Shown piece after piece: positions 1-64,000 of a DNA stretch of 64,000 bases; positions within the stretch are counted from its first letter, which is position 1, and every line of letters begins with the position of its first letter. Made by a program: the position numbers and the translations under genes. A model generated the notes under the pieces. It saw only the letters and a list, made by a program, of their open reading frames with translations, was not told the DNA's origin and did not search any database. Source of the stretch: Micrococcus cohnii (GTDB lineage Bacteria > Actinomycetota > Actinomycetes > Actinomycetales > Micrococcaceae); the NCBI RefSeq assembly GCF_014205175.1, contig NZ_JACHNA010000001.1:1550001-1614000 (forward strand), in the 5' to 3' direction.

Positions 1-2608
1 GGCCTCCGTCCTTCTCGCCGTCCTCACCGGGGGCGCGGTCGACCCGCACGGTGTCGCCGTCGGCGATCTCGCCGGACAGCAGCGCCCGGGCCAGCCGATC
101 GCCGATCTCGCGCTGGACGAGCCGGCGCAGCGGCCGGGCGCCATAGGCCGGGTCGAAACCGGTCTCGGCCAACCATGCCGTGGCTTCCTCGGAGACCTCG
201 AGCATGAGCCGGCGAGCCGCCAGCCGCTGCTGCAGCGCATCCACCTGCAGGTCCACAATCCGCGTCAGCTCGGCCACGCTGAGCGCGTCGAACTGCACGA
301 TCTCGTCCAGGCGGTTCAGGAACTCCGGCTTGAACGCCCCGCGCACCACGGACATGACCGACTCGCGCTTGGCCGCCTCGTCCAGCGTCGGGTCCACCAG
401 GAACTGGCTGCCCAGGTTCGAGGTGAGGATCAGGATCACGTTGCGGAAGTCCACCGTGCGGCCCTGCCCGTCGGTGAGGCGCCCGTCATCGAGCACCTGC
501 AGCAGGATGTCGAAGACCTCGGGGTGAGCCTTCTCCACCTCGTCGAGCAGCACCACGGAGTACGGGCGCCGCCGCACGGCCTCGGTGAGCTGCCCGCCCT
601 CGTCGTAGCCGACATAGCCCGGAGGGGCGCCGACCAGACGGGAGACCGCGTGCTTCTCCGCGTACTCGGACATGTCGATCCGCACCATGGCGCGGTCGTC
701 GTCGAAGAGGAACTCGGCCAGCGACTTCGCCAGCTCCGTCTTGCCCACGCCCGTCGGGCCGAGGAACAGGAATGAGCCGGTCGGACGGTTCGGGTCCGCA
801 ATGCCGGCCCGAGAACGGCGCACCGCGTCGGAGACGGCGCCGACGGCCTCGCGCTGGCCGATCAGCCGCTCGCCGAGGTGCTCCTCCATAGCCAGCAGCT
901 TCTCGGTCTCGGAGGTGAGCATGCGTCCGGCCGGGATGCCGGTCCAGGCGGAGACGACCTCCGCGATGTCGTCGGCCGTCACGTTCTCTGAGACCATCGC
1001 GTCCTCGGGCTGCGCCTCGGCGTCGGCGGCGCGGGCGTCCGCCTCGGCCAGCTGCCGCTCGAGCGCGGGGATCTCCCCGTAGAGCAGGCGGGAGGCCTCG
1101 GCGAGGTCCCCCTCACGCTGGGCCTTCTCCGCGGTCGAGCGCAGCTCGTCGATCTTCGCGCGCAGGTCGCCGGACTCGTTGAGCGTCGCCTTCTCGCGCT
1201 CCCACCGGGCGGTGAGGGCGCGCAGCTGCTCCTGCTTGTCGGCCTTCTCGTCCCGCACGGCGGCTAGGCGCTCGACGGAGCCCGGATCGGTCTCGCCGTC
1301 GAGGGCGAGCTCCTCCATGGTCAGCCGATCCACCTGGCGGCGTAGCACGTCGATCTCCTCCGGAGCGGAGTCGATCTCCATGCGCAGTCGCGAGGCGGCC
1401 TCATCGACCAGGTCGATCGCCTTGTCCGGCAGCTGCCGCCCGGTGATGTACCGATCGGACAGGGTGGCGGCAGCCACGAGCGCGGAGTCGGCGATCGCGA
1501 CCTTATGGTGCGCCTCGTAGCGCTCCTTGAGCCCGCGCAGAATCGTGATCGAGTCATCGACGGAGGGCTCGCCCACGTACACCTGCTGGAAGCGGCGCTC
1601 CAGCGCCGGGTCCTTCTCGATGTTCTCGCGGTACTCGTCGAGAGTGGTCGCGCCGATCAGGCGCAGTTCGCCGCGGGCGAGCATGGGCTTGAGCATGTTG
1701 CCCGCGTCCATGGCGCCCTCGGAGGCCCCAGCGCCGACCACGGTGTGGATCTCGTCGATGAACGTGACGATCCGCCCGTCGGCGGTCTTGATCTCCTCGA
1801 GCACCGCCTTGAGGCGCTCCTCGAACTCGCCGCGGTACTTGGCTCCGGCGACCATCGCGCCCAGGTCCAGAGAGATCAGCGTCTTGCCGCGCAGCGACTC
1901 GGGCACATCGCCGGCCACCATGCGCTGGGCCAGGCCCTCGACGACGGCGGTCTTGCCGACGCCGGGCTCGCCGATGAGCACCGGATTGTTCTTGGTGCGC
2001 CGCGAGAGCACCTGAATCACGCGGCGGACCTCGGCATCGCGGCCGATGACCGGGTCCAGACGGCCCGAACGGGCCACCTCGGTCAGGTCCGTGCCGTACT
2101 TGCCGAGGGCGTCGAATGTGGCTTCGGGGTCCGGGGTCGTGACGGTCGAGTCGCCGCGCACCTGCTCGAACGCGGCGGAGAGCGCGTCGGCGTCCGCGCC
2201 GTTCTCGGCCAGAGCGCGGCCGGCGGCGCCCTCGTCGGTGGCCAAGCCGAGCAACAGGTGCTCGGTGGAGACGTACGCGTCGCCGTGCGCGGCCGCCTGG
2301 GACTGCGCGGCCTTGACGACGGCGAGCCCCGCCGAGGAGAACGAGGGCTGGGACACCGAGGCCCCGGAGACCTTCGGCAGCGCCGCGATGCCGGCCGAGG
2401 CGGCCTCGGAAACGGCGTCGGCGGAGGCGCCGGCGGACGTCAGCACGGCGACGGCCACGGACTCGCGCTGGTCCATCAGCGCCTTGAGCAGGTGGACCGG
2501 CTCGACCTGCGGGTTCGAGGCCGTCTGGGCGTTGCCGGCGGCGGCCGCGACGGCTTCCTGAGACTTGGTGGTGAACTGCGGGGTCGGGTTCTGCTGGTTC
2601 TGATTCAC
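1..2608 (-). CDS. clpB: ATP-dependent disaggregase ClpB (3' end cut by window edge)
   Basis: ClpB is a hexameric AAA+ disaggregase that works with DnaK/DnaJ/GrpE to extract proteins from aggregates in the cytosol. The protein begins [18 protein letters not shown] from a GTG at 2608, preceded by GAAGGAGC. In order come an N-terminal Clp repeat domain, a first ATPase domain with Walker A GEPGVGKT and Walker B-type FIDEIHT, a coiled-coil middle domain, and a second ATPase domain with Walker A GPTGVGKT. About 869 residues are visible, near the family's full length, so only the extreme C terminus is missing. A HAIR element lies 57 bases upstream, which implies HspR repression together with the dnaK operon further right. 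The identification is very secure. Confidence 0.97.
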
Positions 2609-2664
2609 GGACGCTCCTTCGTGCTCGGTTCCGCGCGGCGGGCCCGCTCCGGGACGCCGCCAAA

Positions 2665-2685
2665 CTTGAGTCTATGAAGCTCAAC
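2665..2685 (-). promoter_or_regulatory. HAIR element (HspR operator) of clpB
   Basis: The sequence CTTGAGT-N7-GCTCAAC closely matches the HspR consensus CTTGAGT-N7-ACTCAAG. It sits upstream of clpB and, on the coding strand, overlaps a -10-like TAGACT, so bound HspR would block the promoter. The hspR gene itself is in this window at 8116-8790. Confidence 0.8.
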
Positions 2686-2748
2686 TTCGTGCGGGCGGGG
2701 AGTATTCCCGGCCCCGGGCTTGGCCGTCATCCGACCCCCGACACGAGA

Positions 2749-2788
2749 ACGCCCCCGTCGGATCCGGTACGGGATCCGACGGGGGCGT
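2749..2788 (-). terminator. Strong hairpin terminator after the DoxX-like gene
   Basis: A perfect 17-bp stem (2749-2765 with 2772-2788) closes a 6-base loop, starting 19 bases after the stop codon of the DoxX-like gene and before the clpB promoter. No T-run follows, as is common in high-GC actinobacteria. It should isolate clpB from read-through. Confidence 0.75.
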
Positions 2789-2806
2789 CGCTCTCGAGCG
2801 CGGCGC

Positions 2807-3400
2807 TCAGGCCTTCTTACGCAGCTTCTGCAGCTGCTCGCGGGCCTGGCGAAGCTTCGCGGTCTGCTCCTCGCGGGCGGCGTGGATCGAGTCGACCTTG
2901 TCGGCCTTCGCGGCCATGATGGCCTCGACCTTGGCGTCGCGGGCGGCCTGGATGCGGGCGGCGCGCTTCTTGGCGGCCTTGCGGCGCTTGCCCTGGCGGT
3001 TGGCGATGGAGTCGGCCATGATGCCCACGCCGGCGCCGACGAGGAAGACGTCCTTGGCGACGGCGGTGCCCTCCTGCGACGGGCGGATGCCGTCGGACTC
3101 GGTCATCGAGGGGGTGTTCAGGTACATCGACATCAGACCGCCGGAGAACGCGGTGAGGGCGGCACCGGCCACCCAGCCCGGGACCATCGGCAGCACGAGA
3201 GCCGAGCCGACGCCGATCTCCGAGGCGACGATGAAGTTCTTGAACTGCGCCGGGCTCATCTTGGCCAGCTGCGGCACACCCTTGGCCGCCATCGACTGCA
3301 GACCGGCAGCCTGCTCGTCGGACAGCTGCAGCTTGTTGATGCCGGAGTTCAGGATGAACGCGCCCGCGGTCAGACGCAGCGGAATCTGGACGATGCTCAT
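2807..3400 (-). CDS. DoxX-like integral membrane protein with charged helical tail
   Basis: This 197-residue protein begins MSIVQIPLRL at an ATG preceded by GGAAGGAAG. The first ~140 residues contain four hydrophobic stretches and the N-terminal pattern LRLTAGAFILNSGINKL, seen in actinobacterial DoxX-like membrane proteins. The last ~60 residues are strongly charged and rich in Ala, Lys, Arg and Gln, and look like a cytoplasmic coiled coil. Members of the broad DoxX family have been linked to thiol/redox homeostasis, but no specific function can be assigned here. The gene is divergent from the DedA gene and ends at a strong hairpin. The family call is moderately sure. Confidence 0.7.
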   Translation of the reverse strand: MSIVQIPLRLTAGAFILNSGINKLQLSDEQAAGLQSMAAKGVPQLAKMSPAQFKNFIVASEIGVGSALVLPMVPGWVAGAALTAFSGGLMSMYLNTPSMTESDGIRPSQEGTAVAKDVFLVGAGVGIMADSIANRQGKRRKAAKKRAARIQAARDAKVEAIMAAKADKVDSIHAAREEQTAKLRQAREQLQKLRKKA

Positions 3401-3609
3401 GGATGCTTCCTTCCAGTCTTCCCGCAGCACTCCCGTGCGCGAGCAGACAGTGTGTCGAAGAGGTCTACAGCGCACAGACTACAGAAGACACACCCCGTCG
3501 CACCCGTTCGGCCCGCCCGGGTGACCGCCGCCGAGCAGTCGAGATCGTCACCGAACGGTGACCCGACTCTCCGGCCTGGGCTATCCCTGTCCCGCCGAGC
3601 TGGGAGACA

Positions 3610-4362
3610 ATGGTCCCCATGCCCTGGACTTCCTCTGCCCCGCTGCTGGCCGCCTCCTCGACCGATTACGGCTGGCTCGGCAACATCATCGTGGACATCA
3701 TGGAGGCCGTCGGCCCCGTCGGCGTGGGTCTGGCGGTGTTCGCCGAGAACATCTTTCCGCCGATCCCCTCCGAAGTAATCCTGCCCCTGGCAGGCTTCAC
3801 CGCGGCAGACGGCGCCTTCACGCCGCTGTCCGCTCTGATCTGGGCGACGATCGGCTCGGTCGTCGGCGCCCTCGCGCTCTACGGGATCGGCGCGGCCATC
3901 GGCCGCAAGCGCATGTACCGCATCGCCGAGGCCATGCCGCTGGTCGACGTGGACGATGTGGAGCGCACCGAGCGCTGGTTCATCCGGTTCGGCTACTGGA
4001 GCATCTTCCTGGGCCGCATGGTCCCCGTGTTCCGCTCGCTGATCTCCATCCCCGCCGGCATCGAGCGCATGCCGCTGGCGCTGTTCACTCTGTACACGAC
4101 GCTGGGCTCGCTGCTGTGGAACGCCCTGTTCATCTACGGCGGCTACGCCCTCGGCGAGAGCTTCCACGTGATCTCCGATTACGCCGACCTGCTCTCGAAC
4201 GTGGTGCTGGGTCTGATCCTGCTGTTCCTGGCGGTGTGGATCGTGCGCCGCGTGCTGCGTAACCGCCGCCTGGCCCAGGACCCGAACTACCGCGAGCCCA
4301 CGCCCGACGAGGCCGCCGCACGTGTCGAGGCCGCCCTCGATCGCCACCAGTTCCGGAAGTGA
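3610..4362 (+). CDS. DedA family membrane protein
   Basis: DedA (SNARE-associated/VTT) proteins are inner-membrane proteins implicated in lipid carrier recycling and envelope homeostasis. The 250-residue protein carries the two family signatures: the acidic re-entrant motif FAENIFPPIPSEVILPLAGF near residue 44 and FLGRMVPVFRSLISIPAG near residue 134. Further membrane spans follow and the tail is basic. The start at 3610 has GGGAG just upstream; an in-frame ATG three codons later is the alternative. Its stop codon overlaps the start of the downstream lipoprotein gene, so the two are probably cotranscribed and translationally coupled. Confidence 0.88.
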   Translation: MVPMPWTSSAPLLAASSTDYGWLGNIIVDIMEAVGPVGVGLAVFAENIFPPIPSEVILPLAGFTAADGAFTPLSALIWATIGSVVGALALYGIGAAIGRKRMYRIAEAMPLVDVDDVERTERWFIRFGYWSIFLGRMVPVFRSLISIPAGIERMPLALFTLYTTLGSLLWNALFIYGGYALGESFHVISDYADLLSNVVLGLILLFLAVWIVRRVLRNRRLAQDPNYREPTPDEAAARVEAALDRHQFRK

Positions 4363-6155
4363 CCCGCATGCCCTTCTGCCTCGACCCCCGCACCCCCGGC
4401 CGCCTCCATCGCGCCGCCCTGCTCTCGACGGCAGCGGTCACGCTGCTCACGCTCTCCGCCTGCGCCCCCGGCGAGGACTGGGGCGACGCCGGCGAGACGT
4501 CCGAGCAGTCGCAGTCCGGCTCCACGCTGCCCCCGATGGACATGGACCCGTTCACCCTCGACGTCCCCGAGCACGACATGCGCATGCTCCCGGGAGCGCG
4601 GGAGCGCACAAATGAGGGCGAGAACCATCTCGGCGCCTGGTACGAGCTGCCGAAGGCCCGCTCGTGGAGCGAGAAGATGAAATCCGTCGTCGACCGCGAG
4701 GTCGATTCCTTCACTCGCGACGCCTCCGACGACGACAACCTGACGGTCCAGCCGAGTCTGGCCGTCGTCGGCGAGGACATCGCGGCGGTGCGCATGCTCG
4801 GCACGGCCACGCGGAGCGAGGACTCCCGTTCGTGGGCCACCGTCGTCTGGTATGACGTCGACTCCCGCCGGGTGCTTCAGCCCTCTGACCTGTTCACCGA
4901 CGACGGCTGGGACAGCCTGCGCGAGCAGGCCCGGAAGCGCATGGGCGCGGACCCGGACGTGAACGACAAACGGCTGGACTCCCTGGTGGAGGATCCCGAG
5001 GCCGCCGAGAACGCGCGGGTGTGGGACGGGATCGTGTTCCTCAAGGACGGCTCCGTGCTGGTCGAGGTCGACCAGGGTGCGATCGCCCCGGACGATGCCG
5101 GCGTGCTCAGCGTCCGCCTCCCCGCCGATCAGGCCTCCGACTGGCTCTCCGAGCAGGGCCGTCGCGCTCAGGAGGCCGCGAAGGACCCGGCGGCGGTGCG
5201 CTGGCCCGAGGGGTCCTCGGGCACGACCGACGGCGACGATGACGGACGCCCGGCCGGCGAGGACCGCGAGGATGAGGGCTCCGCCCGACCCGAGACCTCC
5301 CAGGAGCCGGCGGACGAGTCGACCCGGGACGCTGACGGCGGCGCCCCCGTTCCCGCGCCGGGCGCCGAGTCCTCCCGCGAGGACAGCCGCGGGAACAAGG
5401 AGAGCCCCGCCACGAACTCCCCTGATGAGGACGACGAGAGCGACGAGACGGCGTCGCAGCGGCCCACCCCGCCCCGCGAGTCCTCGTCCTCGGCCCCGGA
5501 GCGCTCCTCGAGCGCCCCGACATCCTCGGATGACGGGTCACCCTCGGATGAAGGGTTGCCCTCGAGCGACCCGGCACCGTCAAACGAGCCGGCACCGTCG
5601 AACGAGCCGGCACCGTCGAGCGATCCCGCCGAGAGCCGGGGCCCCAGCCCGTCCGAGGCACCGACATCGCAGCCTGCCACCTCCGAGGCGCCGACCTCCC
5701 AGGCCCCGACCTCCGAGGCTCCGACCACGGAGTCGGCGGCGCCCACCTCTGAGGCGCCCACCTCTGAGGCGCCGACCACGGAGTCGGCGGCGCCCACCTC
5801 TGAGGCGCCCACCTCTGAGGCGCCGACCACGGAGTCGGCGGCGCCCACCTCTGAGGCGCCCACCTCTGAGGCGCCGACCTCCCCGTCGGTTCCCGCATCC
5901 TCATCGGCGGTTACATCGGAGGCCCCGGCCTCGGACTCCCCCTCGAGCGAGACCGCGACGAGCGAGGCCCCGGCCGCGTCCAGCTCGACCGCTGAGCCCA
6001 CGGAGTCCAGCTCCGCCACCGACACGAGCTCGGCGACGGCGGCTGCCACCTCCGAGTCCGCGACGTCGCCGTCCACCACCGAGGAGGCCGGCTCACCGAG
6101 CGCGGCCGACGGGGCCACGGACGCGACGCCGACCGCGAGCGGTGCCGTGGCCTGA
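4359..6155 (+). CDS. Secreted lipoprotein with Ser/Thr/Pro/Glu repeat stalk
   Basis: This 598-residue protein has a lipoprotein signal (hydrophobic stretch ending LTLSAC, with Cys about residue 35), so it should be anchored to the outer face of the membrane. Residues ~60-275 form a folded region whose segment WYDVDSRRVLQPSDLF resembles DUF3298/RsiV-type extracytoplasmic domains; that assignment is tentative. The remaining ~320 residues are disordered and rich in Ser, Pro, Thr, Ala and Glu, and include a 17-residue unit repeated exactly three times. GTG at 4359 overlaps the dedA stop; an ATG at 4368 is the alternative. It probably acts at the cell surface with the DedA partner, but the role is unknown. 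Confidence 0.8.
   Translation: MTRMPFCLDPRTPGRLHRAALLSTAAVTLLTLSACAPGEDWGDAGETSEQSQSGSTLPPMDMDPFTLDVPEHDMRMLPGARERTNEGENHLGAWYELPKARSWSEKMKSVVDREVDSFTRDASDDDNLTVQPSLAVVGEDIAAVRMLGTATRSEDSRSWATVVWYDVDSRRVLQPSDLFTDDGWDSLREQARKRMGADPDVNDKRLDSLVEDPEAAENARVWDGIVFLKDGSVLVEVDQGAIAPDDAGVLSVRLPADQASDWLSEQGRRAQEAAKDPAAVRWPEGSSGTTDGDDDGRPAGEDREDEGSARPETSQEPADESTRDADGGAPVPAPGAESSREDSRGNKESPATNSPDEDDESDETASQRPTPPRESSSSAPERSSSAPTSSDDGSPSDEGLPSSDPAPSNEPAPSNEPAPSSDPAESRGPSPSEAPTSQPATSEAPTSQAPTSEAPTTESAAPTSEAPTSEAPTTESAAPTSEAPTSEAPTTESAAPTSEAPTSEAPTSPSVPASSSAVTSEAPASDSPSSETATSEAPAASSSTAEPTESSSATDTSSATAAATSESATSPSTTEEAGSPSAADGATDATPTASGAVA
5721..5873 (+). repeat. Three exact 51-bp tandem repeats in lipoprotein stalk
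   Basis: Units 5721-5771, 5772-5822 and 5823-5873 are identical at every base. Each encodes 17 residues of the Pro/Thr/Ser/Ala/Glu stalk (core APTTESAAPTSEAPTSE). Because the period is a multiple of three, unit gain or loss would change stalk length without a frameshift. Confidence 0.93.
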
Positions 6156-6216
6156 CCCGCCCACCTCGCGAACCACGTTTCGCGTCCCCGCCTCGGACCG
6201 GCGAGAATCGAGAACC

Positions 6217-7125
6217 ATGACCGAGCCGAACCCCGCGTCGCAGGACCGCGACGCCGAGCCCAACCCCGTTCCCGCCTCGCAGCGGGCGCACCCGCATGAT
6301 CACAACCTGGAGAAGGACCCGGCCCTGTTCCGTCGGGAGCCGGTCTCCTTCGTGCGCCGCGGCGCCCGCCTGAATCGCTCCCGGCAGGGGGCATGGGACC
6401 GTATGGCGGACACCGTGCTCGTGCCGGTGCCCCGCGACCGCGCCGACACCTCCGTCGCCCGCGACGCCGTGTTCGACTGGACGCAGATCTTCGGGCGGCC
6501 CGGCCGCATGCTCGTCGACATCGGCTGCGGCCAGGGCGAGTCGACCGCGCAGGGCGCCGCCGACCGTCCCGACTGGAACGTGCTGGCCGTCGAGGTGTAC
6601 GTCCCGGGCCTGGCCGGACTCATGGGTCTAGCCGAGCGGGGCGAGCTGACGAACATCCGCGCCGTCGAGGCCAACGCCCCCGAGGTGCTCGACCACCTGC
6701 TGCCCGCCGGCGGCGTCGACGAGGTGTGGGTGTTCTTCCCCGATCCGTGGCACAAGTCGCGCCACCACAAGCGACGCCTGGTCTCCCCCGCGTTCGCCGA
6801 CCGGCTCGCCCGCGTCCTGGCCCCCGGCGGACTGATCCGCCTGGCCACGGACTGGTCGGACTACGCCGTGCAGATGCGTACAGTCTTCGAGAGCGATGAG
6901 CGATTCGAGAACCTGCACCCGGGGGAACGCGCGGGCACCCACTCCCCGCTGACCCGGGTCCGGGCCGAGGGCCTCGAGAAGCAGGAGCCGCTGCCGGCCG
7001 AGGACGCGCTCGACGCCGAAGGCGGCTGGTCCCCGCGCTTTGCGGGACGCCCGCTGACCAGCTTCGAGGCGAAGTCGCAGAAGGCCGGGCGGCTCGTCTT
7101 CGATCTGACCTACCGCCGCGTGTGA
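6217..7125 (+). CDS. trmB: tRNA (guanine-N7-)-methyltransferase TrmB
   Basis: TrmB uses S-adenosylmethionine to form m7G46 in tRNA variable loops. The 302-residue protein has the SAM-binding loop DIGCGQGE (about 101-108), the motif EVYVPG, the signature FFPDPWHKSRHHKRR (173-187) and the terminal RPLTSFEAK segment that contributes the tRNA-binding Thr and Glu. The first ~45 residues are a family-variable extension. The ATG at 6217 has no strong ribosome site, but GAGAAT lies 8 bases upstream, so the mRNA may be leaderless. It is convergent with the alpha/beta hydrolase gene, with 19 bases between the stops. Confidence 0.95.
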   Translation: MTEPNPASQDRDAEPNPVPASQRAHPHDHNLEKDPALFRREPVSFVRRGARLNRSRQGAWDRMADTVLVPVPRDRADTSVARDAVFDWTQIFGRPGRMLVDIGCGQGESTAQGAADRPDWNVLAVEVYVPGLAGLMGLAERGELTNIRAVEANAPEVLDHLLPAGGVDEVWVFFPDPWHKSRHHKRRLVSPAFADRLARVLAPGGLIRLATDWSDYAVQMRTVFESDERFENLHPGERAGTHSPLTRVRAEGLEKQEPLPAEDALDAEGGWSPRFAGRPLTSFEAKSQKAGRLVFDLTYRRV

Positions 7126-7144
7126 ACCGCCACCGCGGCCCCAG

Positions 7145-8137
7145 TCAGTGACGCGCCGCGCCCTCGGGCAGCGGGAGCCCCGCGGTGACACGGGCCGTGG
7201 CGGCCAGGGTGACCGTGCCGGGGTCCCGGTAGCCGCGGGGCGCGTCGGCCCCCTTCTCTCGGCGCCAGCGGGAGGTGTCGTGCCCGCTCACGGCGGCCCC
7301 GCCCAGGGACCGCACCGGGGCGGTCGGCAGGCGCACGGTGTCCGTCCACGGCGCCCGCGAGGACACGAGCCGACCGAGCCGGGCCAGCAGGTCACCCGGT
7401 GCGGCGGCCTGGAACACGCGCTCGCGCGACAGGCCCACCACGTCGTCCCCGTCGGCGAGCAGGTCCGCGGGCAGACCGATCGCCCCGGCGAGTACGAGAG
7501 CGTCGACGTGCCGCTGTCCCGTCTGCCGCGTGCGCTCGCGCAGCCGTCGCAGAGCGTGCGCCGCGACGAGGGTGCCGTAGGAGTGGGACTCGATGCTCAC
7601 GTAGGGGGCCGTGCCGCGGGCCTGCGGACCGGTCGAACGCGCGAAGTCGGACCAGGCCTCGATGTCGCGGGCCAGTGCCTCGCCGCCGGCCCGGCCGGGC
7701 GCGTCCAAGGGCACCTTCCAGAACGGGGGCGCGGCATAGCCCAGCCACGCGATCGTGCACGGTCGCGGCGCGCCGACCTCGCGCTGCGCCGCCCAGAGCC
7801 GGGCCGCCTCCTGCGCGGTGCCCCACATGGCGGTGTGCGCGCGGATCCCCATGCCGGAGACGAGCCACGTCACGTGAGTCGCGCGAGCCGGGTCGCCGAC
7901 GGCGACGACCGCCGTCGGGCCGTCGTCGCCGTCGAGGCAGTAGTCGAGCAGCCGCCGCTCGGGGAAGGACGCGTCCATCGCGTGCGGCTTCAGGGCGTGG
8001 ACGATCCCGTCGAGGGCGCTGCGTCCGCGCCGGCCGAGAGCGCCGCGTCGGCGCATGTCCGCGTGCAGCCGCTCGCGGACCGCCACACGGTGCGCCGGCT
8101 GGAACGATGCGGGAGTCAGTCCCGCGCGCGCTTCCAC
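7145..8137 (-). CDS. Alpha/beta hydrolase, DUF1023-like
   Basis: This 330-residue protein has an alpha/beta-hydrolase core: GMGIRAHTAMWGTAQEA, TIAWLGYAAPPFW and the nucleophile elbow ESHSYGT, with Ser as probable nucleophile, as in DUF1023 proteins of actinobacteria. There is no clear signal peptide. The GTG start at 8137 lies inside the end of hspR (22-bp overlap), so it should be cotranscribed and coupled with the heat-shock operon; Met28 is a possible later start. The substrate is unknown. The link to stress is inferred from position only. Confidence 0.72.
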   Translation of the reverse strand: MEARAGLTPASFQPAHRVAVRERLHADMRRRGALGRRGRSALDGIVHALKPHAMDASFPERRLLDYCLDGDDGPTAVVAVGDPARATHVTWLVSGMGIRAHTAMWGTAQEAARLWAAQREVGAPRPCTIAWLGYAAPPFWKVPLDAPGRAGGEALARDIEAWSDFARSTGPQARGTAPYVSIESHSYGTLVAAHALRRLRERTRQTGQRHVDALVLAGAIGLPADLLADGDDVVGLSRERVFQAAAPGDLLARLGRLVSSRAPWTDTVRLPTAPVRSLGGAAVSGHDTSRWRREKGADAPRGYRDPGTVTLAATARVTAGLPLPEGAARH

Positions 8138-8790
8138 ACCAGCACCTTGCGTTCAGCGGTCGAACCGGCCGGCAGCGCGCGCACGCTCGGGGCCCACGCG
8201 GGCTGCTGCGGGGAGTCCGTATGGGCGGATCGCTCGTCGAGGTTCTCCGACGACGCGCCCTGCGTCCGTTCCTGGCCGTGGGCCGCGGCACGCTCCTGCG
8301 CCTGGGCGCGGGTGCGCGCGGACCGGCTCATGGAACGCCGCACGGCCGAGTCGGAGTACCGGGCCGACGCCTCGCCCTGCGCCCCCACGGTGAACACCCG
8401 GGAGATCCGGGAGACCTGGTGCATGCGGTCCACCTGGCCGGCCAGCTCGGCGACGACGTCCTGCAGCTGCTCGACCTCTCGCTCCAGGTCGACGATGCGT
8501 CGGATGCCCTCGAGCGAAACGCCGTCGCGGCTGAGGGCCTGCACGGTACGCAGCCGGTCGACGTCGGCCCGCGAGTAGCGACGCTGCCGACCACCCTGAC
8601 GCTGCGGAACGACCAGACCGATGCGGTCGTACTGCCGCAGCGTCTGCGGGTGCATCTGCGCCATCTCGGCGGCGGCCGAGATCACGAACACCGGGGCGGT
8701 CCAGCCCTGACCTCGATCGGAGGAGGCGCGGGCGGCCTGCCGAGCACGGCGGGCCGCGTCATCCGCGCTCTGCGCAGCGGAACTCACCAC
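8116..8790 (-). CDS. hspR: Heat-shock repressor HspR (MerR family)
   Basis: HspR binds HAIR inverted repeats and represses dnaK and clpB, with DnaK as corepressor. The 224-residue protein has a MerR-type winged helix from about residue 30 to 100 ([20 protein letters not shown], then a wing rich in Arg), followed by a coiled-coil dimerisation helix. The tail of ~100 residues is long, charged and probably disordered. The GTG start at 8790 (or GTG at 8787) overlaps the dnaJ stop, as expected in this operon. Matching HAIR sites are present upstream of clpB and dnaK, so it autoregulates through the operon promoter. Confidence 0.93.
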
Positions 8791-9782
8791 TGCGCCTTCC
8801 GGTGCAGATCGGCGCGCACGTCCTGGCCCGCCGTCGCGGCCGCGAACGCTTCCAGGGCCTCACGGGCCTGGTCGTCCAGGTCGGCGGGCACGGCGACCTC
8901 AAGCTCAACGAGCAGATCCCCCGCCCCGTTCTTGGCCGGGACGCCGCGGCCCTTGAGCCGCAGCACCTTGCCCGACGACGAGCCGGCCGGCACCTTGACG
9001 CGGACCGGGTCGGCCAGCGTCGGCACCGAGATCGTCGCACCGAGCGCGGCCTCGGCGAACGTCACCGGAACCACGATGCGCAGATTCTCACCGTCGCGGC
9101 GGAAGAACTCGTGCTCGCGGACCTGCACCGTCACGATCAGGTCCCCGCGGCCCGCCGCGCCGGGCGAGCCCTTGCCGCGGGCGCGCACCTTCTTGCCGTC
9201 GGCGATCCCCGCGGGGATCTTCACCTCAGTCACCTCGCCGTCTCCGGCACGCAGGCGCAGCCGCGTGCCCTCGAGGGACTCGCGGAACGAGATGGTCGTG
9301 GTGGCCTGCCGATCGGCGCCCTTGCTCGCGGGCTGCTGGCCGAAACCGGTCTGACCGCCGAAGTCCGCCTGCCCCGGCCCGCCGAAGCCGCCGCCGGTGA
9401 ACGCCCCGAACAGGTCCGACAGGTCGGGACCGGCGCCGCCCGAGCTCGAGAAGCGCCCGCCACCGCGTGCGCCGCCGAACATGTCCCCGAAGATGTCCTC
9501 GAAGCCGCCGGCCGAGCCTCCGCCAGGCGCGGCGAACCGCGCGCCACCGCCCATGGCGCGGACGGCGTCGTACTCCTTGCGCTGTTCCGGGTCGCCGAGG
9601 ACGGTGTACGCCTCGGTGATCTCCTTGAACCGCTTCTCGGCCGCCTCGTCCCCCGGGTTCTGGTCCGGGTGGTGCGTGCGCGCGAGCTTGCGGTAGGCCT
9701 TCTTGATCTCGGCGTCGGAGGCGTCCTTCGCCACCCCGAGGACCTGGTAGAAGTCCTTGGTCATCCACTCTTGCGAGGCCAT
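8784..9782 (-). CDS. dnaJ: Co-chaperone DnaJ, type without zinc finger
   Basis: DnaJ delivers clients to DnaK and stimulates its ATPase. The 332-residue protein has a J domain (about 8-75) with the essential HPD in THHPDQNPG, a long Gly/Phe-rich region (~90-165) and two beta-sandwich substrate domains. The cysteine repeats of a classical DnaJ zinc finger are absent, so it belongs to the CbpA/DnaJB-like class. The ATG at 9782 follows a strong AAGGAGG. It is third in the dnaK operon and overlaps hspR by 7 bases. Confidence 0.93.
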
Positions 9783-9837
9783 CAGCGCCTCCTTTCGTTC
9801 GTCGTCTCGGTCGTGTCGGTCGCGGTCGTCGCTCGGC

Positions 9838-10497
9838 TCACTCGGTGCCGGCGGAGACCATCACCTGCGCGGCGCGCAGCACGCGGCCCTCGCGCACGTA
9901 GCCGTTGCGGAAGACCTGCACGATGTGGTCAGCGGGGATCTCGTCGTGCGGCTGACGCATGACGGCCTCCTGCTGGGTCGGATCGAACTCGGTGCCAGCC
10001 AGGGCCTGGTGGTCCTGACGCTCAAGGCCCAGGCCGGCCAGGGCTGAGTCGAGCTTCGCGGCGATCGCGGCCATCGGGCCCTCCTCGAGGTCCCCGGCGG
10101 CGCGGGCCGCGTCGAGGTCGTCGAGCACGGGCAGCAGCGCGGTGACCGCGCTGAGCACGCCCTGGTCCTTCGCCACGTCGCGGTCGCGGTCCACGCGGCG
10201 CTTGTAGTTCACGTACTCGGCCTGCAGGCGGCGCAGGTCCTCCTGCAGCTCGGCCTCGCGGTCAGAGCCGGGGGCCGGCTCGTCCTGATCGGACTGAAGC
10301 TGTGCGTCGGCACCGGCCTCGTCGAGGATCTGCTCGGCCTGGGACAGCGCGTCCCCGTCCTCGGCGTGCCCGCCCGCGGCGGCTTCCTGCTCGGCCGAGA
10401 CCTGTTCGGTTTCCTCGTGCTCGGCCTCCTGGCCGGTGGTCTGCTCGTGCTCGGCGTTCTCGTCGTGGTTCGGGGTCTCGTTCTGGTTCTCACTCAT
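9838..10497 (-). CDS. grpE: Nucleotide exchange factor GrpE
   Basis: GrpE releases ADP from DnaK. The start [13 protein letters not shown] at 10497 follows AAAGGACG; it gives 219 residues. The first ~90 residues are very acidic and Gln/Glu-rich and are probably disordered. The conserved coiled-coil dimer region ([18 protein letters not shown]) and the C-terminal beta domain ending [13 protein letters not shown] follow. It sits between dnaK and dnaJ, and a large hairpin in the dnaK-grpE gap may set its level relative to dnaK. Confidence 0.95.
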
Positions 10498-10555
10498 GGT
10501 GCACGTCCTTTCGCGGCCGCGGCGCACCGCCTGCGGCCGGTGGTCTCGGGTGGCG

Positions 10556-10601
10556 CTCGGCGGGCCGGCCGACAGCGGAGGCTGCCAGCCGGCCCGCCGA
10601 G
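10556..10601 (-). terminator. Large hairpin between dnaK and grpE (attenuator or RNA-processing site)
   Basis: Arms 10556-10569 and 10588-10601 form a perfect 14-bp stem. The loop can extend it further with two mismatches and a CAGC/GCTG helix around a GGAG tip. It lies 31 bases after the dnaK stop and no T-run follows. In this position it probably causes partial termination or stabilises a processed dnaK mRNA rather than acting as a full terminator. Confidence 0.7.
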
Positions 10602-10631
10602 TCACGGGGCGTCAGAGAGACGGGGCGACGA

Positions 10632-12488
<1,857 letters not shown>

Positions 12489-12561
12489 GGTGTGTGTCCT
12501 TTCGTCCGTTGACGTGTTGCCTATCTGCGTCGAGGCCGGTGCGACCGCATCGCGGTCCCGC

Positions 12562-12582
12562 CTTGAGCGCTCGGGACTCAAC
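12562..12582 (-). promoter_or_regulatory. Proximal HAIR element of dnaK operon
   Basis: CTTGAGC-N7-ACTCAAC matches the HspR operator consensus at 12 of 14 positions. It overlaps the predicted -10 of dnaK, an arrangement suited to autoregulation by the fourth gene of the operon. Confidence 0.85.
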
Positions 12583-12609
12583 CTGCCACCGACTCCGGAG
12601 GCCTGTCAA
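12580..12609 (-). promoter_or_regulatory. Probable dnaK promoter
   Basis: On the dnaK strand, a consensus -35 TTGACA (12609-12604) is followed by 18 bases and a -10-like CAGGTT (12585-12580). The -10 region overlaps the proximal HAIR element, which fits repression by HspR. The predicted 5' leader is about 85 bases. Confidence 0.6.
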
Positions 12610-12613
12610 GAAA

Positions 12614-12634
12614 CCTGAGCCGCCTCGACTCATG
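12614..12634 (-). promoter_or_regulatory. Distal, weaker HAIR-like element of dnaK operon
   Basis: CCTGAGC-N7-ACTCATG keeps 11 of 14 consensus positions. Its centre is 52 bases from the proximal site and it lies just upstream of the -35. Tandem HAIR sites with one degenerate copy are known at actinobacterial dnaK promoters. Confidence 0.6.
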
Positions 12635-12718
12635 TTCGGTTCACCGGAGACAACCGGGGCGGGACAGGTTTCATTCCCGCCCCGCCCCGGTGATTCAGGA
12701 CACTCTCCGCGTCGAGCC

Positions 12719-14983
12719 TCAGGACGCCGTCGCCGGCCACCACACCCGGGGCCCGATCTCGCGCACGAGCGCGGGGATCAGCAGGGTACGCACCACAAGC
12801 GTGTCCAGCAGGACGCCCAGGCACACGATGAACGCCAGCTGCACCATGAACTGCAGCGGGATCACCGCGAGCGCGGCGAAGGTGGCCGCAAGGACCACGC
12901 CCGCCGAGGTGATGACGCCGCCGGTGACCGTGAGCGCGCGCAGCACGCCGGCCCGAGTGCCGTGCACGTCCAGCTCCTGCCGGGCGCGCGTCATCAGGAA
13001 GATCGTGTAGTCGACGCCCAGGGCCACCAGGAACACGAACCCGTAGAGCGGCACCGTCGGGTCGCCCCCCTCGAACCCGAGCACGAACCGGAACACGAGC
13101 GCGGAGAGCCCGAGTGCGGCGCCGAAGCTGAGCACCGTCGCGGCCACGAGCACCACGGGAAGCAGCACCGAGCGCAGCAGCACCGACAGGATGACCAACA
13201 GCATCAGCAGCACGAGCGGAATGATCACCCACAGGTCCCGCTGAGCGGTCTCGTTCGTGTCGAGGTTCTGCGCGGCCGTGCCCCCGACGAGCACGTCGCC
13301 GTCGAGGCGGTGCAGGCGCTCGCGCAGCTCGGCGACGGTCCGCTCGGCCTCGAGCGACTCGGCCGGATCGGACAGGGTGGCCGAAATCAGCACGCGGCCA
13401 TCGATCTGCGCCGGGGGCAGGTTCATCGGCGGGGTGCCGGCCGGGGCCCCACCCTCGGCCGTCAGGCTTGCCTCGGCCACCCCGTCGGCACCCTGCACCA
13501 CCTCGACCGCCTCGTCCTGAACCCGTGCAGGGGCGACGATCTGCGCGGGCGAGCCGGTGCCGGCGTCGAAGTGCTCGGCGAGCATCCGCTGGCCGTCCCG
13601 AGCGTCGGAGGCGCCGAGCAGCACCTCCGACTGGGAGGCCCCGTCGGCCTGGACCTGGGTCAGCCCCACGCACAGAAGAGCGAGCACCCCGGCGGTCACC
13701 AGCCACACGGGGCGGGCGCGGCGGGCCACGATGCCGCCGATGCGCGTCCACACCCCGTGGTCGTCCTCGAGCCCGGCGATCGGTTCGCCGCGGCGGTCCA
13801 GGGGCTGCTCGAACGCCGCGCCCCGGGACGCGCGGCGGTGCTGACGGCGGTGCTGCCGCTGCGCGCTCGGGGCGCTGGGCCAGAAGGCCACCCGCCCCAG
13901 CAGCGTCAGCAGCGCGGGCAGCAGGGTCAGTGCGGCAAGCCAGGCGAAGGCGATGCCCACCGCGGCGACCGGCCCCAGCGCACGGTTGGAGTTCAGGTCT
14001 GAGAACAGCAGCAGGAGCAGGGCGAGGGCGACGGTGACGGCCGAGGCCGTGATGGCGCCGAACGACCCCCGCACCGCCGCGCGGACCGCCTCGGCCGTGC
14101 GCTGGCGCACGAGGAGCTCCTCGCGCTGACGCGCGACGAGCAGCAGACAGTAGTCGGTCGTCGCGCCGATCACGAGGATCGACAGGATGCCCTGCGACTG
14201 CCCGTTGAGCTGGATCCACTCGGCCGCGGCCATGGCGTACACGGCCAAAATGGCCGCGCACAGAGCAGCCATGGCGGTGACCAGCACGAGCACGGGCAGC
14301 AGCACAGAACGGTAGACGAGCACCAGGATCACGAACACGACGATGAGCGCGACGAGCAGCAGCACCCCGTCGATGCCGGCGAACGCCGCACCGAGATCGG
14401 CCGCGAAGCCCGCCGGGCCGGCCACGTGCCACCGCCCCGCGTCGAGCTCGCCGCCGACCTGGTCGAGCTGCGCCCGCAGGTCCGCGACGACGTCGGCCGC
14501 CTCGCGCTCGGCGTCGTCGCCGGAGGAGATCAGCGCGATGTACTGGACCGCCCGCCCGTCCTCGCTGGGCGTCGGGCCGAGCACGCGCTCGACCCCGTCG
14601 ACGCCGGAGAGGCCGTCCCCCAGGCGCTGCAGGGCAGCCGCGTCCTGCTCCGGCTCGGCCTCGCCCACGACGACGGCGGGGATGGCCTGCCCCTGCTGGA
14701 ACCGGGCGGCCTCCTGCTGCGCGCGCGTCGACTCGGCCTCGGCGGGCAGGAAGGTGGCCTGGTCGTTCGAGGAGACCTCGGAGATCTTGCCGAACGTCGG
14801 CCCGCCAACCCCCATCGCCGCCAGCCACACGAGCACGAGGGCGAGCGCGAGGCCGACACGCACGAACGCCGTCGCTCGGCCGGCGCCGCCCGCCCTGCCG
14901 GGGTCGTCCTCGACCTCTCGCCGAGCAGGCGCGTTGCGGTATCGGCCCAGGTCCACACGGGCGGGGCGCATCTGTCTGATCAC
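12719..14983 (-). CDS. MMPL/RND family exporter (754 aa)
   Basis: The architecture is two copies of an extracytoplasmic loop followed by a transmembrane bundle, as in MMPL proteins that export lipids or hydrophobic compounds by proton motive force. The first half carries GATTDYCLLLVARQREE and the second GVDYTIFLMTRARQE, the conserved Asp-Tyr pairs thought to relay protons. The first membrane helix is at about 40-60. The GTG at 14983 lies 6 bases after TAGCGT, which suggests a leaderless mRNA. It is divergent from a MarR gene, and a palindrome (15005-15017) between them is a likely operator. The substrate is unknown. Confidence 0.85.
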   Translation of the reverse strand: MIRQMRPARVDLGRYRNAPARREVEDDPGRAGGAGRATAFVRVGLALALVLVWLAAMGVGGPTFGKISEVSSNDQATFLPAEAESTRAQQEAARFQQGQAIPAVVVGEAEPEQDAAALQRLGDGLSGVDGVERVLGPTPSEDGRAVQYIALISSGDDAEREAADVVADLRAQLDQVGGELDAGRWHVAGPAGFAADLGAAFAGIDGVLLLVALIVVFVILVLVYRSVLLPVLVLVTAMAALCAAILAVYAMAAAEWIQLNGQSQGILSILVIGATTDYCLLLVARQREELLVRQRTAEAVRAAVRGSFGAITASAVTVALALLLLLFSDLNSNRALGPVAAVGIAFAWLAALTLLPALLTLLGRVAFWPSAPSAQRQHRRQHRRASRGAAFEQPLDRRGEPIAGLEDDHGVWTRIGGIVARRARPVWLVTAGVLALLCVGLTQVQADGASQSEVLLGASDARDGQRMLAEHFDAGTGSPAQIVAPARVQDEAVEVVQGADGVAEASLTAEGGAPAGTPPMNLPPAQIDGRVLISATLSDPAESLEAERTVAELRERLHRLDGDVLVGGTAAQNLDTNETAQRDLWVIIPLVLLMLLVILSVLLRSVLLPVVLVAATVLSFGAALGLSALVFRFVLGFEGGDPTVPLYGFVFLVALGVDYTIFLMTRARQELDVHGTRAGVLRALTVTGGVITSAGVVLAATFAALAVIPLQFMVQLAFIVCLGVLLDTLVVRTLLIPALVREIGPRVWWPATAS

Positions 14984-15004
14984 ACCACCACGCTACCAAG
15001 ATGA

Positions 15005-15017
15005 TTCGACCGTCGAA
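15005..15017. promoter_or_regulatory. Candidate MarR operator between divergent exporter and marR
   Basis: TTCGAC-C-GTCGAA is a perfect 13-base palindrome lying between the -10 hexamers of the two divergent genes. It coincides with a TTCGAC -35 spaced 16 bases from the exporter's TAGCGT. Its position fits a site through which the MarR product controls both genes. Confidence 0.5.
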
Positions 15018-15062
15018 ACATCTCGCGACGGGTCGTCATCCCCGCTGGCTACACTGCCCGGC

Positions 15063-15599
15063 ATGGACGCGACGACGAGCCGCCACCGGCCGATGCTCCA
15101 GGCCCTGCGCGCCTTCAGCGAGCGCGCGGACCGACTCGTCGATGACGCCGCCCAGGAACTCGGCCTGCACCGCACCGACCTGCGCGCCCTGTCCGTCCTC
15201 ATGGCACACGAGCACGCCGGGCAGGCCGCCACGGCCGGCGACCTGCGGCACGAGCTGAACCTCACCCCCGCCGCCACGACGGCCGTGCTCGACCGGCTCA
15301 CCGCGTCGGGGCACGCCGTGCGTCGACGGGGGGACCACGACCGCCGCCAGGTGTTCGCCGCACCCACCGCAGCCGCAGCATCCGACGCGGCGCGCGCCTT
15401 CGCCCCACTCTCCGCCCGCATTGCGAACGTGCTCGACGGCGTCGACGACGCGGACCTGGCCGCGGCTCTGCGCGTGATCCGCGCGCTCGCCGACGCCCTC
15501 GAGGAGCCGACCTCGCAGATCGGCACCGCCGCACGGACGGCCCCCGCTTTCCACCCGGAAGCGGGGGCGAGCCCGCCGGAGCCCTCGTGCAGCAGATGA
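15063..15599 (+). CDS. MarR family transcriptional regulator
   Basis: This is a 178-residue winged-helix protein. Residues ~20-100 hold the MarR fold: LRALSVLMAHEHAG, then the recognition region LRHELNLTPAATTAVLDRL and the wing DHDRRQVFA with the conserved DxRR-like loop. The ATG at 15063 has no Shine-Dalgarno sequence but follows TACACT by 7 bases, suggesting leaderless translation. It is divergent from the MMPL exporter and probably represses it; the effector is unknown. The ~30-residue tail is Pro-rich. It overlaps the next gene by four bases. Confidence 0.87.
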   Translation: MDATTSRHRPMLQALRAFSERADRLVDDAAQELGLHRTDLRALSVLMAHEHAGQAATAGDLRHELNLTPAATTAVLDRLTASGHAVRRRGDHDRRQVFAAPTAAAASDAARAFAPLSARIANVLDGVDDADLAAALRVIRALADALEEPTSQIGTAARTAPAFHPEAGASPPEPSCSR

Positions 15600-16117
15600 G
15601 CTCACCCTCGGCGGCGCGGCCCGTGCTGATCGGCATCGACGGACGGTCGGGGTCGGGCAAGTCCACGCTCGCCGCAGCCCTTCTCGCCCGCCTGAGCCCG
15701 CACGCGCACGTGTGCGTGCTGCCGCTGGAGTCCCTCTACCCCGGCTGGGACGGACTGGCGGTCCCGCTCGGCGACCACGGCGCCTATCCCTGTGCCCTGC
15801 GAGAGCTGACGGCGGGGCGGCCGGCACGGTGGCGCGCCTGGGACTGGCATGTCGGGACGCCGGGGCCCTGGCAGACGACCCCCGTGTGCGATGTGGTGGT
15901 CTGCGAGGGCGTGGGCGCCCTGTGCCGATCCGCCCGGCCGCTGCTGGACCTCACCGTGTGGCTGGACGGAGACGAGGCGGAACGCCGCCGGCGCGCGCTG
16001 GCCCGCGACGGCGACCTCTATGCACCGCACTGGCGGCGCTGGGCCGCGCAGGAAGAGCGATACTTGGCCGAGCACGCCCCGCGCGCGGCGGCCGATCTGC
16101 GGCTGCGTCTGGAGTGA
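15596..16117 (+). CDS. P-loop nucleoside/uridine kinase-like protein
   Basis: This 173-residue protein has a clear Walker A, GIDGRSGSGKST (about 12-23), a hydrophobic strand CDVVVCEGVGAL at the Walker B position and an Arg-rich lid segment (EAERRRRALARDG). This resembles the short uridine kinase/phosphoribulokinase-like ATPases of actinobacteria. The start ATG overlaps the marR stop (ATGA); a GTG three codons earlier is possible. The substrate is not evident. Coupling to marR suggests coexpression, not necessarily shared function. Confidence 0.75.
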   Translation: MSSPSAARPVLIGIDGRSGSGKSTLAAALLARLSPHAHVCVLPLESLYPGWDGLAVPLGDHGAYPCALRELTAGRPARWRAWDWHVGTPGPWQTTPVCDVVVCEGVGALCRSARPLLDLTVWLDGDEAERRRRALARDGDLYAPHWRRWAAQEERYLAEHAPRAAADLRLRLE

Positions 16118-16120
16118 GCC

Positions 16121-16777
16121 TCAGGCCCGCGGGATCAGCCAGGCGATGGTCTCGTCGATCCATTCATCGCTCATCCGCTGACCGAACAGCACGTTCATCA
16201 GGATCAGTGAGGTGAACACCTCGATGATCTTCTCCACGTCCAGGGCCGTGCCCAGCGACTGGCTGGCCGCCTCGAGTCGGCTCCCCACCTGCTCGGCGAC
16301 GGGATCCACGAGCACCGCCCGGATGGTCTCACCGCGGCTGTCCTGCTGAGCGAGCGCACCGACCAGCCCCTGGGCCAGCTGCGACGCGCCTCCGCCTTCG
16401 ATCTCGTGGCGCAGCAGGTGCATCCACACCCGCAGGTCCGCATGGAGATCGCCGGTGTCCTCAGGCCCCGGCAGCGGCAGGGTCAGGTACCCCTCGCCCA
16501 CGGACTCCACGATGACATCGGCCTTGGACGGCCACCACCGATACACCGTCTGCTTGCTGACACCGGCGCGGGCCGCGATGCCCTCCATGGTCAGCTGCGC
16601 ATACTGCCCCGGCGCCATGAGCTCGCCCGTGGCGCGCAGGATCGCTTCCCTCGAGGCCTGACTCCGCGGACGTCCACGACGCTTGGGCGCGGCCTCGGCG
16701 CGCTGCGACACCGCGTCGCCGGCGGCCCCGGCGACCGGCTCGGTCCGCTCGGCTTCCTCGCGCGTCGTCATGTTCAT
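16121..16777 (-). CDS. TetR family transcriptional regulator
   Basis: An N-terminal helix-turn-helix (ILRATGELMAPGQYAQLTME, then GVSKQTVYRWWPSKADV at about residues 66-82) identifies a TetR repressor, followed by a TetR_C-like ligand domain. ATG at 16777 is chosen because TATGCT lies exactly 7 bases upstream, the spacing seen at other leaderless genes here; GTG at 16795 would extend it by six residues. About 40 low-complexity residues precede the DNA-binding domain. It is divergent from the second MMPL exporter and is its probable regulator. Confidence 0.88.
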   Translation of the reverse strand: MNMTTREEAERTEPVAGAAGDAVSQRAEAAPKRRGRPRSQASREAILRATGELMAPGQYAQLTMEGIAARAGVSKQTVYRWWPSKADVIVESVGEGYLTLPLPGPEDTGDLHADLRVWMHLLRHEIEGGGASQLAQGLVGALAQQDSRGETIRAVLVDPVAEQVGSRLEAASQSLGTALDVEKIIEVFTSLILMNVLFGQRMSDEWIDETIAWLIPRA

Positions 16778-16942
16778 GTCATACAGCATACTCACAGCGG
16801 CGGCTGCGGCGAACTCGCCGACAACCGCCGCTCCAGGTCAGACCCCGATTCACCGGGTCCGCCGGACATCACCGTCACCCTTCTCGCCTCACGACTCACA
16901 CCCGGCGTGGTGTCTTTCCCCACAGTCGAGAGCTGACCGGAG

Positions 16943-16954
16943 CGGAGCGCTCCG
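16943..16954. promoter_or_regulatory. Palindrome and promoter upstream of second MMPL exporter
   Basis: CGGAGCGCTCCG is a perfect 12-base palindrome ending 8 bases before TACACT (16963-16968), the likely -10 of the exporter at 17047. Its placement between -35 and -10 fits a repressor site for the divergent TetR protein. The 16796-17046 gap holds no gene. Confidence 0.4.
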
Positions 16955-17046
16955 ATTAGCCCTACACTTGCTGTGGCCGCGCCCGCTGTCTCCGCGCGCC
17001 CGCCGCGGCCCCGCTCACGTCCCTGCCCGAAAGGTCTGCCCTCCAC

Positions 17047-19728
17047 ATGGCCCAACTGCTCCACCGCCTCGGACTCGGCGCCGCGCGGCGTCCGCTGCTC
17101 GCGATCCTCGCGTGGGCCCTCGCCCTCGCGCTCGCGATCGGCGGCTTCCTCGCCTTCAGCGGCACCCTCAGCACCACCATCACGATCCCGGGCACCCCGA
17201 CCTCCCAGCTCACCGAGAAGCTGCAGGACGAGTTCCCCGAGGCCGCGCACGGCTCCGGCGAGGTCGTGTTCACCACGACCGACGGGTCGGCGTTCACGCC
17301 GCAGCAGCGCCGCGAGATCGCTGATGTCCTCGAGGATGTGACGGCGATGGAGAGCGTCCACGACACGCGCGACCCCTTCGCCCTCGAGCAGCAGCGCGCC
17401 GACGGCGAGGAGGAACTGACGACGGGCCGCGCGGAGCTGAAGAAGAACAAGGAGAAGATCAGCTCCGGCGAGAAGGAGCTCGAGACCGCAAAGGAGGAGC
17501 TGGAGACGAGCCGCACCGAGCTCGAGGAGGCTCAGCGGACACTCGACGCCGCCAAGGAGGAGGCGCTCGAGCAGGGTGCGGCCGCCGGACTCACCCAGGC
17601 CGACGTCGACGCCCAGTTCGAGACTCAGCAGGACCAGCTCGACGCCGGTTTCGACGAGCTCGAGAAGGGCGAGAAGGAGATCGAGAAGAACGAGAAGGAG
17701 CTGGCCGAGGGCCGGAAGAAGATCAAGGACGGCGAAGCCGACCTCGAGACCGGCGAGCGGACCCTCGAGCTCACCGACGGCTACCGGAGCGTCTCCGAGG
17801 ATGAGTCGACGGCCGTCGGCGCCGTGGTCTTCACCGACCCGCTGATCGACGTCGAGGCCGATCAGATGAAGGCCGTCTCCGAGGCGCTGGAACAGGCCGA
17901 TGTCGACGGCGTGCAGATCCACCCGTCCCAGGCCATCAACGCGACCGTCCCGTCGATCGTGGGCCCGGCCGAGATCATCGGACTGGCCGTGGCCGCCGTC
18001 GTGCTGATCATCATGCTCGGCTCGTTCGTCGCCGCAGGCCTGCCCCTGCTGAACGCGCTGGTCGGCGTGGGTGTGGGGGTCTCCGGCGCCCTGGCGTTCT
18101 CCTCCCTCGTGCAGATGAACTCAGTGACCCCCGTGCTGGGCGTGATGCTCGGTCTGGCCGTCGGCATCGACTACGCGTTGTTCATCATCAACCGGCACCG
18201 CCAGCAGCTCAAGGCCGGCCTGGGCGTGCGCGAGTCGATCGCCCTGGCCGACGGCACGGCGGGCAATGCGGTCATCTTCGCCGGCCTGACCGTCGTGATC
18301 GCCCTGGCCGCCCTGAACGTCACCGGGATCCCGTTCCTCGGCCTGATGGGCACCGTCGGCGCCGTGTGCGTGGCCGTCGCCGTGCTCGTGGCCGTCACGC
18401 TCACCCCGGCGCTGCTCTCGCTGATCGGCGAGCGCGCGCTGTCGAAGAAGGAACGGGCCGCGCGGGCCGCCGGCGAGGTGCATGACCTGCATGCCTCGGT
18501 CTCCCGCCGGCCCGACGGCAGCGTGAAGACCCTGTCGACGCCGCGCGCCGTCCTCACGGCGCTGCTGGCGACCGCGGCGCTCGTCGTGATCGCCCTGCCC
18601 TTCGGTTCGATGCGCTTGGGCCTGCCCGACGGCGGCTCCCAGCCGATCGGCTCCGACTCTCAGCGTGCCTATGAGCTGATGGACGAGCGCTTCGGTCCCG
18701 GCTATAACGGCCCGCTCGTGGTCACGGCGGATCTGCCGGCCGGGCTGGACGAGAACGCGGCGACCTCCCGTCAGCTCGACATCGCCGAGTCCATCGCGCG
18801 GATGCCCCACGTCGAGGCGGCCGTCCCGGCCGCCGTCAACGAGGACCGGTCGATCGCGATGGTCCAGGTGATCCCCGAGACCGGGCCGAACGCCATCGAG
18901 ACCGAACAGCTGGTGCACGAGCTGCGCACGACGCCCGGCCCGGACGGCGAGCACCTCGACGTCGCGGGCATGACCAGCGGCTTCATCGACGTCTCGGAGA
19001 AGCTCTCCGACGCGCTTCCGCTGTACCTGGGCCTGGTCGTGGGGCTGTCCCTGCTGATCATGGTCGTCGTGTTCCGGTCGCTGTTGGTGCCGCTGATCGC
19101 CACGGGCGGGTTCATGCTGTCCGTGTTCGCCGCGATGGGCGCCGTCGTGGCCGTCTATCAGTGGGGCTGGCTGGCCCAGGTGTTCGGCGTGCACGCGCCG
19201 GGCCCGGTGCTCAGCTTCCTGCCGACGATCATGATCGGCATCCTGTTCGGGCTCGCCATGGACTACCAGCTGTTCATCGCCTCCGGCATGCGAGAGGCCT
19301 ACGCCCACGGCGCTCCGGCCCGAGCCGCGGTCCGTATGGGCCTGCGCACGGGGCGGTCCGTCGTGATCGCCGCGGCGATCATCATGGTCAGCGTGTTCGG
19401 CGGGTTCATCTTCTCCCACGACACGATGATCCGGCCGATCGGCTTCGGCCTGACGATCGGCATCCTGTTCGACGCGTTCGTCGTGCGCCTGCTGCTGATG
19501 CCCGCGCTGATGCACCTGCTCGGCGCCTCCGCGTGGTGGCTGCCGAGCTGGCTCGACCGGATCCTTCCGGACGTCGATGTGGAGGGCTCCCAGCTCGAAC
19601 GGGAGCACCCCACCTCCGGTTCCGGCGCGTCCGCTGTCGAGTCCGATCCCGCCGGCGGGCACCGGCCTCGCCGGCCCACGCCGATCCCCGCGCGCGGCCC
19701 GGCGGACATCAGCTACCTACGGCACTGA
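17047..19728 (+). CDS. MMPL/RND family exporter with long periplasmic coiled coil (893 aa)
   Basis: A signal-anchor helix (14-38) leads into the first extracytoplasmic loop. This contains a Lys/Glu-rich heptad segment at about 115-240 that must form a long coiled coil, an insertion not found in the exporter at 12719-14983. Membrane bundles follow with GLAVGIDYALFIINRHR and GILFGLAMDYQLFIA, the conserved Asp-Tyr motifs of MMPL pumps. The C-terminal ~50 residues are disordered. The ATG is preceded by GAAAGG at long spacing. The divergent TetR gene is the likely regulator. Related YhgE/Pip-like coiled-coil exporters handle membrane-active compounds; the substrate is unknown. Confidence 0.87.
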   Translation: MAQLLHRLGLGAARRPLLAILAWALALALAIGGFLAFSGTLSTTITIPGTPTSQLTEKLQDEFPEAAHGSGEVVFTTTDGSAFTPQQRREIADVLEDVTAMESVHDTRDPFALEQQRADGEEELTTGRAELKKNKEKISSGEKELETAKEELETSRTELEEAQRTLDAAKEEALEQGAAAGLTQADVDAQFETQQDQLDAGFDELEKGEKEIEKNEKELAEGRKKIKDGEADLETGERTLELTDGYRSVSEDESTAVGAVVFTDPLIDVEADQMKAVSEALEQADVDGVQIHPSQAINATVPSIVGPAEIIGLAVAAVVLIIMLGSFVAAGLPLLNALVGVGVGVSGALAFSSLVQMNSVTPVLGVMLGLAVGIDYALFIINRHRQQLKAGLGVRESIALADGTAGNAVIFAGLTVVIALAALNVTGIPFLGLMGTVGAVCVAVAVLVAVTLTPALLSLIGERALSKKERAARAAGEVHDLHASVSRRPDGSVKTLSTPRAVLTALLATAALVVIALPFGSMRLGLPDGGSQPIGSDSQRAYELMDERFGPGYNGPLVVTADLPAGLDENAATSRQLDIAESIARMPHVEAAVPAAVNEDRSIAMVQVIPETGPNAIETEQLVHELRTTPGPDGEHLDVAGMTSGFIDVSEKLSDALPLYLGLVVGLSLLIMVVVFRSLLVPLIATGGFMLSVFAAMGAVVAVYQWGWLAQVFGVHAPGPVLSFLPTIMIGILFGLAMDYQLFIASGMREAYAHGAPARAAVRMGLRTGRSVVIAAAIIMVSVFGGFIFSHDTMIRPIGFGLTIGILFDAFVVRLLLMPALMHLLGASAWWLPSWLDRILPDVDVEGSQLEREHPTSGSGASAVESDPAGGHRPRRPTPIPARGPADISYLRH

Positions 19729-19757
19729 GCCCCGGGGGCCGGCGTTAGCCTGAGCGC

Positions 19758-20780
19758 ATGACCGACCATGCCTGCGGCCCGCTGGCCCCCTGTCTCGTGA
19801 TGCTCACCCCCGCCGACGGCACCGGCTCGGCCTGGACCGTCGCGGAGGCGGACCCGAGGCAACCGCAGATCCTGGTGACCGATCAGGGGCTCACCCGCGG
19901 CGACGGCCTGTTCGAAACGGCCCTGGCCGTGCCGGACGACGCCGGCCACTTGCGCGTGCGCAAGCTCGAGGCCCATCTGCAGCGGTTGGCCGGCTCCGCC
20001 GCGGCCCTGCGCCTGCCGGTGCCCGGTGCCGACGACTGGCGGGCGGCGATCGAGACGGCCCTGCGCGGCTTCGCCGCGCACGCCCGCGCAGCCGGGTCCC
20101 TCGATGCCCGCGGCGTCGTGCGCCTGACGGCCACGCGCGGCCCGGAGCCGGCCGAGGAACGACCCGGCGGTGCCTCGGCGTGGGTGCTCGTCTCCCCTGC
20201 CCCGGCCCCGGACCCGGAGCTGCGGGACCGCGGCCTCGACGCGCTGCTGCTCAACCGCGGCCTGGACTCCCGCTCCGCCGAGCGCGCCCCCTGGCTGCTC
20301 ACTGAGGCGAAGACGCTCAGCTACGCGATCAACATGGCCGCCCTGCGCCACGCCCGCGAGCAGGGCGCGGACGACGTCGTGTTCGTCTCCGCAGACGGCC
20401 AGCTGCTGGAGGGACCGACCTCCACGATGCTCTTGGCCCGTCGCGACCGGCAGGGTCGTCGCGAACTCGTGACGCCGCTGCGCCGGCAGGGCATTCTCGC
20501 CGGCACCTCGCAGGCGGTGGTCTTCGCCGGTGCCGAGGCCGCCGGATGGCGGCTCGGCTACGGCCCCCTCGTGCCCGCCGACCTCCTCGGCGGCCAGGAC
20601 GCCCGGGTCGAGGGAGTCTGGCTCGTCTCCTCGGTGCGCGGCCTCATGCCCGTGCGCTCGCTGCGCGGTGAGGGCGTCGATATCCCGCAGCTTCCGGTCG
20701 ACGCGGAGCTGACCGCCACCCTGGAGGGGTATCTGCGGCAGGACCTGCCGGCCGGACCGCACGGCAGCGCATCGGGCTGA
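19758..20780 (+). CDS. pabC: Aminodeoxychorismate lyase, class IV PLP enzyme
   Basis: This 340-residue fold type IV enzyme would convert 4-amino-4-deoxychorismate to p-aminobenzoate and pyruvate for folate. It has DQGLTRGDGLFET near 42-54, the PLP-binding lysine K185 in TEAKTLSYA and the cofactor-contacting segment LLEGPTSTM near 217. The ATG at 19758 follows TAGCCT by 6 bases and lacks a ribosome site, so the mRNA is probably leaderless. No pabA/pabB gene is adjacent. A branched-chain or D-amino acid aminotransferase cannot be excluded from sequence alone. Confidence 0.78.
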   Translation: MTDHACGPLAPCLVMLTPADGTGSAWTVAEADPRQPQILVTDQGLTRGDGLFETALAVPDDAGHLRVRKLEAHLQRLAGSAAALRLPVPGADDWRAAIETALRGFAAHARAAGSLDARGVVRLTATRGPEPAEERPGGASAWVLVSPAPAPDPELRDRGLDALLLNRGLDSRSAERAPWLLTEAKTLSYAINMAALRHAREQGADDVVFVSADGQLLEGPTSTMLLARRDRQGRRELVTPLRRQGILAGTSQAVVFAGAEAAGWRLGYGPLVPADLLGGQDARVEGVWLVSSVRGLMPVRSLRGEGVDIPQLPVDAELTATLEGYLRQDLPAGPHGSASG

Positions 20781-20859
20781 GGCCCGTGGCCGCTAGGCTG
20801 GGCCGCAGAGCGTCGGCCTGAGGGTCGGCGCGTCGTTCGCACATGAGGAGAGGACCCCC

Positions 20860-21138
20860 GTGAACACCATCCTGCACAACCTCCTGGCCACCGGCATCAA
20901 GATCGGCGGCGGCATCGTCGGCACCAAGCTCGTCTCCGGCGGCTGGAAGCTCGCTACGGGCCACTCGGCCCCGAAGGACGCCACCGACGAGACCCTGCCG
21001 ATCGTCGAGGCCCTGGCCTTCGCCTTCGTCTCCGCCGGCATCGGCGCCCTGCTCAAGGTGGCGGGCCAGCGCGGCGCCGGCAAGGCGATCGGCAAGATCG
21101 AGGCCAAGACCGGCCGGAACATCGACAACGAGGTCTGA
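20860..21138 (+). CDS. DUF4235 small membrane protein
   Basis: This 92-residue protein starts at GTG 20860 behind GAGGAGAGGA. It has two hydrophobic segments (ATGIKIGGGIVGTKLVSGGW and EALAFAFVSAGIGALLKVAG) around a short charged linker, matching the DUF4235 family of actinobacterial membrane proteins. A -10-like TAGGCT at about 20793 implies its own promoter and a ~55-base leader. Function is unknown. It is convergent with the mrp operon. Confidence 0.78.
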   Translation: MNTILHNLLATGIKIGGGIVGTKLVSGGWKLATGHSAPKDATDETLPIVEALAFAFVSAGIGALLKVAGQRGAGKAIGKIEAKTGRNIDNEV

Positions 21139-21164
21139 CGGGCCAGGCCACCGGTCCGGTGCGC

Positions 21165-21533
21165 TCAGTCGTGTTCCCCGTGTCGGCCGGTGCGCACGAC
21201 GTCGGCCAGCTCGTCCCGATGCAGCCGCTCGCGCCGCACGTGCTTGGTGCGATACCCCGCGCGAGCGATCAGATGCGCCGCCACCGGACCGGTGAGGGCC
21301 TGCAGCACCCACGCCAGCACCAGCACCGGCAGCCACGGCCACGCCCGCCACTGCACGGCCAGGCCGGCCAGCAGCAGGAGCAGCCCGAGCACCTGGGGCT
21401 TCGCGGCCGCGTGCATCCGGGTGAGCAGATCCGGCAGCACCATCAGCCCCACGCCGGCGATCAGCGAGAGCAGACAGCCGCCGATCAGCAGCACCGCGGA
21501 CACGACGTCCCACACCAGGTCGAGCTCAGCCAC
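21165..21533 (-). CDS. mnhG: Mrp antiporter subunit G
   Basis: This is the last gene of the Mrp (Mnh) multi-subunit Na+/H+ antiporter operon. The 122-residue protein has three hydrophobic helices and the conserved segment GVGLMVLPDLLTRMHAAAKP, diagnostic of MnhG/PhaG, followed by a short charged tail. It overlaps mnhF by 8 bases. MrpG is a small scaffold subunit required for assembly of the complex in the membrane. Confidence 0.93.
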   Translation of the reverse strand: MAELDLVWDVVSAVLLIGGCLLSLIAGVGLMVLPDLLTRMHAAAKPQVLGLLLLLAGLAVQWRAWPWLPVLVLAWVLQALTGPVAAHLIARAGYRTKHVRRERLHRDELADVVRTGRHGEHD

Positions 21534-21876
21534 GGTGCTCCTCCTTCATCGCCGACGCGGTGTCCTCGCCCGCGCGCACCCGATCGTTCGGCTCGCGCCC
21601 GTGCTCGGGACGCAGGTCCTCGACGAACCGGGCGATCGTGACGGAGCCGACGAAGCCCACCATCGCGGCGAGCATGACCAAGACGATCGTCTGGGTGTGA
21701 CCGCGCACGGCCATATCCAGCACCAGCGCCGCCCCGAGCACGACGAGCAGCACGTCCGAGGCGATGGCCCGGTCCAGCAGGGACGGCCCGCGCACGATCC
21801 GGTAGATGGCGCCCGCCGCGCCGACGGCGAGCATCGTCCCACCGACGATCCCGGCCACGAACAGGGGTGTGCTCAT
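21526..21876 (-). CDS. mnhF: Mrp antiporter subunit F
   Basis: This 116-residue protein has three hydrophobic helices and the MnhF/PhaF hallmark RIVRGPSLLDRAIASD, which carries the conserved Arg-Gly-Pro and Asp. It ends in a ~30-residue charged tail. It overlaps mnhE by 4 bases (ATGA) and mnhG by 8, so translation is coupled. MrpF has been linked to cation or bile-salt efflux within the complex. Confidence 0.93.
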   Translation of the reverse strand: MSTPLFVAGIVGGTMLAVGAAGAIYRIVRGPSLLDRAIASDVLLVVLGAALVLDMAVRGHTQTIVLVMLAAMVGFVGSVTIARFVEDLRPEHGREPNDRVRAGEDTASAMKEEHRG

Positions 21877-22637
21877 CCTCGCTCCTTCTCGGTCGTCGCC
21901 TGCCGCGGCCCGGCCCCGGAAACCTCGGCCGACGGCGGCTCCTCGGCGTCGGGCCGGTGCGGTGCCGGTTGCCCGGGAACGTCGATCTGCTCGAACGGCG
22001 GGGCCGAGACCGGATAGCGCCGCAGCAGCTCCCGATCCTCCCGTGAGCCGATCGCCCGGATGATCGCCGCCTCCGTGGCCAGTGCCTCCGCCTTAATCGA
22101 CTCGATGGCCTCGTCGTCCGAGACGTCGAGACAGTGGAGGTACAGGGTCGCGGTCACGCGGTCGACGTCCAGGACGATCGAGCCGGGCACGAGCCCGAGC
22201 GCATGACTGGTGAGGGTCAGGATCATGTCCTGGTGGCTGCGCAGCCGCATCTCGACGATCGAGTGCCGGGAGACCCGCGGACGGACCATCACGACCCAGG
22301 CCACCTGGAGCGAGCCGAGGAGGACGGACCACAGGAACCGGGCGGTGAACACGAGGCAATACCAGGGGTGCAGTCGGCCCGGGAACGGGATCGTCGGCAG
22401 CGGGAACACCCACATCACCAGCAGGGAGAACACCGCTCCGGTCAGCAGCACGTGCGGGCCGAAGTCCTGCCATGCCGCCGCCCAGAGCACGCTCATCACG
22501 GCCACCATGGACCACTGGGGGCGCCGAGCACCGCCGCGGCGGCCGCCCGGGCGCGCGCCGTCCGTGGTGTCGGAGGCCGCATCGGCCGGGGCCGTGCTGC
22601 CCCGTTCCCGCGCCGGTCCGGTGTCAGTCGCGGTCAT
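21873..22637 (-). CDS. mnhE: Mrp antiporter subunit E
   Basis: This 254-residue protein has a central MnhE domain (membrane helices at about 44-110) and the conserved segment VTLTSHALGLVPGSIVLDV-like stretch (ILTLTSHALGLVPGSIVLD) at about 140-160. Both ends are extended: ~40 residues before the first helix and a Pro-rich ~45-residue tail, making it longer than the usual ~160 residues. It overlaps mnhD by 14 bases. MrpE supports assembly of the antiporter. Confidence 0.92.
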   Translation of the reverse strand: MTATDTGPARERGSTAPADAASDTTDGARPGGRRGGARRPQWSMVAVMSVLWAAAWQDFGPHVLLTGAVFSLLVMWVFPLPTIPFPGRLHPWYCLVFTARFLWSVLLGSLQVAWVVMVRPRVSRHSIVEMRLRSHQDMILTLTSHALGLVPGSIVLDVDRVTATLYLHCLDVSDDEAIESIKAEALATEAAIIRAIGSREDRELLRRYPVSAPPFEQIDVPGQPAPHRPDAEEPPSAEVSGAGPRQATTEKERG

Positions 22638-24258
22638 CGCTGGCCTCCGTGGGGTCGGCCGCCAGGTCGCGGGCGGCGTCCTGGGCCGCCTCGTCGCCGA
22701 GCACGGCGGAGATGTAGGGGGTGCGGGACATCATGTCGGCCGCAGCCCGGTCGGACAGGTCGTAGAGCGGGCCCGCCAGCACGGTGAATGCCAGGCCCAG
22801 CGCGACCAGTCCCGCCGTCGGCAGCACGAGCCCCGGACTCAACGGTTTGGGCCGCTTGCCCGCGGTTTTGGCCCGTTGATAGGCGGAGACCAGCTGTGCC
22901 GGAGGATGCTCGACGTCCTCGAGTCGGCGCCAGAAGGCCCGGACCCACGCGCGCACCATGACCAGCAGGGTCAGCAGCGACACGATCAGGCTGACCGCGA
23001 CGAGCGTGTAAGACAGGCCCGTGTCCTGCTCGACGCCGCCGGCGATCAGCCCGATCTTGCCGAGGAACCCGGAGAACGGCGGGATGCCGGCCAGGTTCAT
23101 CGCGGGGATGAAGAACAGCACCGCGACCAGCGGGGAGACGAAGGCGAGGGAGCCGAGGCGCTCGAGATTCGCCGTGCCGGCCCGGTTCTCGATCAGCCCG
23201 GTCACCAGGAACAACCCGGTCTGCACCGTGATGTGGTGGGCGACGTAGAAGACCGTCGCGGCGAGCCCGAGCTGCGTGGCCAGCCCGAGGCCGAAGACCA
23301 TGTAGCCGATATGGGACACGAGGGTGAAGGAGAGGATGCGCTTGATGTCCGCCTGCGCCATCGCGCCGAAGATGCCGACCACCATCGTCAGGGCCGCGAC
23401 CACCATGAGCAGGGCGTTCACGTGCTCGCCCGGGAACAGCAGGGTCTCGGTGCGGATCATCGCGTACACGCCGACCTTGGTCAGCAGCCCCGCGAAGACC
23501 GCCGTCACCGGGGCCGGCGCCGTCGGGTAGGAGTCCGGCAGCCAGAAGGACAGCGGGAAGACCGCCGCCTTAATCGCGAAACCGGCCAGCAGCATCACGT
23601 GCAGCACCATCTCCACGTCCGCGGGCAGCTCGCCGAGGCGGACGGCCAGGTCCGCCATCGTCACGGTGCCGGTGGCGGCGTAGATCATGCCGATCGCCAC
23701 GAGGAACACCACGGAGGAGATCACAGAGACGACGACGTAGGTGATGCCCGCGCGGATGCGCTGACCGGTGCCGCCGAGCGTGAGCAGCACGTAGGAGGCG
23801 GTCAGCAGGATCTCGAACCCGACGTACAGGTTGAACAGATCCCCGGCGAGGAACGCATTGGACACGCCCGCCACAAGGATCAGATAGGTCGGGTGGAAGA
23901 TCGAGACGGGCCCACCCTGGTCCTCGTCGACGACGCCCTGGGCGGTCGCGTAGATCAGCACGGCGAGGGTGACCAGCGAGGAGATCACGAGCATCAGCGC
24001 CGAGAGCCGGTCCACCACCAGGGCGATGCCGTAGGGCGGATCCCACGCGCCGACCGAGACGGATGCGGCCCCGACGTCCCAGACGGCCGCGAGCAGCAGC
24101 GCGTTGAGCACGAGCGTGAGCACCAGCGCCACGATGGTGACGGTGATCTGCGCGCGCGGTCGGCGCACGAGGGTGAAGGTCAGCGCCGCGCCCAAGATGG
24201 GCAGCATGACGGACAGCGGCGCGAAGTCGGTGATCGGCAGCCCAGCCAGATGGATCAC
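22624..24258 (-). CDS. mnhD: Mrp antiporter subunit D
   Basis: MnhD is homologous to the proton-pumping subunits NuoL/M/N of complex I. The 544-residue protein has about 14 hydrophobic helices and the proton-antiporter signature GFAIKAAVFPLSFWLPDSYP with its conserved Lys and Pro. The C-terminal ~60 residues are soluble. It overlaps mnhC by 4 bases. Together with MnhA it provides the ion-translocating channels. Confidence 0.95.
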   Translation of the reverse strand: MIHLAGLPITDFAPLSVMLPILGAALTFTLVRRPRAQITVTIVALVLTLVLNALLLAAVWDVGAASVSVGAWDPPYGIALVVDRLSALMLVISSLVTLAVLIYATAQGVVDEDQGGPVSIFHPTYLILVAGVSNAFLAGDLFNLYVGFEILLTASYVLLTLGGTGQRIRAGITYVVVSVISSVVFLVAIGMIYAATGTVTMADLAVRLGELPADVEMVLHVMLLAGFAIKAAVFPLSFWLPDSYPTAPAPVTAVFAGLLTKVGVYAMIRTETLLFPGEHVNALLMVVAALTMVVGIFGAMAQADIKRILSFTLVSHIGYMVFGLGLATQLGLAATVFYVAHHITVQTGLFLVTGLIENRAGTANLERLGSLAFVSPLVAVLFFIPAMNLAGIPPFSGFLGKIGLIAGGVEQDTGLSYTLVAVSLIVSLLTLLVMVRAWVRAFWRRLEDVEHPPAQLVSAYQRAKTAGKRPKPLSPGLVLPTAGLVALGLAFTVLAGPLYDLSDRAAADMMSRTPYISAVLGDEAAQDAARDLAADPTEASDDRD

Positions 24259-24833
24259 GACCGGTCACCGTCCGAGTGCGGGGTGCGCGAACCGGCGCGG
24301 CGCCCGGCACGGCGGGCGGCCCATCCGGTGCCGGCGCCGCGGCGGACCGCCGTGGCGGTGGCCGCTTCCGGCTGCTCCGGGCTCGTGTGCTCGTACTCCG
24401 CGTTCGGGTCGCGGTCCTCGTCCAGGAATTCCGAGGTCTCCTCCTCCAGTTCCGAGTCCTCCTCTGCGTCGTAGAGGTCCTGCGAGGCCACCTTGAGGTC
24501 CTCGGCGTCCACCTCGACCTCGTCCTCGCGGCTGAGCTGCCAGGAGCGATAGATCATCGCCACCAGGAACGCCGTGACGGCGAAGCCGATCACGATCGCG
24601 GTGAGCATGAGGGCCTGCGGGAGCGGGTCGTTGTACTCCTGCCCCGGACGACCGGGGACGTACAGGGGCGCCTCGCCGGGCGGGCCGCCGGCGACCAGCA
24701 GCAGCAGAATCGTCGCGTTGGTCATCAGCACGATCCCCAGCAGGATCCGGGTCAGGTTGCGTTCCAGCACCATGTAGACGCCGCACGCGTACAGCACCCC
24801 CATGGCCACCAACAGGGCAATGTTCACGGTCAT
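24255..24833 (-). CDS. mnhC: Mrp antiporter subunit C, with acidic extension
   Basis: The first ~105 residues are a NuoK-like subunit with three helices (GVLYACGVYMVLERNLTRIL, then PQALMLTAIVIGFAVTAFL). The remaining ~85 residues form a highly acidic then Arg-rich cytoplasmic tail, whereas typical MnhC is about 115-130 residues. It overlaps both neighbours by 4 bases. The tail is odd and its role is unknown. Confidence 0.93.
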   Translation of the reverse strand: MTVNIALLVAMGVLYACGVYMVLERNLTRILLGIVLMTNATILLLLVAGGPPGEAPLYVPGRPGQEYNDPLPQALMLTAIVIGFAVTAFLVAMIYRSWQLSREDEVEVDAEDLKVASQDLYDAEEDSELEEETSEFLDEDRDPNAEYEHTSPEQPEAATATAVRRGAGTGWAARRAGRRAGSRTPHSDGDRS

Positions 24834-27800
24834 CGACGGGCCTCCTCGTCGGTGGCGGCGTTCCCGGACCCGCCGGCGTCACGGACCGCGGCGGACGCGG
24901 CCGGGGCGGCGGTGGCCGGAGCGGCGCCGCTCTGGCGGGTGGCCAGCGCCTCGGCACGCTGGCGACGGGCGCGATGGCGCCGCACACGAGCGCGCTCGCG
25001 CACCGCACGGGCCTCGTCCCCGCGCCGGTCGATCTCCGCGCCGAGCGCGCGGAGCACATCCAGCACGAGGCCGACGACCACCAGGTACACGCCGACGTCG
25101 AAGGCGGTCGCGGAGACCAGCTTGACGTCGCCGAACAGCCAGAGCCCGTGCAGGGTGAGCGCGGCGGACTGCAGCACCTGGCTGCCGAAGATCAGGGGCA
25201 CCAGGCCGGTCACGGTCGCGATCGCCAGACCGAGGCCGAGCAGCACGCCGGCCGGCACGCGCATGGCCTGCTGCAGCTCGTACCGACCGCCGGCCAGGTA
25301 GCGCAGCGTGAGCGCCAGACCGGCGAGCAGGCCGCCGGCGAAACCGCCGCCGGGGGTGTTGTGCCCGGCGAGCAGCAGATAGATCGAGTACAGGACCATG
25401 GCGTGGAACAGCATGCGGGTGATGACCTCGAGGACGATCGAGCGCCGCTCGGGCGCGAGCGTACGCCCGGCCTCGAGCCAGGTGGCCGAATCTTCCGTCG
25501 AGAAGCGGCGCACGGTGCGCAGCACGGCGGTGCCCATCGAGCCCTCGCTGTTGATCCGCCCCACCGAACCGGTCTGCACGTCCGCGAGACGACCGCCGCG
25601 ACGGTCCCGCTGCTGGAGGAAGATCAAGGAGGCCACGCCCGTGGCGGCCGCCGCCAGCACGGTGATCTCCCCCCAGGTGTCCCACGCGCGGATGTCCACG
25701 AGGATCACGTTGACCACGTTCGTGCCGTCGCCCTCCTTGTAGGCCATCTCGGGCATGGGCACCGACACGCGTTCGGCGGTGCGGGAGGCCAGCGAGGTGG
25801 CCGCGACCCACATCATCACCAGGGCGAAGCCGACGGCGATCACTGCCCGCACACCCCGGGCGCGGGGGATGCCGTGGCCGTACCAGCTCGGTGGCAGCAC
25901 CCGCAGGCCCAGCACCATCGTCACCAGCACGATCGTCTCGACGAGCACCTGGGTGATGGCGAGGTCGGGGGCGCCGCGCAGGGCGAACAGGGCCGCGGCG
26001 CCGTAACCGGTGACCGCGACCAGCAGGATCGCCATGAAGCGCTTGGCAGCGCCGATCGACGCGATCGCACCGGCCACGATCACGGCGACCACGAACGCCT
26101 GCGCCCAGTTCTCCGCCGCCACGACGCCGGAGGACAGCCACGCCCCGACCAGCGGCCGGGTCTCGCCGCCGACCGGGAACACCATGAACAGCGCCGGCAG
26201 CACGAGCGCGACGGAGAGGATGATGCCCAGGTAGCGGCTGAGCGAGCCGGTCTGGGTGCGACCGGTGACCCACACGGCGGCCACGTCGAAGGCGCCGACG
26301 ATCAGCTGATAGCCGCGGGCCGCCTCGAACGGGAACGCCACGCGGGCCTGCAGCCGTTCAAGCCCGGACCGCCGCCAGATGAGCAGGGCGCCGGTGAGCA
26401 CGATGAGCACGGACAGGCCCAGCGCCGGGGTCAGGCCGTGCCAGAGCGCGAGATAGGCGGGCTTGTGGCCGGCCTCGAGCGGGGCGAGCGCACCCGTGAA
26501 GGCGGTGATCAGGTGCTCGACGGCTCCCGGCACGACGGCGGCGGCCACGCACAGCAGCGCCAGGATCGCCGCCGGGGCCAGCTCGGAGACCGTGACGCGC
26601 GAGCGGAACGGCGTCGGCGGCACGGTCTGACGCGACCCGTCCTCGCCGACGACGTGCTTGGTGGCGAACGCACCCCAGAGGAAGCGGCCCGTGTAGGCGA
26701 CGGTGAGAACGGACCCGAGCACGAGCCCGACCGGCACCGCCCACCACCAGCCGCCGCCGTGTTCGGCCGCGGCCAGCGTCGTCTCGAGCACCGATTCCTT
26801 CGCCACGAACCCGAACAGCGGCGGCAGCCCCGCCATCGACGCCGCGGCGAGGCACGTGACGAGGAACAGTCCGGTGTTGCGGCGCCCGATCCCCGAGAGC
26901 CTGCCGATCTCGCGGGTGCCGGCCTCGTGGTCGATGATGCCGACCACCATGAACAGGGGCGCCTTGAACAGGGCGTGGGCCAGCAGCATCGCCAGGCCCG
27001 CCATCGCGGCGTCGCGCGTGCCCAGACCGTTGGCGATCATGAGGAACCCGAGCTGGCTGACGGTGCCGTAGGCGAGGATCAGCTTGATGTCCTTCTGCCG
27101 CAGCGCTCGCCACCCGCCGACCAGCAGGGTGAGCAGCCCGACGCCGAGCACGAGCGTCCGCCAGCTGAGCAGCTCGCCGTAGGCCGGGGCCAGCCGGGCC
27201 ACGAGGAACACGCCCGCCTTCACCATGGCGGCGGCGTGCAGATACGCCGAGACCGGCGTGGGTGCCGCCATCGCGGACGGCAGCCAGAAGTGGAATGGCA
27301 CCTGCGCCGACTTGGTCAGCGCGCCAAGCAGCACGAGCGCGACCGCCGCCTCGAGGTATCCACGTGAGACGCCGCCGTCGAGCAGGGCCGGAGCGGCCTC
27401 CACGACCGCCGAGACGCGCCACGACCCGGCGGCGATGCCGAGCATCACGAGGCCGACGAGCATCGCCAGGCCCCCGAGTGTGGTGACGATCAGCGCCTGG
27501 ATCGCCGAGCGGCGGGCGAAGATGCGCTGCCCGGAGTACCCGATCAACAGGAACGACAGGACCGAGGTGATCTCCCAGAACGTGTAGAGCACCATCAGGT
27601 CGTCGGTGGTGACCAGCCCGAACATCGCGCCGGCGAAAGCGAGCAGCTGCGCGCCGAACACGGCGTCCTTGGGCTCGTGGCGGCGGAAGTAGCGGGCACA
27701 GTAGGCCAGCACGAGCGCCCCGACGCCGAGCACGATCAGGGCCATGAACGCCGAGAGCGCGTCGAGGCGGAAGGCGAGGGAGACGCCCAGGTAGGGAATC

Positions 27801-28021
27801 CACTCGATCTCACGCACCAGGTGCGCGGATCCGGCGGGCACGGGCTCGCCCGCGTCGAGCGCGGACTGCAGGGAGAGGACCGCGGGCAACTGGGTCAGCA
27901 GCCAGAGGAACCCGGCCGCCGGCGCTGCGGCGAGCGCGTAGAACCCGTCACGACCCGTCCACCGGAAGAGAAGAGGCGCGGCGCAGGCCACGGTGAACAG
28001 GCCGATCAGGGTGACGAGCAT
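24830..28021 (-). CDS. mnhA: Mrp antiporter subunit A fused to subunit B
   Basis: This 1063-residue membrane protein starts with the NuoL-like region, including GALTKSAQVPFHFWLPSAM and its conserved Lys and Pro. It continues through the MnhA C-terminal helices with the DUF4040-like segment (GAPDLAITQVLVETI) and ends with an MnhB domain (HNTPGGGFAGGLLAGLAL). No separate mnhB exists, so the operon mnhAB-C-D-E-F-G is complete. AAGGGA precedes the ATG. The antiporter exports Na+ for pH and sodium homeostasis. The soluble Ala/Arg-rich tail is ~70 residues. Confidence 0.96.
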   Translation of the reverse strand: MLVTLIGLFTVACAAPLLFRWTGRDGFYALAAAPAAGFLWLLTQLPAVLSLQSALDAGEPVPAGSAHLVREIEWIPYLGVSLAFRLDALSAFMALIVLGVGALVLAYCARYFRRHEPKDAVFGAQLLAFAGAMFGLVTTDDLMVLYTFWEITSVLSFLLIGYSGQRIFARRSAIQALIVTTLGGLAMLVGLVMLGIAAGSWRVSAVVEAAPALLDGGVSRGYLEAAVALVLLGALTKSAQVPFHFWLPSAMAAPTPVSAYLHAAAMVKAGVFLVARLAPAYGELLSWRTLVLGVGLLTLLVGGWRALRQKDIKLILAYGTVSQLGFLMIANGLGTRDAAMAGLAMLLAHALFKAPLFMVVGIIDHEAGTREIGRLSGIGRRNTGLFLVTCLAAASMAGLPPLFGFVAKESVLETTLAAAEHGGGWWWAVPVGLVLGSVLTVAYTGRFLWGAFATKHVVGEDGSRQTVPPTPFRSRVTVSELAPAAILALLCVAAAVVPGAVEHLITAFTGALAPLEAGHKPAYLALWHGLTPALGLSVLIVLTGALLIWRRSGLERLQARVAFPFEAARGYQLIVGAFDVAAVWVTGRTQTGSLSRYLGIILSVALVLPALFMVFPVGGETRPLVGAWLSSGVVAAENWAQAFVVAVIVAGAIASIGAAKRFMAILLVAVTGYGAAALFALRGAPDLAITQVLVETIVLVTMVLGLRVLPPSWYGHGIPRARGVRAVIAVGFALVMMWVAATSLASRTAERVSVPMPEMAYKEGDGTNVVNVILVDIRAWDTWGEITVLAAAATGVASLIFLQQRDRRGGRLADVQTGSVGRINSEGSMGTAVLRTVRRFSTEDSATWLEAGRTLAPERRSIVLEVITRMLFHAMVLYSIYLLLAGHNTPGGGFAGGLLAGLALTLRYLAGGRYELQQAMRVPAGVLLGLGLAIATVTGLVPLIFGSQVLQSAALTLHGLWLFGDVKLVSATAFDVGVYLVVVGLVLDVLRALGAEIDRRGDEARAVRERARVRRHRARRQRAEALATRQSGAAPATAAPAASAAVRDAGGSGNAATDEEARR

Positions 28022-28103
28022 GCAGTCCCTTCGTCGTGGCGGGGTCGGGACTCACCCGCGTCATGCAGAGCAAGCGGTGCCGGGTCGGGCGAGGGTTGCA
28101 GGC

Positions 28104-28132
28104 ATTCTACCGAGTCGCACCGTCCGGCTCCA
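28104..28132 (-). promoter_or_regulatory. Probable promoter of the mrp operon
   Basis: On the operon strand, TGGAGC is followed by 17 bases and TAGAAT (28109-28104), a strong -10. This gives a leader of roughly 75 bases before mnhA. No other -10 as good was seen in the 28022-28160 gap. Confidence 0.55.
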
Positions 28133-28160
28133 TATTCCGGGGACCGCTCGCCCCCGGCGC

Positions 28161-28742
28161 TCAGCGCTCGACGACGGTGCGGTGGAAGTTCAGGTGCGAC
28201 CGGGAGGCCGTCGGCCCGCGCTGGCCCTGATACCGGTTCCCGTGCGGGCCGGAGCCGTAGGGGTGCTCGGCGGGGCTGGAGAGCCTGAAGAAGCACAGCT
28301 GGCCGACCTTCATGCCGGGCCAGAGCTTGATGGGCAGCGTCGCCATGTTGGACAACTCGAGCGTGACGTGCCCGGTGAACCCGGGGTCGATGAACCCGGC
28401 GGTCGAGTGAGTCAGCAGACCCAGACGACCCAGGGAGGACTTGCCCTCCAGACGGGCGGCGACGTCCGCGGGCAGGCTCACCTGCTCGTACGTGGAGCCC
28501 AGGACGAACTCGCCGGGGTGCAGCACGAACGGCTCGTCGGGATCCACCTCGACCAGGCGCGTCAGTTCGTCCTGCTCCTGGGCGGGATCGATGTGCGCGT
28601 ACCGGTGGTTGTCGAAGAGCCGGAAGTGGCGGTCCAGGCGGACATCGAGGGAGGCCGGCTGGACGAAGGAGGGGTCGAACGGGTCCAGGGCGACGCGCCC
28701 TGCCTCGATCTCGGAGCGGATATCGCGGTCACTGAGCAGCAC
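28161..28742 (-). CDS. dcd: dCTP deaminase
   Basis: The enzyme deaminates dCTP for dTTP synthesis; some actinobacterial members also hydrolyse dUTP. The GTG at 28742 gives [17 protein letters not shown], the normal N terminus, and 193 residues, the usual length; TACCGT lies 6 bases upstream (leaderless pattern). The nucleotide-binding segments [18 protein letters not shown] and [14 protein letters not shown], with the conserved Ser, Arg and Glu, are present. Upstream codons in the same frame run into the tRNA gene and are not coding. Mono- or bifunctional activity cannot be told by eye. Confidence 0.95.
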
Positions 28743-28840
28743 GGGTTCACGGTAGCGCAGTCCGGCCGGCGCGCACCGGCACCGACCGTGGCGTGGTGTA
28801 GGGTGGTCCTCGCGCCGCAGGCGGAATGCCGAGCGGTTGC

Positions 28841-28911
28841 GCGGGCGTAGCTCAATGGTAGAGCGCTTGCTTCCCAAGCAAGATACGCGGGTTCGATTCC
28901 CGTCGCCCGCT
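28841..28911 (+). tRNA. tRNA-Gly (anticodon CCC)
   Basis: A full cloverleaf can be drawn: acceptor GCGGGCG with CGCCCGC, D stem GCTC/GAGC, anticodon stem CTTGC/GCAAG around loop TTCCCAA, a 4-base variable loop, and T stem GCGGG/CCCGT around TTCGATT. The discriminator is T and CCA is not encoded (TCCG follows). A hairpin terminator follows at 28940-28961. Confidence 0.97.
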
Positions 28912-28939
28912 CCGTTCATCGCGGAGTCCGCTCCGCCGC

Positions 28940-28961
28940 AGGCCCGGTTCTCGCCGGGCCT
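28940..28961 (+). terminator. Terminator after tRNA-Gly
   Basis: An 8-bp stem AGGCCCGG/CCGGGCCT with a 6-base loop lies 28 bases after the tRNA and is followed by TTCGCG. It separates the tRNA from the AEC permease gene. Confidence 0.7.
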
Positions 28962-29030
28962 TTCGCGTCCCCGCAGCGACAGACAGAGCAGGCGGCCGAC
29001 CGGTATGCGGGGCCGCCGGGAAGGGTCAGG

Positions 29031-30014
29031 GTGGGTCAGGTCCTCTCGGGCTTCACCGTCGTCTGGGTCATCATCGGCGTCGGCATGCTCGTGGGGCGCA
29101 CCGGCGTCCTGGGTCCGGAGGCCCGGCCGGTCCTGTCCCGCGCGGCCTTCTTCATCGGTTCCCCCGCCTTGCTGTTCACGACGCTCGCGACCGCGGACGT
29201 CGGCGCCGTGCTCGGTCCGCAGCTGGGGGTCGCCGCCTCATCCGGGCTGCTGTGCGCGGCCCTGCACATGAGCCTGTCCCGGCTGCTGTTGCCCCGGCGG
29301 GCCAACTCGGAACGGATCATTCACGGTCTGAGCGCCTCGATGGTGAACTCGGCCAATCTGGGGCTGCCGGTCGCCGCCTACGTGTTCGGCGACGCCGCGC
29401 TCGCCGCCCCCGTGATCCTCTTCCAGCTGGCGCTCTACACGCCCCTGTACATCACGGCGCTCGAAGCGACGCTCTCCGCCGAGAGCGCCCGAGCCCCGGA
29501 CGGGGTCCCGGCCGCCGGCCCGACGCCGTTCTCGCGCCGTCGGCGGGTGCTGCGACAGCTCGCGCAGACGGGGCGGAACCCGTTGATCATCGGCTCGCTG
29601 GGCGGCCTGGTGGTCTCCCTGACCGGGTGGGGCCTGCCCGATCCGCTGTGGGACTCGATCGAGCTGATCGGCGGGCTGTCCATCCCGGCCATGCTGATCG
29701 CGTTCGGCATGTCCCTGGTCGGCTCGCGCCCGCTGCGCCGGGCCGAGGGCCGACTGCCGGACACGCTGCTGGCCGCCGGGTGCAAACTCGTGCTGCATCC
29801 GCTGGCGGCCTGGACGATCGCAGCGCAGGTCTTCGCGCTCAGCGGCCAGGACCTGCTGGTCGCGGTGGTGCTGGCCTGCCTGCCGACGGCGCAGAATGTG
29901 TACGTCGCGGCCGTGCGCTATGAGACCGGCGAGGTGGTCGCGAAGGACGCCGTGCTCCTGACGACCGTGCTGGCGATTCCCGTCATGGTCGGCGCCGCCG
30001 CCGCGCTGGGCTGA
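29031..30014 (+). CDS. AEC family permease (auxin efflux carrier-like)
   Basis: This 327-residue protein has about ten hydrophobic helices in two five-helix halves, characteristic of the AEC family. Conserved patterns include [20 protein letters not shown] in the first half and [17 protein letters not shown] in the second, each containing the broken-helix Asn/Gly/Pro region. The GTG start at 29031 follows GGAAGGGTCAG. Bacterial members carry dicarboxylates or related anions; the substrate is not evident. It is convergent with the flavodoxin gene, with a hairpin spanning both stops. Confidence 0.87.
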
Positions 30015-30042
30015 GGCACGCGGCGCGCGGGCGCCGCCTCAG
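30011..30042. terminator. Bidirectional hairpin spanning two convergent stop codons
   Basis: CTGAGG (30011-30016) pairs with CCTCAG (30037-30042), and CGGCGC pairs with GCGCCG around a GCGG loop. The AEC stop codon lies in the left arm and the flavodoxin-gene stop in the right arm, so one structure could end both transcripts. Confidence 0.55.
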
Positions 30043-30515
30043 GCAGCGCCGTGGCCGTGCAGGGACTTGGCCCAGTGCTCGATCTCGTCCCACTGGCGGA
30101 AGTCGCCGAAACGCGCGCCGGCCAGCTTGATCTTCAGCTTGTCCAGGAACCCGAGGCGCTCCTCGACGACCGCGCCGCGGAAGTAGCCGATCTCCCGCGG
30201 GCCGTAAGCCTCGAGCTTGGCTCGCAGGTCCGCGTCGAGCTCCGGTGCGCCGCCGGAGACCAGCAGCACGAGCGGCTTCTTGGTCAGCTCGGCGCGGCGG
30301 GTGTCCAGGAATCCCTGCGCGTCCTTGGCGAGCCGACCGTTGTACACCGGCGCGGCGACGACCACGGCGTCGGCCGTGGCCAGCCACACCGCCGCCTCCG
30401 AGACGTCCTCCACAACCGTGTCGATGGCCTGGGCGTCGCGCAGGGTCTGGGCGACGCGCTCGGCGATCTGCCGGGTGGAGCCGTGGGCGGAGGAGGAGAC
30501 GACGAGCGTGGTCAT
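30039..30515 (-). CDS. Flavodoxin domain protein
   Basis: This 158-residue protein begins MTTLVVSSSAHGSTRQIAE, the flavodoxin FMN-phosphate loop, and continues with the alternating alpha/beta pattern (ADAVVVAAPVYNGRL; PLVLLVSGGAPE). The overall layout resembles flavodoxin_5/HemG-type proteins, some of which oxidise protoporphyrinogen IX; that activity is only a possibility. The ATG at 30515 has GAGGAC 7-12 bases upstream. It lies just downstream of the envelope redox/copper cluster. Confidence 0.78.
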   Translation of the reverse strand: MTTLVVSSSAHGSTRQIAERVAQTLRDAQAIDTVVEDVSEAAVWLATADAVVVAAPVYNGRLAKDAQGFLDTRRAELTKKPLVLLVSGGAPELDADLRAKLEAYGPREIGYFRGAVVEERLGFLDKLKIKLAGARFGDFRQWDEIEHWAKSLHGHGAA

Positions 30516-30586
30516 GGAAGTGCGGTCCTCACTGGATCGGGGGCGAGCGAGTCGACAGGGGCCGTGACCGGCCCGAGTCCTGTCGG

Positions 30587-32635
30587 TCAGTGTATCCCGC
30601 GCAGGTCCAGGTCGAGATGCCTCGCCGCCTGCTCTGGGGCTGCGTCCTCGGCGTGGACCGTCACGGGGATCCCCCAGTCCTGCTGGTACAGGTGGCACGC
30701 CGCGTGGTCCGGGATGGGCTGGCCGGCCTCGCCGTCGCACGCCGCGGCGCGGGCCGTCACGTGCAGGACGCCCTCGGCCACCTCGGGGTTCAGGCGCAGT
30801 CGACGCAGCAGACCGGTGGAGGTGCCGGCGCCCTCGAGCAGCAACGACTCCGGCGAGGCCGAGACCTTCACCTGGGTCGGATCACCCCAGCGGTCGTCGA
30901 GCTTCTGCCCGGCCGGCGCGGCAAAGCCGATGCGCAGCTCATGCTCGCCGGCGACGACCGGGGTGCGCGGCCGCTGGGTCTGCCGGGCGCCCTCGTCCAC
31001 GGTGAGGTACTCCTCGGGCACCGCGAGGCGAGTGAGTCGGTGAGCGTTCGTCTCCACCACGACGATGGAGGTGGCCGCGCCGTCCGCGTCGATCTCGACG
31101 AGCACGTCCGAGGGCTCGGCCAGGCCCTGCGCGAGGGTCTGCACCTGGGCGGGGCGCTCACGGCCGGCGGCGTCGACCCCGGCCGGCACGTGCCGACGGA
31201 CGGCCCCGTTGTAGGTGTCGGCGATCAGCACGGACCCGTCCGGCAGCGCCGCCACGCCCAGCGGATGCTGCAGGCGCGCCTGTTCGGCGGGCCCGTCGAC
31301 GTGTCCGAAGTCGAACAGTCCGGCGCCCACGGCGGTCTCGACGCGCACGCCGTGGTCGTCGGCGGTGATCCGGCGCAGGGCGGAGGTCTCGGAGTCGGCG
31401 GCCCACACGGCGCCGTCGCCGTCGACCGACAGCCCGGAGGTCTGCGCGAACCAGGCCTCGGCCGCCGGACCGTCGGTGAGCCCCTCCAGCCCCGTGCCGG
31501 CCAGCAGCGACAGTTCTTCGGCCACGGGGTCGTAGGCGTGGATCTGATGGGTGCCGGCCATCGCGATCACGACGTGTCCCGCGGTCTCGTCCCACACGAG
31601 GTCCCACGGGGAGGACAGGGCCAGGCTCGTGGGATCGCCGGGCAGCGGGCCGGGTTCGACGGCCGCCGGCCGCTTGGCCCGTTCCGAGTCGATGAGCGCC
31701 TGCACGCCGTTGCCGGCGAGGGTGCGCACCCGGCCGGTGGCGAGTTCGAGCCCGCGCAGACGGTGGTTCACGGTGTCGGCGACGACGACGTCGTAGCCGA
31801 CCCGCGCGGCGATCTCGGTCGGCAGCAGGGTCATGCCATTGGGCTCGGAGAACAGCGCCTGCTCCGGCCCGCCGTCGGCATGACCGCGCACGGCCGGCGT
31901 CGGGAACGCGAGCTCGGCTTGGGCACCGGAGGCCTCGGCCGGGTCGCCTCCACCGATCGCCCGCACGACGCTGCTCAGATCCGCGTCGACCTCGACGAGC
32001 CGGTGGTGGCCGGTGTCCGCGACCAGGAACGTGCCGGGGCGACTGCCCCGCCCGGCCAGGGAGATCGCCTTGCCGGGGAAACGCACGTCGCGGGCCACCG
32101 GCTCGGGCGGCACATAGGGCCCGGAACCGCGGTGCAGCGTGCCCGCCGCCTCGTGCTCGGCGACGAGCTCCTGCACGAGCGAGCGCAGACCCGCCACGTG
32201 CCCCTCGCCGGAGAGGTGCGCGGCGATATTTCCCTCAGGGTCCACGACGACGAGCGTCGGCCACGCCCTCGCGGCGTAGGCCTGCCACGTGGCCAGCTCC
32301 GGGTCGTCGAGGACGGGGTGGGCGATCTCGTAGCGCTCGACGGCCGCGGCCAGCGCGTCGGGGTCCGCCTCGTGCTCGAACTTCGGCGAGTGCACGCCGA
32401 CGGTGACCAGCACGTCCGAGAACTCCTCCTCGAGCGGGCGCAGCTCGTCGAGCACGTGCAGGCAGTTGATGCAGCAGAACGTCCAGAAGTCGAGCACGAC
32501 GATCTTGCCGCGCAGCGACTCCAGGCTCAGCTGCTCGCCGCCGGTGTTGAGCCAGCCGCGACCGCTCAGGGCCGAGGCGCGCACACGGGAGGCGGCGCGA
32601 GGGGCGTGGGGCTGCGAGGCATGCGGTTCGGTCAT
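30587..32635 (-). CDS. Thioredoxin-like / NHL-repeat protein
   Basis: This is a 682-residue NHLRC2-like protein. Residues ~25-185 form a thioredoxin-like domain with the redox pair C55-I-N-C58 (FWTFCCINCLHVL). Residues ~215-600 are NHL beta-propeller repeats (FLVADTGHHRLVEVD, VVVADTVNHRLRGLE, VLIADTYNGAVRRH), followed by a small beta domain. No signal peptide is visible, so it is predicted cytosolic. ATG at 32635 sits 7 bases after CACAAT, the leaderless pattern. It follows the copper/oxidase cluster on the same strand. The substrate of the redox site is unknown. Confidence 0.85.
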   Translation of the reverse strand: MTEPHASQPHAPRAASRVRASALSGRGWLNTGGEQLSLESLRGKIVVLDFWTFCCINCLHVLDELRPLEEEFSDVLVTVGVHSPKFEHEADPDALAAAVERYEIAHPVLDDPELATWQAYAARAWPTLVVVDPEGNIAAHLSGEGHVAGLRSLVQELVAEHEAAGTLHRGSGPYVPPEPVARDVRFPGKAISLAGRGSRPGTFLVADTGHHRLVEVDADLSSVVRAIGGGDPAEASGAQAELAFPTPAVRGHADGGPEQALFSEPNGMTLLPTEIAARVGYDVVVADTVNHRLRGLELATGRVRTLAGNGVQALIDSERAKRPAAVEPGPLPGDPTSLALSSPWDLVWDETAGHVVIAMAGTHQIHAYDPVAEELSLLAGTGLEGLTDGPAAEAWFAQTSGLSVDGDGAVWAADSETSALRRITADDHGVRVETAVGAGLFDFGHVDGPAEQARLQHPLGVAALPDGSVLIADTYNGAVRRHVPAGVDAAGRERPAQVQTLAQGLAEPSDVLVEIDADGAATSIVVVETNAHRLTRLAVPEEYLTVDEGARQTQRPRTPVVAGEHELRIGFAAPAGQKLDDRWGDPTQVKVSASPESLLLEGAGTSTGLLRRLRLNPEVAEGVLHVTARAAACDGEAGQPIPDHAACHLYQQDWGIPVTVHAEDAAPEQAARHLDLDLRGIH

Positions 32636-32715
32636 GCGCCCCATTGTGGCCGACGGCGGCCCCGGCGCCGCACGGGGTGGGCCGCGCGGCGTCATGCAGG
32701 CCGCGCCGGGAGCGG

Positions 32716-33597
32716 TCAGTCGGCGCGGCGGGCGGCGGCGAGGATCTCCTCGGCCATGAGCGTGAACTCCCGCCGCCCCGTCTCGTCCTGGCCGGCGAAG
32801 GAGACCATGACGACGTGATCGTCGGTGGTGGCCGTGAGCACCTGCACGGTGAGCTTCTGGTCCTCGTCGCTGGGCAGCCAGCGCCGCCACACGAGCCCGG
32901 ACTGAGCGGGCGAGCCGTCCGAGAGGTCGGCCTTCTCAGCGCGCAGCTCGAACCGCGTCTCGGTGCCGTCCTCGGCCACCGTCATGGTCATCGTCTCGCA
33001 ATCCTGCGCGAGTGTGTTGACGGTCTGCAGGTGCTTCTCCACGCGCTGACGGCCGGGCCCGTCGAGCGCGGCGACCTCGATGGTGCCGGTGCCGGTGAAC
33101 GAATCCGCGCCGACGTCGATGCGGGTCGTCTCCCGGGTGTCCAGCATGATCGGTGAGAAGTCCAGGGCCGTGAGCGGTGCCTTGCAGTCGGAGGGCTCGA
33201 CCGTGGTGCGGCCCGGGTTCTGCAGTCGGGCGCGGTTGTCGTCGCGGCTGCGCTGCACCTCCTGCTCGCTGGCGGCCTGCTGACGGACGAACCCGAAGGT
33301 CGCGGCGCGTTCGGCAGCGGCCTGGGCCATCTTCTGGTCGGGGCGGTCGCCCAGCTCAAGCCCGCGCGCGACGTCGGCGGCCTGTTCGTCCGAGGCGGCC
33401 CCGTCCTGACCGACCTGACCGGAGGCTTCGACGTCCTGGGCCGTGGCGGAGCCCTCCTGGCCGCCGGCGGGGTTCTGCTCCTCGCCGCCCGAGCACGCGC
33501 TCAGCGCCAGGGCGAGGGCTGCTCCCACTGCGGCGACGCGGGGCAGGCGGGCGCTGGCGGCGCGGCGGGGCGCGCGGGCGGGGTCAGCGGCGAACAC
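32716..33597 (-). CDS. Lipoprotein of unknown function in copper cluster
   Basis: The GTG at 33597 follows CAGGAGG at good spacing and gives 293 residues. A lipoprotein signal ends ALALALSAC, then comes a Gln/Gly/Ala-rich linker (to ~110) and a folded region with two conserved-looking cysteines (SDCKAPLTALDFSPIML; AQDCETMTMTVAEDG) that may form a disulfide. The C-terminal half (WLPSDEDQKLTVQVLTATTD) resembles sensor-type lipoprotein domains. It overlaps the CopD-CtaG gene by 14 bases, so the two are coupled. I do not recognise the family. Confidence 0.75.
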   Translation of the reverse strand: MFAADPARAPRRAASARLPRVAAVGAALALALSACSGGEEQNPAGGQEGSATAQDVEASGQVGQDGAASDEQAADVARGLELGDRPDQKMAQAAAERAATFGFVRQQAASEQEVQRSRDDNRARLQNPGRTTVEPSDCKAPLTALDFSPIMLDTRETTRIDVGADSFTGTGTIEVAALDGPGRQRVEKHLQTVNTLAQDCETMTMTVAEDGTETRFELRAEKADLSDGSPAQSGLVWRRWLPSDEDQKLTVQVLTATTDDHVVMVSFAGQDETGRREFTLMAEEILAAARRAD

Positions 33598-35782
33598 GGG
33601 GATCCTCCTGATTGAGCTGGTCGTACATCGAGTTCCACGCGGCGAGCTCGGCGTCGCCGTCGCGGTCGGCCTGGCGGTCGAGCCGGGCGGCGCGCTTGGA
33701 GTCGTCACGCGCCCACAGCACGGCGACGGTGACGGCCATCAGCACCGTCGGGAACTCGCCGATCCCCCACATGATGGCGCCGCCGATCCGCTGGTCGGCC
33801 AGCGGGTCCGGGCCCCAGTCGCGGCCGAGGTTGCCGAACCACGAGGCCTGCATGAGGCCGGTCGAGGACGTCATGGCGACGCCGATGAACGCGTGCTGGA
33901 CCATGGTCGCCAGCAGCAGCACGAGCCGCAGCGGGTAGGGAGGGCGCCGCGGCAGCGGGTCGGCGCCGATCATCACGAGCGCGAACACGAAGCCGGTGAG
34001 CAGGAAGTGAGCGTTCATCAGCTCATGGCCGACGTGCTCGTCCAGGGCGAAGCGGAAGAAGTCCGTGTAGTAGAAGACCAGGATCGACCCGGCGAAGTTC
34101 ACCCCGGCGACGATCGGGTGCGTGACGAACGCACCCCACGGAGAGTGCACGATCCACAGGATCCACTCGCGGGGCCCGCGAGTGCCGTCGGTGCGCACGG
34201 GCAGCGAGCGCAGGGCCAGCGTGATGGGGGCGCCCAGCACCAGGAACACCGGGGCGATCATCGTCAGGGTCATGTGCCCGACCATGTGCGCCGAGAACAG
34301 CACCATGCCGTAGACGGCAGGTGCCCCGGATGTCGCCCACGTGAGCACCACCAGACCGGCGAGCCAGCACAGGGTGCGCAGCACCGGCCACGGGTCCCCG
34401 CGGCGGCGCAGTCGCCGCACGGCCCCCAGGTACCACAGGGCCAGGAACAGGGCGACGGCGACCCACAGCCAGTCGAACCGCCACTGCGTGAACCAGCGCT
34501 CGAACGTCAGCTCGGGCGGCAGCTCGTAGCCGGTGAGGATGCGGGCGGGCGTCGCGTCGGGCGCCAGCTCCTCGGGCACGGGCGGGGCGGTGCGGGAGAG
34601 CACCGCGGAGGCGCCGAGCACGGCCCCCATCAGCAGGGCCTCGACGGCGATCAGCTGCCACAGCAGGCGACGGGCCGGCCGCGGGGACTCGAGCTCCTCG
34701 CGCTCCCCGGCGGTGTCCGCGGCACCGCGCAGCTGCGGGATGATCCACCGCCGGTGCAGCAGACCGAGGAACCCGAGCATCAGGCTCACCGCGGCCTTGG
34801 CCAGCACGAGCAGGCCGTACTCGCTGAACAGCTGCTCGACGCGGTTCATGCGGATTGTGGCGTTGACGACGCCCGAGGCCACGACGGTGACCAGGCCGAG
34901 GCCGGCGAGCACCGAGTAGCGGGACAGGACGGTGGCCAGCAGCGGGGCCCGGCCCTGCCGATAGGCCGAGTGGGTGCCCTGCGCGCCGTCCTCGCCGACG
35001 AGCCGGCCCGAAATCAGCACGAGCACGAGCAGGCCGCCGACCCACACGATGACGCCGAGCAGGTGCAGGCCGATCGAGTTCACCGCGCCGTAGTGGTCGT
35101 CGCCGCCGGCGGCGTGACCGATGAGCGCCTGCGGCACGATGCCGAGCATCGCGACGATGCCGGTCCAGAACAGGCCTGCATGGCCGCGCACGGCGACCGC
35201 CAGTGAGGTGACGACCGCGGCGATGGCCGCCGTGGCGAACCAGGCCCGACCGACGGAGATCTGCTGGGCGTAGACCATGAGCCCGGCGGTGAACTGTTCG
35301 CCGGCCGAGACCGGCACGCCCGCCAGGTCCGAGTACGAGAGCACCGCCACGGCCAGCGAGGACAGCGTCCACACCGCCGCGCCGGCCGCGGCGATCGTCA
35401 TGGTGAGCGTGAACGCCGGGTGTTCGTCCCGCTCGTGGGGTTCCTGGGCGGCGCGCGCGCCGGCGCGTCGACGGCGCCGCCGGCCGACCTCGGGCGGCAG
35501 CACCCCGGCCGCGAAGATCACGGCGGCGATCGTGACGGTCATCGACAGGCTCGCCAGGAACTCGGAGACCGGCACGCCCCAGCGGGTCAGCGCGCCGGGG
35601 TCGGAGAGCTGATCGGGGGCGGCGATGCCGGTGACCAGGGCCGCGGCGACGACCGTCAGCAGCCCGACGACCGGCACGGCCGCGGCGACCCACGGGGGCA
35701 GGCCGACGCGGCCGGCGTCCGCGGGGATGCGGGCGGGGCGGTCTGCGGTGGGTGCGGTGTCGGTGGTGGGCATGAGGTCCAT
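33584..35782 (-). CDS. CopD-CtaG fusion membrane protein (copper uptake / oxidase assembly)
   Basis: This 732-residue protein has about 15 hydrophobic helices. The N-terminal half is CopD-like (FTAGLMVYAQQISVGRAWF, NSIGLHLLGVIVWVGGL), a copper import domain. From about residue 400 the C-terminal half is a Caa3_CtaG domain (VLFSAHMVGHMTLTMIAPVF, HFLLTGFVFALVMIGADP) with conserved His and Met suited to delivering copper to cytochrome oxidase. Such fusions are common in actinobacteria. The ATG at 35782 follows GAGGGGAGA; ATG at 35773 is the alternative. Neighbours PCu(A)C and CopC support a copper role. Confidence 0.9.
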   Translation of the reverse strand: MDLMPTTDTAPTADRPARIPADAGRVGLPPWVAAAVPVVGLLTVVAAALVTGIAAPDQLSDPGALTRWGVPVSEFLASLSMTVTIAAVIFAAGVLPPEVGRRRRRRAGARAAQEPHERDEHPAFTLTMTIAAAGAAVWTLSSLAVAVLSYSDLAGVPVSAGEQFTAGLMVYAQQISVGRAWFATAAIAAVVTSLAVAVRGHAGLFWTGIVAMLGIVPQALIGHAAGGDDHYGAVNSIGLHLLGVIVWVGGLLVLVLISGRLVGEDGAQGTHSAYRQGRAPLLATVLSRYSVLAGLGLVTVVASGVVNATIRMNRVEQLFSEYGLLVLAKAAVSLMLGFLGLLHRRWIIPQLRGAADTAGEREELESPRPARRLLWQLIAVEALLMGAVLGASAVLSRTAPPVPEELAPDATPARILTGYELPPELTFERWFTQWRFDWLWVAVALFLALWYLGAVRRLRRRGDPWPVLRTLCWLAGLVVLTWATSGAPAVYGMVLFSAHMVGHMTLTMIAPVFLVLGAPITLALRSLPVRTDGTRGPREWILWIVHSPWGAFVTHPIVAGVNFAGSILVFYYTDFFRFALDEHVGHELMNAHFLLTGFVFALVMIGADPLPRRPPYPLRLVLLLATMVQHAFIGVAMTSSTGLMQASWFGNLGRDWGPDPLADQRIGGAIMWGIGEFPTVLMAVTVAVLWARDDSKRAARLDRQADRDGDAELAAWNSMYDQLNQEDPRVRR

Positions 35783-35872
35783 TCTCTCCCCTCGGGGAGC
35801 TTGCGTGCGGCGGGGCCCGTCTGCGTCCGGGGCGTCGCGGGCGCGAGGCCCCGGACGGAGACGCTCGTCGGG

Positions 35873-37231
35873 TCAGTCGAACAGCTGCTGGCCGATGTAC
35901 CCGCCCTCGGGGCAGCCCGGCGGGATCGCGAACACGGCCGAGCCGACCGGGGTCGTCCAGATGTTCAGGTGGTCGGACTCGGCGAGCCGCTCCTGCACTG
36001 GGACGAACTGGGCGTCGACGTCGCACTGGTAGGCGGCGAACAGCAGCCCGGACTCCCCCGCGTCGTCGTAGTTGTAGCCGCGGCGCAGCATGCCCGCGTC
36101 CGGCCCGTCCAGCCGGGCCCGGCGCACGTGGGCCACGTCGGAGATCACGGGGAACCCCGTGGGCCCGGTCGCCTCGAGGTCGACCGGGTCGTCCTCCCGC
36201 TCACCGGTCAGGGGCGCCCCGGTGCCCAGACGCCGACCGATCACCTGTTCCTTCGCCGGGCGATCGAGCTCGTCCCACGTGTCCAACTCCATGCGGATCC
36301 GGCGCAGCACCAGGGAGGTGCCGTCTTCGATCCACGGTGTGAGCCGGGTGGGCTCGCTCGCGTCGCCCTGGGCCCGGGCTCCCCAGACGAGCCGCTCGGA
36401 CGGGGCCGTCTCCGGCCTCGGGTTCGCGGTGCCGTCGACCTGCCCGAACAGGTTGCGCATCGTCGTTCCGTTCGGGTGGGCGCCGCGGGCCGCGCGGAAC
36501 CCGGTCTGGGCCCAGCGCGGCTGCGCGAACGCCCGCGCGTTCTTGGTCAGCATGCGCCGAGCGTGCGCAATGGACATGGGGTCGTCCCCGCAGATCTGCA
36601 GCAGCAGGTCGCCGTCGCAGTACGCCTCGTCCAGCTCGTCGATCCGCTCGAATGCCGGCAGCGGCCGCAGCCATGCCGGCGCCCGGTCCGGGGCCACGCG
36701 ACGCAGCAGCTCGGGGCCGAAGCCGAACGTCACGGTCAGCCGGGCCGGCGCGGCCGCCAGTTCCGGCTCGGTGTCGGCCAGGGTCGCACGGCCCTGGGTG
36801 AGCCGCGCGGCGTCGTCCGTGAGCAGCCGCAGCATGCGTCCGATCGCGTCGCGGTCGGCGTTCTCGCGCAGGTCGAAGGCCAGAAACACCGCGTGCGTCT
36901 GGGCGGGGGTGTCGATGCCCGCCTGGCGCGGGCCGTGGAAGGCGATGGTGTCCGTGCCGACCGGCGAGCTCACCGCGACCCGTGCGGACTCGCCGCCGGG
37001 CTCGGCCCAGCCGTCGACGCCGATCTGTCCCGAGGCGGACTGCGGTGCCGGCGTCGCGGCTCCCTCCCCGCCCGGGGCGGAGCCCGCGCCTGAGGCGGGG
37101 CGGGCTGCGGTGTGCCCCGCGGCGTACCCCACGGAAGAGCCGAGGAGTCCGCCACCGAGCACGCCGGCGCCCAGCAGCAGGCCGCGGCGTCCGACTTCGG
37201 CCGTGCCCGTGCCGTCCTCAGTGCTCGCCAT
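35873..37231 (-). CDS. Dye-decolorizing (DyP/EfeB-type) heme peroxidase, Tat-exported
   Basis: This 452-residue heme peroxidase has a twin-arginine signal (GRRGLLLGAGVLGGG, residues 14-28) and the DyP signature G263-Q-V-D266-G267, whose Asp is the catalytic acid. The proximal heme ligand is H368 in VAHVRRARLDG, with an Arg pair at 383-384 of the active site. Some relatives (EfeB) strip iron from heme in iron-uptake systems, but no efeU/efeO gene is adjacent. Here it overlaps the PCu(A)C gene by 14 bases within a copper cluster, so a periplasm-side redox role is inferred. Confidence 0.92.
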   Translation of the reverse strand: MASTEDGTGTAEVGRRGLLLGAGVLGGGLLGSSVGYAAGHTAARPASGAGSAPGGEGAATPAPQSASGQIGVDGWAEPGGESARVAVSSPVGTDTIAFHGPRQAGIDTPAQTHAVFLAFDLRENADRDAIGRMLRLLTDDAARLTQGRATLADTEPELAAAPARLTVTFGFGPELLRRVAPDRAPAWLRPLPAFERIDELDEAYCDGDLLLQICGDDPMSIAHARRMLTKNARAFAQPRWAQTGFRAARGAHPNGTTMRNLFGQVDGTANPRPETAPSERLVWGARAQGDASEPTRLTPWIEDGTSLVLRRIRMELDTWDELDRPAKEQVIGRRLGTGAPLTGEREDDPVDLEATGPTGFPVISDVAHVRRARLDGPDAGMLRRGYNYDDAGESGLLFAAYQCDVDAQFVPVQERLAESDHLNIWTTPVGSAVFAIPPGCPEGGYIGQQLFD

Positions 37232-37841
37232 GGCCCTGGCCGTCCTCCTCGGGGGCGTAGGACTCCTGGGCGCCGGCGAACTCGCGGGCCACCGAGGTGA
37301 CCTCGAGCTCGTCGCCGTCCTCGGTCTCGAGGACGTAGGTGACCTCCTCGCCCGGCTCGATCGGCTCCTCCAGGCCCATGAACATCACGTGCTCGCCGCC
37401 GGGAACCAGTTCGAAGGTCGCGCCGGGCTCGACGGTGAAACCGTCTTCGGCCTCAGTCATGCTCATCTGGCCGGAGCCGTCGTCCTGCATCCGGTGCAGC
37501 CCCACGTGCGAGCCGGTCTCGGAGCGCACCCCGGTGATGTGCACGGGCTCGTCGGAGGTGTTCGTCAGCGTGCCGAACGAGCCGGTCATCGTCATGGACT
37601 CATCGGTGGCCTTGGTCCACGGATCGGTCATGGTCAGCGGGCCCTCGCCCTGTGCCACGTCGGAGCCGGACGCAGTGGAGCCTTCGGCAGAGGAGCTCGC
37701 GGAGCCGGCGGCAGAGGCGGCGGTCTCGGAAGCAGCGGAGGCGGTCTCGCCCGAGCCGCCCTGGTCACCGCCGGCGGCGCAGCCAGTGAGCAGCAGCAGC
37801 CCCGCCGCGAGGGCCGCGAGAGACAGGTGGTTCTTCATCAT
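37218..37841 (-). CDS. PCu(A)C-type copper chaperone lipoprotein
   Basis: This 207-residue protein has a lipoprotein signal (LLLLTGC, Cys at 21), a Ser/Ala-rich linker, and a PCu(A)C domain from ~70 to 175. The copper-binding pattern of His and Met residues is visible: GLHRMQDDGSGQMSM, then GGEHVMFMGL. Such chaperones carry Cu(I) to the CuA site of cytochrome c oxidase. It is coupled to the DyP gene and lies near CopC and CopD-CtaG, which agrees with that role. Confidence 0.9.
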   Translation of the reverse strand: MMKNHLSLAALAAGLLLLTGCAAGGDQGGSGETASAASETAASAAGSASSSAEGSTASGSDVAQGEGPLTMTDPWTKATDESMTMTGSFGTLTNTSDEPVHITGVRSETGSHVGLHRMQDDGSGQMSMTEAEDGFTVEPGATFELVPGGEHVMFMGLEEPIEPGEEVTYVLETEDGDELEVTSVAREFAGAQESYAPEEDGQGHGEH

Positions 37842-37955
37842 GATGAGACTTCTTTCTGAGCAGAGATGGGCACACCGAGGGCGAGCGCGGAGCGCTCGAC
37901 CGTCACTCGGCGGCGAAAGGTGGTGTCTGTGCGTGGGGCGCAGAAGGCAAGGACG

Positions 37956-38771
37956 TCAGGACCGGCCGAGAGAGCGGGCCTTGAGCGCCGTCAGCACGGC
38001 GGCCGCCACGATGACGACGAGTCCGCCGACGCCGGCGATCCAGACCCAGGCTGGCAGACCGGCCTGGTCGGAGGACTGCTGCCCGTCGGCCGCGGCGGAC
38101 GAGGGGTCCTGGCTCGCATCCCGCTGCGGCTCACCGGCGCCGTCAGCCGGCTCCGAGCCGTCCGCTCCGTCCTGCGTGGCGCCGCCGGCAGAGCCCTGCG
38201 CCGCATCGGAGCCCGAGGCATCGTCGGGGGCGCCGACCTCCGGGTCCATGCGCTCGGCCGGGCCGTCGTCGATCTGCACGGCCTGATCGGCCGGGGTCCC
38301 GCAGTCACCGGACGGCGCGGTCCCCTCCTCGGGGGCCTGCGGGTCGTCCACGGTGAACTCGTGCGACATCGTCTCGGTGTGCCCGTCGGAGTACACGACC
38401 CGATACGCCGCCTCGTAAGTGCCGTTCGGCAGGCCGTCGCACAGCGGCGCGGTCATGACCCGGCCCTGCACCTGGGCCTGCGTCGTCCGCTGCCATTCGT
38501 TGCCGTCGGCGTCTCGCACGGTGGCCATGTTCGTGATCTCACCGCCGTTAATGAGCTCGCCGGAGAACTCCAGCGTCAGCTCGCTCGGGGCGGTCGTCAC
38601 GGTCTGGCCGTCGGAGGGATCGGCCCGCACCAGCTGGTCATGGGCGCTCGCGGGGCTCGCGAGGCCCGCGGCCAGCAGGGGTGCAGCCGCCAGCGCGGCC
38701 GCGCGACGGCGCACGGGGCGGGTGCGGGTGCGGGTGCGGGTGAGGGCAGGGTGAGGGGTCGAAGAGCGCAT
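37956..38771 (-). CDS. CopC-domain copper resistance protein, membrane-anchored
   Basis: The ATG at 38771 follows GAAAGG and gives 271 residues. A signal peptide ends in ASPASA, leaving an N-terminal His (AHDQLVRADPSDG) as the typical CopC copper ligand. The CopC beta-barrel spans ~45-145 and includes VTTAPSELTLEFSGEL and a second His in YSDGHTETMSHEF. An acidic, disordered linker leads to a C-terminal membrane helix (LPAWVWIAGVGGLVVIVAAA) and a basic tail, as in YcnJ/YcnI-like anchored forms. It belongs with the CopD-CtaG gene downstream. Confidence 0.9.
   Translation of the reverse strand: MRSSTPHPALTRTRTRTRPVRRRAAALAAAPLLAAGLASPASAHDQLVRADPSDGQTVTTAPSELTLEFSGELINGGEITNMATVRDADGNEWQRTTQAQVQGRVMTAPLCDGLPNGTYEAAYRVVYSDGHTETMSHEFTVDDPQAPEEGTAPSGDCGTPADQAVQIDDGPAERMDPEVGAPDDASGSDAAQGSAGGATQDGADGSEPADGAGEPQRDASQDPSSAAADGQQSSDQAGLPAWVWIAGVGGLVVIVAAAVLTALKARSLGRS
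38720..38746 (+). repeat. GGGTGC hexamer repeat with G-quadruplex pattern
   Basis: Five runs of GGG are separated by 3-base loops (TGC, TGC, TGC, TGA) on the strand opposite copC, within the part encoding the basic start of its signal peptide (a run of Thr-Arg). The pattern meets the usual G3N3 quadruplex rule. The mRNA itself would be C-rich here. Confidence 0.7.
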
Positions 38772-38824
38772 GCGCGGGTACCTTTCGTGGGCTCGAGGCC
38801 GACGACGGAGGCCGCGGCCGCGAG

Positions 38825-39505
38825 TCAAGCGGGTGTGGTGAGTCGTGCCCGGGGCGGGCGGGCATGCGCGGGTGGTCCGCGTTCACTGGCGGCGCAGGTC
38901 CAGGTCTGGGCGCGCAACGGGGTTGGCCGGGCGGCCACCACGCGCAGGCGCAGGCGCACCGGAGCGGGACGCCACCGCAGCAGCATCACGGCCACGCAGG
39001 CGTCCAGCACGCGCCCGGCCACGGCCGCGACGAGGCGTTCGCCGTGACGGATCAGGGCGACCGTGACCACGGCCGCGCTCAGATGTGCCAGGAGCATGCC
39101 GACGCCGGCCTGGCCGTGACCGCCGTGGGCGTGCGCGGCGAAGCTGGAGAGCTGCCCAGAGGCGTGTCCGAGGTGCTCGGCGTGGTCGCCGGAGGGCAGG
39201 TGCTCGGGGGCGACGGGCCCACCGGCCATGCTGTAGAGCAGGTGGAAGAGCAGCTGACTGCCGACGACACCGGCGACGACGCGCCAGAGCGAGAACATGT
39301 GCCCGGCCAGCACAGTGCACAACGGTGCGGCCAGGGCGATGGCCCACAGCCAGACGGCCGGGGGGACGGCGTGGCCGGCCGGCGCCGCGGCGGAGTGGGA
39401 GGCGGCGGCAAGGCCGGTCGCCAGCACCGCCCCGGCCCACCCGCGGGCCAAGCGTCCGGCCCCGCGCACGGGGACGGTGCGCAACGCGGGGTGATGCGTC
39501 TGCAT
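38825..39505 (-). CDS. His-rich integral membrane protein
   Basis: This 226-residue protein has about five hydrophobic helices and a His-rich stretch between them: HLPSGDHAEHLGHASG followed by AAHAHGGHGQ, likely metal-binding and probably extracytoplasmic. GGAAGGAC precedes the ATG. The Arg/Pro-rich C-terminal ~50 residues are soluble. It is the first gene of the one-direction copper cluster, so a role in copper sensing or transfer is inferred. I do not recognise a named family. Confidence 0.72.
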   Translation of the reverse strand: MQTHHPALRTVPVRGAGRLARGWAGAVLATGLAAASHSAAAPAGHAVPPAVWLWAIALAAPLCTVLAGHMFSLWRVVAGVVGSQLLFHLLYSMAGGPVAPEHLPSGDHAEHLGHASGQLSSFAAHAHGGHGQAGVGMLLAHLSAAVVTVALIRHGERLVAAVAGRVLDACVAVMLLRWRPAPVRLRLRVVAARPTPLRAQTWTCAASERGPPAHARPPRARLTTPA

Positions 39506-39570
39506 GGGCCGTCCTTCCCGTCGGTGCGCGTCGGCGAGGTGTGCCCGCCAGTCTACTCCCGCACACGACG

Positions 39571-39602
39571 ACGGCGCCCCGTCCGTGAGGACGAGGCGCC
39601 GT
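39571..39602 (-). terminator. Hairpin terminator after HU gene
   Basis: Arms 39571-39584 and 39589-39602 pair over 14 positions with one mismatch and a 4-base loop (GTGA). It lies 54 bases past the HU stop and in front of the copper cluster, so it separates the two transcription units. Confidence 0.65.
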
Positions 39603-39656
39603 GCATGCGCGGGTCGGTCCGCGGCGCTCAGGCCACGGTCACGACGGGGTGCGGGC

Positions 39657-39938
39657 TCACTCGGAGGCGGCGGCCTTGAGCTTGGAGCCGGCGGTCACCT
39701 TGACCGAGTAGCCGGCCGGGATGGTGATCTCCTCGCCGGTGCGCGGGTTGCGGCCGGTGCGCTCCTTGCGCTCGGTGCGCTCGACGGCGAGCCAGCCCGG
39801 CACCGAAACCTTCTCGCCCTTCTTCACCTGGGCCGAGAACACCTCGAAGACGGCGTCCAGCACATCGCTGACGGCGGCCTGGGTGTTGCCGGAGCGCTCC
39901 GCGACGGCAGCGACGAGTTCCTTGCGGTTCATAGCCAT
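39657..39938 (-). CDS. hup: HU family nucleoid DNA-binding protein
   Basis: This 93-residue HU-type protein bends and compacts DNA as a dimer. MAMNRKELVAAVAERSG begins at 39938 behind AGGAGG; the DNA-binding arm contains GRNPRTGEEITIPAGYSVKV with the conserved Arg-Asn-Pro tip. The C terminus is short, so it lacks the Lys/Ala-rich tail of mycobacterial-type HupB. It lies downstream of the rpsN operon terminator and has its own unit. Confidence 0.95.
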   Translation of the reverse strand: MAMNRKELVAAVAERSGNTQAAVSDVLDAVFEVFSAQVKKGEKVSVPGWLAVERTERKERTGRNPRTGEEITIPAGYSVKVTAGSKLKAAASE

Positions 39939-40119
39939 GAGGTCCTCCTGTTTGGGACGTCCGTAGGTGTCCCGGACCGTGTCGTCCGGGCCGTACACGC
40001 CTGAACGTACCATCCGGTGCCGCGTGGGCGCGCCCCCGAACGGCCTGTCCGCGCGGATTCTCATCGAACCCCTGGACTTCACCGACGGCGCTGCAGACCG
40101 CCGTGGCCGCACGGACGAC

Positions 40120-40155
40120 GACGGCGGCCGCCCCGTGATCGGGGCGGCCGCCGTC
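40120..40155 (-). terminator. Terminator after rpmB-rpmG-rpsN
   Basis: A perfect 16-bp stem (40120-40135 with 40140-40155) closes a TGAT loop, 29 bases after the rpsN stop. It is one of the most stable hairpins in the window. The rest of the 39939-40184 gap should hold the hup promoter, which I could not place with confidence. Confidence 0.8.
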
Positions 40156-40184
40156 GGGCCTGCGACAGAGGCTGCGTCAGCGTG

Positions 40185-40490
40185 TCACCAGGAGGACTTG
40201 GTCACGCCGGGCAGCTCGCCACGGTGCGCCATGTCGCGGAAGCGCACGCGGGAGATCCCGAAGCGCTGGAAGGTGCCGCGCGGGCGACCGTCGATCGAGT
40301 CGCGGTTGCGCACACGCACCGGCGACGCGTCGCGGGGCAGCTTCTGCAGGCCCACGCGGGCGGCCTCGCGGGCCTCGTCCGAGGCGTTCGGGTCCACGAG
40401 CGTCTTCTTGAGCTCGAGGCGCTTCTCAGCGTTGCGCGCGACGACGGCCTTGCGCTGCTCGTTCTTGGCGATCTTCGACTTCTTTGCCAT
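40185..40490 (-). CDS. rpsN: 30S ribosomal protein S14, zinc-free form
   Basis: At 101 residues this is the long S14 class, starting [14 protein letters not shown] and ending [12 protein letters not shown], and it lacks the CxxC...CxxC zinc ribbon of short S14. The conserved RNA-binding segment [18 protein letters not shown] is present. It is the third gene of rpmB-rpmG-rpsN and starts 3 bases after rpmG behind GAGAGGAG. Confidence 0.96.
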
Positions 40491-40493
40491 GCC

Positions 40494-40661
40494 TCAGCGC
40501 TCCTCTCGGAAATCCACGTGCTTGCGGACCACCGGGTCGTACTTCTTCAGGGTGATGCGATCCGGGGTGTTGCGGCGGTTCTTGCGGGTCACATAGGTGA
40601 ACCCGGTGCCGGCCGTCGACTTCAGCTTGATGATCGGACGAACGTCCTTGTCCTTGGCCAT
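40494..40661 (-). CDS. rpmG: 50S ribosomal protein L33, zinc-free form
   Basis: This 55-residue protein reads [15 protein letters not shown] at its start and continues with [19 protein letters not shown], the L33 core. The cysteine pairs of zinc-binding L33 are absent. It starts one base after the rpmB stop. A short gene, but the translation is unmistakable. Confidence 0.95.
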
Positions 40662-40662
40662 G

Positions 40663-40899
40663 TCAGAGCTTCACTCCCTTCGCGATCAGGTCGGCGACGA
40701 CCGCGTCGATGCCGCGCACGTCGATGGTCTTGATGCCCTTGGTCGACAGCGTCAGGGTGACGTTGCGGCGCAGGGACGGGACCCAGTAGGTCTTCTTCTG
40801 GATGTTCGGGTCGAACCGGCGCTTGGTGCGGCGGTGCGAGTGGGAGATGCTGTGGCCGAAACCCGGCCCAGCCCCGGTTACCTGGCAGTGAGCTGCCAT
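40663..40899 (-). CDS. rpmB: 50S ribosomal protein L28
   Basis: This 78-residue protein begins [20 protein letters not shown] behind GAGGAG, then carries the L28 core [14 protein letters not shown]. Only one Cys remains, so it cannot form the four-Cys zinc site of the C+ paralogue. It heads the rpmB-rpmG-rpsN operon, behind a long untranslated leader. C- paralogues of this set are Zur-regulated in mycobacteria and streptomycetes, but no Zur-like box was seen here. Confidence 0.96.
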
Positions 40900-41236
40900 G
40901 ATCACTCCTCGTGGCAAGTTGTAGTAAAAGGACGGGCGGAACCCGCATGTCGGTCAGGACGCGGACGCACGATGACGCCACGGCCGTGTCCGAGAGAGTC
41001 CCGCCGGCGGGTGTGGACACCGCACTCTTACTGCGACTTCGTCGAAAAGGTGAACCAGGCTGGGTGAGAGCCAACCGAAGTGCCTTCAGATCGCTGGTGT
41101 GAACGGTGAGCCCGGCGCCTCAAGGAATCTGGGGCGTCGGAGTCCGGTCCGCGGGAGCACGCTGCTTTTCCGGCCCCCGAGCGTTCGAGTCGGATGACCG
41201 CGGACGCACTGGGAACAGCGAGGCTTGCGCCGTCCT
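40900..41236 (-). promoter_or_regulatory. Long 5' leader of rpmB-rpmG-rpsN
   Basis: If the promoter at 41237-41265 is used, the mRNA has ~330 untranslated bases. No convincing gene lies on either strand of 40900-41236. A nearer -10-like TAAGAG at 41029-41024 could serve as a second promoter. The stretch may hold a ribosomal-protein or stress-responsive leader; no known riboswitch was recognised. Confidence 0.4.
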
Positions 41237-41265
41237 ATCTTACGGCACACCCTCAAGCGGTTCAA
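41237..41265 (-). promoter_or_regulatory. Strong-looking promoter for ribosomal protein operon
   Basis: TTGAAC (41265-41260), a 17-base spacer and TAAGAT (41242-41237) form a near-consensus housekeeping promoter pointing to rpmB. It is one of the best promoter matches in the window. Confidence 0.65.
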
Positions 41266-41356
41266 CTCGCCGAGGGGCGCTCGCAGGCGAGACGTGCCTC
41301 ACGGGTACATGACGCGGTCACGCGGAGCGCGCCCGTACGAGGTCGGTATTGCGCGC

Positions 41357-41369
41357 GTTGTTGAACAAC
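41357..41369. promoter_or_regulatory. GntR-type operator upstream of NRAMP-like carrier
   Basis: GTTGTT-G-AACAAC is a perfect palindrome matching the FadR-subfamily GntR consensus TnGTnnnACnA. It lies between TTGCGC (-35, 41349-41354) and TATACC (-10, 41371-41376), where a bound repressor would block transcription. The same core recurs in front of pxpA, and a GntR gene lies between. Confidence 0.7.
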
Positions 41370-41443
41370 CTATACCGTCTCCTGAGCCACAGTCGGTGAC
41401 ACCGATCACGGCGTCCCTCGTCCCCCGACCGATAGGCCAGAGC

Positions 41444-42742
41444 ATGGCGACCTCCGCAGACCTCTCCTCCCACGAGAAGCGCTCGGCACAGAGCCCCGAG
41501 CCGGGCTCCGCGCCGGCCGACGCGCCCACCGCGCCCGGGCGCGCTCCCCTGGACGGCAAGGGCCGACGCACCGCCCTGCTGGGCGCCATGTTCCTCATGG
41601 CGACCTCGGCCATCGGGCCCGGCTTCATCACCCAGACCTCGACGTTCACCGTCCAGATCGGCGCCGCGTTCGCGTTCGCGATCCTCGTGTCGATCCTCAT
41701 CGACATCGCCGTGCAGATGAACGTGTGGCGCGTCGTCGGCGTCTCCGGCATGCGCGCCCAGGAACTCGCTAATGCCGTGCTCCCGGGCCTGGGCTGGGTG
41801 CTCTCGGTGCTCGTGTTCATCGGCGGCATGGTGTTCAACATCGGCAACATCGCCGGCACCGGCCTCGGCACCGACGCGATGTTCGGCCTGGATCCGCTGC
41901 TCGGCGGGGCCGCGTCCGCCGCGATCGCCATCGCCGTGTTCCTGTCCAAGCGCGCCGGCATGGCTCTGGATCGGATCGTGCTGGTCCTCGGCATCGTGAT
42001 GATCCTGCTGATGGGCTTCGTCGCCGTCGTCTCCAACCCGCCCGTGGGCGAGGCGGCCCGCCAGACCGTGCTTCCCGACAGCGTCGACATGCTCATCATC
42101 GTCACGCTCGTCGGCGGCACCGTGGGCGGCTACATCACCTACGCGGGCGCCCACCGCATGATCGACTCGGGCGTCTCCGGTGTCGACGACGTCGCCTCGA
42201 TCACCCGCTCGTCCGTGCTGTCGATCATCGTCACCGGCGTGATGCGCGTGCTGCTGTTCCTTGCGATCCTCGGCGTCGTCGCCGCGGGCGCGACACTGAA
42301 CCCGGACAACCTCGCGGCCTCGGCCTTCGAGCACGCCGCGGGCGAGGTCGGACTGCGCATGTTCGGCGTCGTCCTCTGGGCGGCGGCCATCAGCTCGGTC
42401 ATCGGAGCGGCCTACACCTCGGTCTCGTTCATCACGAAGTCCACGACATCGGCGCGCACTCGCAACCTGCTGACCGTCGCGTTCATCGCGGTGTGCGCCG
42501 TCCTGTACCTGCTGCTGCAGCAGGCGCCGCAGACCCTGCTGGTGTTCGCCGGCGCGTTCAACGGCATGATCCTGCCGATCGGCTTCGCCGCGCTCATGTA
42601 CGTCGCCTGGCGCCGCCGCGATCTGCTGGGCGGTTACCGCTACCCGGTGTGGTTGCTGGTGATCGGCGCGCTGGCCTGGCTGGTCTCGCTCGTGATCGCC
42701 GTGCGCGGCTTCCAGCCGATGCTGGAGCTGTTCGCTGCCTGA
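41444..42742 (+). CDS. NRAMP-like transporter (YcsG type)
   Basis: This 432-residue protein has about 11 hydrophobic helices and the NRAMP-family patterns SAIGPGFITQTSTFTVQIGA and VGGTVGGYITYAGAHRM. The latter differs from the metal-coordinating motif of true Mn/Fe NRAMP proteins. YcsG of Bacillus, encoded beside the 5-oxoprolinase genes, is the closest contextual parallel, so uptake of 5-oxoproline or a related solute is inferred. A GntR-type palindrome sits in its promoter. It is convergent with the gntR gene. Confidence 0.8.
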   Translation: MATSADLSSHEKRSAQSPEPGSAPADAPTAPGRAPLDGKGRRTALLGAMFLMATSAIGPGFITQTSTFTVQIGAAFAFAILVSILIDIAVQMNVWRVVGVSGMRAQELANAVLPGLGWVLSVLVFIGGMVFNIGNIAGTGLGTDAMFGLDPLLGGAASAAIAIAVFLSKRAGMALDRIVLVLGIVMILLMGFVAVVSNPPVGEAARQTVLPDSVDMLIIVTLVGGTVGGYITYAGAHRMIDSGVSGVDDVASITRSSVLSIIVTGVMRVLLFLAILGVVAAGATLNPDNLAASAFEHAAGEVGLRMFGVVLWAAAISSVIGAAYTSVSFITKSTTSARTRNLLTVAFIAVCAVLYLLLQQAPQTLLVFAGAFNGMILPIGFAALMYVAWRRRDLLGGYRYPVWLLVIGALAWLVSLVIAVRGFQPMLELFAA

Positions 42743-42775
42743 CCGAACCCACCGCGCTGGCGGCGGGCTCAGCGC

Positions 42776-43480
42776 TCAGCGTTCCCGGATGTGGTCCAGC
42801 ACGAGCGCTTCGGCCTCGTCGAGATAGGGCTCGAGCACCTCGATCGCGCCCTGACGGTCGCCGGTGAGGATCAACCGGGCCAGCAGGCGGTTGCGCTCGG
42901 CGAAGCGCAGGTGCAGGTCCGTCATCACGTCCATCGGCTGGAACGACAGGCGCAGCCGGCCGAGCACGGAGGCCATCAGCCGATCGAGGTCGGCCGAGGC
43001 CAGCAGCCCGACGATCGTGGTGTGCAGACGCTGGTTCGCATCACCGAGCCGGCGCGGATCGTCGGCGACTTCCACGCCGGCTCCGACGCTGGCGACGACG
43101 TACTCCAGCTGCTGACGCTGAGCCGAGGTCAGCCGCCCGTACTGCAGGGCGCCAAGCTCGATCACGCGTCGGGCGCGGAAGATCTCCTCCACGTCGCGCG
43201 CGCCGGGCTGCACAACGAATACGCCGCGGTGCGGATAGCGCACCAGCAGGTTCTCGGCGACCAGCTGCGCGAAGGCCTCCCGCAGACTGTTGCGGCTGAC
43301 CCCCAGCTCCTCGGCGAGCGCGACCTCGCCGAGCCGGGCGCCGGGGGCCAGCCGGGCCAGGCCGATCCGCTCGCGCAGGGCCGCGGCGACCGCGTCCACC
43401 GCGGACGCGCCCGCCCCCTCCTCGGGCAGGCCGGTCGGCGGGGCCGGCAGAAGCGGGCTGTCGGCGGGGTCCACAGGCAC
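42776..43480 (-). CDS. GntR family regulator, FadR/FCD subfamily
   Basis: This 234-residue protein has an N-terminal winged helix (GEVALAEELGVSRNSLREAF) and an all-helical FCD ligand domain with metal-binding-type His/Asp positions (LGDANQRLHTTIV, LRFAERNRLLARLI). The GTG start follows GAAGGAG. It is the last gene of the pxpA-pxpBC-carboxylase operon, and it is flanked by two TTGTTnAACAA palindromes of the FadR type, so it probably represses both that operon and the NRAMP-like carrier gene. Confidence 0.9.
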   Translation of the reverse strand: MPVDPADSPLLPAPPTGLPEEGAGASAVDAVAAALRERIGLARLAPGARLGEVALAEELGVSRNSLREAFAQLVAENLLVRYPHRGVFVVQPGARDVEEIFRARRVIELGALQYGRLTSAQRQQLEYVVASVGAGVEVADDPRRLGDANQRLHTTIVGLLASADLDRLMASVLGRLRLSFQPMDVMTDLHLRFAERNRLLARLILTGDRQGAIEVLEPYLDEAEALVLDHIRER

Positions 43481-43563
43481 GCGAGTCTCCTTCGGTGTGG
43501 TCGGATCAGGGGCGGGCGCCCGGGTCGGCGCACCCGCCCACAGGCCCGGAGGCCGGACGGCGG

Positions 43564-45327
43564 TCAGGACTCGACGCGCGCGATCACCTGGCCGCGACTC
43601 AGCGCGACGCCCGGCTCCAGAGATTCGAGCTGCACCCTACCGGTCGCCGGGGCGGTCACCGGCGTCTCCATCTTCATGGCCTCGACCACCGCGACGGTCT
43701 GCCCCGCCGACACCTGGTCGCCGTCGGCCACGGAGAAGGAGACGAGCGAGCCGTTGATCGGGGAGGTCACCGCGCCGGCGGCCTCCTCGGAGCCGCCCGC
43801 CCCCTGCGCGTCCGCGTCGACGGCCGCGCCGGCCGCTCCCCCGCCGCCGAGCAGCGCGGCGTGCAGGCGCGCCGGGATGCCCAGCTGCACGGCCTTCCCG
43901 TCGAGCTCGACGGTCAGGGTGGTGCGGCGGCCGTCGGGCTGGGCGGCGGCCAGGTGCGGGGAGGCCTCCAGCTCCGTGGCGAAGGCCGACTCGATCCACG
44001 TGGTGTACACGCCGAGCTCGTCGGCGGCGGTGAAGTCCGGGTGCTCGATCACGGTGCGGTGGAACGGCACGACGGTCGCCACGCCCTCGATGCGCAGCTC
44101 GGCGAGCGCGTCCTTGGCGCGGGCCAGCGCCTGGGCCCGGTCCTCGCCCCAGACGATCAGCTTGGCCATCAGCGAGTCGTACTCACCGGGGATCACCGAG
44201 CCTGAGCGCACGCCGGCGTCCATGCGCACGCCGGGACCGGTCGGCGCCTCGAACGCCTCGACCAGCCCGGGCGAGGGCAGAAAGCCCATGGCCGGGTCCT
44301 CGGCGTTCAGGCGGAACTCGAAGGCGTGACCGCGCGGGGTCGGGTCTTCGGTGATCGACAGCGGCTCGCCGGCCGCGGCGCGGAACTGCTCGCGTACCAG
44401 ATCCACGCCCGTCGTCGCCTCGGAGACGGGGTGCTCGACCTGCAGGCGCGTGTTCACCTCGAGGAAGCTGATGAGCCCGTCGGGGGCGACGAGGTACTCG
44501 ACCGTGCCGGCGCCGGTGTACGCGGCCTCGGCGCAGATGCGGCGGGCGGAGTCGTGGATGCGCTCGCGCTGCTCATCGGTGAGGAACGGCGCGGGCGCCT
44601 CCTCGACGAGCTTCTGGTTGCGGCGCTGCAGCGAGCAGTCGCGGGTGCCGACCACCACGACGTTGCCGTGCGAGTCCGCGACGACCTGCGCCTCCACGTG
44701 GCGCGGGCGGTCCAGGAAGCGCTCGACGAAGCACTCGCCGCGGCCGAAGGCCGTCACGGCCTCGCGCACGGCCGAGGCGAAGGCGTCCTCGACATCGTCC
44801 AGCTCACGGACGACCTTGATGCCGCGGCCGCCGCCGCCGAAGGCGGCCTTGATGGCGATCGGCAGGCCGTGCTCCTCGGCGAACGCGCGGGCCTCGGCCG
44901 GCGAGTCCACGGGGCCGTCCGAGCCGGGCACGAGCGGGGCGCCGGCGGCCTGAGCGATCGCACGGGCCGTGATCTTGTCGCCCAGGTCGCGGATGACCTT
45001 CGGGCTCGGGCCGACCCAGGTCAGCCCCGCCTCGACGACCTTCTCGGCGAAGTCCGCGTTCTCGGAGAGGAAGCCGTAGCCGGGGTGCACACCGTCGGCG
45101 CCGCTGCGGCGGGCGATCTCGATGAGGGCGTCCTGGTCCAGGTAGGTCTCGGCCGATGAGGCGCCCGGCAGGTGGTAGGCCTCGTCGGCGAGCGCCACGT
45201 GCATCGCGTCCGCGTCGGGGTCGGAGTACACGGCGACGGAGGTCAGGCCGTGGTCGCGGCACGCGCGGGCCACGCGCACGGCGATCTCGCCTCGGTTCGC
45301 GATGAGGATCTTGGTCAGCTGCGGCAT
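43564..45327 (-). CDS. Biotin carboxylase fused to biotin carrier domain
   Basis: This 587-residue protein contains a complete biotin carboxylase (residues 1-~450): the ATP-grasp glycine loop [28 protein letters not shown] and catalytic Arg/Glu. A linker of ~50 residues leads to a biotinyl domain with EAMKMET; K552 is the biotinylation site. It resembles the alpha subunits of acyl-CoA carboxylases, but no carboxyltransferase beta subunit is nearby. Instead it starts 3 bases after the fused PxpB-PxpC gene, whose fold is related to the carboxyltransferase of urea carboxylase. A role in 5-oxoproline metabolism is inferred. Confidence 0.93.
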
Positions 45328-45330
45328 GGG

Positions 45331-47130
45331 TCAGGCCTCCTCGGTCTGAGCGGGGGACGTCGTCGGCGCGGGCTGTGCCGACGAGGACGTCTGCGGGGTC
45401 GGTGATGCCTCGGATGCCGCGGGCCGGTTGGCCGTGGCCGTCTGGGCGAGGTCGGCGGGGTCGGCGGGGTCGGCGGGGCCGCTGTGGTCGTCGTCGGCGT
45501 CCACCGTCGTGAAGCGCACGCGCGCCCCGGGCGGCAGCTGGGCGGCGGTGCCCAGGTCCTCGGGTACGACCACCGCGACGACGGGATAGCCGCCGGTCAC
45601 CGGGTGGTCGGCGAGGAACAGCACCGGCTCGCCCGACGGCGGGACCTGCAGAGCGCCGGTGAACACGCCTTCGGAGGCGAGCTCACCGTCCTTCGCACGG
45701 GTGAGCGGGGCCCCGTCGTCCGGAGCGCGCAGGCGGACGCCGATCCGGTTCGACTCAGCCGTGACGGTCCACTGCTGCGCGGTGAAGCGCTCGAGCGAGT
45801 CCGCGTCGAACCAGTCCTGCCTCGGGCCCAGCACGACGCGCAGGGTCGTGAGCCCGTGGGCGGTCGGGGTGCGGCGCACGGGCGGCTCGGCGTCCCCGAC
45901 GAGGCGGTGGCCGGGGTCCACGCGGCGGGGCACGAACATGCCCGGGGCCAGCGGGTCCGGGCCGATGCCGGACATGACGTCGGTGGCGCGCGAGCCCAGC
46001 GGTGCCTCGACCTCAATGCCGCCGCGCACGGCGAGGTAGGCGCGCATGCCGGCGGCGGGCTCCTCCAGAGTGAGGGTCTCGTCGTCGAGCAGCGCGAAGG
46101 GGCGCCGCACCGGGGCGGTGCGCACGTGCGCCGGGGAGGTGATGGTGGCGCGGGCCTCGGCGCCGGCCAGGGCCAGCACGTGGTCGCCGTGCGCCGTCAC
46201 GCTCAGCCCGCCCAGCAGCGCCTCGATGACCGCCTCGGACGAGGAGTTGCCCACCAGACGGTTGGCCTGGCGCGCCGCGGTGCGGTCGGCGGCACCGGAG
46301 GCCGTGACGCCGAGATCGCCGTGGCCGTGCCGCCCAAGGTCTTGGATCAGGGCCTGCAGACCGGTCGCCTCGACGTGCAGCCCGGGGGCGTCCGCGTCGG
46401 CGAGTGACCCGGCGGCGTCCACCTGGTCGGCGTCCTCCGTGTGGTCGGCGTCCGCACGGCTGGGGGTGGGCGTCGTGACCACGGCCAGCTCCCGCACGGC
46501 TCGGTAGCGCACGCGGTCGCCGGGGCGGATGAGCGCCGGAGCCTCACGATCGATGTCCCACAGGACGGCATCGGTGCGGCCGAGCAGCTGCCAACCGCCG
46601 GGCGAGACACGCGGGTAGACGGCGGAGAACCGACCGGCCAGGCCGACGGACCCCGCGGGCACCGCGGTGCGCGGCGAACTGCGCCGCGGCACGTCGAAGG
46701 GAGCCGGCTCAGCGGCGCAGTAGGTGAAGCCCGGGGCGAAGCCGCCGAAGGCGCCGACGTATTCGGTCGAGGTGTGGGCGTCGATCACGGCGTCAATGCT
46801 CATGCCCGTCAGCGCGGCCACATCGGCGAGGTCTTCACCGTCGTAGAGAACATCGACCGTGACCACGCGAGCAGCCTCATCGTCACGCGCCTCAGGGGTG
46901 ACGGTCGTGACCTGGCGGGCGGCGGCGACGGCCTCGCCGCGGGTGCGGAAGACCAGCAGCACGGTCTCGGCGGCGGCGATCGCCTCGCGCTGCCCGGGAT
47001 AGGGATGGGCGATCAGGTGCGCGTGCAGCGTCATGACGTCGGCCAGGCTCGCGCACTCGAGCAGGAACGCCTGCGGACCGGCCCAACGCAGGGTGGGGAC
47101 GGTGAAGCCGCCCGAGGAGGTGACGCTCAT
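45331..47130 (-). CDS. pxpBC: Fused 5-oxoprolinase subunits PxpB-PxpC (KipI-KipA)
   Basis: This 599-residue fusion has a KipI/PxpB domain (~12-225; [20 protein letters not shown]) and a KipA/PxpC domain (~250-540; [19 protein letters not shown] and [11 protein letters not shown]). A low-complexity acidic linker joins them and a disordered Pro/Ala/Ser tail follows. In E. coli, PxpA, PxpB and PxpC together open 5-oxoproline to glutamate with ATP. The domain pair is also homologous to the carboxyltransferase part of urea carboxylase. The start ATG overlaps the pxpA stop (ATGA), so the two are coupled. Confidence 0.93.
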
Positions 47131-47891
47131 GCGAAGGCCTCGATCCGCACGCCGGCCTCATCGAGCCCGGCGCGCACGGCGGCGGCCATCGCGACGGCAC
47201 CGGGGGTGTCGCCATGCAGGCAGATCGACTCGGCCTCGACGCGGATGTCCGAGCCGTCGACGGCGCTCAGGACCCCCTCGGTGGCCAGGCGCACCATGCG
47301 CGCGGTCACCTCCGCTTCGTCATGCAGGACGGCGCCGGGCTCCCGGCGGGAGACGAGCGTGCCTTCGGGGGTGTACCCGCGGTCGGCGAAGGCCTCGGCG
47401 ACGCCGCGCAGCCCGGCCGCACGCGCCTTCTCGAGCGCGACCGACCCCGGCAGCAGCAGCAGCGGCAGGTCCCCGCCGAACTCCTTCACCGCGTCCACGA
47501 CAGCCTGGGCGTGCGCCTCGTGGTGGACGATCGTGTTGTAGAGGGCGCCGTGCGGCTTGACGTAGCGAATGCGGCCACCGGCGGCGCGGGCCAGGGCCTC
47601 GAGGGCGCCCATCTGGTAGAGCACGTCGTCGGCCAGCTCGGTCGGTGAGCAGTCGAGGAAGCGGCGGCCGAAGCCGGCCAGGTCCCGGTACCCGACGTGT
47701 GCGCCGATGCTGATGCCTGCGGCGACGGCCGCACGACAGGTCGCCCCGATGCCGGACGGATCGCCGGCGTGGAAGCCGCAGGCGACGTTCGCGGAGGACA
47801 CGGAGCGGAACATGGCGGCGTCGTCGCCCATGGACCAGCTGCCGAAGGACTCGCCGACGTCGCTGTTCAGGTCGATGCTCATGGCCGTCAT
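47127..47891 (-). CDS. pxpA: 5-oxoprolinase subunit PxpA (LamB/YcsF family)
   Basis: This 254-residue protein has the LamB/YcsF hallmarks [49 protein letters not shown] and [13 protein letters not shown], which contribute the conserved Asp and His active-site residues. GAGAGGAG precedes the ATG. It leads the operon pxpA-pxpBC-carboxylase-gntR. A GntR-type palindrome sits in its promoter overlapping a TTGAAC -35 that is 17 bases from CATTAT. Confidence 0.95.
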
Positions 47892-47951
47892 GGTGCGGCT
47901 CCTCTCAGGCGGATGCGGGACAGATCACTCCATAATGAGGCCTGCACCAGA

Positions 47952-47964
47952 ATTGTTCAACAAT
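47952..47964. promoter_or_regulatory. GntR-type operator upstream of pxpA
   Basis: ATTGTT-C-AACAAT is a perfect 13-base palindrome sharing the core TTGTTnAACAA with the site at 41357-41369. On the pxpA strand it overlaps TTGAAC, which is spaced 17 bases from a -10-like CATTAT. It is the likely operator for the operon's own GntR gene. Confidence 0.72.
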
Positions 47965-47998
47965 CCCGGCTGACGTGGGACGACGTGGCGCGACGGGC

Positions 47999-48805
47999 TC
48001 AGAGCTCCCGCGCGTTCTCCACCACCGGCACGGCGGCGCGAAACCGCCGCACGGCCTCGAGGTCCAGCTCGACGACGCGCGTCTGCGGGCCGTGATCCAG
48101 ACGCACCGCGTCGACGCCGTCGGGGCCGATCAGGCCCGAGCGCCCCACCCCCAGCGGGGCGGTGTCGGAGGCCACCTCGGGGTCCTGACCGAGGTCGGCG
48201 CGCACGGCCTGATCGCACGCGGCGACCAGCGCACCGCTGTCCAGCGCCCGGGCGCGGGTGAGCGTCTCCCACTGGGCCGCCTTGCCAGGCCCCGCGCCCC
48301 ACGAGGCCGCGACGAGCATGACCTGCGCCCCCTCGCGGGCGAGCCGGGTGAACAGCGCCGGGAAGCGTACGTCGTAGCAGGTGGCCAGTCCGAAGCGAAC
48401 TCCCCCGTGCTCGACGACGCACGGCGCGTCCCCGGGGGCGATCGTGTCCGACTCACGATGGCCGAAGGCGTCGTAGAGGTGGATCTTGTCGTAACCCAGC
48501 GGCTCCTCACCCGGGCGCAGCATCAGCAGGGTGTTGTGGATACGGCCGTCGGCAGCGGGCGTGAACGTGCCGACGACCAGGGTGAGGTCGAGCTCGTCGG
48601 CCAGCGCCGCAAGGCGGGCGTGCGCGGCCTCGGCGCGGTCGGCCGCGAACGCGTCGAGGTCGCCGTCGAACGCGCACGTCGCAGCCTCGGGGAACAGCAC
48701 GAGCCGGGCACCCTCCCCGGCCGCGTCCCGCGCCGCCGCGTCCACGGCACGAAGGTTCGCTTCGACGTCGGGGGTCGAGCTGATCTGGGCGAGGGCGATC
48801 TTCAC
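47999..48805 (-). CDS. Nitrilase-superfamily amidase
   Basis: This 268-residue protein, from GTG at 48805 behind GAGGAGG, has the Glu-Lys-Cys triad of carbon-nitrogen hydrolases: E40 (LFPEA), K107 (YDKIHLYD) and C143 (LATCYDVRFP). The sequence resembles NIT/omega-amidase-like members that deaminate alpha-keto acid amides or small amides. It lies upstream of pxpA on the same strand, with the operator between them, so it may belong to the same nitrogen pathway but have its own promoter. The substrate is not assigned. Confidence 0.88.
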   Translation of the reverse strand: MKIALAQISSTPDVEANLRAVDAAARDAAGEGARLVLFPEAATCAFDGDLDAFAADRAEAAHARLAALADELDLTLVVGTFTPAADGRIHNTLLMLRPGEEPLGYDKIHLYDAFGHRESDTIAPGDAPCVVEHGGVRFGLATCYDVRFPALFTRLAREGAQVMLVAASWGAGPGKAAQWETLTRARALDSGALVAACDQAVRADLGQDPEVASDTAPLGVGRSGLIGPDGVDAVRLDHGPQTRVVELDLEAVRRFRAAVPVVENAREL

Positions 48806-48869
48806 GTGCTGCGCCTCCTCGATGTCGGGCGGGCTGTGACGGTGCCTACACCGTACCCGCTGAGAAATG

Positions 48870-48926
48870 CCGCACGTTTGCAACATTGCCGACGCGGAGC
48901 ACTGCGACGATGTTGCGAACGTGCGG
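48870..48926. repeat. Interrupted 17-bp inverted repeat between divergent genes
   Basis: Arms 48870-48886 and 48910-48926 (CCGCACGTTTGCAACAT and ATGTTGCGAACGTGCGG) are inverse copies with one mismatch, separated by 23 bases. They lie between the nitrilase gene and the MBL gene. The geometry suits a pair of operator half-sites rather than a terminator, as both neighbouring genes start away from it. Confidence 0.6.
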
Positions 48927-48992
48927 TCGTTTCGCGAGAGACCGCCCGGCAAGCGTCCGGACCCCGCCTGCCGATTCCCTAGACTCCACGCC

Positions 48993-49808
48993 ATGACCTC
49001 CACCGACTCCACGCCCGGGCCGGACCCCGCCCCGTTCATTTCGTGCGTCACCGCGCAGAACCCTTCGCCCATGACGCTCGCCGGCACGAACACCTACCTG
49101 ATCGGCGCGCCCGGGTCCGAGTCCCTCACCCTGGTCGACCCCGGACCCGCAGAGACCGCCGAGGCGCATCTGGACGCCGTCCGCACGGCCGCGCAGGGGC
49201 GGCGGATCGAGCTGATCCTGCTCACGCACCGCCACGAGGACCACGCCGGGGCGGTGGAGCTCTTCCACGAGGCCACCGGGGCCCCCGTGCGTGCGCACCT
49301 GCCGGAGCTGTGCCGCGCGGCGACGCCGCTGACCGACGGCGAGCGCCTCGTGGTGGCCGACACCGTGATCCTCGCGCTGCACACCCCCGGGCACACCTCG
49401 GACTCATGCTGCTTCCAGGTCCCCTCGGCCGGCTCCGACGGTGCGATCCTCACCGGCGACACGATCCTGGGCAGCGGCACCAGCATGCTCGACCACCCCG
49501 ACGGCCGGCTGGTCGACTACCTGGCTTCGCTCGCCCGGCTGCGCGCTGAGGGCGACGCGACGGTCCTGCCGGGCCACGGCCCCGCGCTCGACTCGGTCGC
49601 CCAGGCCGCGAACGAGTATCTGGAGCACCGCCGCGCCCGCGTGCGGCAGGTCCGCGAGGCCCTCGCCGATCTGGGCGACGACGCGGCACACGTCACTGCC
49701 GCACGGCTGGCCGAGCGCATCTACCCCGACGTCGACGAGCGGGTGGCCGCCGTCGCCGAGATGACCGTCGCCGCGCACCTGGACTACGTGCGCTCCTCCA
49801 CGTCCTGA
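48993..49808 (+). CDS. MBL-fold metallo-hydrolase (LACTB2-like)
   Basis: This 271-residue protein has the metal-binding motif THRHEDHAG (H79, H81, D83, H84), then HTPGHTSDSCC, GDTILGSGT and LPGHG, covering the di-zinc ligands of glyoxalase II/LACTB2-type hydrolases. The C-terminal ~70 residues are helical (HRRARVRQVREAL), as in LACTB2-like proteins. ATG at 48993 follows TAGACT by 7 bases (leaderless pattern). Its 3' end overlaps the convergent MscS gene by 25 bases. The substrate is unknown. Confidence 0.87.
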   Translation: MTSTDSTPGPDPAPFISCVTAQNPSPMTLAGTNTYLIGAPGSESLTLVDPGPAETAEAHLDAVRTAAQGRRIELILLTHRHEDHAGAVELFHEATGAPVRAHLPELCRAATPLTDGERLVVADTVILALHTPGHTSDSCCFQVPSAGSDGAILTGDTILGSGTSMLDHPDGRLVDYLASLARLRAEGDATVLPGHGPALDSVAQAANEYLEHRRARVRQVREALADLGDDAAHVTAARLAERIYPDVDERVAAVAEMTVAAHLDYVRSSTS

Positions 49809-50983
49809 GCCGGGTCCACCGCACGCTGGCGCTGCGCGAACGCCTCCTCGCCGGGGCCGGCGAACTCCTGCCCGCGCCGCACCGCCGTGAACGAACCGGT
49901 GTACAGCGACGTGTCCTCGCCCGCCCGGGTCAGCGGCGCCGGCGTCTGGACCGCGGGCGCCTCGACCATCCGCGGCGGGATCGCCTCGGGGTGCTCGGCG
50001 CGCAGGAACACGACGAGGTCCTCACGCACGAGGCAGCGCAGGTCCCACAAATCGCCCGAGGTGCGCGCCGAGACGACCGCCCGGATCCGCACGAGACCGC
50101 CGATCGCGTCGGTCACCTGCATCGAGGCCTCGCGACCGTCCCACAGCGGGGTGGTCGCGACGAGCGCCTTGAGCCGTGCGCGCAGCGCGTCCATCGACAC
50201 GCGCCAGTCGACGTCCATCTCCACGACACCCGAGACCTCGGATCCGACGCGCGTCCAGTTCTCGAAGGCCTTGGTCGTGAAGTCCGAGGAGGGGTAGATC
50301 ATGCGGCGGCCGTCCCACAGCTTCACCACGACGTTGGACAGGGTGACGTCCTCGACGGTGCCGAACACCTCTCCCATCTGCACGACGTCGCCCACGCGCA
50401 CAGCGTCCGTGAAGGCCAGCTGCACGCCGGCGAACACGTTCGTCAGGGTGGACTGCACCGCCAGCGCCGCGATCACCGAGACCAGGCCGGCCGAGGCCAG
50501 CAGGCCGGCCCCGAGCGAGCGCACCGCGGGCAGCGTGAGCAGCACGACGGCGACGGCCAGCGTGACGATCGCGGCCTGCAGGATCCGGCGCAGCAACACC
50601 GTCTGGGTGCGGATGCGCCGCGCGCGACGGTCGTCGACTCCGGCGTGCTCGTACCGGGCCAGCAGCCCCGTCTCGACGAGCCCGGCCGCGCGCACGGCGG
50701 CCCAGGCCAGACCGGCGACGAGCAGGGCGACGAGCCCGAACGAGGCCGGAGCGAACCAGTCGGCGCCGCGCGCGGTCGCCGAGAGCGCCACCCGGGACGC
50801 GACGGCGCCGGCCGCCAGCCCCAGCGGCATCGCCAGACCGCGCAGGCTCACTCCCGCGGGCAGCCGACGCCCGGCCACGGCCGCGGCAGCGCGGACCACG
50901 AGAGAGACGGCCGGCCAGACCAGCAGCAGGGCCGCGAGCACGACCAGGGGCGTCAGGGCGGGGTCGGGGGCGATCGCGGGCAT
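49784..50983 (-). CDS. MscS family mechanosensitive channel
   Basis: This 399-residue protein has four to five N-terminal helices, then the pore-lining TM3 and beta domain ([51 protein letters not shown]), the core of MscS. The C-terminal ~55 residues are disordered. Such channels release solutes on hypo-osmotic shock. ATG at 50983 follows CACACT by 6 bases, the leaderless pattern; earlier starts would lack this. It is divergent from hisD. Confidence 0.88.
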
Positions 50984-51099
50984 GGCATCAGTGTGACACC
51001 TGTCGTGCGCTCCGCCGCGGGCGGAGCACAATGGCACACACCGAACCACCCCCTTCCCCGCGTCCGGTCCGGGACGCGGCCCGACGGCAGGAGAACCCC

Positions 51100-52410
51100 G
51101 TGCTCACCGTGACCGATCTGCGCGGCGCAGACGCCGACATCACCGCCGCGGTCCCCCGCGCCGAGACGGACGTCGCCTCGACGGTCCCGAGCGTGCTGCC
51201 GATCATCGAGCGGGTCCGCGCCGAGGGGGCCGCCGCCGTCCTCGACCTGGGCGAACGCTTCGACGGGGTGCGGCCGCCGAGCCTGCGCGTGCCGGACGAG
51301 ACCATCCGGGCGGCGCTCGAGACCCTCGAGCCGGCCGTGCGCGCCGGGCTCGAGGAGTCGATCCGTCGGGCCCGCAAGGTCCACGCCGCCCAGGTGCCCG
51401 CCGGCTCTGTCGTCGACCTGGGCGAGGGCGCGGTCGTCGAGAACCGCTGGACGCCCGTCGATCGTGTGGGTCTGTACGTGCCCGGCGGGCGAGCGGTGTA
51501 CCCGTCCTCGGTGGTCATGAACGTCGTCCCGGCACAGGCGGCGGGCGTCGGGTCGCTCGCGGTGGCCACGCCGCCCCAGGCCGAGCACGGGGGCTGGCCG
51601 CACCCGACGGTCCTCGCCGCCTGCGCTCTGCTCGGCGTGGACGAGGTCTACGCCGCCGGCGGCGCCCAGGCCGTCGCCCTGCTCGCCCTGGGCCTGCCCG
51701 CGACGGACACGGGCCCGGCGGTGCCGCCCGTCGCGATGGTGACGGGCCCGGGCAACGTGTTCGTCGCCGCCGCCAAGCGAGCCCTGCTGGGCACCGTGGG
51801 CGTCGACGCGGAGGCCGGCCCGAGCGAGATCGCGGTGATCGCCGACGAGACCGCCCGCGCGGATTGGGTCGCCGCCGATCTGATCAGCCAGGCCGAGCAC
51901 GACCCGCTGGCCGCCTCCGTGCTGATCACCGACTCGCCCGCGCTCGCCGCCGACGTCGCCGCCCAGATCGAACAGCAGGTGCCCGGGGCGTTCCACGAAG
52001 AGCAGATCCGCACCGCCCTGACCGGACGTCAGTCCGGCATTCTGCTCGTGCGCGATCTCGACCACGCGATCGAGGTCGCGGACGCGTACGCCGCCGAGCA
52101 CCTTCAGGTGCACACGCGCGAGGCCGAGCGCGTCGCCCGGCGCGTGCGCAACGCCGGCGCGCTCTTCGTGGGCCCGCACTCCCCGGTGCCGCTGGGCGAC
52201 TACTGCGCCGGCTCGAACCACGTGCTGCCCACCTCGGGCACGGCGCGGTTCTCCTCGGGCCTGAACACCGCCACGTTCCTGCGCCTGCAGCAGCTCGTGC
52301 GTTACGAGGCGGCCGGCCTCGCGGAGGTGGCCGACGACATCGCGGCTGTCGCCGAGGACGAGGGCCTGCCGGCGCACGCCGAGGCCGTGCGACTGCGTGA
52401 GGCCCGCTGA
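51100..52410 (+). CDS. hisD: Histidinol dehydrogenase
   Basis: HisD performs the last two oxidations of histidine synthesis, L-histidinol to L-histidine with NAD+. GTG at 51100, behind CAGGAG, gives 436 residues, the normal length; an ATG 23 codons upstream gives an atypical Pro/Arg-rich extension. Motifs include [26 protein letters not shown]-like [31 protein letters not shown] with catalytic Glu/His, and GNHVLPT-like [20 protein letters not shown]. No other his genes follow immediately; the next gene overlaps or abuts its stop. Confidence 0.96.
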
Positions 52411-52411
52411 G

Positions 52412-52795
52412 ATGGCCGGTGCGGTGCGCCTCGACGCCTGGCTGTGGGCGGTGCGGATCTACAAGACGCGCTCGGCGGCCACCGCGGCCGTACGGGCTGG
52501 GCACGTCCGCGTCGACGGGGAGGCGGTCAAGGCAGCGACGCCCGTCGTCGTCGGCCAGAGGATCCGGGTGCGCCGCGACGGGCGCGAGCTGATTCTCGAG
52601 GTGACCGGTCTGGTCCGCAAGCGCGTCGGCGCGCCCGTCGCGCGGCGCCACTACGTGGACCATTCGCCGCCGCCGGTGCCGCGCGAACTGCTCGCAGTGC
52701 CGTACCGAGAACGGGGCGCCGGGCGGCCGACGAAACGGGACCGGCGTCGGCTGGACGCCCTGCGCGGCGTCGATTCCCGTCGACGTGACCGGTGA
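52412..52795 (+). CDS. S4-domain RNA-binding protein (Hsp15-like)
   Basis: This 127-residue basic protein has an N-terminal S4 domain: VRLDAWLWAVRIYKTRSAA, then AGHVRVDGEAVKAATPVVVG, as in Hsp15/RlmH-like proteins that rescue stalled 50S subunits. The Arg/Lys-rich tail (GRPTKRDRRRLDALRG) is typical of this group. ATG at 52412 starts one base after the hisD stop; GTG at 52397 is an alternative. It is probably cotranscribed with hisD. Function in ribosome rescue is by homology only. Confidence 0.85.
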   Translation: MAGAVRLDAWLWAVRIYKTRSAATAAVRAGHVRVDGEAVKAATPVVVGQRIRVRRDGRELILEVTGLVRKRVGAPVARRHYVDHSPPPVPRELLAVPYRERGAGRPTKRDRRRLDALRGVDSRRRDR

Positions 52796-52823
52796 CTCAG
52801 TAGGCAACCAGGCCGCCGGGGTG

Positions 52824-53017
52824 TAGTGTTCAGGGCAGAAGTTGTTTTTCTGAAAGTCCGGTAGTTCGGTGTGCAGGCGGCCCCAGGCCCCAGCGCGTTG
52901 GTCATGCGGTTCAGTACTACCGCTTCACCCCGGTCGGGAGAGGTTTCCGGCCGGTTCCAACGCGACGACGTGCCTCACTCTGTCGAGGCGACGCGTCACT
53001 GTCGAAAGGACACCATC
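52824..53017 (+). promoter_or_regulatory. Long 5' leader of cold-shock gene
   Basis: A -10-like TAGTGT (52824-52829) would give a leader of ~180 bases before the csp start. The leader begins with an unusually AT-rich patch for this genome (GTTGTTTTTCTG at 52841-52852). Long structured leaders are typical of cold-shock genes; no gene was seen in this stretch. Confidence 0.4.
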
Positions 53018-53221
53018 ATGGCTGTCGGCACCGTTAAGTGGTTCAACTCCGAAAAGGGCTACGGCTTCATCGCTCCCGAGGACAACTCGGCTGACGTCTT
53101 CGTCCACTTCTCCGCCATCACCGGCTCGGGCTTCAAGGAGCTCCAGGAGAACGACCGCGTCGAGTTCGAGACGCAGCAGGGCGACAAGGGCCTCCAGGCC
53201 GCCAACGTCTCCAAGATCTGA
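53018..53221 (+). CDS. cspA: Cold-shock protein (CspA family)
   Basis: This 67-residue single CSD protein starts [18 protein letters not shown] and contains the RNP-2 motif DVFVHFSAI, which bind single-stranded RNA/DNA. CGAAAGGAC lies upstream of the ATG. Codon use is clean and highly biased, suggesting strong expression. Two compact hairpins follow the stop codon. Confidence 0.97.
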
Positions 53222-53227
53222 GTCCGC

Positions 53228-53269
53228 GTCGCCTCAGGCGACCGCGACATGATCGCCCGCTGAGCGGGC
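53228..53269 (+). terminator. Tandem hairpins after cspA
   Basis: GTCGCC-TCA-GGCGAC (53228-53242) and GCCCGC-TGA-GCGGGC (53255-53269) are two tight hairpins directly after the cspA stop, followed by TATCC. They probably terminate the csp mRNA and protect its 3' end. Confidence 0.6.
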
Positions 53270-53279
53270 TATCCGCATC

Positions 53280-53333
53280 GACCGATCGGCCGTTAGCATT
53301 GTCTTCCCAGACGATTCTGACGGCCGATCGGTC
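53280..53333. repeat. Perfect 14-bp inverted repeat flanking a promoter
   Basis: GACCGATCGGCCGT (53280-53293) and ACGGCCGATCGGTC (53320-53333) are exact inverse copies with 26 bases between. The spacer contains a -10-like TAGCAT (53294-53299) and the likely start of the surface-protein mRNA. Each arm contains the palindrome CCGATCGG, so two dimer sites may exist. Confidence 0.75.
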
Positions 53334-53427
53334 TCTGTGCACCGCCTCCCGATCTTCCCGCCGAACTCCGTGGCATCGGCCGTCGCCCCTCACGACTCCG
53401 GCATCGCGAACGCAAGGACCTGACACC

Positions 53428-55479
53428 GTGGAGACACCCCGCCCTCTGGATCATCCGACCGCCGGCCACCAGGCCGAAACGCCGAGCGGCTCATCCCCCG
53501 CCCGTCGGCGCGGTGTGACGGCGGTGGGCCTCGCAGGTTCCGGGGCGCTGCTCTCGGCGGCCGTCCTCGCCGGCGCGGCCGTGGCGGAGACCCCGCGGCC
53601 CGAACCGTCCGAGGAAATCTCCGCGACGCTCGCCCCGACGGCCGAGAGCGTCGAACCCACGCAGGCCCCCTCCGTCACCGACGACGATCCCGAGGAGTCC
53701 GTCCCGGCCGAGCCGAGCGCCGAGGAGCCCAGTGCTGAGGAGCCGAGCCCCACGGAGCCTGTCTCTGCCGAGCCCAGTGCTGAGGAGCCGAGCCCCACGG
53801 AGCCTGTCTCTGCCGAGCCCAGCGCTGAGGAGCCGAGCGCTGAGGAGCCGAGCCCCACCGAGCCCAGCACGACTGTCTCGCCGGAGCCGACCGCGTCCTC
53901 CACCTCGACCGACGCGCCGGAGCCCTCCCCCACGGACCGGCCGACCGGGGATCCCACCGCGGAGCCGACCGAGGGCGCGACGACCACCGCGGAGCCGACC
54001 GAGAGCGCGACGACCACCACGGGGCCGACGGCGGAGCCCACCGGCAGCCGCACGCCCGGCATCATCCCGACGTCCGAGCCCACCGAGGGCACGACGCCCA
54101 CCCCCGAGCCCACCGACGGCGCGACGCCCACCGACGGCGCGACGCCCTCGCCCACCCCCAGCCGAACCATGGAGCAGGTACCGACGCCGGTGCCCTCCGA
54201 CCCCGAGCCCAGCCCGACCGCACCGAGCGAGTCGGAGTCTCCCGAACCCTCACCCCTCCCCACGGAGGATGCTCCGTCCGAGACGGCCGAACCGACCCCC
54301 GATGACACGGCCGAGCCGACACCGTCGCCGACCGACCAGACTCCCGAGCCGTCGCCGAGCGACGACGCCCCGGAACCGACCCCGTCCGTCGATGCACCAG
54401 AGCCGACCCCGTCCGACGACGCTCCGGTCCCGCCGCGTGAGCCCGCCTCGCTGACACCCGACGAGCCGACACCGTCGCCGACTGAAGCCCCGGACTCGAA
54501 GTCCCCCTGGGACGGCGCACCCCGGCCTGACTGGAGCCATCAGGTGCATCACCGCGCGGAGGAGCCGGCCACCGCGACCGGCCGCTCCGCGCCGGCCACC
54601 CCCGTGGAGCCGACCTCGACCCCGAGCCCGACCCCGGACGAGAGCGTCTCAGAAGCGCCCACCCCCGTTGAGCAGAGCGAGACCGCCTCAGAGGCGCCCA
54701 CCACCGTCGAGCAGAGCGAGACCGCCTCAGAGGCACCCACCACCGTCGAGCAGAGCGAGACCGCCTCAGAGGCACCCACCACCGTCGAGCAGAGCGAGAC
54801 CGCCCTCGACGCCGACTCCGTCCCGTCACTGGACGACCCGTCCACGGCAGGCATCGACGACGAGGCCGACGCTCCCTCCGTTGACCGGACCGAGCCTCCG
54901 TCACCCGCGTCTCCCGCCGAGACCGACGACGCCGGCACCCAGGACGCAGCCCCGCAGGATGCAGCCACAGAGGACGCATCCACACAGGACGAGGACGAGA
55001 CGGCGGCGGCCGTCGCCGACGAGCAGACTCCCGACCCCAGCGGCGACCCGCAGCCGCTGGACCTCGACGTCCCGACCGTCGCTCCCTCCCGCGGCGGGCC
55101 GGCGGCCGTGGCTGGCGCCCCGGCGCCCAGGGCGAACTCCCTCGCCGACTCCTCGGACCTCGCCCTGTCCGGGCTGCAGAACTCGGGCCGCCTCCTCGAG
55201 GACGGCGCGGCCGCCGCGCTCGCTGACGTGGCCGACGACGCCCCGCAGCAGCCTGGAGCCGAGGACTCCGAGCACACGGCGCCCCGGGACACGGTGCTGC
55301 CGGCGATCCGCATGCCCGCCTCGCCCCGCGAGGTGGTCGAGGAGGGGGACACGGGCCTCGCAGCGGTGATGGCCCGCATCACCTCCGCACCGCCCCTCGC
55401 GCTCGGCGCAGCGGCCGTGGCCGGCGCCGGCCTGCTGGGGCTGGCCCTGCGCCGCAGTGGACGCTCCCACAGAGGCTGA
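53428..55479 (+). CDS. Secreted surface-stalk protein with Pro/Glu/Ser/Thr repeats
   Basis: GTG at 53428, 9 bases after AAGGA, gives 683 residues. A signal peptide with a Tat-like ARRRGVTAVG start ends AGAAVAE at about residue 52. Nearly 500 residues of Glu-Pro-Ser/Thr-rich disordered sequence with tandem repeats follow. A C-terminal membrane helix (LALGAAAVAGAGLLGLAL) and basic tail anchor it. There is no sortase LPxTG motif. This is the architecture of a wall-spanning stalk or glycosylated mucin-like protein; no enzymatic domain is visible. Codon use is skewed by repeats, and the function is unknown. Confidence 0.78.
   Translation: METPRPLDHPTAGHQAETPSGSSPARRRGVTAVGLAGSGALLSAAVLAGAAVAETPRPEPSEEISATLAPTAESVEPTQAPSVTDDDPEESVPAEPSAEEPSAEEPSPTEPVSAEPSAEEPSPTEPVSAEPSAEEPSAEEPSPTEPSTTVSPEPTASSTSTDAPEPSPTDRPTGDPTAEPTEGATTTAEPTESATTTTGPTAEPTGSRTPGIIPTSEPTEGTTPTPEPTDGATPTDGATPSPTPSRTMEQVPTPVPSDPEPSPTAPSESESPEPSPLPTEDAPSETAEPTPDDTAEPTPSPTDQTPEPSPSDDAPEPTPSVDAPEPTPSDDAPVPPREPASLTPDEPTPSPTEAPDSKSPWDGAPRPDWSHQVHHRAEEPATATGRSAPATPVEPTSTPSPTPDESVSEAPTPVEQSETASEAPTTVEQSETASEAPTTVEQSETASEAPTTVEQSETALDADSVPSLDDPSTAGIDDEADAPSVDRTEPPSPASPAETDDAGTQDAAPQDAATEDASTQDEDETAAAVADEQTPDPSGDPQPLDLDVPTVAPSRGGPAAVAGAPAPRANSLADSSDLALSGLQNSGRLLEDGAAAALADVADDAPQQPGAEDSEHTAPRDTVLPAIRMPASPREVVEEGDTGLAAVMARITSAPPLALGAAAVAGAGLLGLALRRSGRSHRG
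53725..53814 (+). repeat. Two exact 45-bp tandem repeats plus partial third
   Basis: Units 53725-53769 and 53770-53814 are identical and encode the 15-residue unit EPSAEEPSPTEPVSA; a diverged partial copy follows. It is in frame, inside the surface-protein stalk. Confidence 0.9.
54652..54807 (+). repeat. Four 39-bp tandem repeats in surface-protein stalk
   Basis: Units begin at 54652, 54691, 54730 and 54769, each encoding 13 residues close to EAPTTVEQSETAS. The first unit differs slightly (EAPTPVEQSETAS) and the last ends in Leu. The middle units differ at few bases, suggesting recent duplication. Confidence 0.9.
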
Positions 55480-55502
55480 GCCCACCACCCCACACGAGGA
55501 CA

Positions 55503-55540
55503 GCCGCCGGTCAACCCCATGTCCGGGATCGAACGGCGGC
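55503..55540. terminator. Possible bidirectional terminator between convergent genes
   Basis: GCCGCCG (55503-55509) pairs with CGGCGGC (55534-55540), with extra pairing of TC/GA and CCC/GGG inside. It lies in the 97-base gap between the surface-protein gene and the glutamate-synthase-like gene, which converge. Confidence 0.4.
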
Positions 55541-55576
55541 CGTCGTCTCTGGTGCGCCGTCAGCGGCTGAGCGGAC

Positions 55577-57664
55577 TCAGACGCGGCCCTCCGGCCGCGT
55601 GCCATCCTGCACGCGCTGCGTCGCGCCGTCGGGGCCGGTCGTGTCCGGTGCGGAGGACTCATCGATCTCCCGCTCGCCGTCCTCGTGCTGGCCCGGCCCC
55701 TCGCCGCGGCCCTGCACGGCCGGGCTCGCCCCGTCGTCCAGACCGTCCCCGGCCGGGCCGGCGAGCGACCGTCCGCGACCGTCGTCCACACCGTCGTGCT
55801 CTCGCCGTGTCTCGCGCTGCCGAGCGTCCTTCACGGCGGTGGAGCCGGAACCGGAACCGTAGCCGTAGAGCGTCTGGCCGTCGGTCAGCTGGTCCACGCG
55901 CGGCAGCGGCGATGTGCTCGGATTCGCCTCGTCCGTGGCGGTGCGGGCCGACCCGCTGACCGCCTGGCCACCCTCACTCTGCGCCGCGCGCCTGACGCCC
56001 GCCGGCTGCAGCTCCGAGTGCCAGTCCGGGTTCGCGTCGTGCAGGTACTCGATAGGGGCGTGCTCACCGAAGTGGTCGACGTCCGCTTCCTCCCAGTCGA
56101 TGTCCCATCCGCCCGGAGGGCAGTTGAGCAGCTCGTTCCGGCGGATCCAGCGGTAGATCGACGCGTAGGACCGGGTGTTCAGGTGGTCCACGCGGCGGCG
56201 CAGCATGCGGGTGTTCAGCTGCGAGGGGTCCGTCACGCCCATGGAGGCCATGATCTGCACGGCCTCACGCACGGTCAGGCGGTGGTAGTTGAACACGCGG
56301 TTCGACTTGTCCTCGACGTCGAGGGCCTTCATCAGGCGCGGGTCCTGCGTGGCCACGCCCACCGGGCACTCGTTGGTGTGGCACTTCTGCGCCTGGATGC
56401 ACCCGGTGGCCATCATCATCGCGCGGGCGGACATGGTGAAGTCCGCGCCCTGGATGAGGCGCTTGACGATGTCCGAGCCGGTCGCGACCTTGCCGGCCGC
56501 GCCGATCTTGATCATGTCGCGCAGGCCGCTGCCGACCAGAGCGTTGTGCACCAGCATCAGGCCCTCGGTCAGCGGGGTGCCGATGTGGTCCGAGTACTCG
56601 AGCGGTGCGGCGCCGGTGCCGCCCTCCGAGCCGTCCACGATGATGAAGTCGGGCGCGATGCGCTCCTCCCACATCGCCTTGCACATGGCCAGCACGTCCA
56701 CGCGCGAGCCCACACAGAACTTGATGCCGATCGGCTTGCCGTCGGAGAGCTCGCGCAGCTGGCCGATGAAGCGGACCATCTCCCGCGGCGTGCGGAACGC
56801 CGAGTGCGAGGCCGGGGACAGGCAGTCCTGGTCGATCGGGATCTCGCGGGCCTCGGCGATCTCGGGAGTGATCTTCGAGGCCGGGAGCATGCCGCCCAGG
56901 CCCGGCTTGGCGCCCTGCGACATCTTGATGGTGATGCCCTTGACCTCGGGAAGACGGGCCTTCTCGGCGAATGTCTCCGGGTTGAACGTGCCGTCGGAGT
57001 TGCGGCAGCCGAAGTAGCCGGACCCGATCTCCCAGAACAGGTCCGCGCCGTTGCCGCGGTGGTACTTGGTCAGGCCGCCCTCGCCCGTCTCATGCACGAA
57101 GCCGCCCATGCCGGCGCCCTTGTTCATCGCGAGCACGGCGTTGGCGGAGAGCGAGCCGAAGGACATCGACGAGATGTTCATCAGGGACAGGTCATAGGGC
57201 TGACGGCAGTCCGGGCCGCCGATGCGGACCGTCGGCGGCTCCTCGGGAGCGTTCACCGGGGCGGTCGAGTGCAGCAGGAACTCGTAGCCGATCGCGCCGG
57301 TGTCGCGCTCGGTGCCGAATGCCTTGTGGCTGTCCTGGCCCTTGGAGCGGGCGTAGACGATCGAGCGGGTGTCCCGGTCGAAGGGCTTGCCGTCGAAGTT
57401 GCGCTCGATGAAGTACTGCTGAATCTCCGGGCGGATGGACTCCAGGAGATACCGCATGTGTCCGAGCACGGGGTAGTTGCGGAGGATGGCGTGGCGTCGC
57501 TGGGTCACGTCCCAGATCGCGAGGATCAACAGGGCCAGCACGATCGCGGCGAGCACCCACCAAGCTCCATTGCCGATGGCTGCGACGAGCACCACGATCG
57601 CGGCGCCTAGTGACAGGCTGGCGACGATCAGAAGTCGATTGTTCACGCGCCTATGGTGCCCCAT
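55577..57664 (-). CDS. FMN-binding glutamate synthase-like protein, membrane-anchored
   Basis: This ~695-residue protein has one or two N-terminal membrane helices (LLIVASLSLGAAIVVLVAAI; WWVLAAIVLALLILAIW), then a GltS central/FMN barrel: MNISSMSFGSLSANAVLAM, IKMSQGAKPGLGGMLP, DGSEGGTGAAPLEYSDHIG and the 3Fe-4S cysteines in CIQAQKCHTNECPVGV. It lacks the amidotransferase domain of GltB. The last ~130 residues are Gly/Ser/Asp-rich and disordered. ATG at 57664 is taken as start; GTG at 57646 is equally plausible. Family members oxidise small substrates in the membrane context; the true reaction is unknown. Confidence 0.87.
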   Translation of the reverse strand: MGHHRRVNNRLLIVASLSLGAAIVVLVAAIGNGAWWVLAAIVLALLILAIWDVTQRRHAILRNYPVLGHMRYLLESIRPEIQQYFIERNFDGKPFDRDTRSIVYARSKGQDSHKAFGTERDTGAIGYEFLLHSTAPVNAPEEPPTVRIGGPDCRQPYDLSLMNISSMSFGSLSANAVLAMNKGAGMGGFVHETGEGGLTKYHRGNGADLFWEIGSGYFGCRNSDGTFNPETFAEKARLPEVKGITIKMSQGAKPGLGGMLPASKITPEIAEAREIPIDQDCLSPASHSAFRTPREMVRFIGQLRELSDGKPIGIKFCVGSRVDVLAMCKAMWEERIAPDFIIVDGSEGGTGAAPLEYSDHIGTPLTEGLMLVHNALVGSGLRDMIKIGAAGKVATGSDIVKRLIQGADFTMSARAMMMATGCIQAQKCHTNECPVGVATQDPRLMKALDVEDKSNRVFNYHRLTVREAVQIMASMGVTDPSQLNTRMLRRRVDHLNTRSYASIYRWIRRNELLNCPPGGWDIDWEEADVDHFGEHAPIEYLHDANPDWHSELQPAGVRRAAQSEGGQAVSGSARTATDEANPSTSPLPRVDQLTDGQTLYGYGSGSGSTAVKDARQRETRREHDGVDDGRGRSLAGPAGDGLDDGASPAVQGRGEGPGQHEDGEREIDESSAPDTTGPDGATQRVQDGTRPEGRV

Positions 57665-57729
57665 TCGCCAGCGCGACAACAGCGAGCACGGACGTTTCGC
57701 AAAGAATGCCGGCGCCTCGAGGACAGACC

Positions 57730-57759
57730 GTCCGCGGGCCCGGTGCCGGACCCGCGGAC
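57730..57759 (-). terminator. Terminator after putA
   Basis: GTCCGCGGG (57730-57738) pairs with CCCGCGGAC (57751-57759) and the interior CCGG/CCGG can extend the helix. It lies 27 bases past the putA stop and before the glutamate-synthase-like gene. Confidence 0.65.
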
Positions 57760-57785
57760 GAGGCTCGTCACGACGCTGCGGACGA

Positions 57786-60700
57786 TCAGATCACGCCGTC
57801 GGTGAGGTGGTCCGGCGTGCCGAACCGGTGCGCAGTCACGGAGATCGCCTGCTCGTGCACGAACGGCAGCAGCTCGACCTCACCAGCCGAGACGACCGGG
57901 CCCGCGTACACGGCCACGTCCGGGGACTCGCCGAGGGTGCGCTGCAGGTCCCGCTTGGCGGCCAATGCCACCTCGGGCTGGGCCACCCAGTCGGAGATCA
58001 GGCGGATGCGGGCGTCGCCGGCACCATCGGCGGACGGGTCCTGCTCGGCCAGCTCACGGGCGCGCTCGTGGAACGCGGCGGTGTCCTCGATGTGCACGTC
58101 GATGTGCGCCATCGTCCCGTCGGGCGCCTGAAACTCGCGACGCAACTGATCCACCTGGCCGCGCACGCCCTCGGGGGAGATCGGCGCGTGGCCCTCCTGC
58201 TCCGTCGAGGAGACCGGGTTGATCGAGACAGTCATCGGGGCGCTGGCCCGCAGGCCGGCCGAGACAACGCGCAGCAGGTGCTCAGCGGGACCGGACTCCC
58301 AGCGCACGAGCACGCCCGTCGGAACGTGCCGCAGGATATTGCGCTCGGCGCGCAGCGCGGAGATGTCGTGGTCGACGCCGAACGTGCTCGTCCACGCCTT
58401 CTCGTCGAGCTTCTGCGCGGTGTGCAGCCACGACGGGTCGATGCCGCCGGCCTGGCCGTCATCGGTGTCCGTCGACGAGGACTCGGGGCTGGTGAGCCAG
58501 GTCGGGGTGTCCTCCCAGTCCACGAGGCCGTGCAGGTAGTGCGGACCACCGGCCTTCGTCGTGGCGCCGACGACGGAGCGCTTCCAGCCGCCGAACGGCT
58601 GCCGGCGGACGATCGCGCCGGTGATGCCGCGGTTCACGTAGAGGTTGCCGGCGTGGACGTTCTTGACCCAGTGACCGATCTCCTCGGGGTCCAGGGAATG
58701 GATGCCGGAGGTGAGGCCGTAGTCGACGGCGTTGACGATCTCGATGGCCTCGTCGAGGTCCTTCGCCGTCATCACCGAGAGCACGGGGCCGAAGTACTCG
58801 GTCAGGTGCGCGTCGGCGCCCTTCTTCACGCCGTAGCGGATGCCAGGGCTCCACAGCCGGCCGGTGTCGTCGAGCTGCTTCGGCTCCAGGGCCCAGCGCT
58901 CGCCCTCGCCGAGCTCGGTGAGGCCGCGGCGCAGCTTCTCCCCGGGTTCCTCGATGACCGGGCCCATCTGGGCGCGCGCGTCCTCGGGGTAGGCCACGTG
59001 CAGGGAGCGGGCGGCGTCGAGCAGCTGCCGGTGGAACCGCTCGGAGGTCGCGACGGAGCCGACGAGCACGACGATCGACGAGGCCGAGCATTTCTGCCCG
59101 GCATGCCCGAACGCGGAAGCGACCACATCGGCGGTGGCGAGGTCCAGATCCGCCGACGGGGTGACGATCAGCGCGTTCTTGCCGGAGGTCTCCCCCAACA
59201 GGTTCAGCTCGGGGCGCATGCGCTTGAACAGCTGCGCGGTCTCGTAACCGCCGGTGAGGATCAGCCGCTCAACGGAGGGGTGCGTGACCAGCGCGGTGCC
59301 GACCTCCTGCTCATCGCCCTCGGCCATCGTCACCAGGCGCACGAGGTCCTCCGGGTCGACGTCGGCCAGAGGGCCGCCGGCCTGGAACGCCTCGGCGGAG
59401 CGCAGGCCCTCGATGATCGTCTCCCAGGCGACGGCGCCGGTGCGCTCGGACTGCGGGGCCGGCTTGAACACGACGGGCGAGCCGGCGCCCAACGCGGCCA
59501 TGACGCCGCCGACCGGGATGGCGATCGGGAAGTTCCACGGCGGGATCACCATGGTGAGTTTCACGGGCACGGCGCGAGCGCCCTCGACCTCGTCGAGGCC
59601 GCGGGCCAGGCGGGCGTAATAGTGGGCGAAGTCGACGGCCTCGGAGACCTCGGGATCGCCCTGGTCGAGGGCCTTGCCGGTCTCGGCGCCGGCGACCTCG
59701 AGCAGCCGGGCGCGGTTCGCGTGCAGGGCGCGGCCGACGGCGTCGAGCACGTCGCCGCGCTCGGCGCCGCTGAGCTGACGCCACTGGGCGCCTGCGGCTT
59801 CGGCGGCGTCCACGGCCTGTTCGGCCTGCTGCTTCGAGGTGGCCCGGTGCGCGTCGACGGTCTCGATGCCCAGTCGGGAGCTGGGGATGGCTTCGAGGAT
59901 CTGGCGGGCCCACGCACGGTTGCCGGGCAGGGCGGCGTCGGTGTCCGGGGTGTTGGCGAACCCGTCGACCGGGGCGGGGGTGTCACCGTCGACGCCGCGC
60001 AGGCGGTCCTGGCCGCGGGCCGGCTGCGGGATCTCGCGGTCCAGATGCTGCAGGGAGGAGAGGAAGCGGTTCTTCTCGCGCTCGAACAGCTCGTCGTCGG
60101 AGTCGAGGTCGAACACCGCGGACATGAAGTTCTCGTGGGAGGCGCCCTCCTCGAGCCGGCGCACGAGGTAGGAGATCGCGACGTCGAACTCCTCGGGCTT
60201 CACCACGGGGGTGTAGAGCAGCAGCGAGCCGACGTCGTCCTTGACGGCCTCGGCCTGACCGGTGGCCATGCCCAGCAGCATCTCGAACTCCACCTCGGGA
60301 GGCACGGCGCCGGCGGCCGAGGCGACGCCATCGGGCTGGGCGGTGGACAGGCCGCGCTTCTGGACGAGCTGGTAGGCCAGGGCGACGTCGAAGAGGTTGT
60401 GCCCGGCCACGCCGATGCGCACGTTCTTCACGTGCTCGGGGGTGAGGGCGTAGTTGAGCACGCGCTTGTAGTTGGTGTCGGCGTCCTGCTTCGTGTCGAC
60501 GGTCGCGGTGGGCCAGCCCATCAGGGAGGCCTGCATCTGCTCCATCGGCAGGTTCGCACCCTTGACGACGCGCACCTTGACGGGCGCTCCCCCGGCGGCG
60601 ACGCGTCGGGCGGCCCACTCCTGGAGGCGCACCATCGCGGCCATGGCGTCGGGCAGGTAGGCCTGCAGGACGATGCCGGCCGGGTAGTCGGCGAACTCGG

Positions 60701-61484
60701 GCTGGTCCAGCACGCCCATGAAGACGTTCAGGGTGAGGTCCAGGTCGTGGTACTCCTCCATGTCCAGGTTGATGAAGGTGTCCTTCTCCTGGGCCAGGCG
60801 GAACAGGGGGGTGAGGCGCTCGGTGATCTCGGCGACGGCCTCGTCGAACGCCCATTCGGCGTGCGGGGCGGTGGCGGCGGAGACCTTCACGGAGACGTAG
60901 TCGACGTCGTCACGGCGGATCAGGTCCGCGATGCCCTCGAGGCGGCGGTCGGCCTCGCCCTTGCCGAGGATCGCCTCACCGAGCAGGTTGATGTTCAGGT
61001 GGGTGCGCTCGTCGCGCAGCTCGGAGATCGCCTTGCCGAGCTGCTTGTCGCGGGCGTCGACGATCAAGTGGGAGACCATCTCACGCAGCACGCGGCGGGC
61101 GACGGGCACCGCGATGTGCGGCACCAGCGGGGAGACGCGCCCGCCGACGCCGAACACGGCGCGCAGGGCCGGCGGGAGGAAGCCGGGGGCTTCCTGAGCG
61201 AGCTCGCGGAGGGCGCGGGCGGCGATGGCCGGGTCCTCCGGGCGGATCACGTGGTCGACGAAGCGGACGATGAAGTCGAGGCCGCCGGGCTCCTTGAGGG
61301 CGCCGGCGAGCTGCTGCGCGGCGAAGTCGGCCTTGTGCCCGGCGGCGCGGCCGAGCCAGGTGCGGACCTGCGCCACGGCATCGTCGGCGAGCTCCTGCAT
61401 CTGCCGAGGGTCGGGGATTCCGCCGGTCGCGTCGAGGACGCGCTGGAGGTCGTCGTGGTCCTGGGCCGAGAACGTCGCACTCAT
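57786..61484 (-). CDS. putA: Bifunctional proline dehydrogenase / P5C dehydrogenase PutA
   Basis: This 1232-residue enzyme oxidises proline to glutamate. The N-terminal half is a FAD-binding proline dehydrogenase barrel (DDVDYVSVKVSAATAPHAEW, INLDMEEYHDLDLTLNV, VRVVKGANLPMEQ). The C-terminal half is a P5C aldehyde dehydrogenase with LTMVIPPWNFPIAIP, the general base Glu in LLGETSGKNALIV and the catalytic Cys in HAGQKCSASS. There is no ribbon-helix-helix DNA-binding domain. ATG at 61484 follows CACAGT by 6 bases (leaderless pattern). It feeds glutamate pools, like the Pxp locus. Confidence 0.95.
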   Translation of the reverse strand: MSATFSAQDHDDLQRVLDATGGIPDPRQMQELADDAVAQVRTWLGRAAGHKADFAAQQLAGALKEPGGLDFIVRFVDHVIRPEDPAIAARALRELAQEAPGFLPPALRAVFGVGGRVSPLVPHIAVPVARRVLREMVSHLIVDARDKQLGKAISELRDERTHLNINLLGEAILGKGEADRRLEGIADLIRRDDVDYVSVKVSAATAPHAEWAFDEAVAEITERLTPLFRLAQEKDTFINLDMEEYHDLDLTLNVFMGVLDQPEFADYPAGIVLQAYLPDAMAAMVRLQEWAARRVAAGGAPVKVRVVKGANLPMEQMQASLMGWPTATVDTKQDADTNYKRVLNYALTPEHVKNVRIGVAGHNLFDVALAYQLVQKRGLSTAQPDGVASAAGAVPPEVEFEMLLGMATGQAEAVKDDVGSLLLYTPVVKPEEFDVAISYLVRRLEEGASHENFMSAVFDLDSDDELFEREKNRFLSSLQHLDREIPQPARGQDRLRGVDGDTPAPVDGFANTPDTDAALPGNRAWARQILEAIPSSRLGIETVDAHRATSKQQAEQAVDAAEAAGAQWRQLSGAERGDVLDAVGRALHANRARLLEVAGAETGKALDQGDPEVSEAVDFAHYYARLARGLDEVEGARAVPVKLTMVIPPWNFPIAIPVGGVMAALGAGSPVVFKPAPQSERTGAVAWETIIEGLRSAEAFQAGGPLADVDPEDLVRLVTMAEGDEQEVGTALVTHPSVERLILTGGYETAQLFKRMRPELNLLGETSGKNALIVTPSADLDLATADVVASAFGHAGQKCSASSIVVLVGSVATSERFHRQLLDAARSLHVAYPEDARAQMGPVIEEPGEKLRRGLTELGEGERWALEPKQLDDTGRLWSPGIRYGVKKGADAHLTEYFGPVLSVMTAKDLDEAIEIVNAVDYGLTSGIHSLDPEEIGHWVKNVHAGNLYVNRGITGAIVRRQPFGGWKRSVVGATTKAGGPHYLHGLVDWEDTPTWLTSPESSSTDTDDGQAGGIDPSWLHTAQKLDEKAWTSTFGVDHDISALRAERNILRHVPTGVLVRWESGPAEHLLRVVSAGLRASAPMTVSINPVSSTEQEGHAPISPEGVRGQVDQLRREFQAPDGTMAHIDVHIEDTAAFHERARELAEQDPSADGAGDARIRLISDWVAQPEVALAAKRDLQRTLGESPDVAVYAGPVVSAGEVELLPFVHEQAISVTAHRFGTPDHLTDGVI

Positions 61485-61540
61485 GGCCCCACTGTGTCGC
61501 GGACGACACGGGAACGCAATTCGTCGGCGGAGGGTCGGCT

Positions 61541-61602
61541 GCGGGCGGAACCCTGCCCTGCGGTCACCCCCGCGGGCGGAACCCTGCCTTGCGGTCATCC
61601 CC
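61541..61602. repeat. Two 31-bp direct repeats upstream of putA
   Basis: Units 61541-61571 and 61572-61602 begin GCGGGCGGAACCCTGCC and differ at only two positions; a partial third copy (GCGGGCG) follows. They lie in the 267-base gap between the AI-2E permease and putA genes, which holds no convincing gene. Confidence 0.85.
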
Positions 61603-61635
61603 GCGGGCGTTCTCAGAGTCAATTCGGCACGTATT

Positions 61636-61695
61636 CCGCCCGCCTACATGACTGCACCCTACAGACCGCCCGCCCACATGACGGCACCGCACAGG
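61636..61695. repeat. Two 30-bp direct repeats, partly inverse to the 31-bp pair
   Basis: Units 61636-61665 and 61666-61695 begin CCGCCCGCC(T/C)ACATGAC and have few mismatches. The segment TTCCGCCCGC (61634-61643) is the exact inverse of GCGGGCGGAA in the 31-bp units, so the four repeats could fold as large hairpins or serve as paired protein sites. Confidence 0.75.
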
Positions 61696-61751
61696 CGGCA
61701 CGGGGACAGCAGGGCGAGGGCTCCTCTGCGTCCCCGAGCGCTCGGGTGGCC

Positions 61752-63182
61752 TCACCTCCGAGCGCGGGACGGCGACGCCTCACCAGACGCCTCGCCAGGC
61801 GCCTCTCCGACCGAGCTTCGACCGGGCTCGGTCTGCTCTGCGTTCGAGCCGGTGCCGCGGCCCGCGCCCTCCGAGACGGCGCCCGCCTCGTCCTGGCCCG
61901 CGCCCTCCGAGACAGCGCCCGTCCCCTGGCTCACCGCGTCCCGGCCGCTCGCCGGCTCCTCCGTGTGACCGGCCGCCGCCACGCCCTGTGCCTCACGACG
62001 GCGCAGCGGCATCAGGTGCCGACGCTCCATGCCGCGCAGGTCGGCGGAGATGAACGCGTTCATCCACCGCGCGTGCGGGTCCGCATCGATCAGGACCGCC
62101 TTCACCAGCAGCGTCGCGGGCAGGGCCAGGATCGCCCCGAGCGGGCCGAACACCCACGCCCAGAACAGCAGCGACAGGAAGGAGACCGTCGGGATCACGC
62201 CGATCGCGTCGCCGGCCACCTTCGGCTGGATCACCGACTGCAGCACGAAGTTCAGCACGCTGTAGCTGGCCACCACGGCGATGAACGCGGGCCAGCCGCC
62301 CTCCACGAGCGCGAGCAGCGCCGGCGGGATCAGCCCGATCACGAAGCCGATGTTCGGGATGTAGTTCGTCAGGAAGCTCAGCACGCCCCACACCAGCACG
62401 AGCGGCACCCCGATGATCATCAGCGCCACGACGTCGAGGACCGCGACGATCAAGCCGAACACCGTGGTCACGAGCCAGTAGCGGCGCACTCCCCGCGCGA
62501 AGGAGATCAGCGCCCCCCCCAGCTCCGATCGGGCCGTGTTCAGCAGGGCCACGCGCCGTTCGATGCCCATCGAGTCCATCGCCAGGAAGAACATGCCCAT
62601 GATCACCGTGAGCAGCAGCCCCATGACGGCCCAGGTATTCGTCGCAATCGCCGTCAGCGCGGTCACGGCGGTGCCCGTGACGGACTTCCAGTCGATCCCC
62701 TCGACCTGCTGCGTCATCGCCTCGGGGGTGATGCCCAAGGAGATCAGGTAGTTCGTCAGGCCCATCGCGATGTCCTGGAACTCGTGCGTGTACTCGGGCA
62801 GCGCGTCCACGAGCTCCAGCACGGACCACAGCATGAGCCCTACGAACGCCGTCAGCACGCCGCCGACGAGCAGCACGGTCACGGTCGCGCCGAGCACCGG
62901 GTGCAGGCCCTTGTGCGTGAGCCACGCCTGGACCGGGTAGGCGACGATGATGAAGTTCAGCCCCAGGAACACCGGGGCCACGATCTGCGAGAGTCCCTGC
63001 AGGAACTCGACGGTCAGGACCAGCCCGGCCAGCGTCAGGACGATCACGAGCATGCGCGGCCACAGCCGGTGCGGTCGGCGGACGTCCCAGTCCGTCGAGA
63101 CGTCACTGGGCCTCGGCTCCTCGGCCCGTCCCGACGGGGAGCCCAGGCCCCGGTCGGCGGCGCTCTGCGCGGCGACACTCAC
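61752..63182 (-). CDS. AI-2E family transporter
   Basis: This 476-residue protein has about eight hydrophobic helices and the AI-2E (UPF0118) patterns AYPVQAWLTHKGLHPVLGA, FLTNYIPNIGFVIGLIPPAL and VIQPKVAGDAIGVIPTV, with the conserved Pro-Gln-Lys-Val motif near TM7. The last ~100 residues are Glu/Gly/Ser-rich and disordered, with a repeated GAVSEGAG unit. The family includes exporters of autoinducer-2 and Na+(Li+)/H+ antiporters, so the substrate is open. GTG at 63182 follows TACACT by 8 bases. Confidence 0.87.
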   Translation of the reverse strand: MSVAAQSAADRGLGSPSGRAEEPRPSDVSTDWDVRRPHRLWPRMLVIVLTLAGLVLTVEFLQGLSQIVAPVFLGLNFIIVAYPVQAWLTHKGLHPVLGATVTVLLVGGVLTAFVGLMLWSVLELVDALPEYTHEFQDIAMGLTNYLISLGITPEAMTQQVEGIDWKSVTGTAVTALTAIATNTWAVMGLLLTVIMGMFFLAMDSMGIERRVALLNTARSELGGALISFARGVRRYWLVTTVFGLIVAVLDVVALMIIGVPLVLVWGVLSFLTNYIPNIGFVIGLIPPALLALVEGGWPAFIAVVASYSVLNFVLQSVIQPKVAGDAIGVIPTVSFLSLLFWAWVFGPLGAILALPATLLVKAVLIDADPHARWMNAFISADLRGMERRHLMPLRRREAQGVAAAGHTEEPASGRDAVSQGTGAVSEGAGQDEAGAVSEGAGRGTGSNAEQTEPGRSSVGEAPGEASGEASPSRARR

Positions 63183-63224
63183 GGGACAGCAGTGTACGGC
63201 GACGGTAGGGTGGGGCCGACCACA

Positions 63225-63312
63225 TCGACAGGGGAGCGCCGCACGGCGCTGAGAGTGCGCCCGCGCGCAGACCCTCGCACCTGCTCCGGCTCACACCGGG
63301 GAAGGAAGTCGA
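63225..63312 (+). promoter_or_regulatory. TPP riboswitch (THI element)
   Basis: All hallmarks are present: P1 TCGAC/GTCGA (63225-63229 with 63308-63312), the thi-box GGGGAGC, GCTGAGA after a variable P3 stem, ACCCTCG, CACCTG and the closing ACCGGGGAAGGAAG. It binds thiamine pyrophosphate and lies upstream of a thiamine-binding lipoprotein gene. A -10-like TAGGGT at 63206-63211 would start the mRNA about 10 bases before P1. Confidence 0.95.
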
Positions 63313-63372
63313 GCATCTCTCATCCGGCGTCGTCCGTGGCCCGGGCAGCCCCCGGGCGCGGTACGCCCGGCC

Positions 63373-63391
63373 CCTCCCGCACCGCAGGAGG
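63373..63391 (+). promoter_or_regulatory. Ribosome-site sequestering hairpin (riboswitch expression platform)
   Basis: CCTCC (63373-63377) can pair with GGAGG (63387-63391), which is the Shine-Dalgarno sequence of the TTG start at 63400. This fits translational control by the TPP riboswitch. A second GC-rich hairpin lies just before it (GCCCGGGC/GCCCGGGC region at ~63338-63356). Confidence 0.55.
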
Positions 63392-63399
63392 ACATCGCC

Positions 63400-64000
63400 T
63401 TGACCGCATTCGAGAACCGGTCCGCATCCGCATCCCGTTCCACGTTCCGCGCTTCTGCCCGGAAGCGTCTGGCTCCCGCCGCCGCGCTCACGGCGCTCGC
63501 GCTCGGCCTGAGCGCCTGCTCCGTCGCCGATCAGGGCGGCGGCGAGAAGAACGGCGCCGGCGAGGGCGGGAAGGGTTCGAAGGGCACCGTCACGATCATG
63601 ACCCATGACTCGTTCGCGCTGCCCGACGAGCTCGTGCAGAAGTTCGAGGACGAGTCCGGCTACACGCTGAAGACCACCGCGCCCGGTGACGCCGGCGCCG
63701 TCGTGAACCAGCTGCTCATGGCCAAGGACGACCCGACCGTCGACGGCGTCTACGGCGTCGAGAACCACTCGACGCACCGCCTCATCGAGGAGGACGCGGT
63801 CGCCGAGTTCACCCCCGAGGACCTGCCGGACTCCGCTGAGGACGAGATGGTCGACGGCCGGATGACCCCGATCGACCAGGGCCAGGTGTGCGTCAATGTG
63901 GACCCGGCCTGGTTCGAGGAGCACGGCATCGAGGCGCCCACGAGCATCGACCAGCTCACCGAGCCCGAGTACGCGAAGCGGCTGGTCGTCACCAGCCCGG
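63400..64000 (+). CDS. Thiamine ABC transporter substrate-binding lipoprotein (3' end cut)
   Basis: The TTG at 63400, behind AGGAGG, opens a frame that runs off the window after 200 codons. A lipoprotein signal ends ALALGLSAC, then GTVTIMTHDSFALPDELVQKF, NQLLMAKDDPTVDGVYGVEN and TPIDQGQVCVNVDP, the pattern of thiamine/TPP-binding proteins (ThiB/TbpA). The preceding TPP riboswitch strongly supports thiamine uptake. The permease and ATPase genes should follow beyond the edge. The TTG start is unusual but is the only one matched to a ribosome site. Confidence 0.93.
   Translation, partial: MTAFENRSASASRSTFRASARKRLAPAAALTALALGLSACSVADQGGGEKNGAGEGGKGSKGTVTIMTHDSFALPDELVQKFEDESGYTLKTTAPGDAGAVVNQLLMAKDDPTVDGVYGVENHSTHRLIEEDAVAEFTPEDLPDSAEDEMVDGRMTPIDQGQVCVNVDPAWFEEHGIEAPTSIDQLTEPEYAKRLVVTSP

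Follow-up and report, generated by a model that had tools for sequence, protein, structure and literature searches.

A possible biotin-dependent form of bacterial 5-oxoprolinase in a pxp operon of Micrococcus cohnii

According to PMC13274462, damage to glutamine and glutamate inevitably yields 5-oxoproline, and PxpABC is the widespread system by which bacteria dispose of it; the mode of lactam activation by PxpBC is there only assumed. The authors also report that the C. glutamicum cluster pxpTABC supports growth on 5-oxoproline, describe the carrier role of PxpT and YcsG, map the site of the repressor PxpR as agattgttcaacaatct, and name no biotin carboxylase (BC) in the cluster (PMC13274462).

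The window, i.e., the whole stretch of 64,000 nucleotides which was analysed, contains pxp genes together with a gene for a fusion of biotin carboxylase and biotinyl domains, for which the name PxpD was coined here. Genes were called from open reading frames (ORFs) and Pfam and NCBIfam profiles:

47127-47891, minus strand: pxpA, LamB/YcsF family (LamB_YcsF), proposed ring-opening subunit
45331-47130, minus strand: pxpB-pxpC fusion (CT_C_D and CT_A_B), proposed carboxyltransferase
43564-45327, minus strand: PxpD, fusion of BC and biotinyl carrier, AccA3-like (Biotin_carb_N, CPSase_L_D2, Biotin_carb_C, Biotin_lipoyl)
42776-43480, minus strand: gntR, GntR/FCD regulator by Pfam, candidate equivalent of PxpR
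41444 (ATG)-42742, plus strand: carrier of the NRAMP/YcsG/PxpT type (Nramp family), proposed 5-oxoproline uptake
47999 to about 48805, minus strand: CN_hydrolase; nearest NCBIfam family deaminated glutathione amidase, below its cut-off
47953-47963: PxpR-type operator TTGTTCAACAA (inside ATTGTTCAACAAT), about 61 nt upstream of the pxpA start, a sequence match
41358-41368: second PxpR-type operator TTGTTGAACAA, about 75 nt upstream of the carrier ATG, a sequence match

An earlier note on this DNA had described an operon of pxpA, a fused PxpB-PxpC, a BC/BCCP fusion and gntR with junctions of 3-4 bases. The content was correct, and so were two of the three junctions by ORF coordinates (a 4-base overlap of pxpA and pxpBC, a 3-base spacing of pxpBC and PxpD); the end of PxpD is separated from gntR by 83 nt. 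The YcsG-like carrier on the opposite strand and the amidase upstream were also found where the note had placed them. The amidase (CN_hydrolase) was not adopted as a member of the operon; it probably lies outside, because an operator sits between it and pxpA.

The sequence TTGTTNAACAA, which is the core of the C. glutamicum PxpR site, is found twice in the genome (2.28 Mb), once before pxpA and once before the carrier, and a reversed-pattern control is found once. Among related loci, 29 of the 52 with BC (0.19 sites expected from composition) and 17 of the 93 without BC (0.07 expected) have TTGTTNAACAA not more than 400 nt upstream of a match to pxp, carrier, gntR or BC. The loci without BC include, here as in the PxpBC residue comparison and the fusion/BC test below, L014 and L032, two apparently truncated urea carboxylases. 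By these sequence matches, PxpD is predicted to be under the same 5-oxoproline switch as the pxp genes, and the GntR protein of the window is a candidate for the PxpR equivalent.

In our estimation there is about an even chance that bacterial 5-oxoprolinase is encoded here in a biotin-dependent form, in which carboxybiotin would carboxylate the lactam on PxpBC and PxpA would open the ring. PxpD would form carboxybiotin from ATP and bicarbonate, and its biotinyl arm would dock on the fused PxpBC, which has the fold and conserved framework of the urea carboxylase carboxyltransferase (CT); CO2 would then be handed to the ring nitrogen of 5-oxoproline, the activated lactam would be hydrolysed by PxpA, and N-carboxyglutamate would give glutamate and CO2. 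5-Oxoproline would be imported via the NRAMP carrier and sensed by the PxpR-type GntR repressor.

The assignment of the pxp proteins is clear for PxpA, which reached 360.3 bits with the NCBIfam model NF003814 (cut-off 226). The PxpB half contains CT_C_D and gave 129.8 bits with TIGR00370 (cut-off 145.55; the model was scored against the fusion); the PxpC half was above the cut-off of TIGR00724 (242.5 vs 230.2) and below that of the PxpC equivalog NF045499 (182.2 vs 500). An AF2 model of PxpBC (pLDDT 85) matches TTHA0988, MSMEG_0435/0436, YbgJK and the CT of K. lactis urea carboxylase, with Z values for the PxpC half of 35.0 (5i8i) and 25.3 (3va7) at 28% identity. The earlier note, too, had argued from a kinship between the PxpB/PxpC fold and the urea carboxylase CT. 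The urea carboxylase profile TIGR02712 (urea_carbox; cut-off 1303.85) was not reached by PxpD (522.3) or PxpBC (157.9), which are separate ORFs.

That PxpBC might serve as the CT partner of the biotin protein was the central suggestion of the note, and it gains support from several sides. The entry PDB 9yx5 is titled "long chain acyl-CoA carboxylase complex from Mycobacterium smegmatis with MSMEG_0435-MSMEG_0436 bound"; by this title and the chain names, mycobacterial homologues of PxpC and PxpB are located on an AccA3 carboxylase complex (MSMEG_0436 has 45% identity to the PxpB part, MSMEG_0435 41% to the PxpC part), and no PxpA chain was found in the entry. A natural fusion exists in Microlunatus parietis (L174), where a single ORF holds PxpC, BC and a biotinyl domain; this BC falls among the AccA3 proteins in the tree, and the segment separating it from the biotinyl domain is missing. 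Further support comes from the different carboxylase types recruited, pxp operons carrying either AccA3-like or AccC-like carboxylases in the BC tree, and from the presence of the operon on plasmids. In Micrococcus cohnii, contact between PxpBC and PxpD is a prediction.

The survey of co-occurrence which the note had proposed showed that, of 59 genomes of the same phylum with pxpC, 17 have a BC not more than 5 kb away from that gene. The count was made on neighbourhood DNA with one pxpC neighbourhood per genome (the pxpA-linked one where present) and without L058, whose BC adjoins a classical CT. Counter to the model, 42 of the 59 have no BC beside pxpC. If a chance rate of about 1% is assumed, the binomial tail amounts to 2e-20, which is a rough value given the relatedness of the genomes; chance neighbourhood of BC and pxpC was rejected on this basis and is unlikely also in view of the different carboxylase types. 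Among 80 named loci (the best 80 of 594 matches), fused PxpBC occurred with BC in 30 and without it in 11 (3 at contig ends), and unfused genes without BC in 38 and with BC in one. This correlation is mostly due to one clade, and an independent-pairs test gave no significance, there being too few independent pairs.

PxpD itself appears to be a complete biotin carboxylase, as the note had read it, with Biotin_carb_N, CPSase_L_D2 and Biotin_carb_C all present. Nine of eleven checked residues, which we take to be the BC active-site positions, are invariant in 36 PxpD rows (excluding L174 and L058; L125, whose contig is short, lacked the length for the BC rows). The proposed biotinyl lysine, K552, indeed lies within EAMKME, and E-A-M-K is invariant in an alignment of 21 rows, the genome's own AccA3 included, which had been selected for both BC and biotinyl domains. 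The motif E-A/S-M-K is present in 33 of the 36 PxpD rows (counting L146, with EAMKME); it is missing in L135 and L143, and L117 stops at a contig edge. Two Frigoribacterium loci have retained a PxpD-like protein in which catalytic residues are changed (N292 to G, R294 to A), and neither locus contains a biotinyl motif.

Such loci would fit a different reading, which we consider unlikely, namely that PxpABC phosphorylates 5-oxoproline directly with ATP, as current models have it, and that PxpD is an accessory bound to it (a scaffold, a regulator or an optional booster) and not the CO2 donor. Recombinant B. subtilis PxpABC was reportedly active without added carboxylase (Niehaus, 2017). Growth on 5-oxoproline by means of C. 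glutamicum pxpTABC, in whose cluster no BC is named (PMC13274462), likewise speaks against the biotin model. Also counter to the biotin model, no second BC of the AccA3/PxpD class was found in any of five searched genomes with fused PxpBC and no adjacent BC (of unstated completeness, two from MAG records; L102 and L120 left out), all of which keep pxpA/pxpBC, and no positions in PxpC or PxpB separated the proteins with BC from those without it at the thresholds used. Co-purified PxpB/PxpC has been reported to hydrolyse ATP (PMC8453981), and phosphorylation is the assumption made in PMC13274462. The nearly invariant BC residues, the widely kept biotinyl motif and the CT fold shared with urea carboxylase argue against this reading.

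Alternatively, the substrate of PxpD-PxpBC could be another small amide or lactam (e.g., 5-oxo-D-proline, or a compound resembling hydantoin or urea), which would be carboxylated and then hydrolysed by PxpA, and 5-oxoproline would be no more than a signal or side substrate; this we regard as improbable. It would be in line with plasmid operons of Shinella and Klebsiella, where a "putative hydro-lyase" is encoded between pxpA and pxpBC; the Klebsiella protein is a D-glutamate cyclase (Pfam PF07286), which points to the D-form there. In L110, another locus with BC, the gene of an MFS carrier separates pxpA from pxpBC, and there is no NRAMP match. However, operator and carrier types of the window match the C. 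glutamicum 5-oxoproline system, and because of the shared operator a biotin-dependent oxoprolinase, the first of the two activities proposed in the note, is preferred as a proposal, and one that applies to other loci too.

The plasmid operons of Shinella, Klebsiella and Sinorhizobium carry an AccA3-like PxpD, and no CT gene was present in the viewed regions. In 102 of 103 plasmid records matching the Klebsiella pxpA-PxpD stretch (identity at least 95%), at least 80% of it was covered. Of 12 viewed records, hand-picked from 736 with a PxpBC match, 9 have a BC, either by annotation or by script. PxpD-type carboxylases are annotated in the viewed records only as "acetyl-CoA carboxylase" subunits or "biotin carboxylase N-terminal domain-containing protein". 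The note knew of no clear assignment for this carboxylase, and none was found among open-licence papers.

It is very improbable that PxpD is a spare AccA3 alpha subunit for the AccD beta subunits of the genome, with an incidental position in the operon. PxpD does possess the fused domains, conserved BC residues and biotinyl lysine of AccA3, its best PDB match is AccA3 (748 bits), it is 57% identical to the genome's own AccA3, and two PF01039 loci exist (C1:200175 and C1:354205). Both are far from the window (C1:1550001-1614000), in keeping with the note's remark that no carboxyltransferase subunit is nearby, and each clusters with its own BC-BCCP; supply of a missing beta subunit from elsewhere was therefore rejected. 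No AccD partner (PF01039) is present in the PxpD neighbourhood, and the only CT_A_B locus of the genome lies within the window. In a quick tree, which omits 13 of 37 PxpD rows and has overlapping-locus duplicates (L004/L006/L097, L002/L096, L174 twice, L013/L203), the AccA3 clade (98% SH-aLRT) excludes the window PxpD and all other PxpD rows except L174; the plasmid operons without a CT gene in the viewed regions also speak against a spare subunit. The suggestion that MSMEG_0435-0436 and relatives bind AccA3 as a moonlighting brake on lipid synthesis, with PxpD as decoy or dedicated partner, could draw on 9yx5 but is hardly credible, since both the pxp operator and the transport context speak for breakdown of 5-oxoproline.

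Taken together, the data suggest that some bacteria open the ring of 5-oxoproline by first attaching CO2, which is now a testable mechanism. A biotin carboxylase in a 5-oxoproline regulon represents a concrete alternative chemistry for lactam activation; the biotin-dependent model would give the PxpD-type carboxylase a function and offers a reason for PxpBC homologues on the mycobacterial acyl-CoA carboxylase. More tentatively, and with the likelihood against it, PxpABC could be a biotin enzyme at least across Actinomycetota, which would borrow AccA3 in trans where PxpD is missing, as 9yx5 may show, a dedicated copy having evolved in lineages like this one; 5-oxoproline would then be N-carboxylated and not phosphorylated.

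Compared with the known systems, the window shares the PxpA, PxpB and PxpC families with PxpABC (B. subtilis YcsF/KipI/KipA, E. coli YbgLJK, C. glutamicum pxpTABC), as well as an NRAMP-type carrier, a GntR regulator gene and a PxpR-type operator before the genes; it differs in that PxpB and PxpC are fused and followed by a dedicated BC/biotinyl protein, and that the PxpB and PxpC equivalog cut-offs are not reached. Mycobacterial AccA3 is a shared housekeeping subunit, whereas PxpD occurs within pxp operons and, L174 excepted, outside the AccA3 clade. Clusters of AccC, AccB and PxpBCA on Pseudomonadota plasmids and in other families of the phylum likewise have BC and a biotinyl protein adjoining PxpB, PxpC and PxpA, but with unfused subunits and an AccC-type carboxylase; the AccC-type operons of Burkholderia and Moraxella contain two biotinyl proteins each. 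The window and the urea carboxylase of urea amidolyase (3va7, 5i8i) both have BC and biotinyl domains and a CT fold, which in the window belongs to the PxpC half, and conserved framework residues of PxpC are shared with bacterial urea carboxylases; the chains of the window are separate, while urea carboxylase is a single BC-CT-BCCP polypeptide, and PxpA is found where urea amidolyase has allophanate hydrolase.

The genome that carries the window is a single contig (C1) of 2,275,595 bases, in which the locus comprises the following genes:

47127-47891, minus strand, pxpA (from open reading frames and domain searches)
45331-47130, minus strand, PxpB-PxpC fusion, PxpBC (from open reading frames and domain searches)
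43564-45327, minus strand, biotin carboxylase plus biotinyl protein, here named PxpD (from open reading frames and domain searches)
42776-43480, minus strand, GntR/FCD gene, 83 nt after PxpD
41444-42742, plus strand, NRAMP-family carrier, opposite to the pxp genes

The operon described in the earlier note is real as regards its reading frames and domains, with a 4-base overlap and then a 3-base gap between pxpA, PxpBC and PxpD; the gntR junction, claimed to be of the same kind, is not tight. An apparent gene for ribosomal protein S14 (40185-40490) was noticed by eye in the ORF list near an HU-like gene (39657-40112).

The M. cohnii genome yielded four biotin carboxylase loci, that of the window among them. 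The carboxylase at C1:192942 belongs to a cluster with a classical carboxyltransferase (PF01039) at C1:200175 and a candidate biotin ligase, judged by eye from its sequence; that at C1:356736 adjoins the second PF01039 gene of the genome, and the fourth locus is a frame of 1182 amino acids, by appearance a putative pyruvate carboxylase. Since these three have one or the other, the carboxylase of the window is the only one with neither a clustered PF01039 partner nor a transferase-sized frame. CT_A_B, the Pfam domain marking PxpC, occurs in the genome in PxpBC only. The proposal that PxpBC is the carboxyltransferase partner of the biotin protein PxpD was supported.

CT_A_B was present in 59 of 246 genomes of the same phylum, and one pxpC neighbourhood was considered per genome, the window itself and 58 that were fetched. 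In 17 genomes a biotin carboxylase lay no more than 5 kb from pxpC, namely that of the window, one other genome from its family (L038) and 15 whose enzyme is of AccC type, and in the other 42 there was none; locus L058, whose carboxylase adjoins a classical carboxyltransferase, was left out of the positive count. Among the best 80 of 594 matches to the PxpC alignment, fused PxpBC occurred with a carboxylase in 30 loci and without one in 11 (L119, L130 and L159 of these stop at contig edges), and unfused genes without a carboxylase in 38 and with one in a single locus. Most of the fused set belongs to one clade, and thus the correlation between fusion and carboxylase represents few events. The association between pxp genes and carboxylase, for which the earlier note had proposed a survey, is widespread and already visible in annotation. 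In Nesterenkonia natronophila (L145:4-9482), two PxpBC copies were seen, with PxpD after one of them.

Outside the actinobacteria, operons with both fusions were present in Pelomonas and two Xenorhabdus species, on plasmids of Shinella, Klebsiella and Sinorhizobium, and in one Acinetobacter record (12 of 736 plasmid records, hand-picked, were viewed). For Klebsiella plasmid L179, the stretch from pxpA to PxpD matched 103 plasmid records at ≥95% identity, 102 of them over ≥80%. On this plasmid (2142-9302) the order is GntR-NRAMP-PxpA-D-glutamate cyclase-PxpBC-PxpD, flanked on both sides by an IS1 transposase gene. On plasmids of Burkholderia, Rhizobium and Moraxella, pxpBCA is bordered by unfused AccC/AccB genes; in Mesorhizobium, separate AccC/AccB genes are near pxpBCA. 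The regions viewed of Deinococcus and Methylobacterium pxp records held no biotin carboxylase; that of Agrobacterium vitis held pxpB/pxpC/pxpA and two separate biotinyl proteins (L183:5014-8426) and no carboxylase gene.

In a carboxylase tree of 71 rows, made by a quick method, the housekeeping AccA3 copies formed a clade with 98% support; the pxp-linked AccA3-like proteins grouped with but outside it, and the pxp-linked carboxylases of AccC type, from families f26 and f18, were elsewhere. The exception was Microlunatus parietis, whose pxp-linked carboxylase is of AccA3 type and not outside that clade. There, a single open frame (L174:7653-10493) encodes PxpC, the carboxylase and a biotinyl domain (by Pfam, CT_A_B, biotin carboxylase domains and Biotin_lipoyl in one chain); the region between carboxylase and biotinyl domain present in other aligned proteins is missing. 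To account for the presence of a carboxylase on the PxpC tree, 13 changes were needed, of which well-supported branches require at least 7; these figures pool gains and losses. For 36 loci, the distances of PxpD, PxpC and PxpA were correlated (Mantel r 0.78-0.88, 0 of 2000 permutations), which is what co-inheritance or shared descent would produce. PxpD of L038 grouped with Pseudarthrobacter and not with that of the window, hinting at transfer or old paralogues.

Several observations stand against a biotin-dependent oxoprolinase. All five genomes searched that have fused PxpBC and no adjacent carboxylase contained one carboxylase of the AccA3/PxpD class, assigned by identity and not by tree (63-65% identity to that of the window; genome completeness is not given for this comparison), and the three carboxylase-containing controls contained two each. 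PxpD is therefore dispensable over evolution; where it is absent, AccA3 may serve in trans, or a carboxylase may not be needed. Current models, in excerpts of PMC13274462, assume phosphorylation by PxpB/PxpC, and ATP hydrolysis by the co-purified proteins is reported in part of PMC8453981. Two Frigoribacterium loci (L135:8966-10492, L143:8963-10504) keep, beside fused PxpBC, PxpD-like proteins without biotinyl domain, in which glycine and alanine replace N292 and R294; these are possible pseudoenzymes.

Regulation offers a clue to the substrate. In Corynebacterium glutamicum, according to excerpts of PMC13274462, pxpTABC is repressed by the GntR-type PxpR, which binds 5-oxo-L-proline (KD 726 nM) and acts at agattgttcaacaatct. 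The pattern TTGTTNAACAA occurred in the whole genome in exactly two places, upstream of pxpA and upstream of the carrier; the reversed pattern occurred in one place, and 100 shuffles of the window gave none. The GntR protein of the window would be the binder of these two predicted operators. Among related loci, the motif was present upstream of a match to pxp, carrier, gntR or carboxylase, at a distance of up to 400 nt, in 29 of 52 with a carboxylase and 17 of 93 without (0.19 and 0.07 sites, respectively, expected from base composition), and operons with a carboxylase therefore appear to share a regulon type with those lacking one. In Pseudarthrobacter sulfonivorans an MFS carrier (L110:5891-7243) is placed between pxpA and pxpBC, and there was no NRAMP match in this locus.

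The locus most likely encodes a biotin-dependent oxoprolinase, a reading with about an even chance of being correct; a functional assignment for this carboxylase was not found in open-licence literature. In urea carboxylase, carboxybiotin carboxylates a urea nitrogen. This chemistry, together with the fold in common, suggests that the lactam would be N-carboxylated on PxpBC and the product hydrolysed by PxpA, and that decarboxylation would follow. Bicarbonate activation of a lactam has precedent as an idea, since for caprolactamase, a different ATP-dependent lactamase, a carboxyester of the lactim is one of three activation options discussed in excerpts of PMC8453981.

Both PxpBC and PxpD, but not PxpA, matched PDB 9yx5 in sequence searches, an entry released 2025-11-26 and known here by title and chain names: M. 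smegmatis long chain acyl-CoA carboxylase complex with MSMEG_0435-MSMEG_0436 bound. Among the evidence against a biotin-dependent enzyme, no PxpC or PxpB position distinguished loci with and without a carboxylase at the thresholds used; PxpC framework residues of both groups are common to urea carboxylase. PxpBC as modelled with AF2 from 31 rows (pLDDT 85, pTM 0.84) matches TTHA0988, MSMEG_0435 and E. coli YbgJK, as well as the structure of K. lactis urea amidolyase/urea carboxylase.
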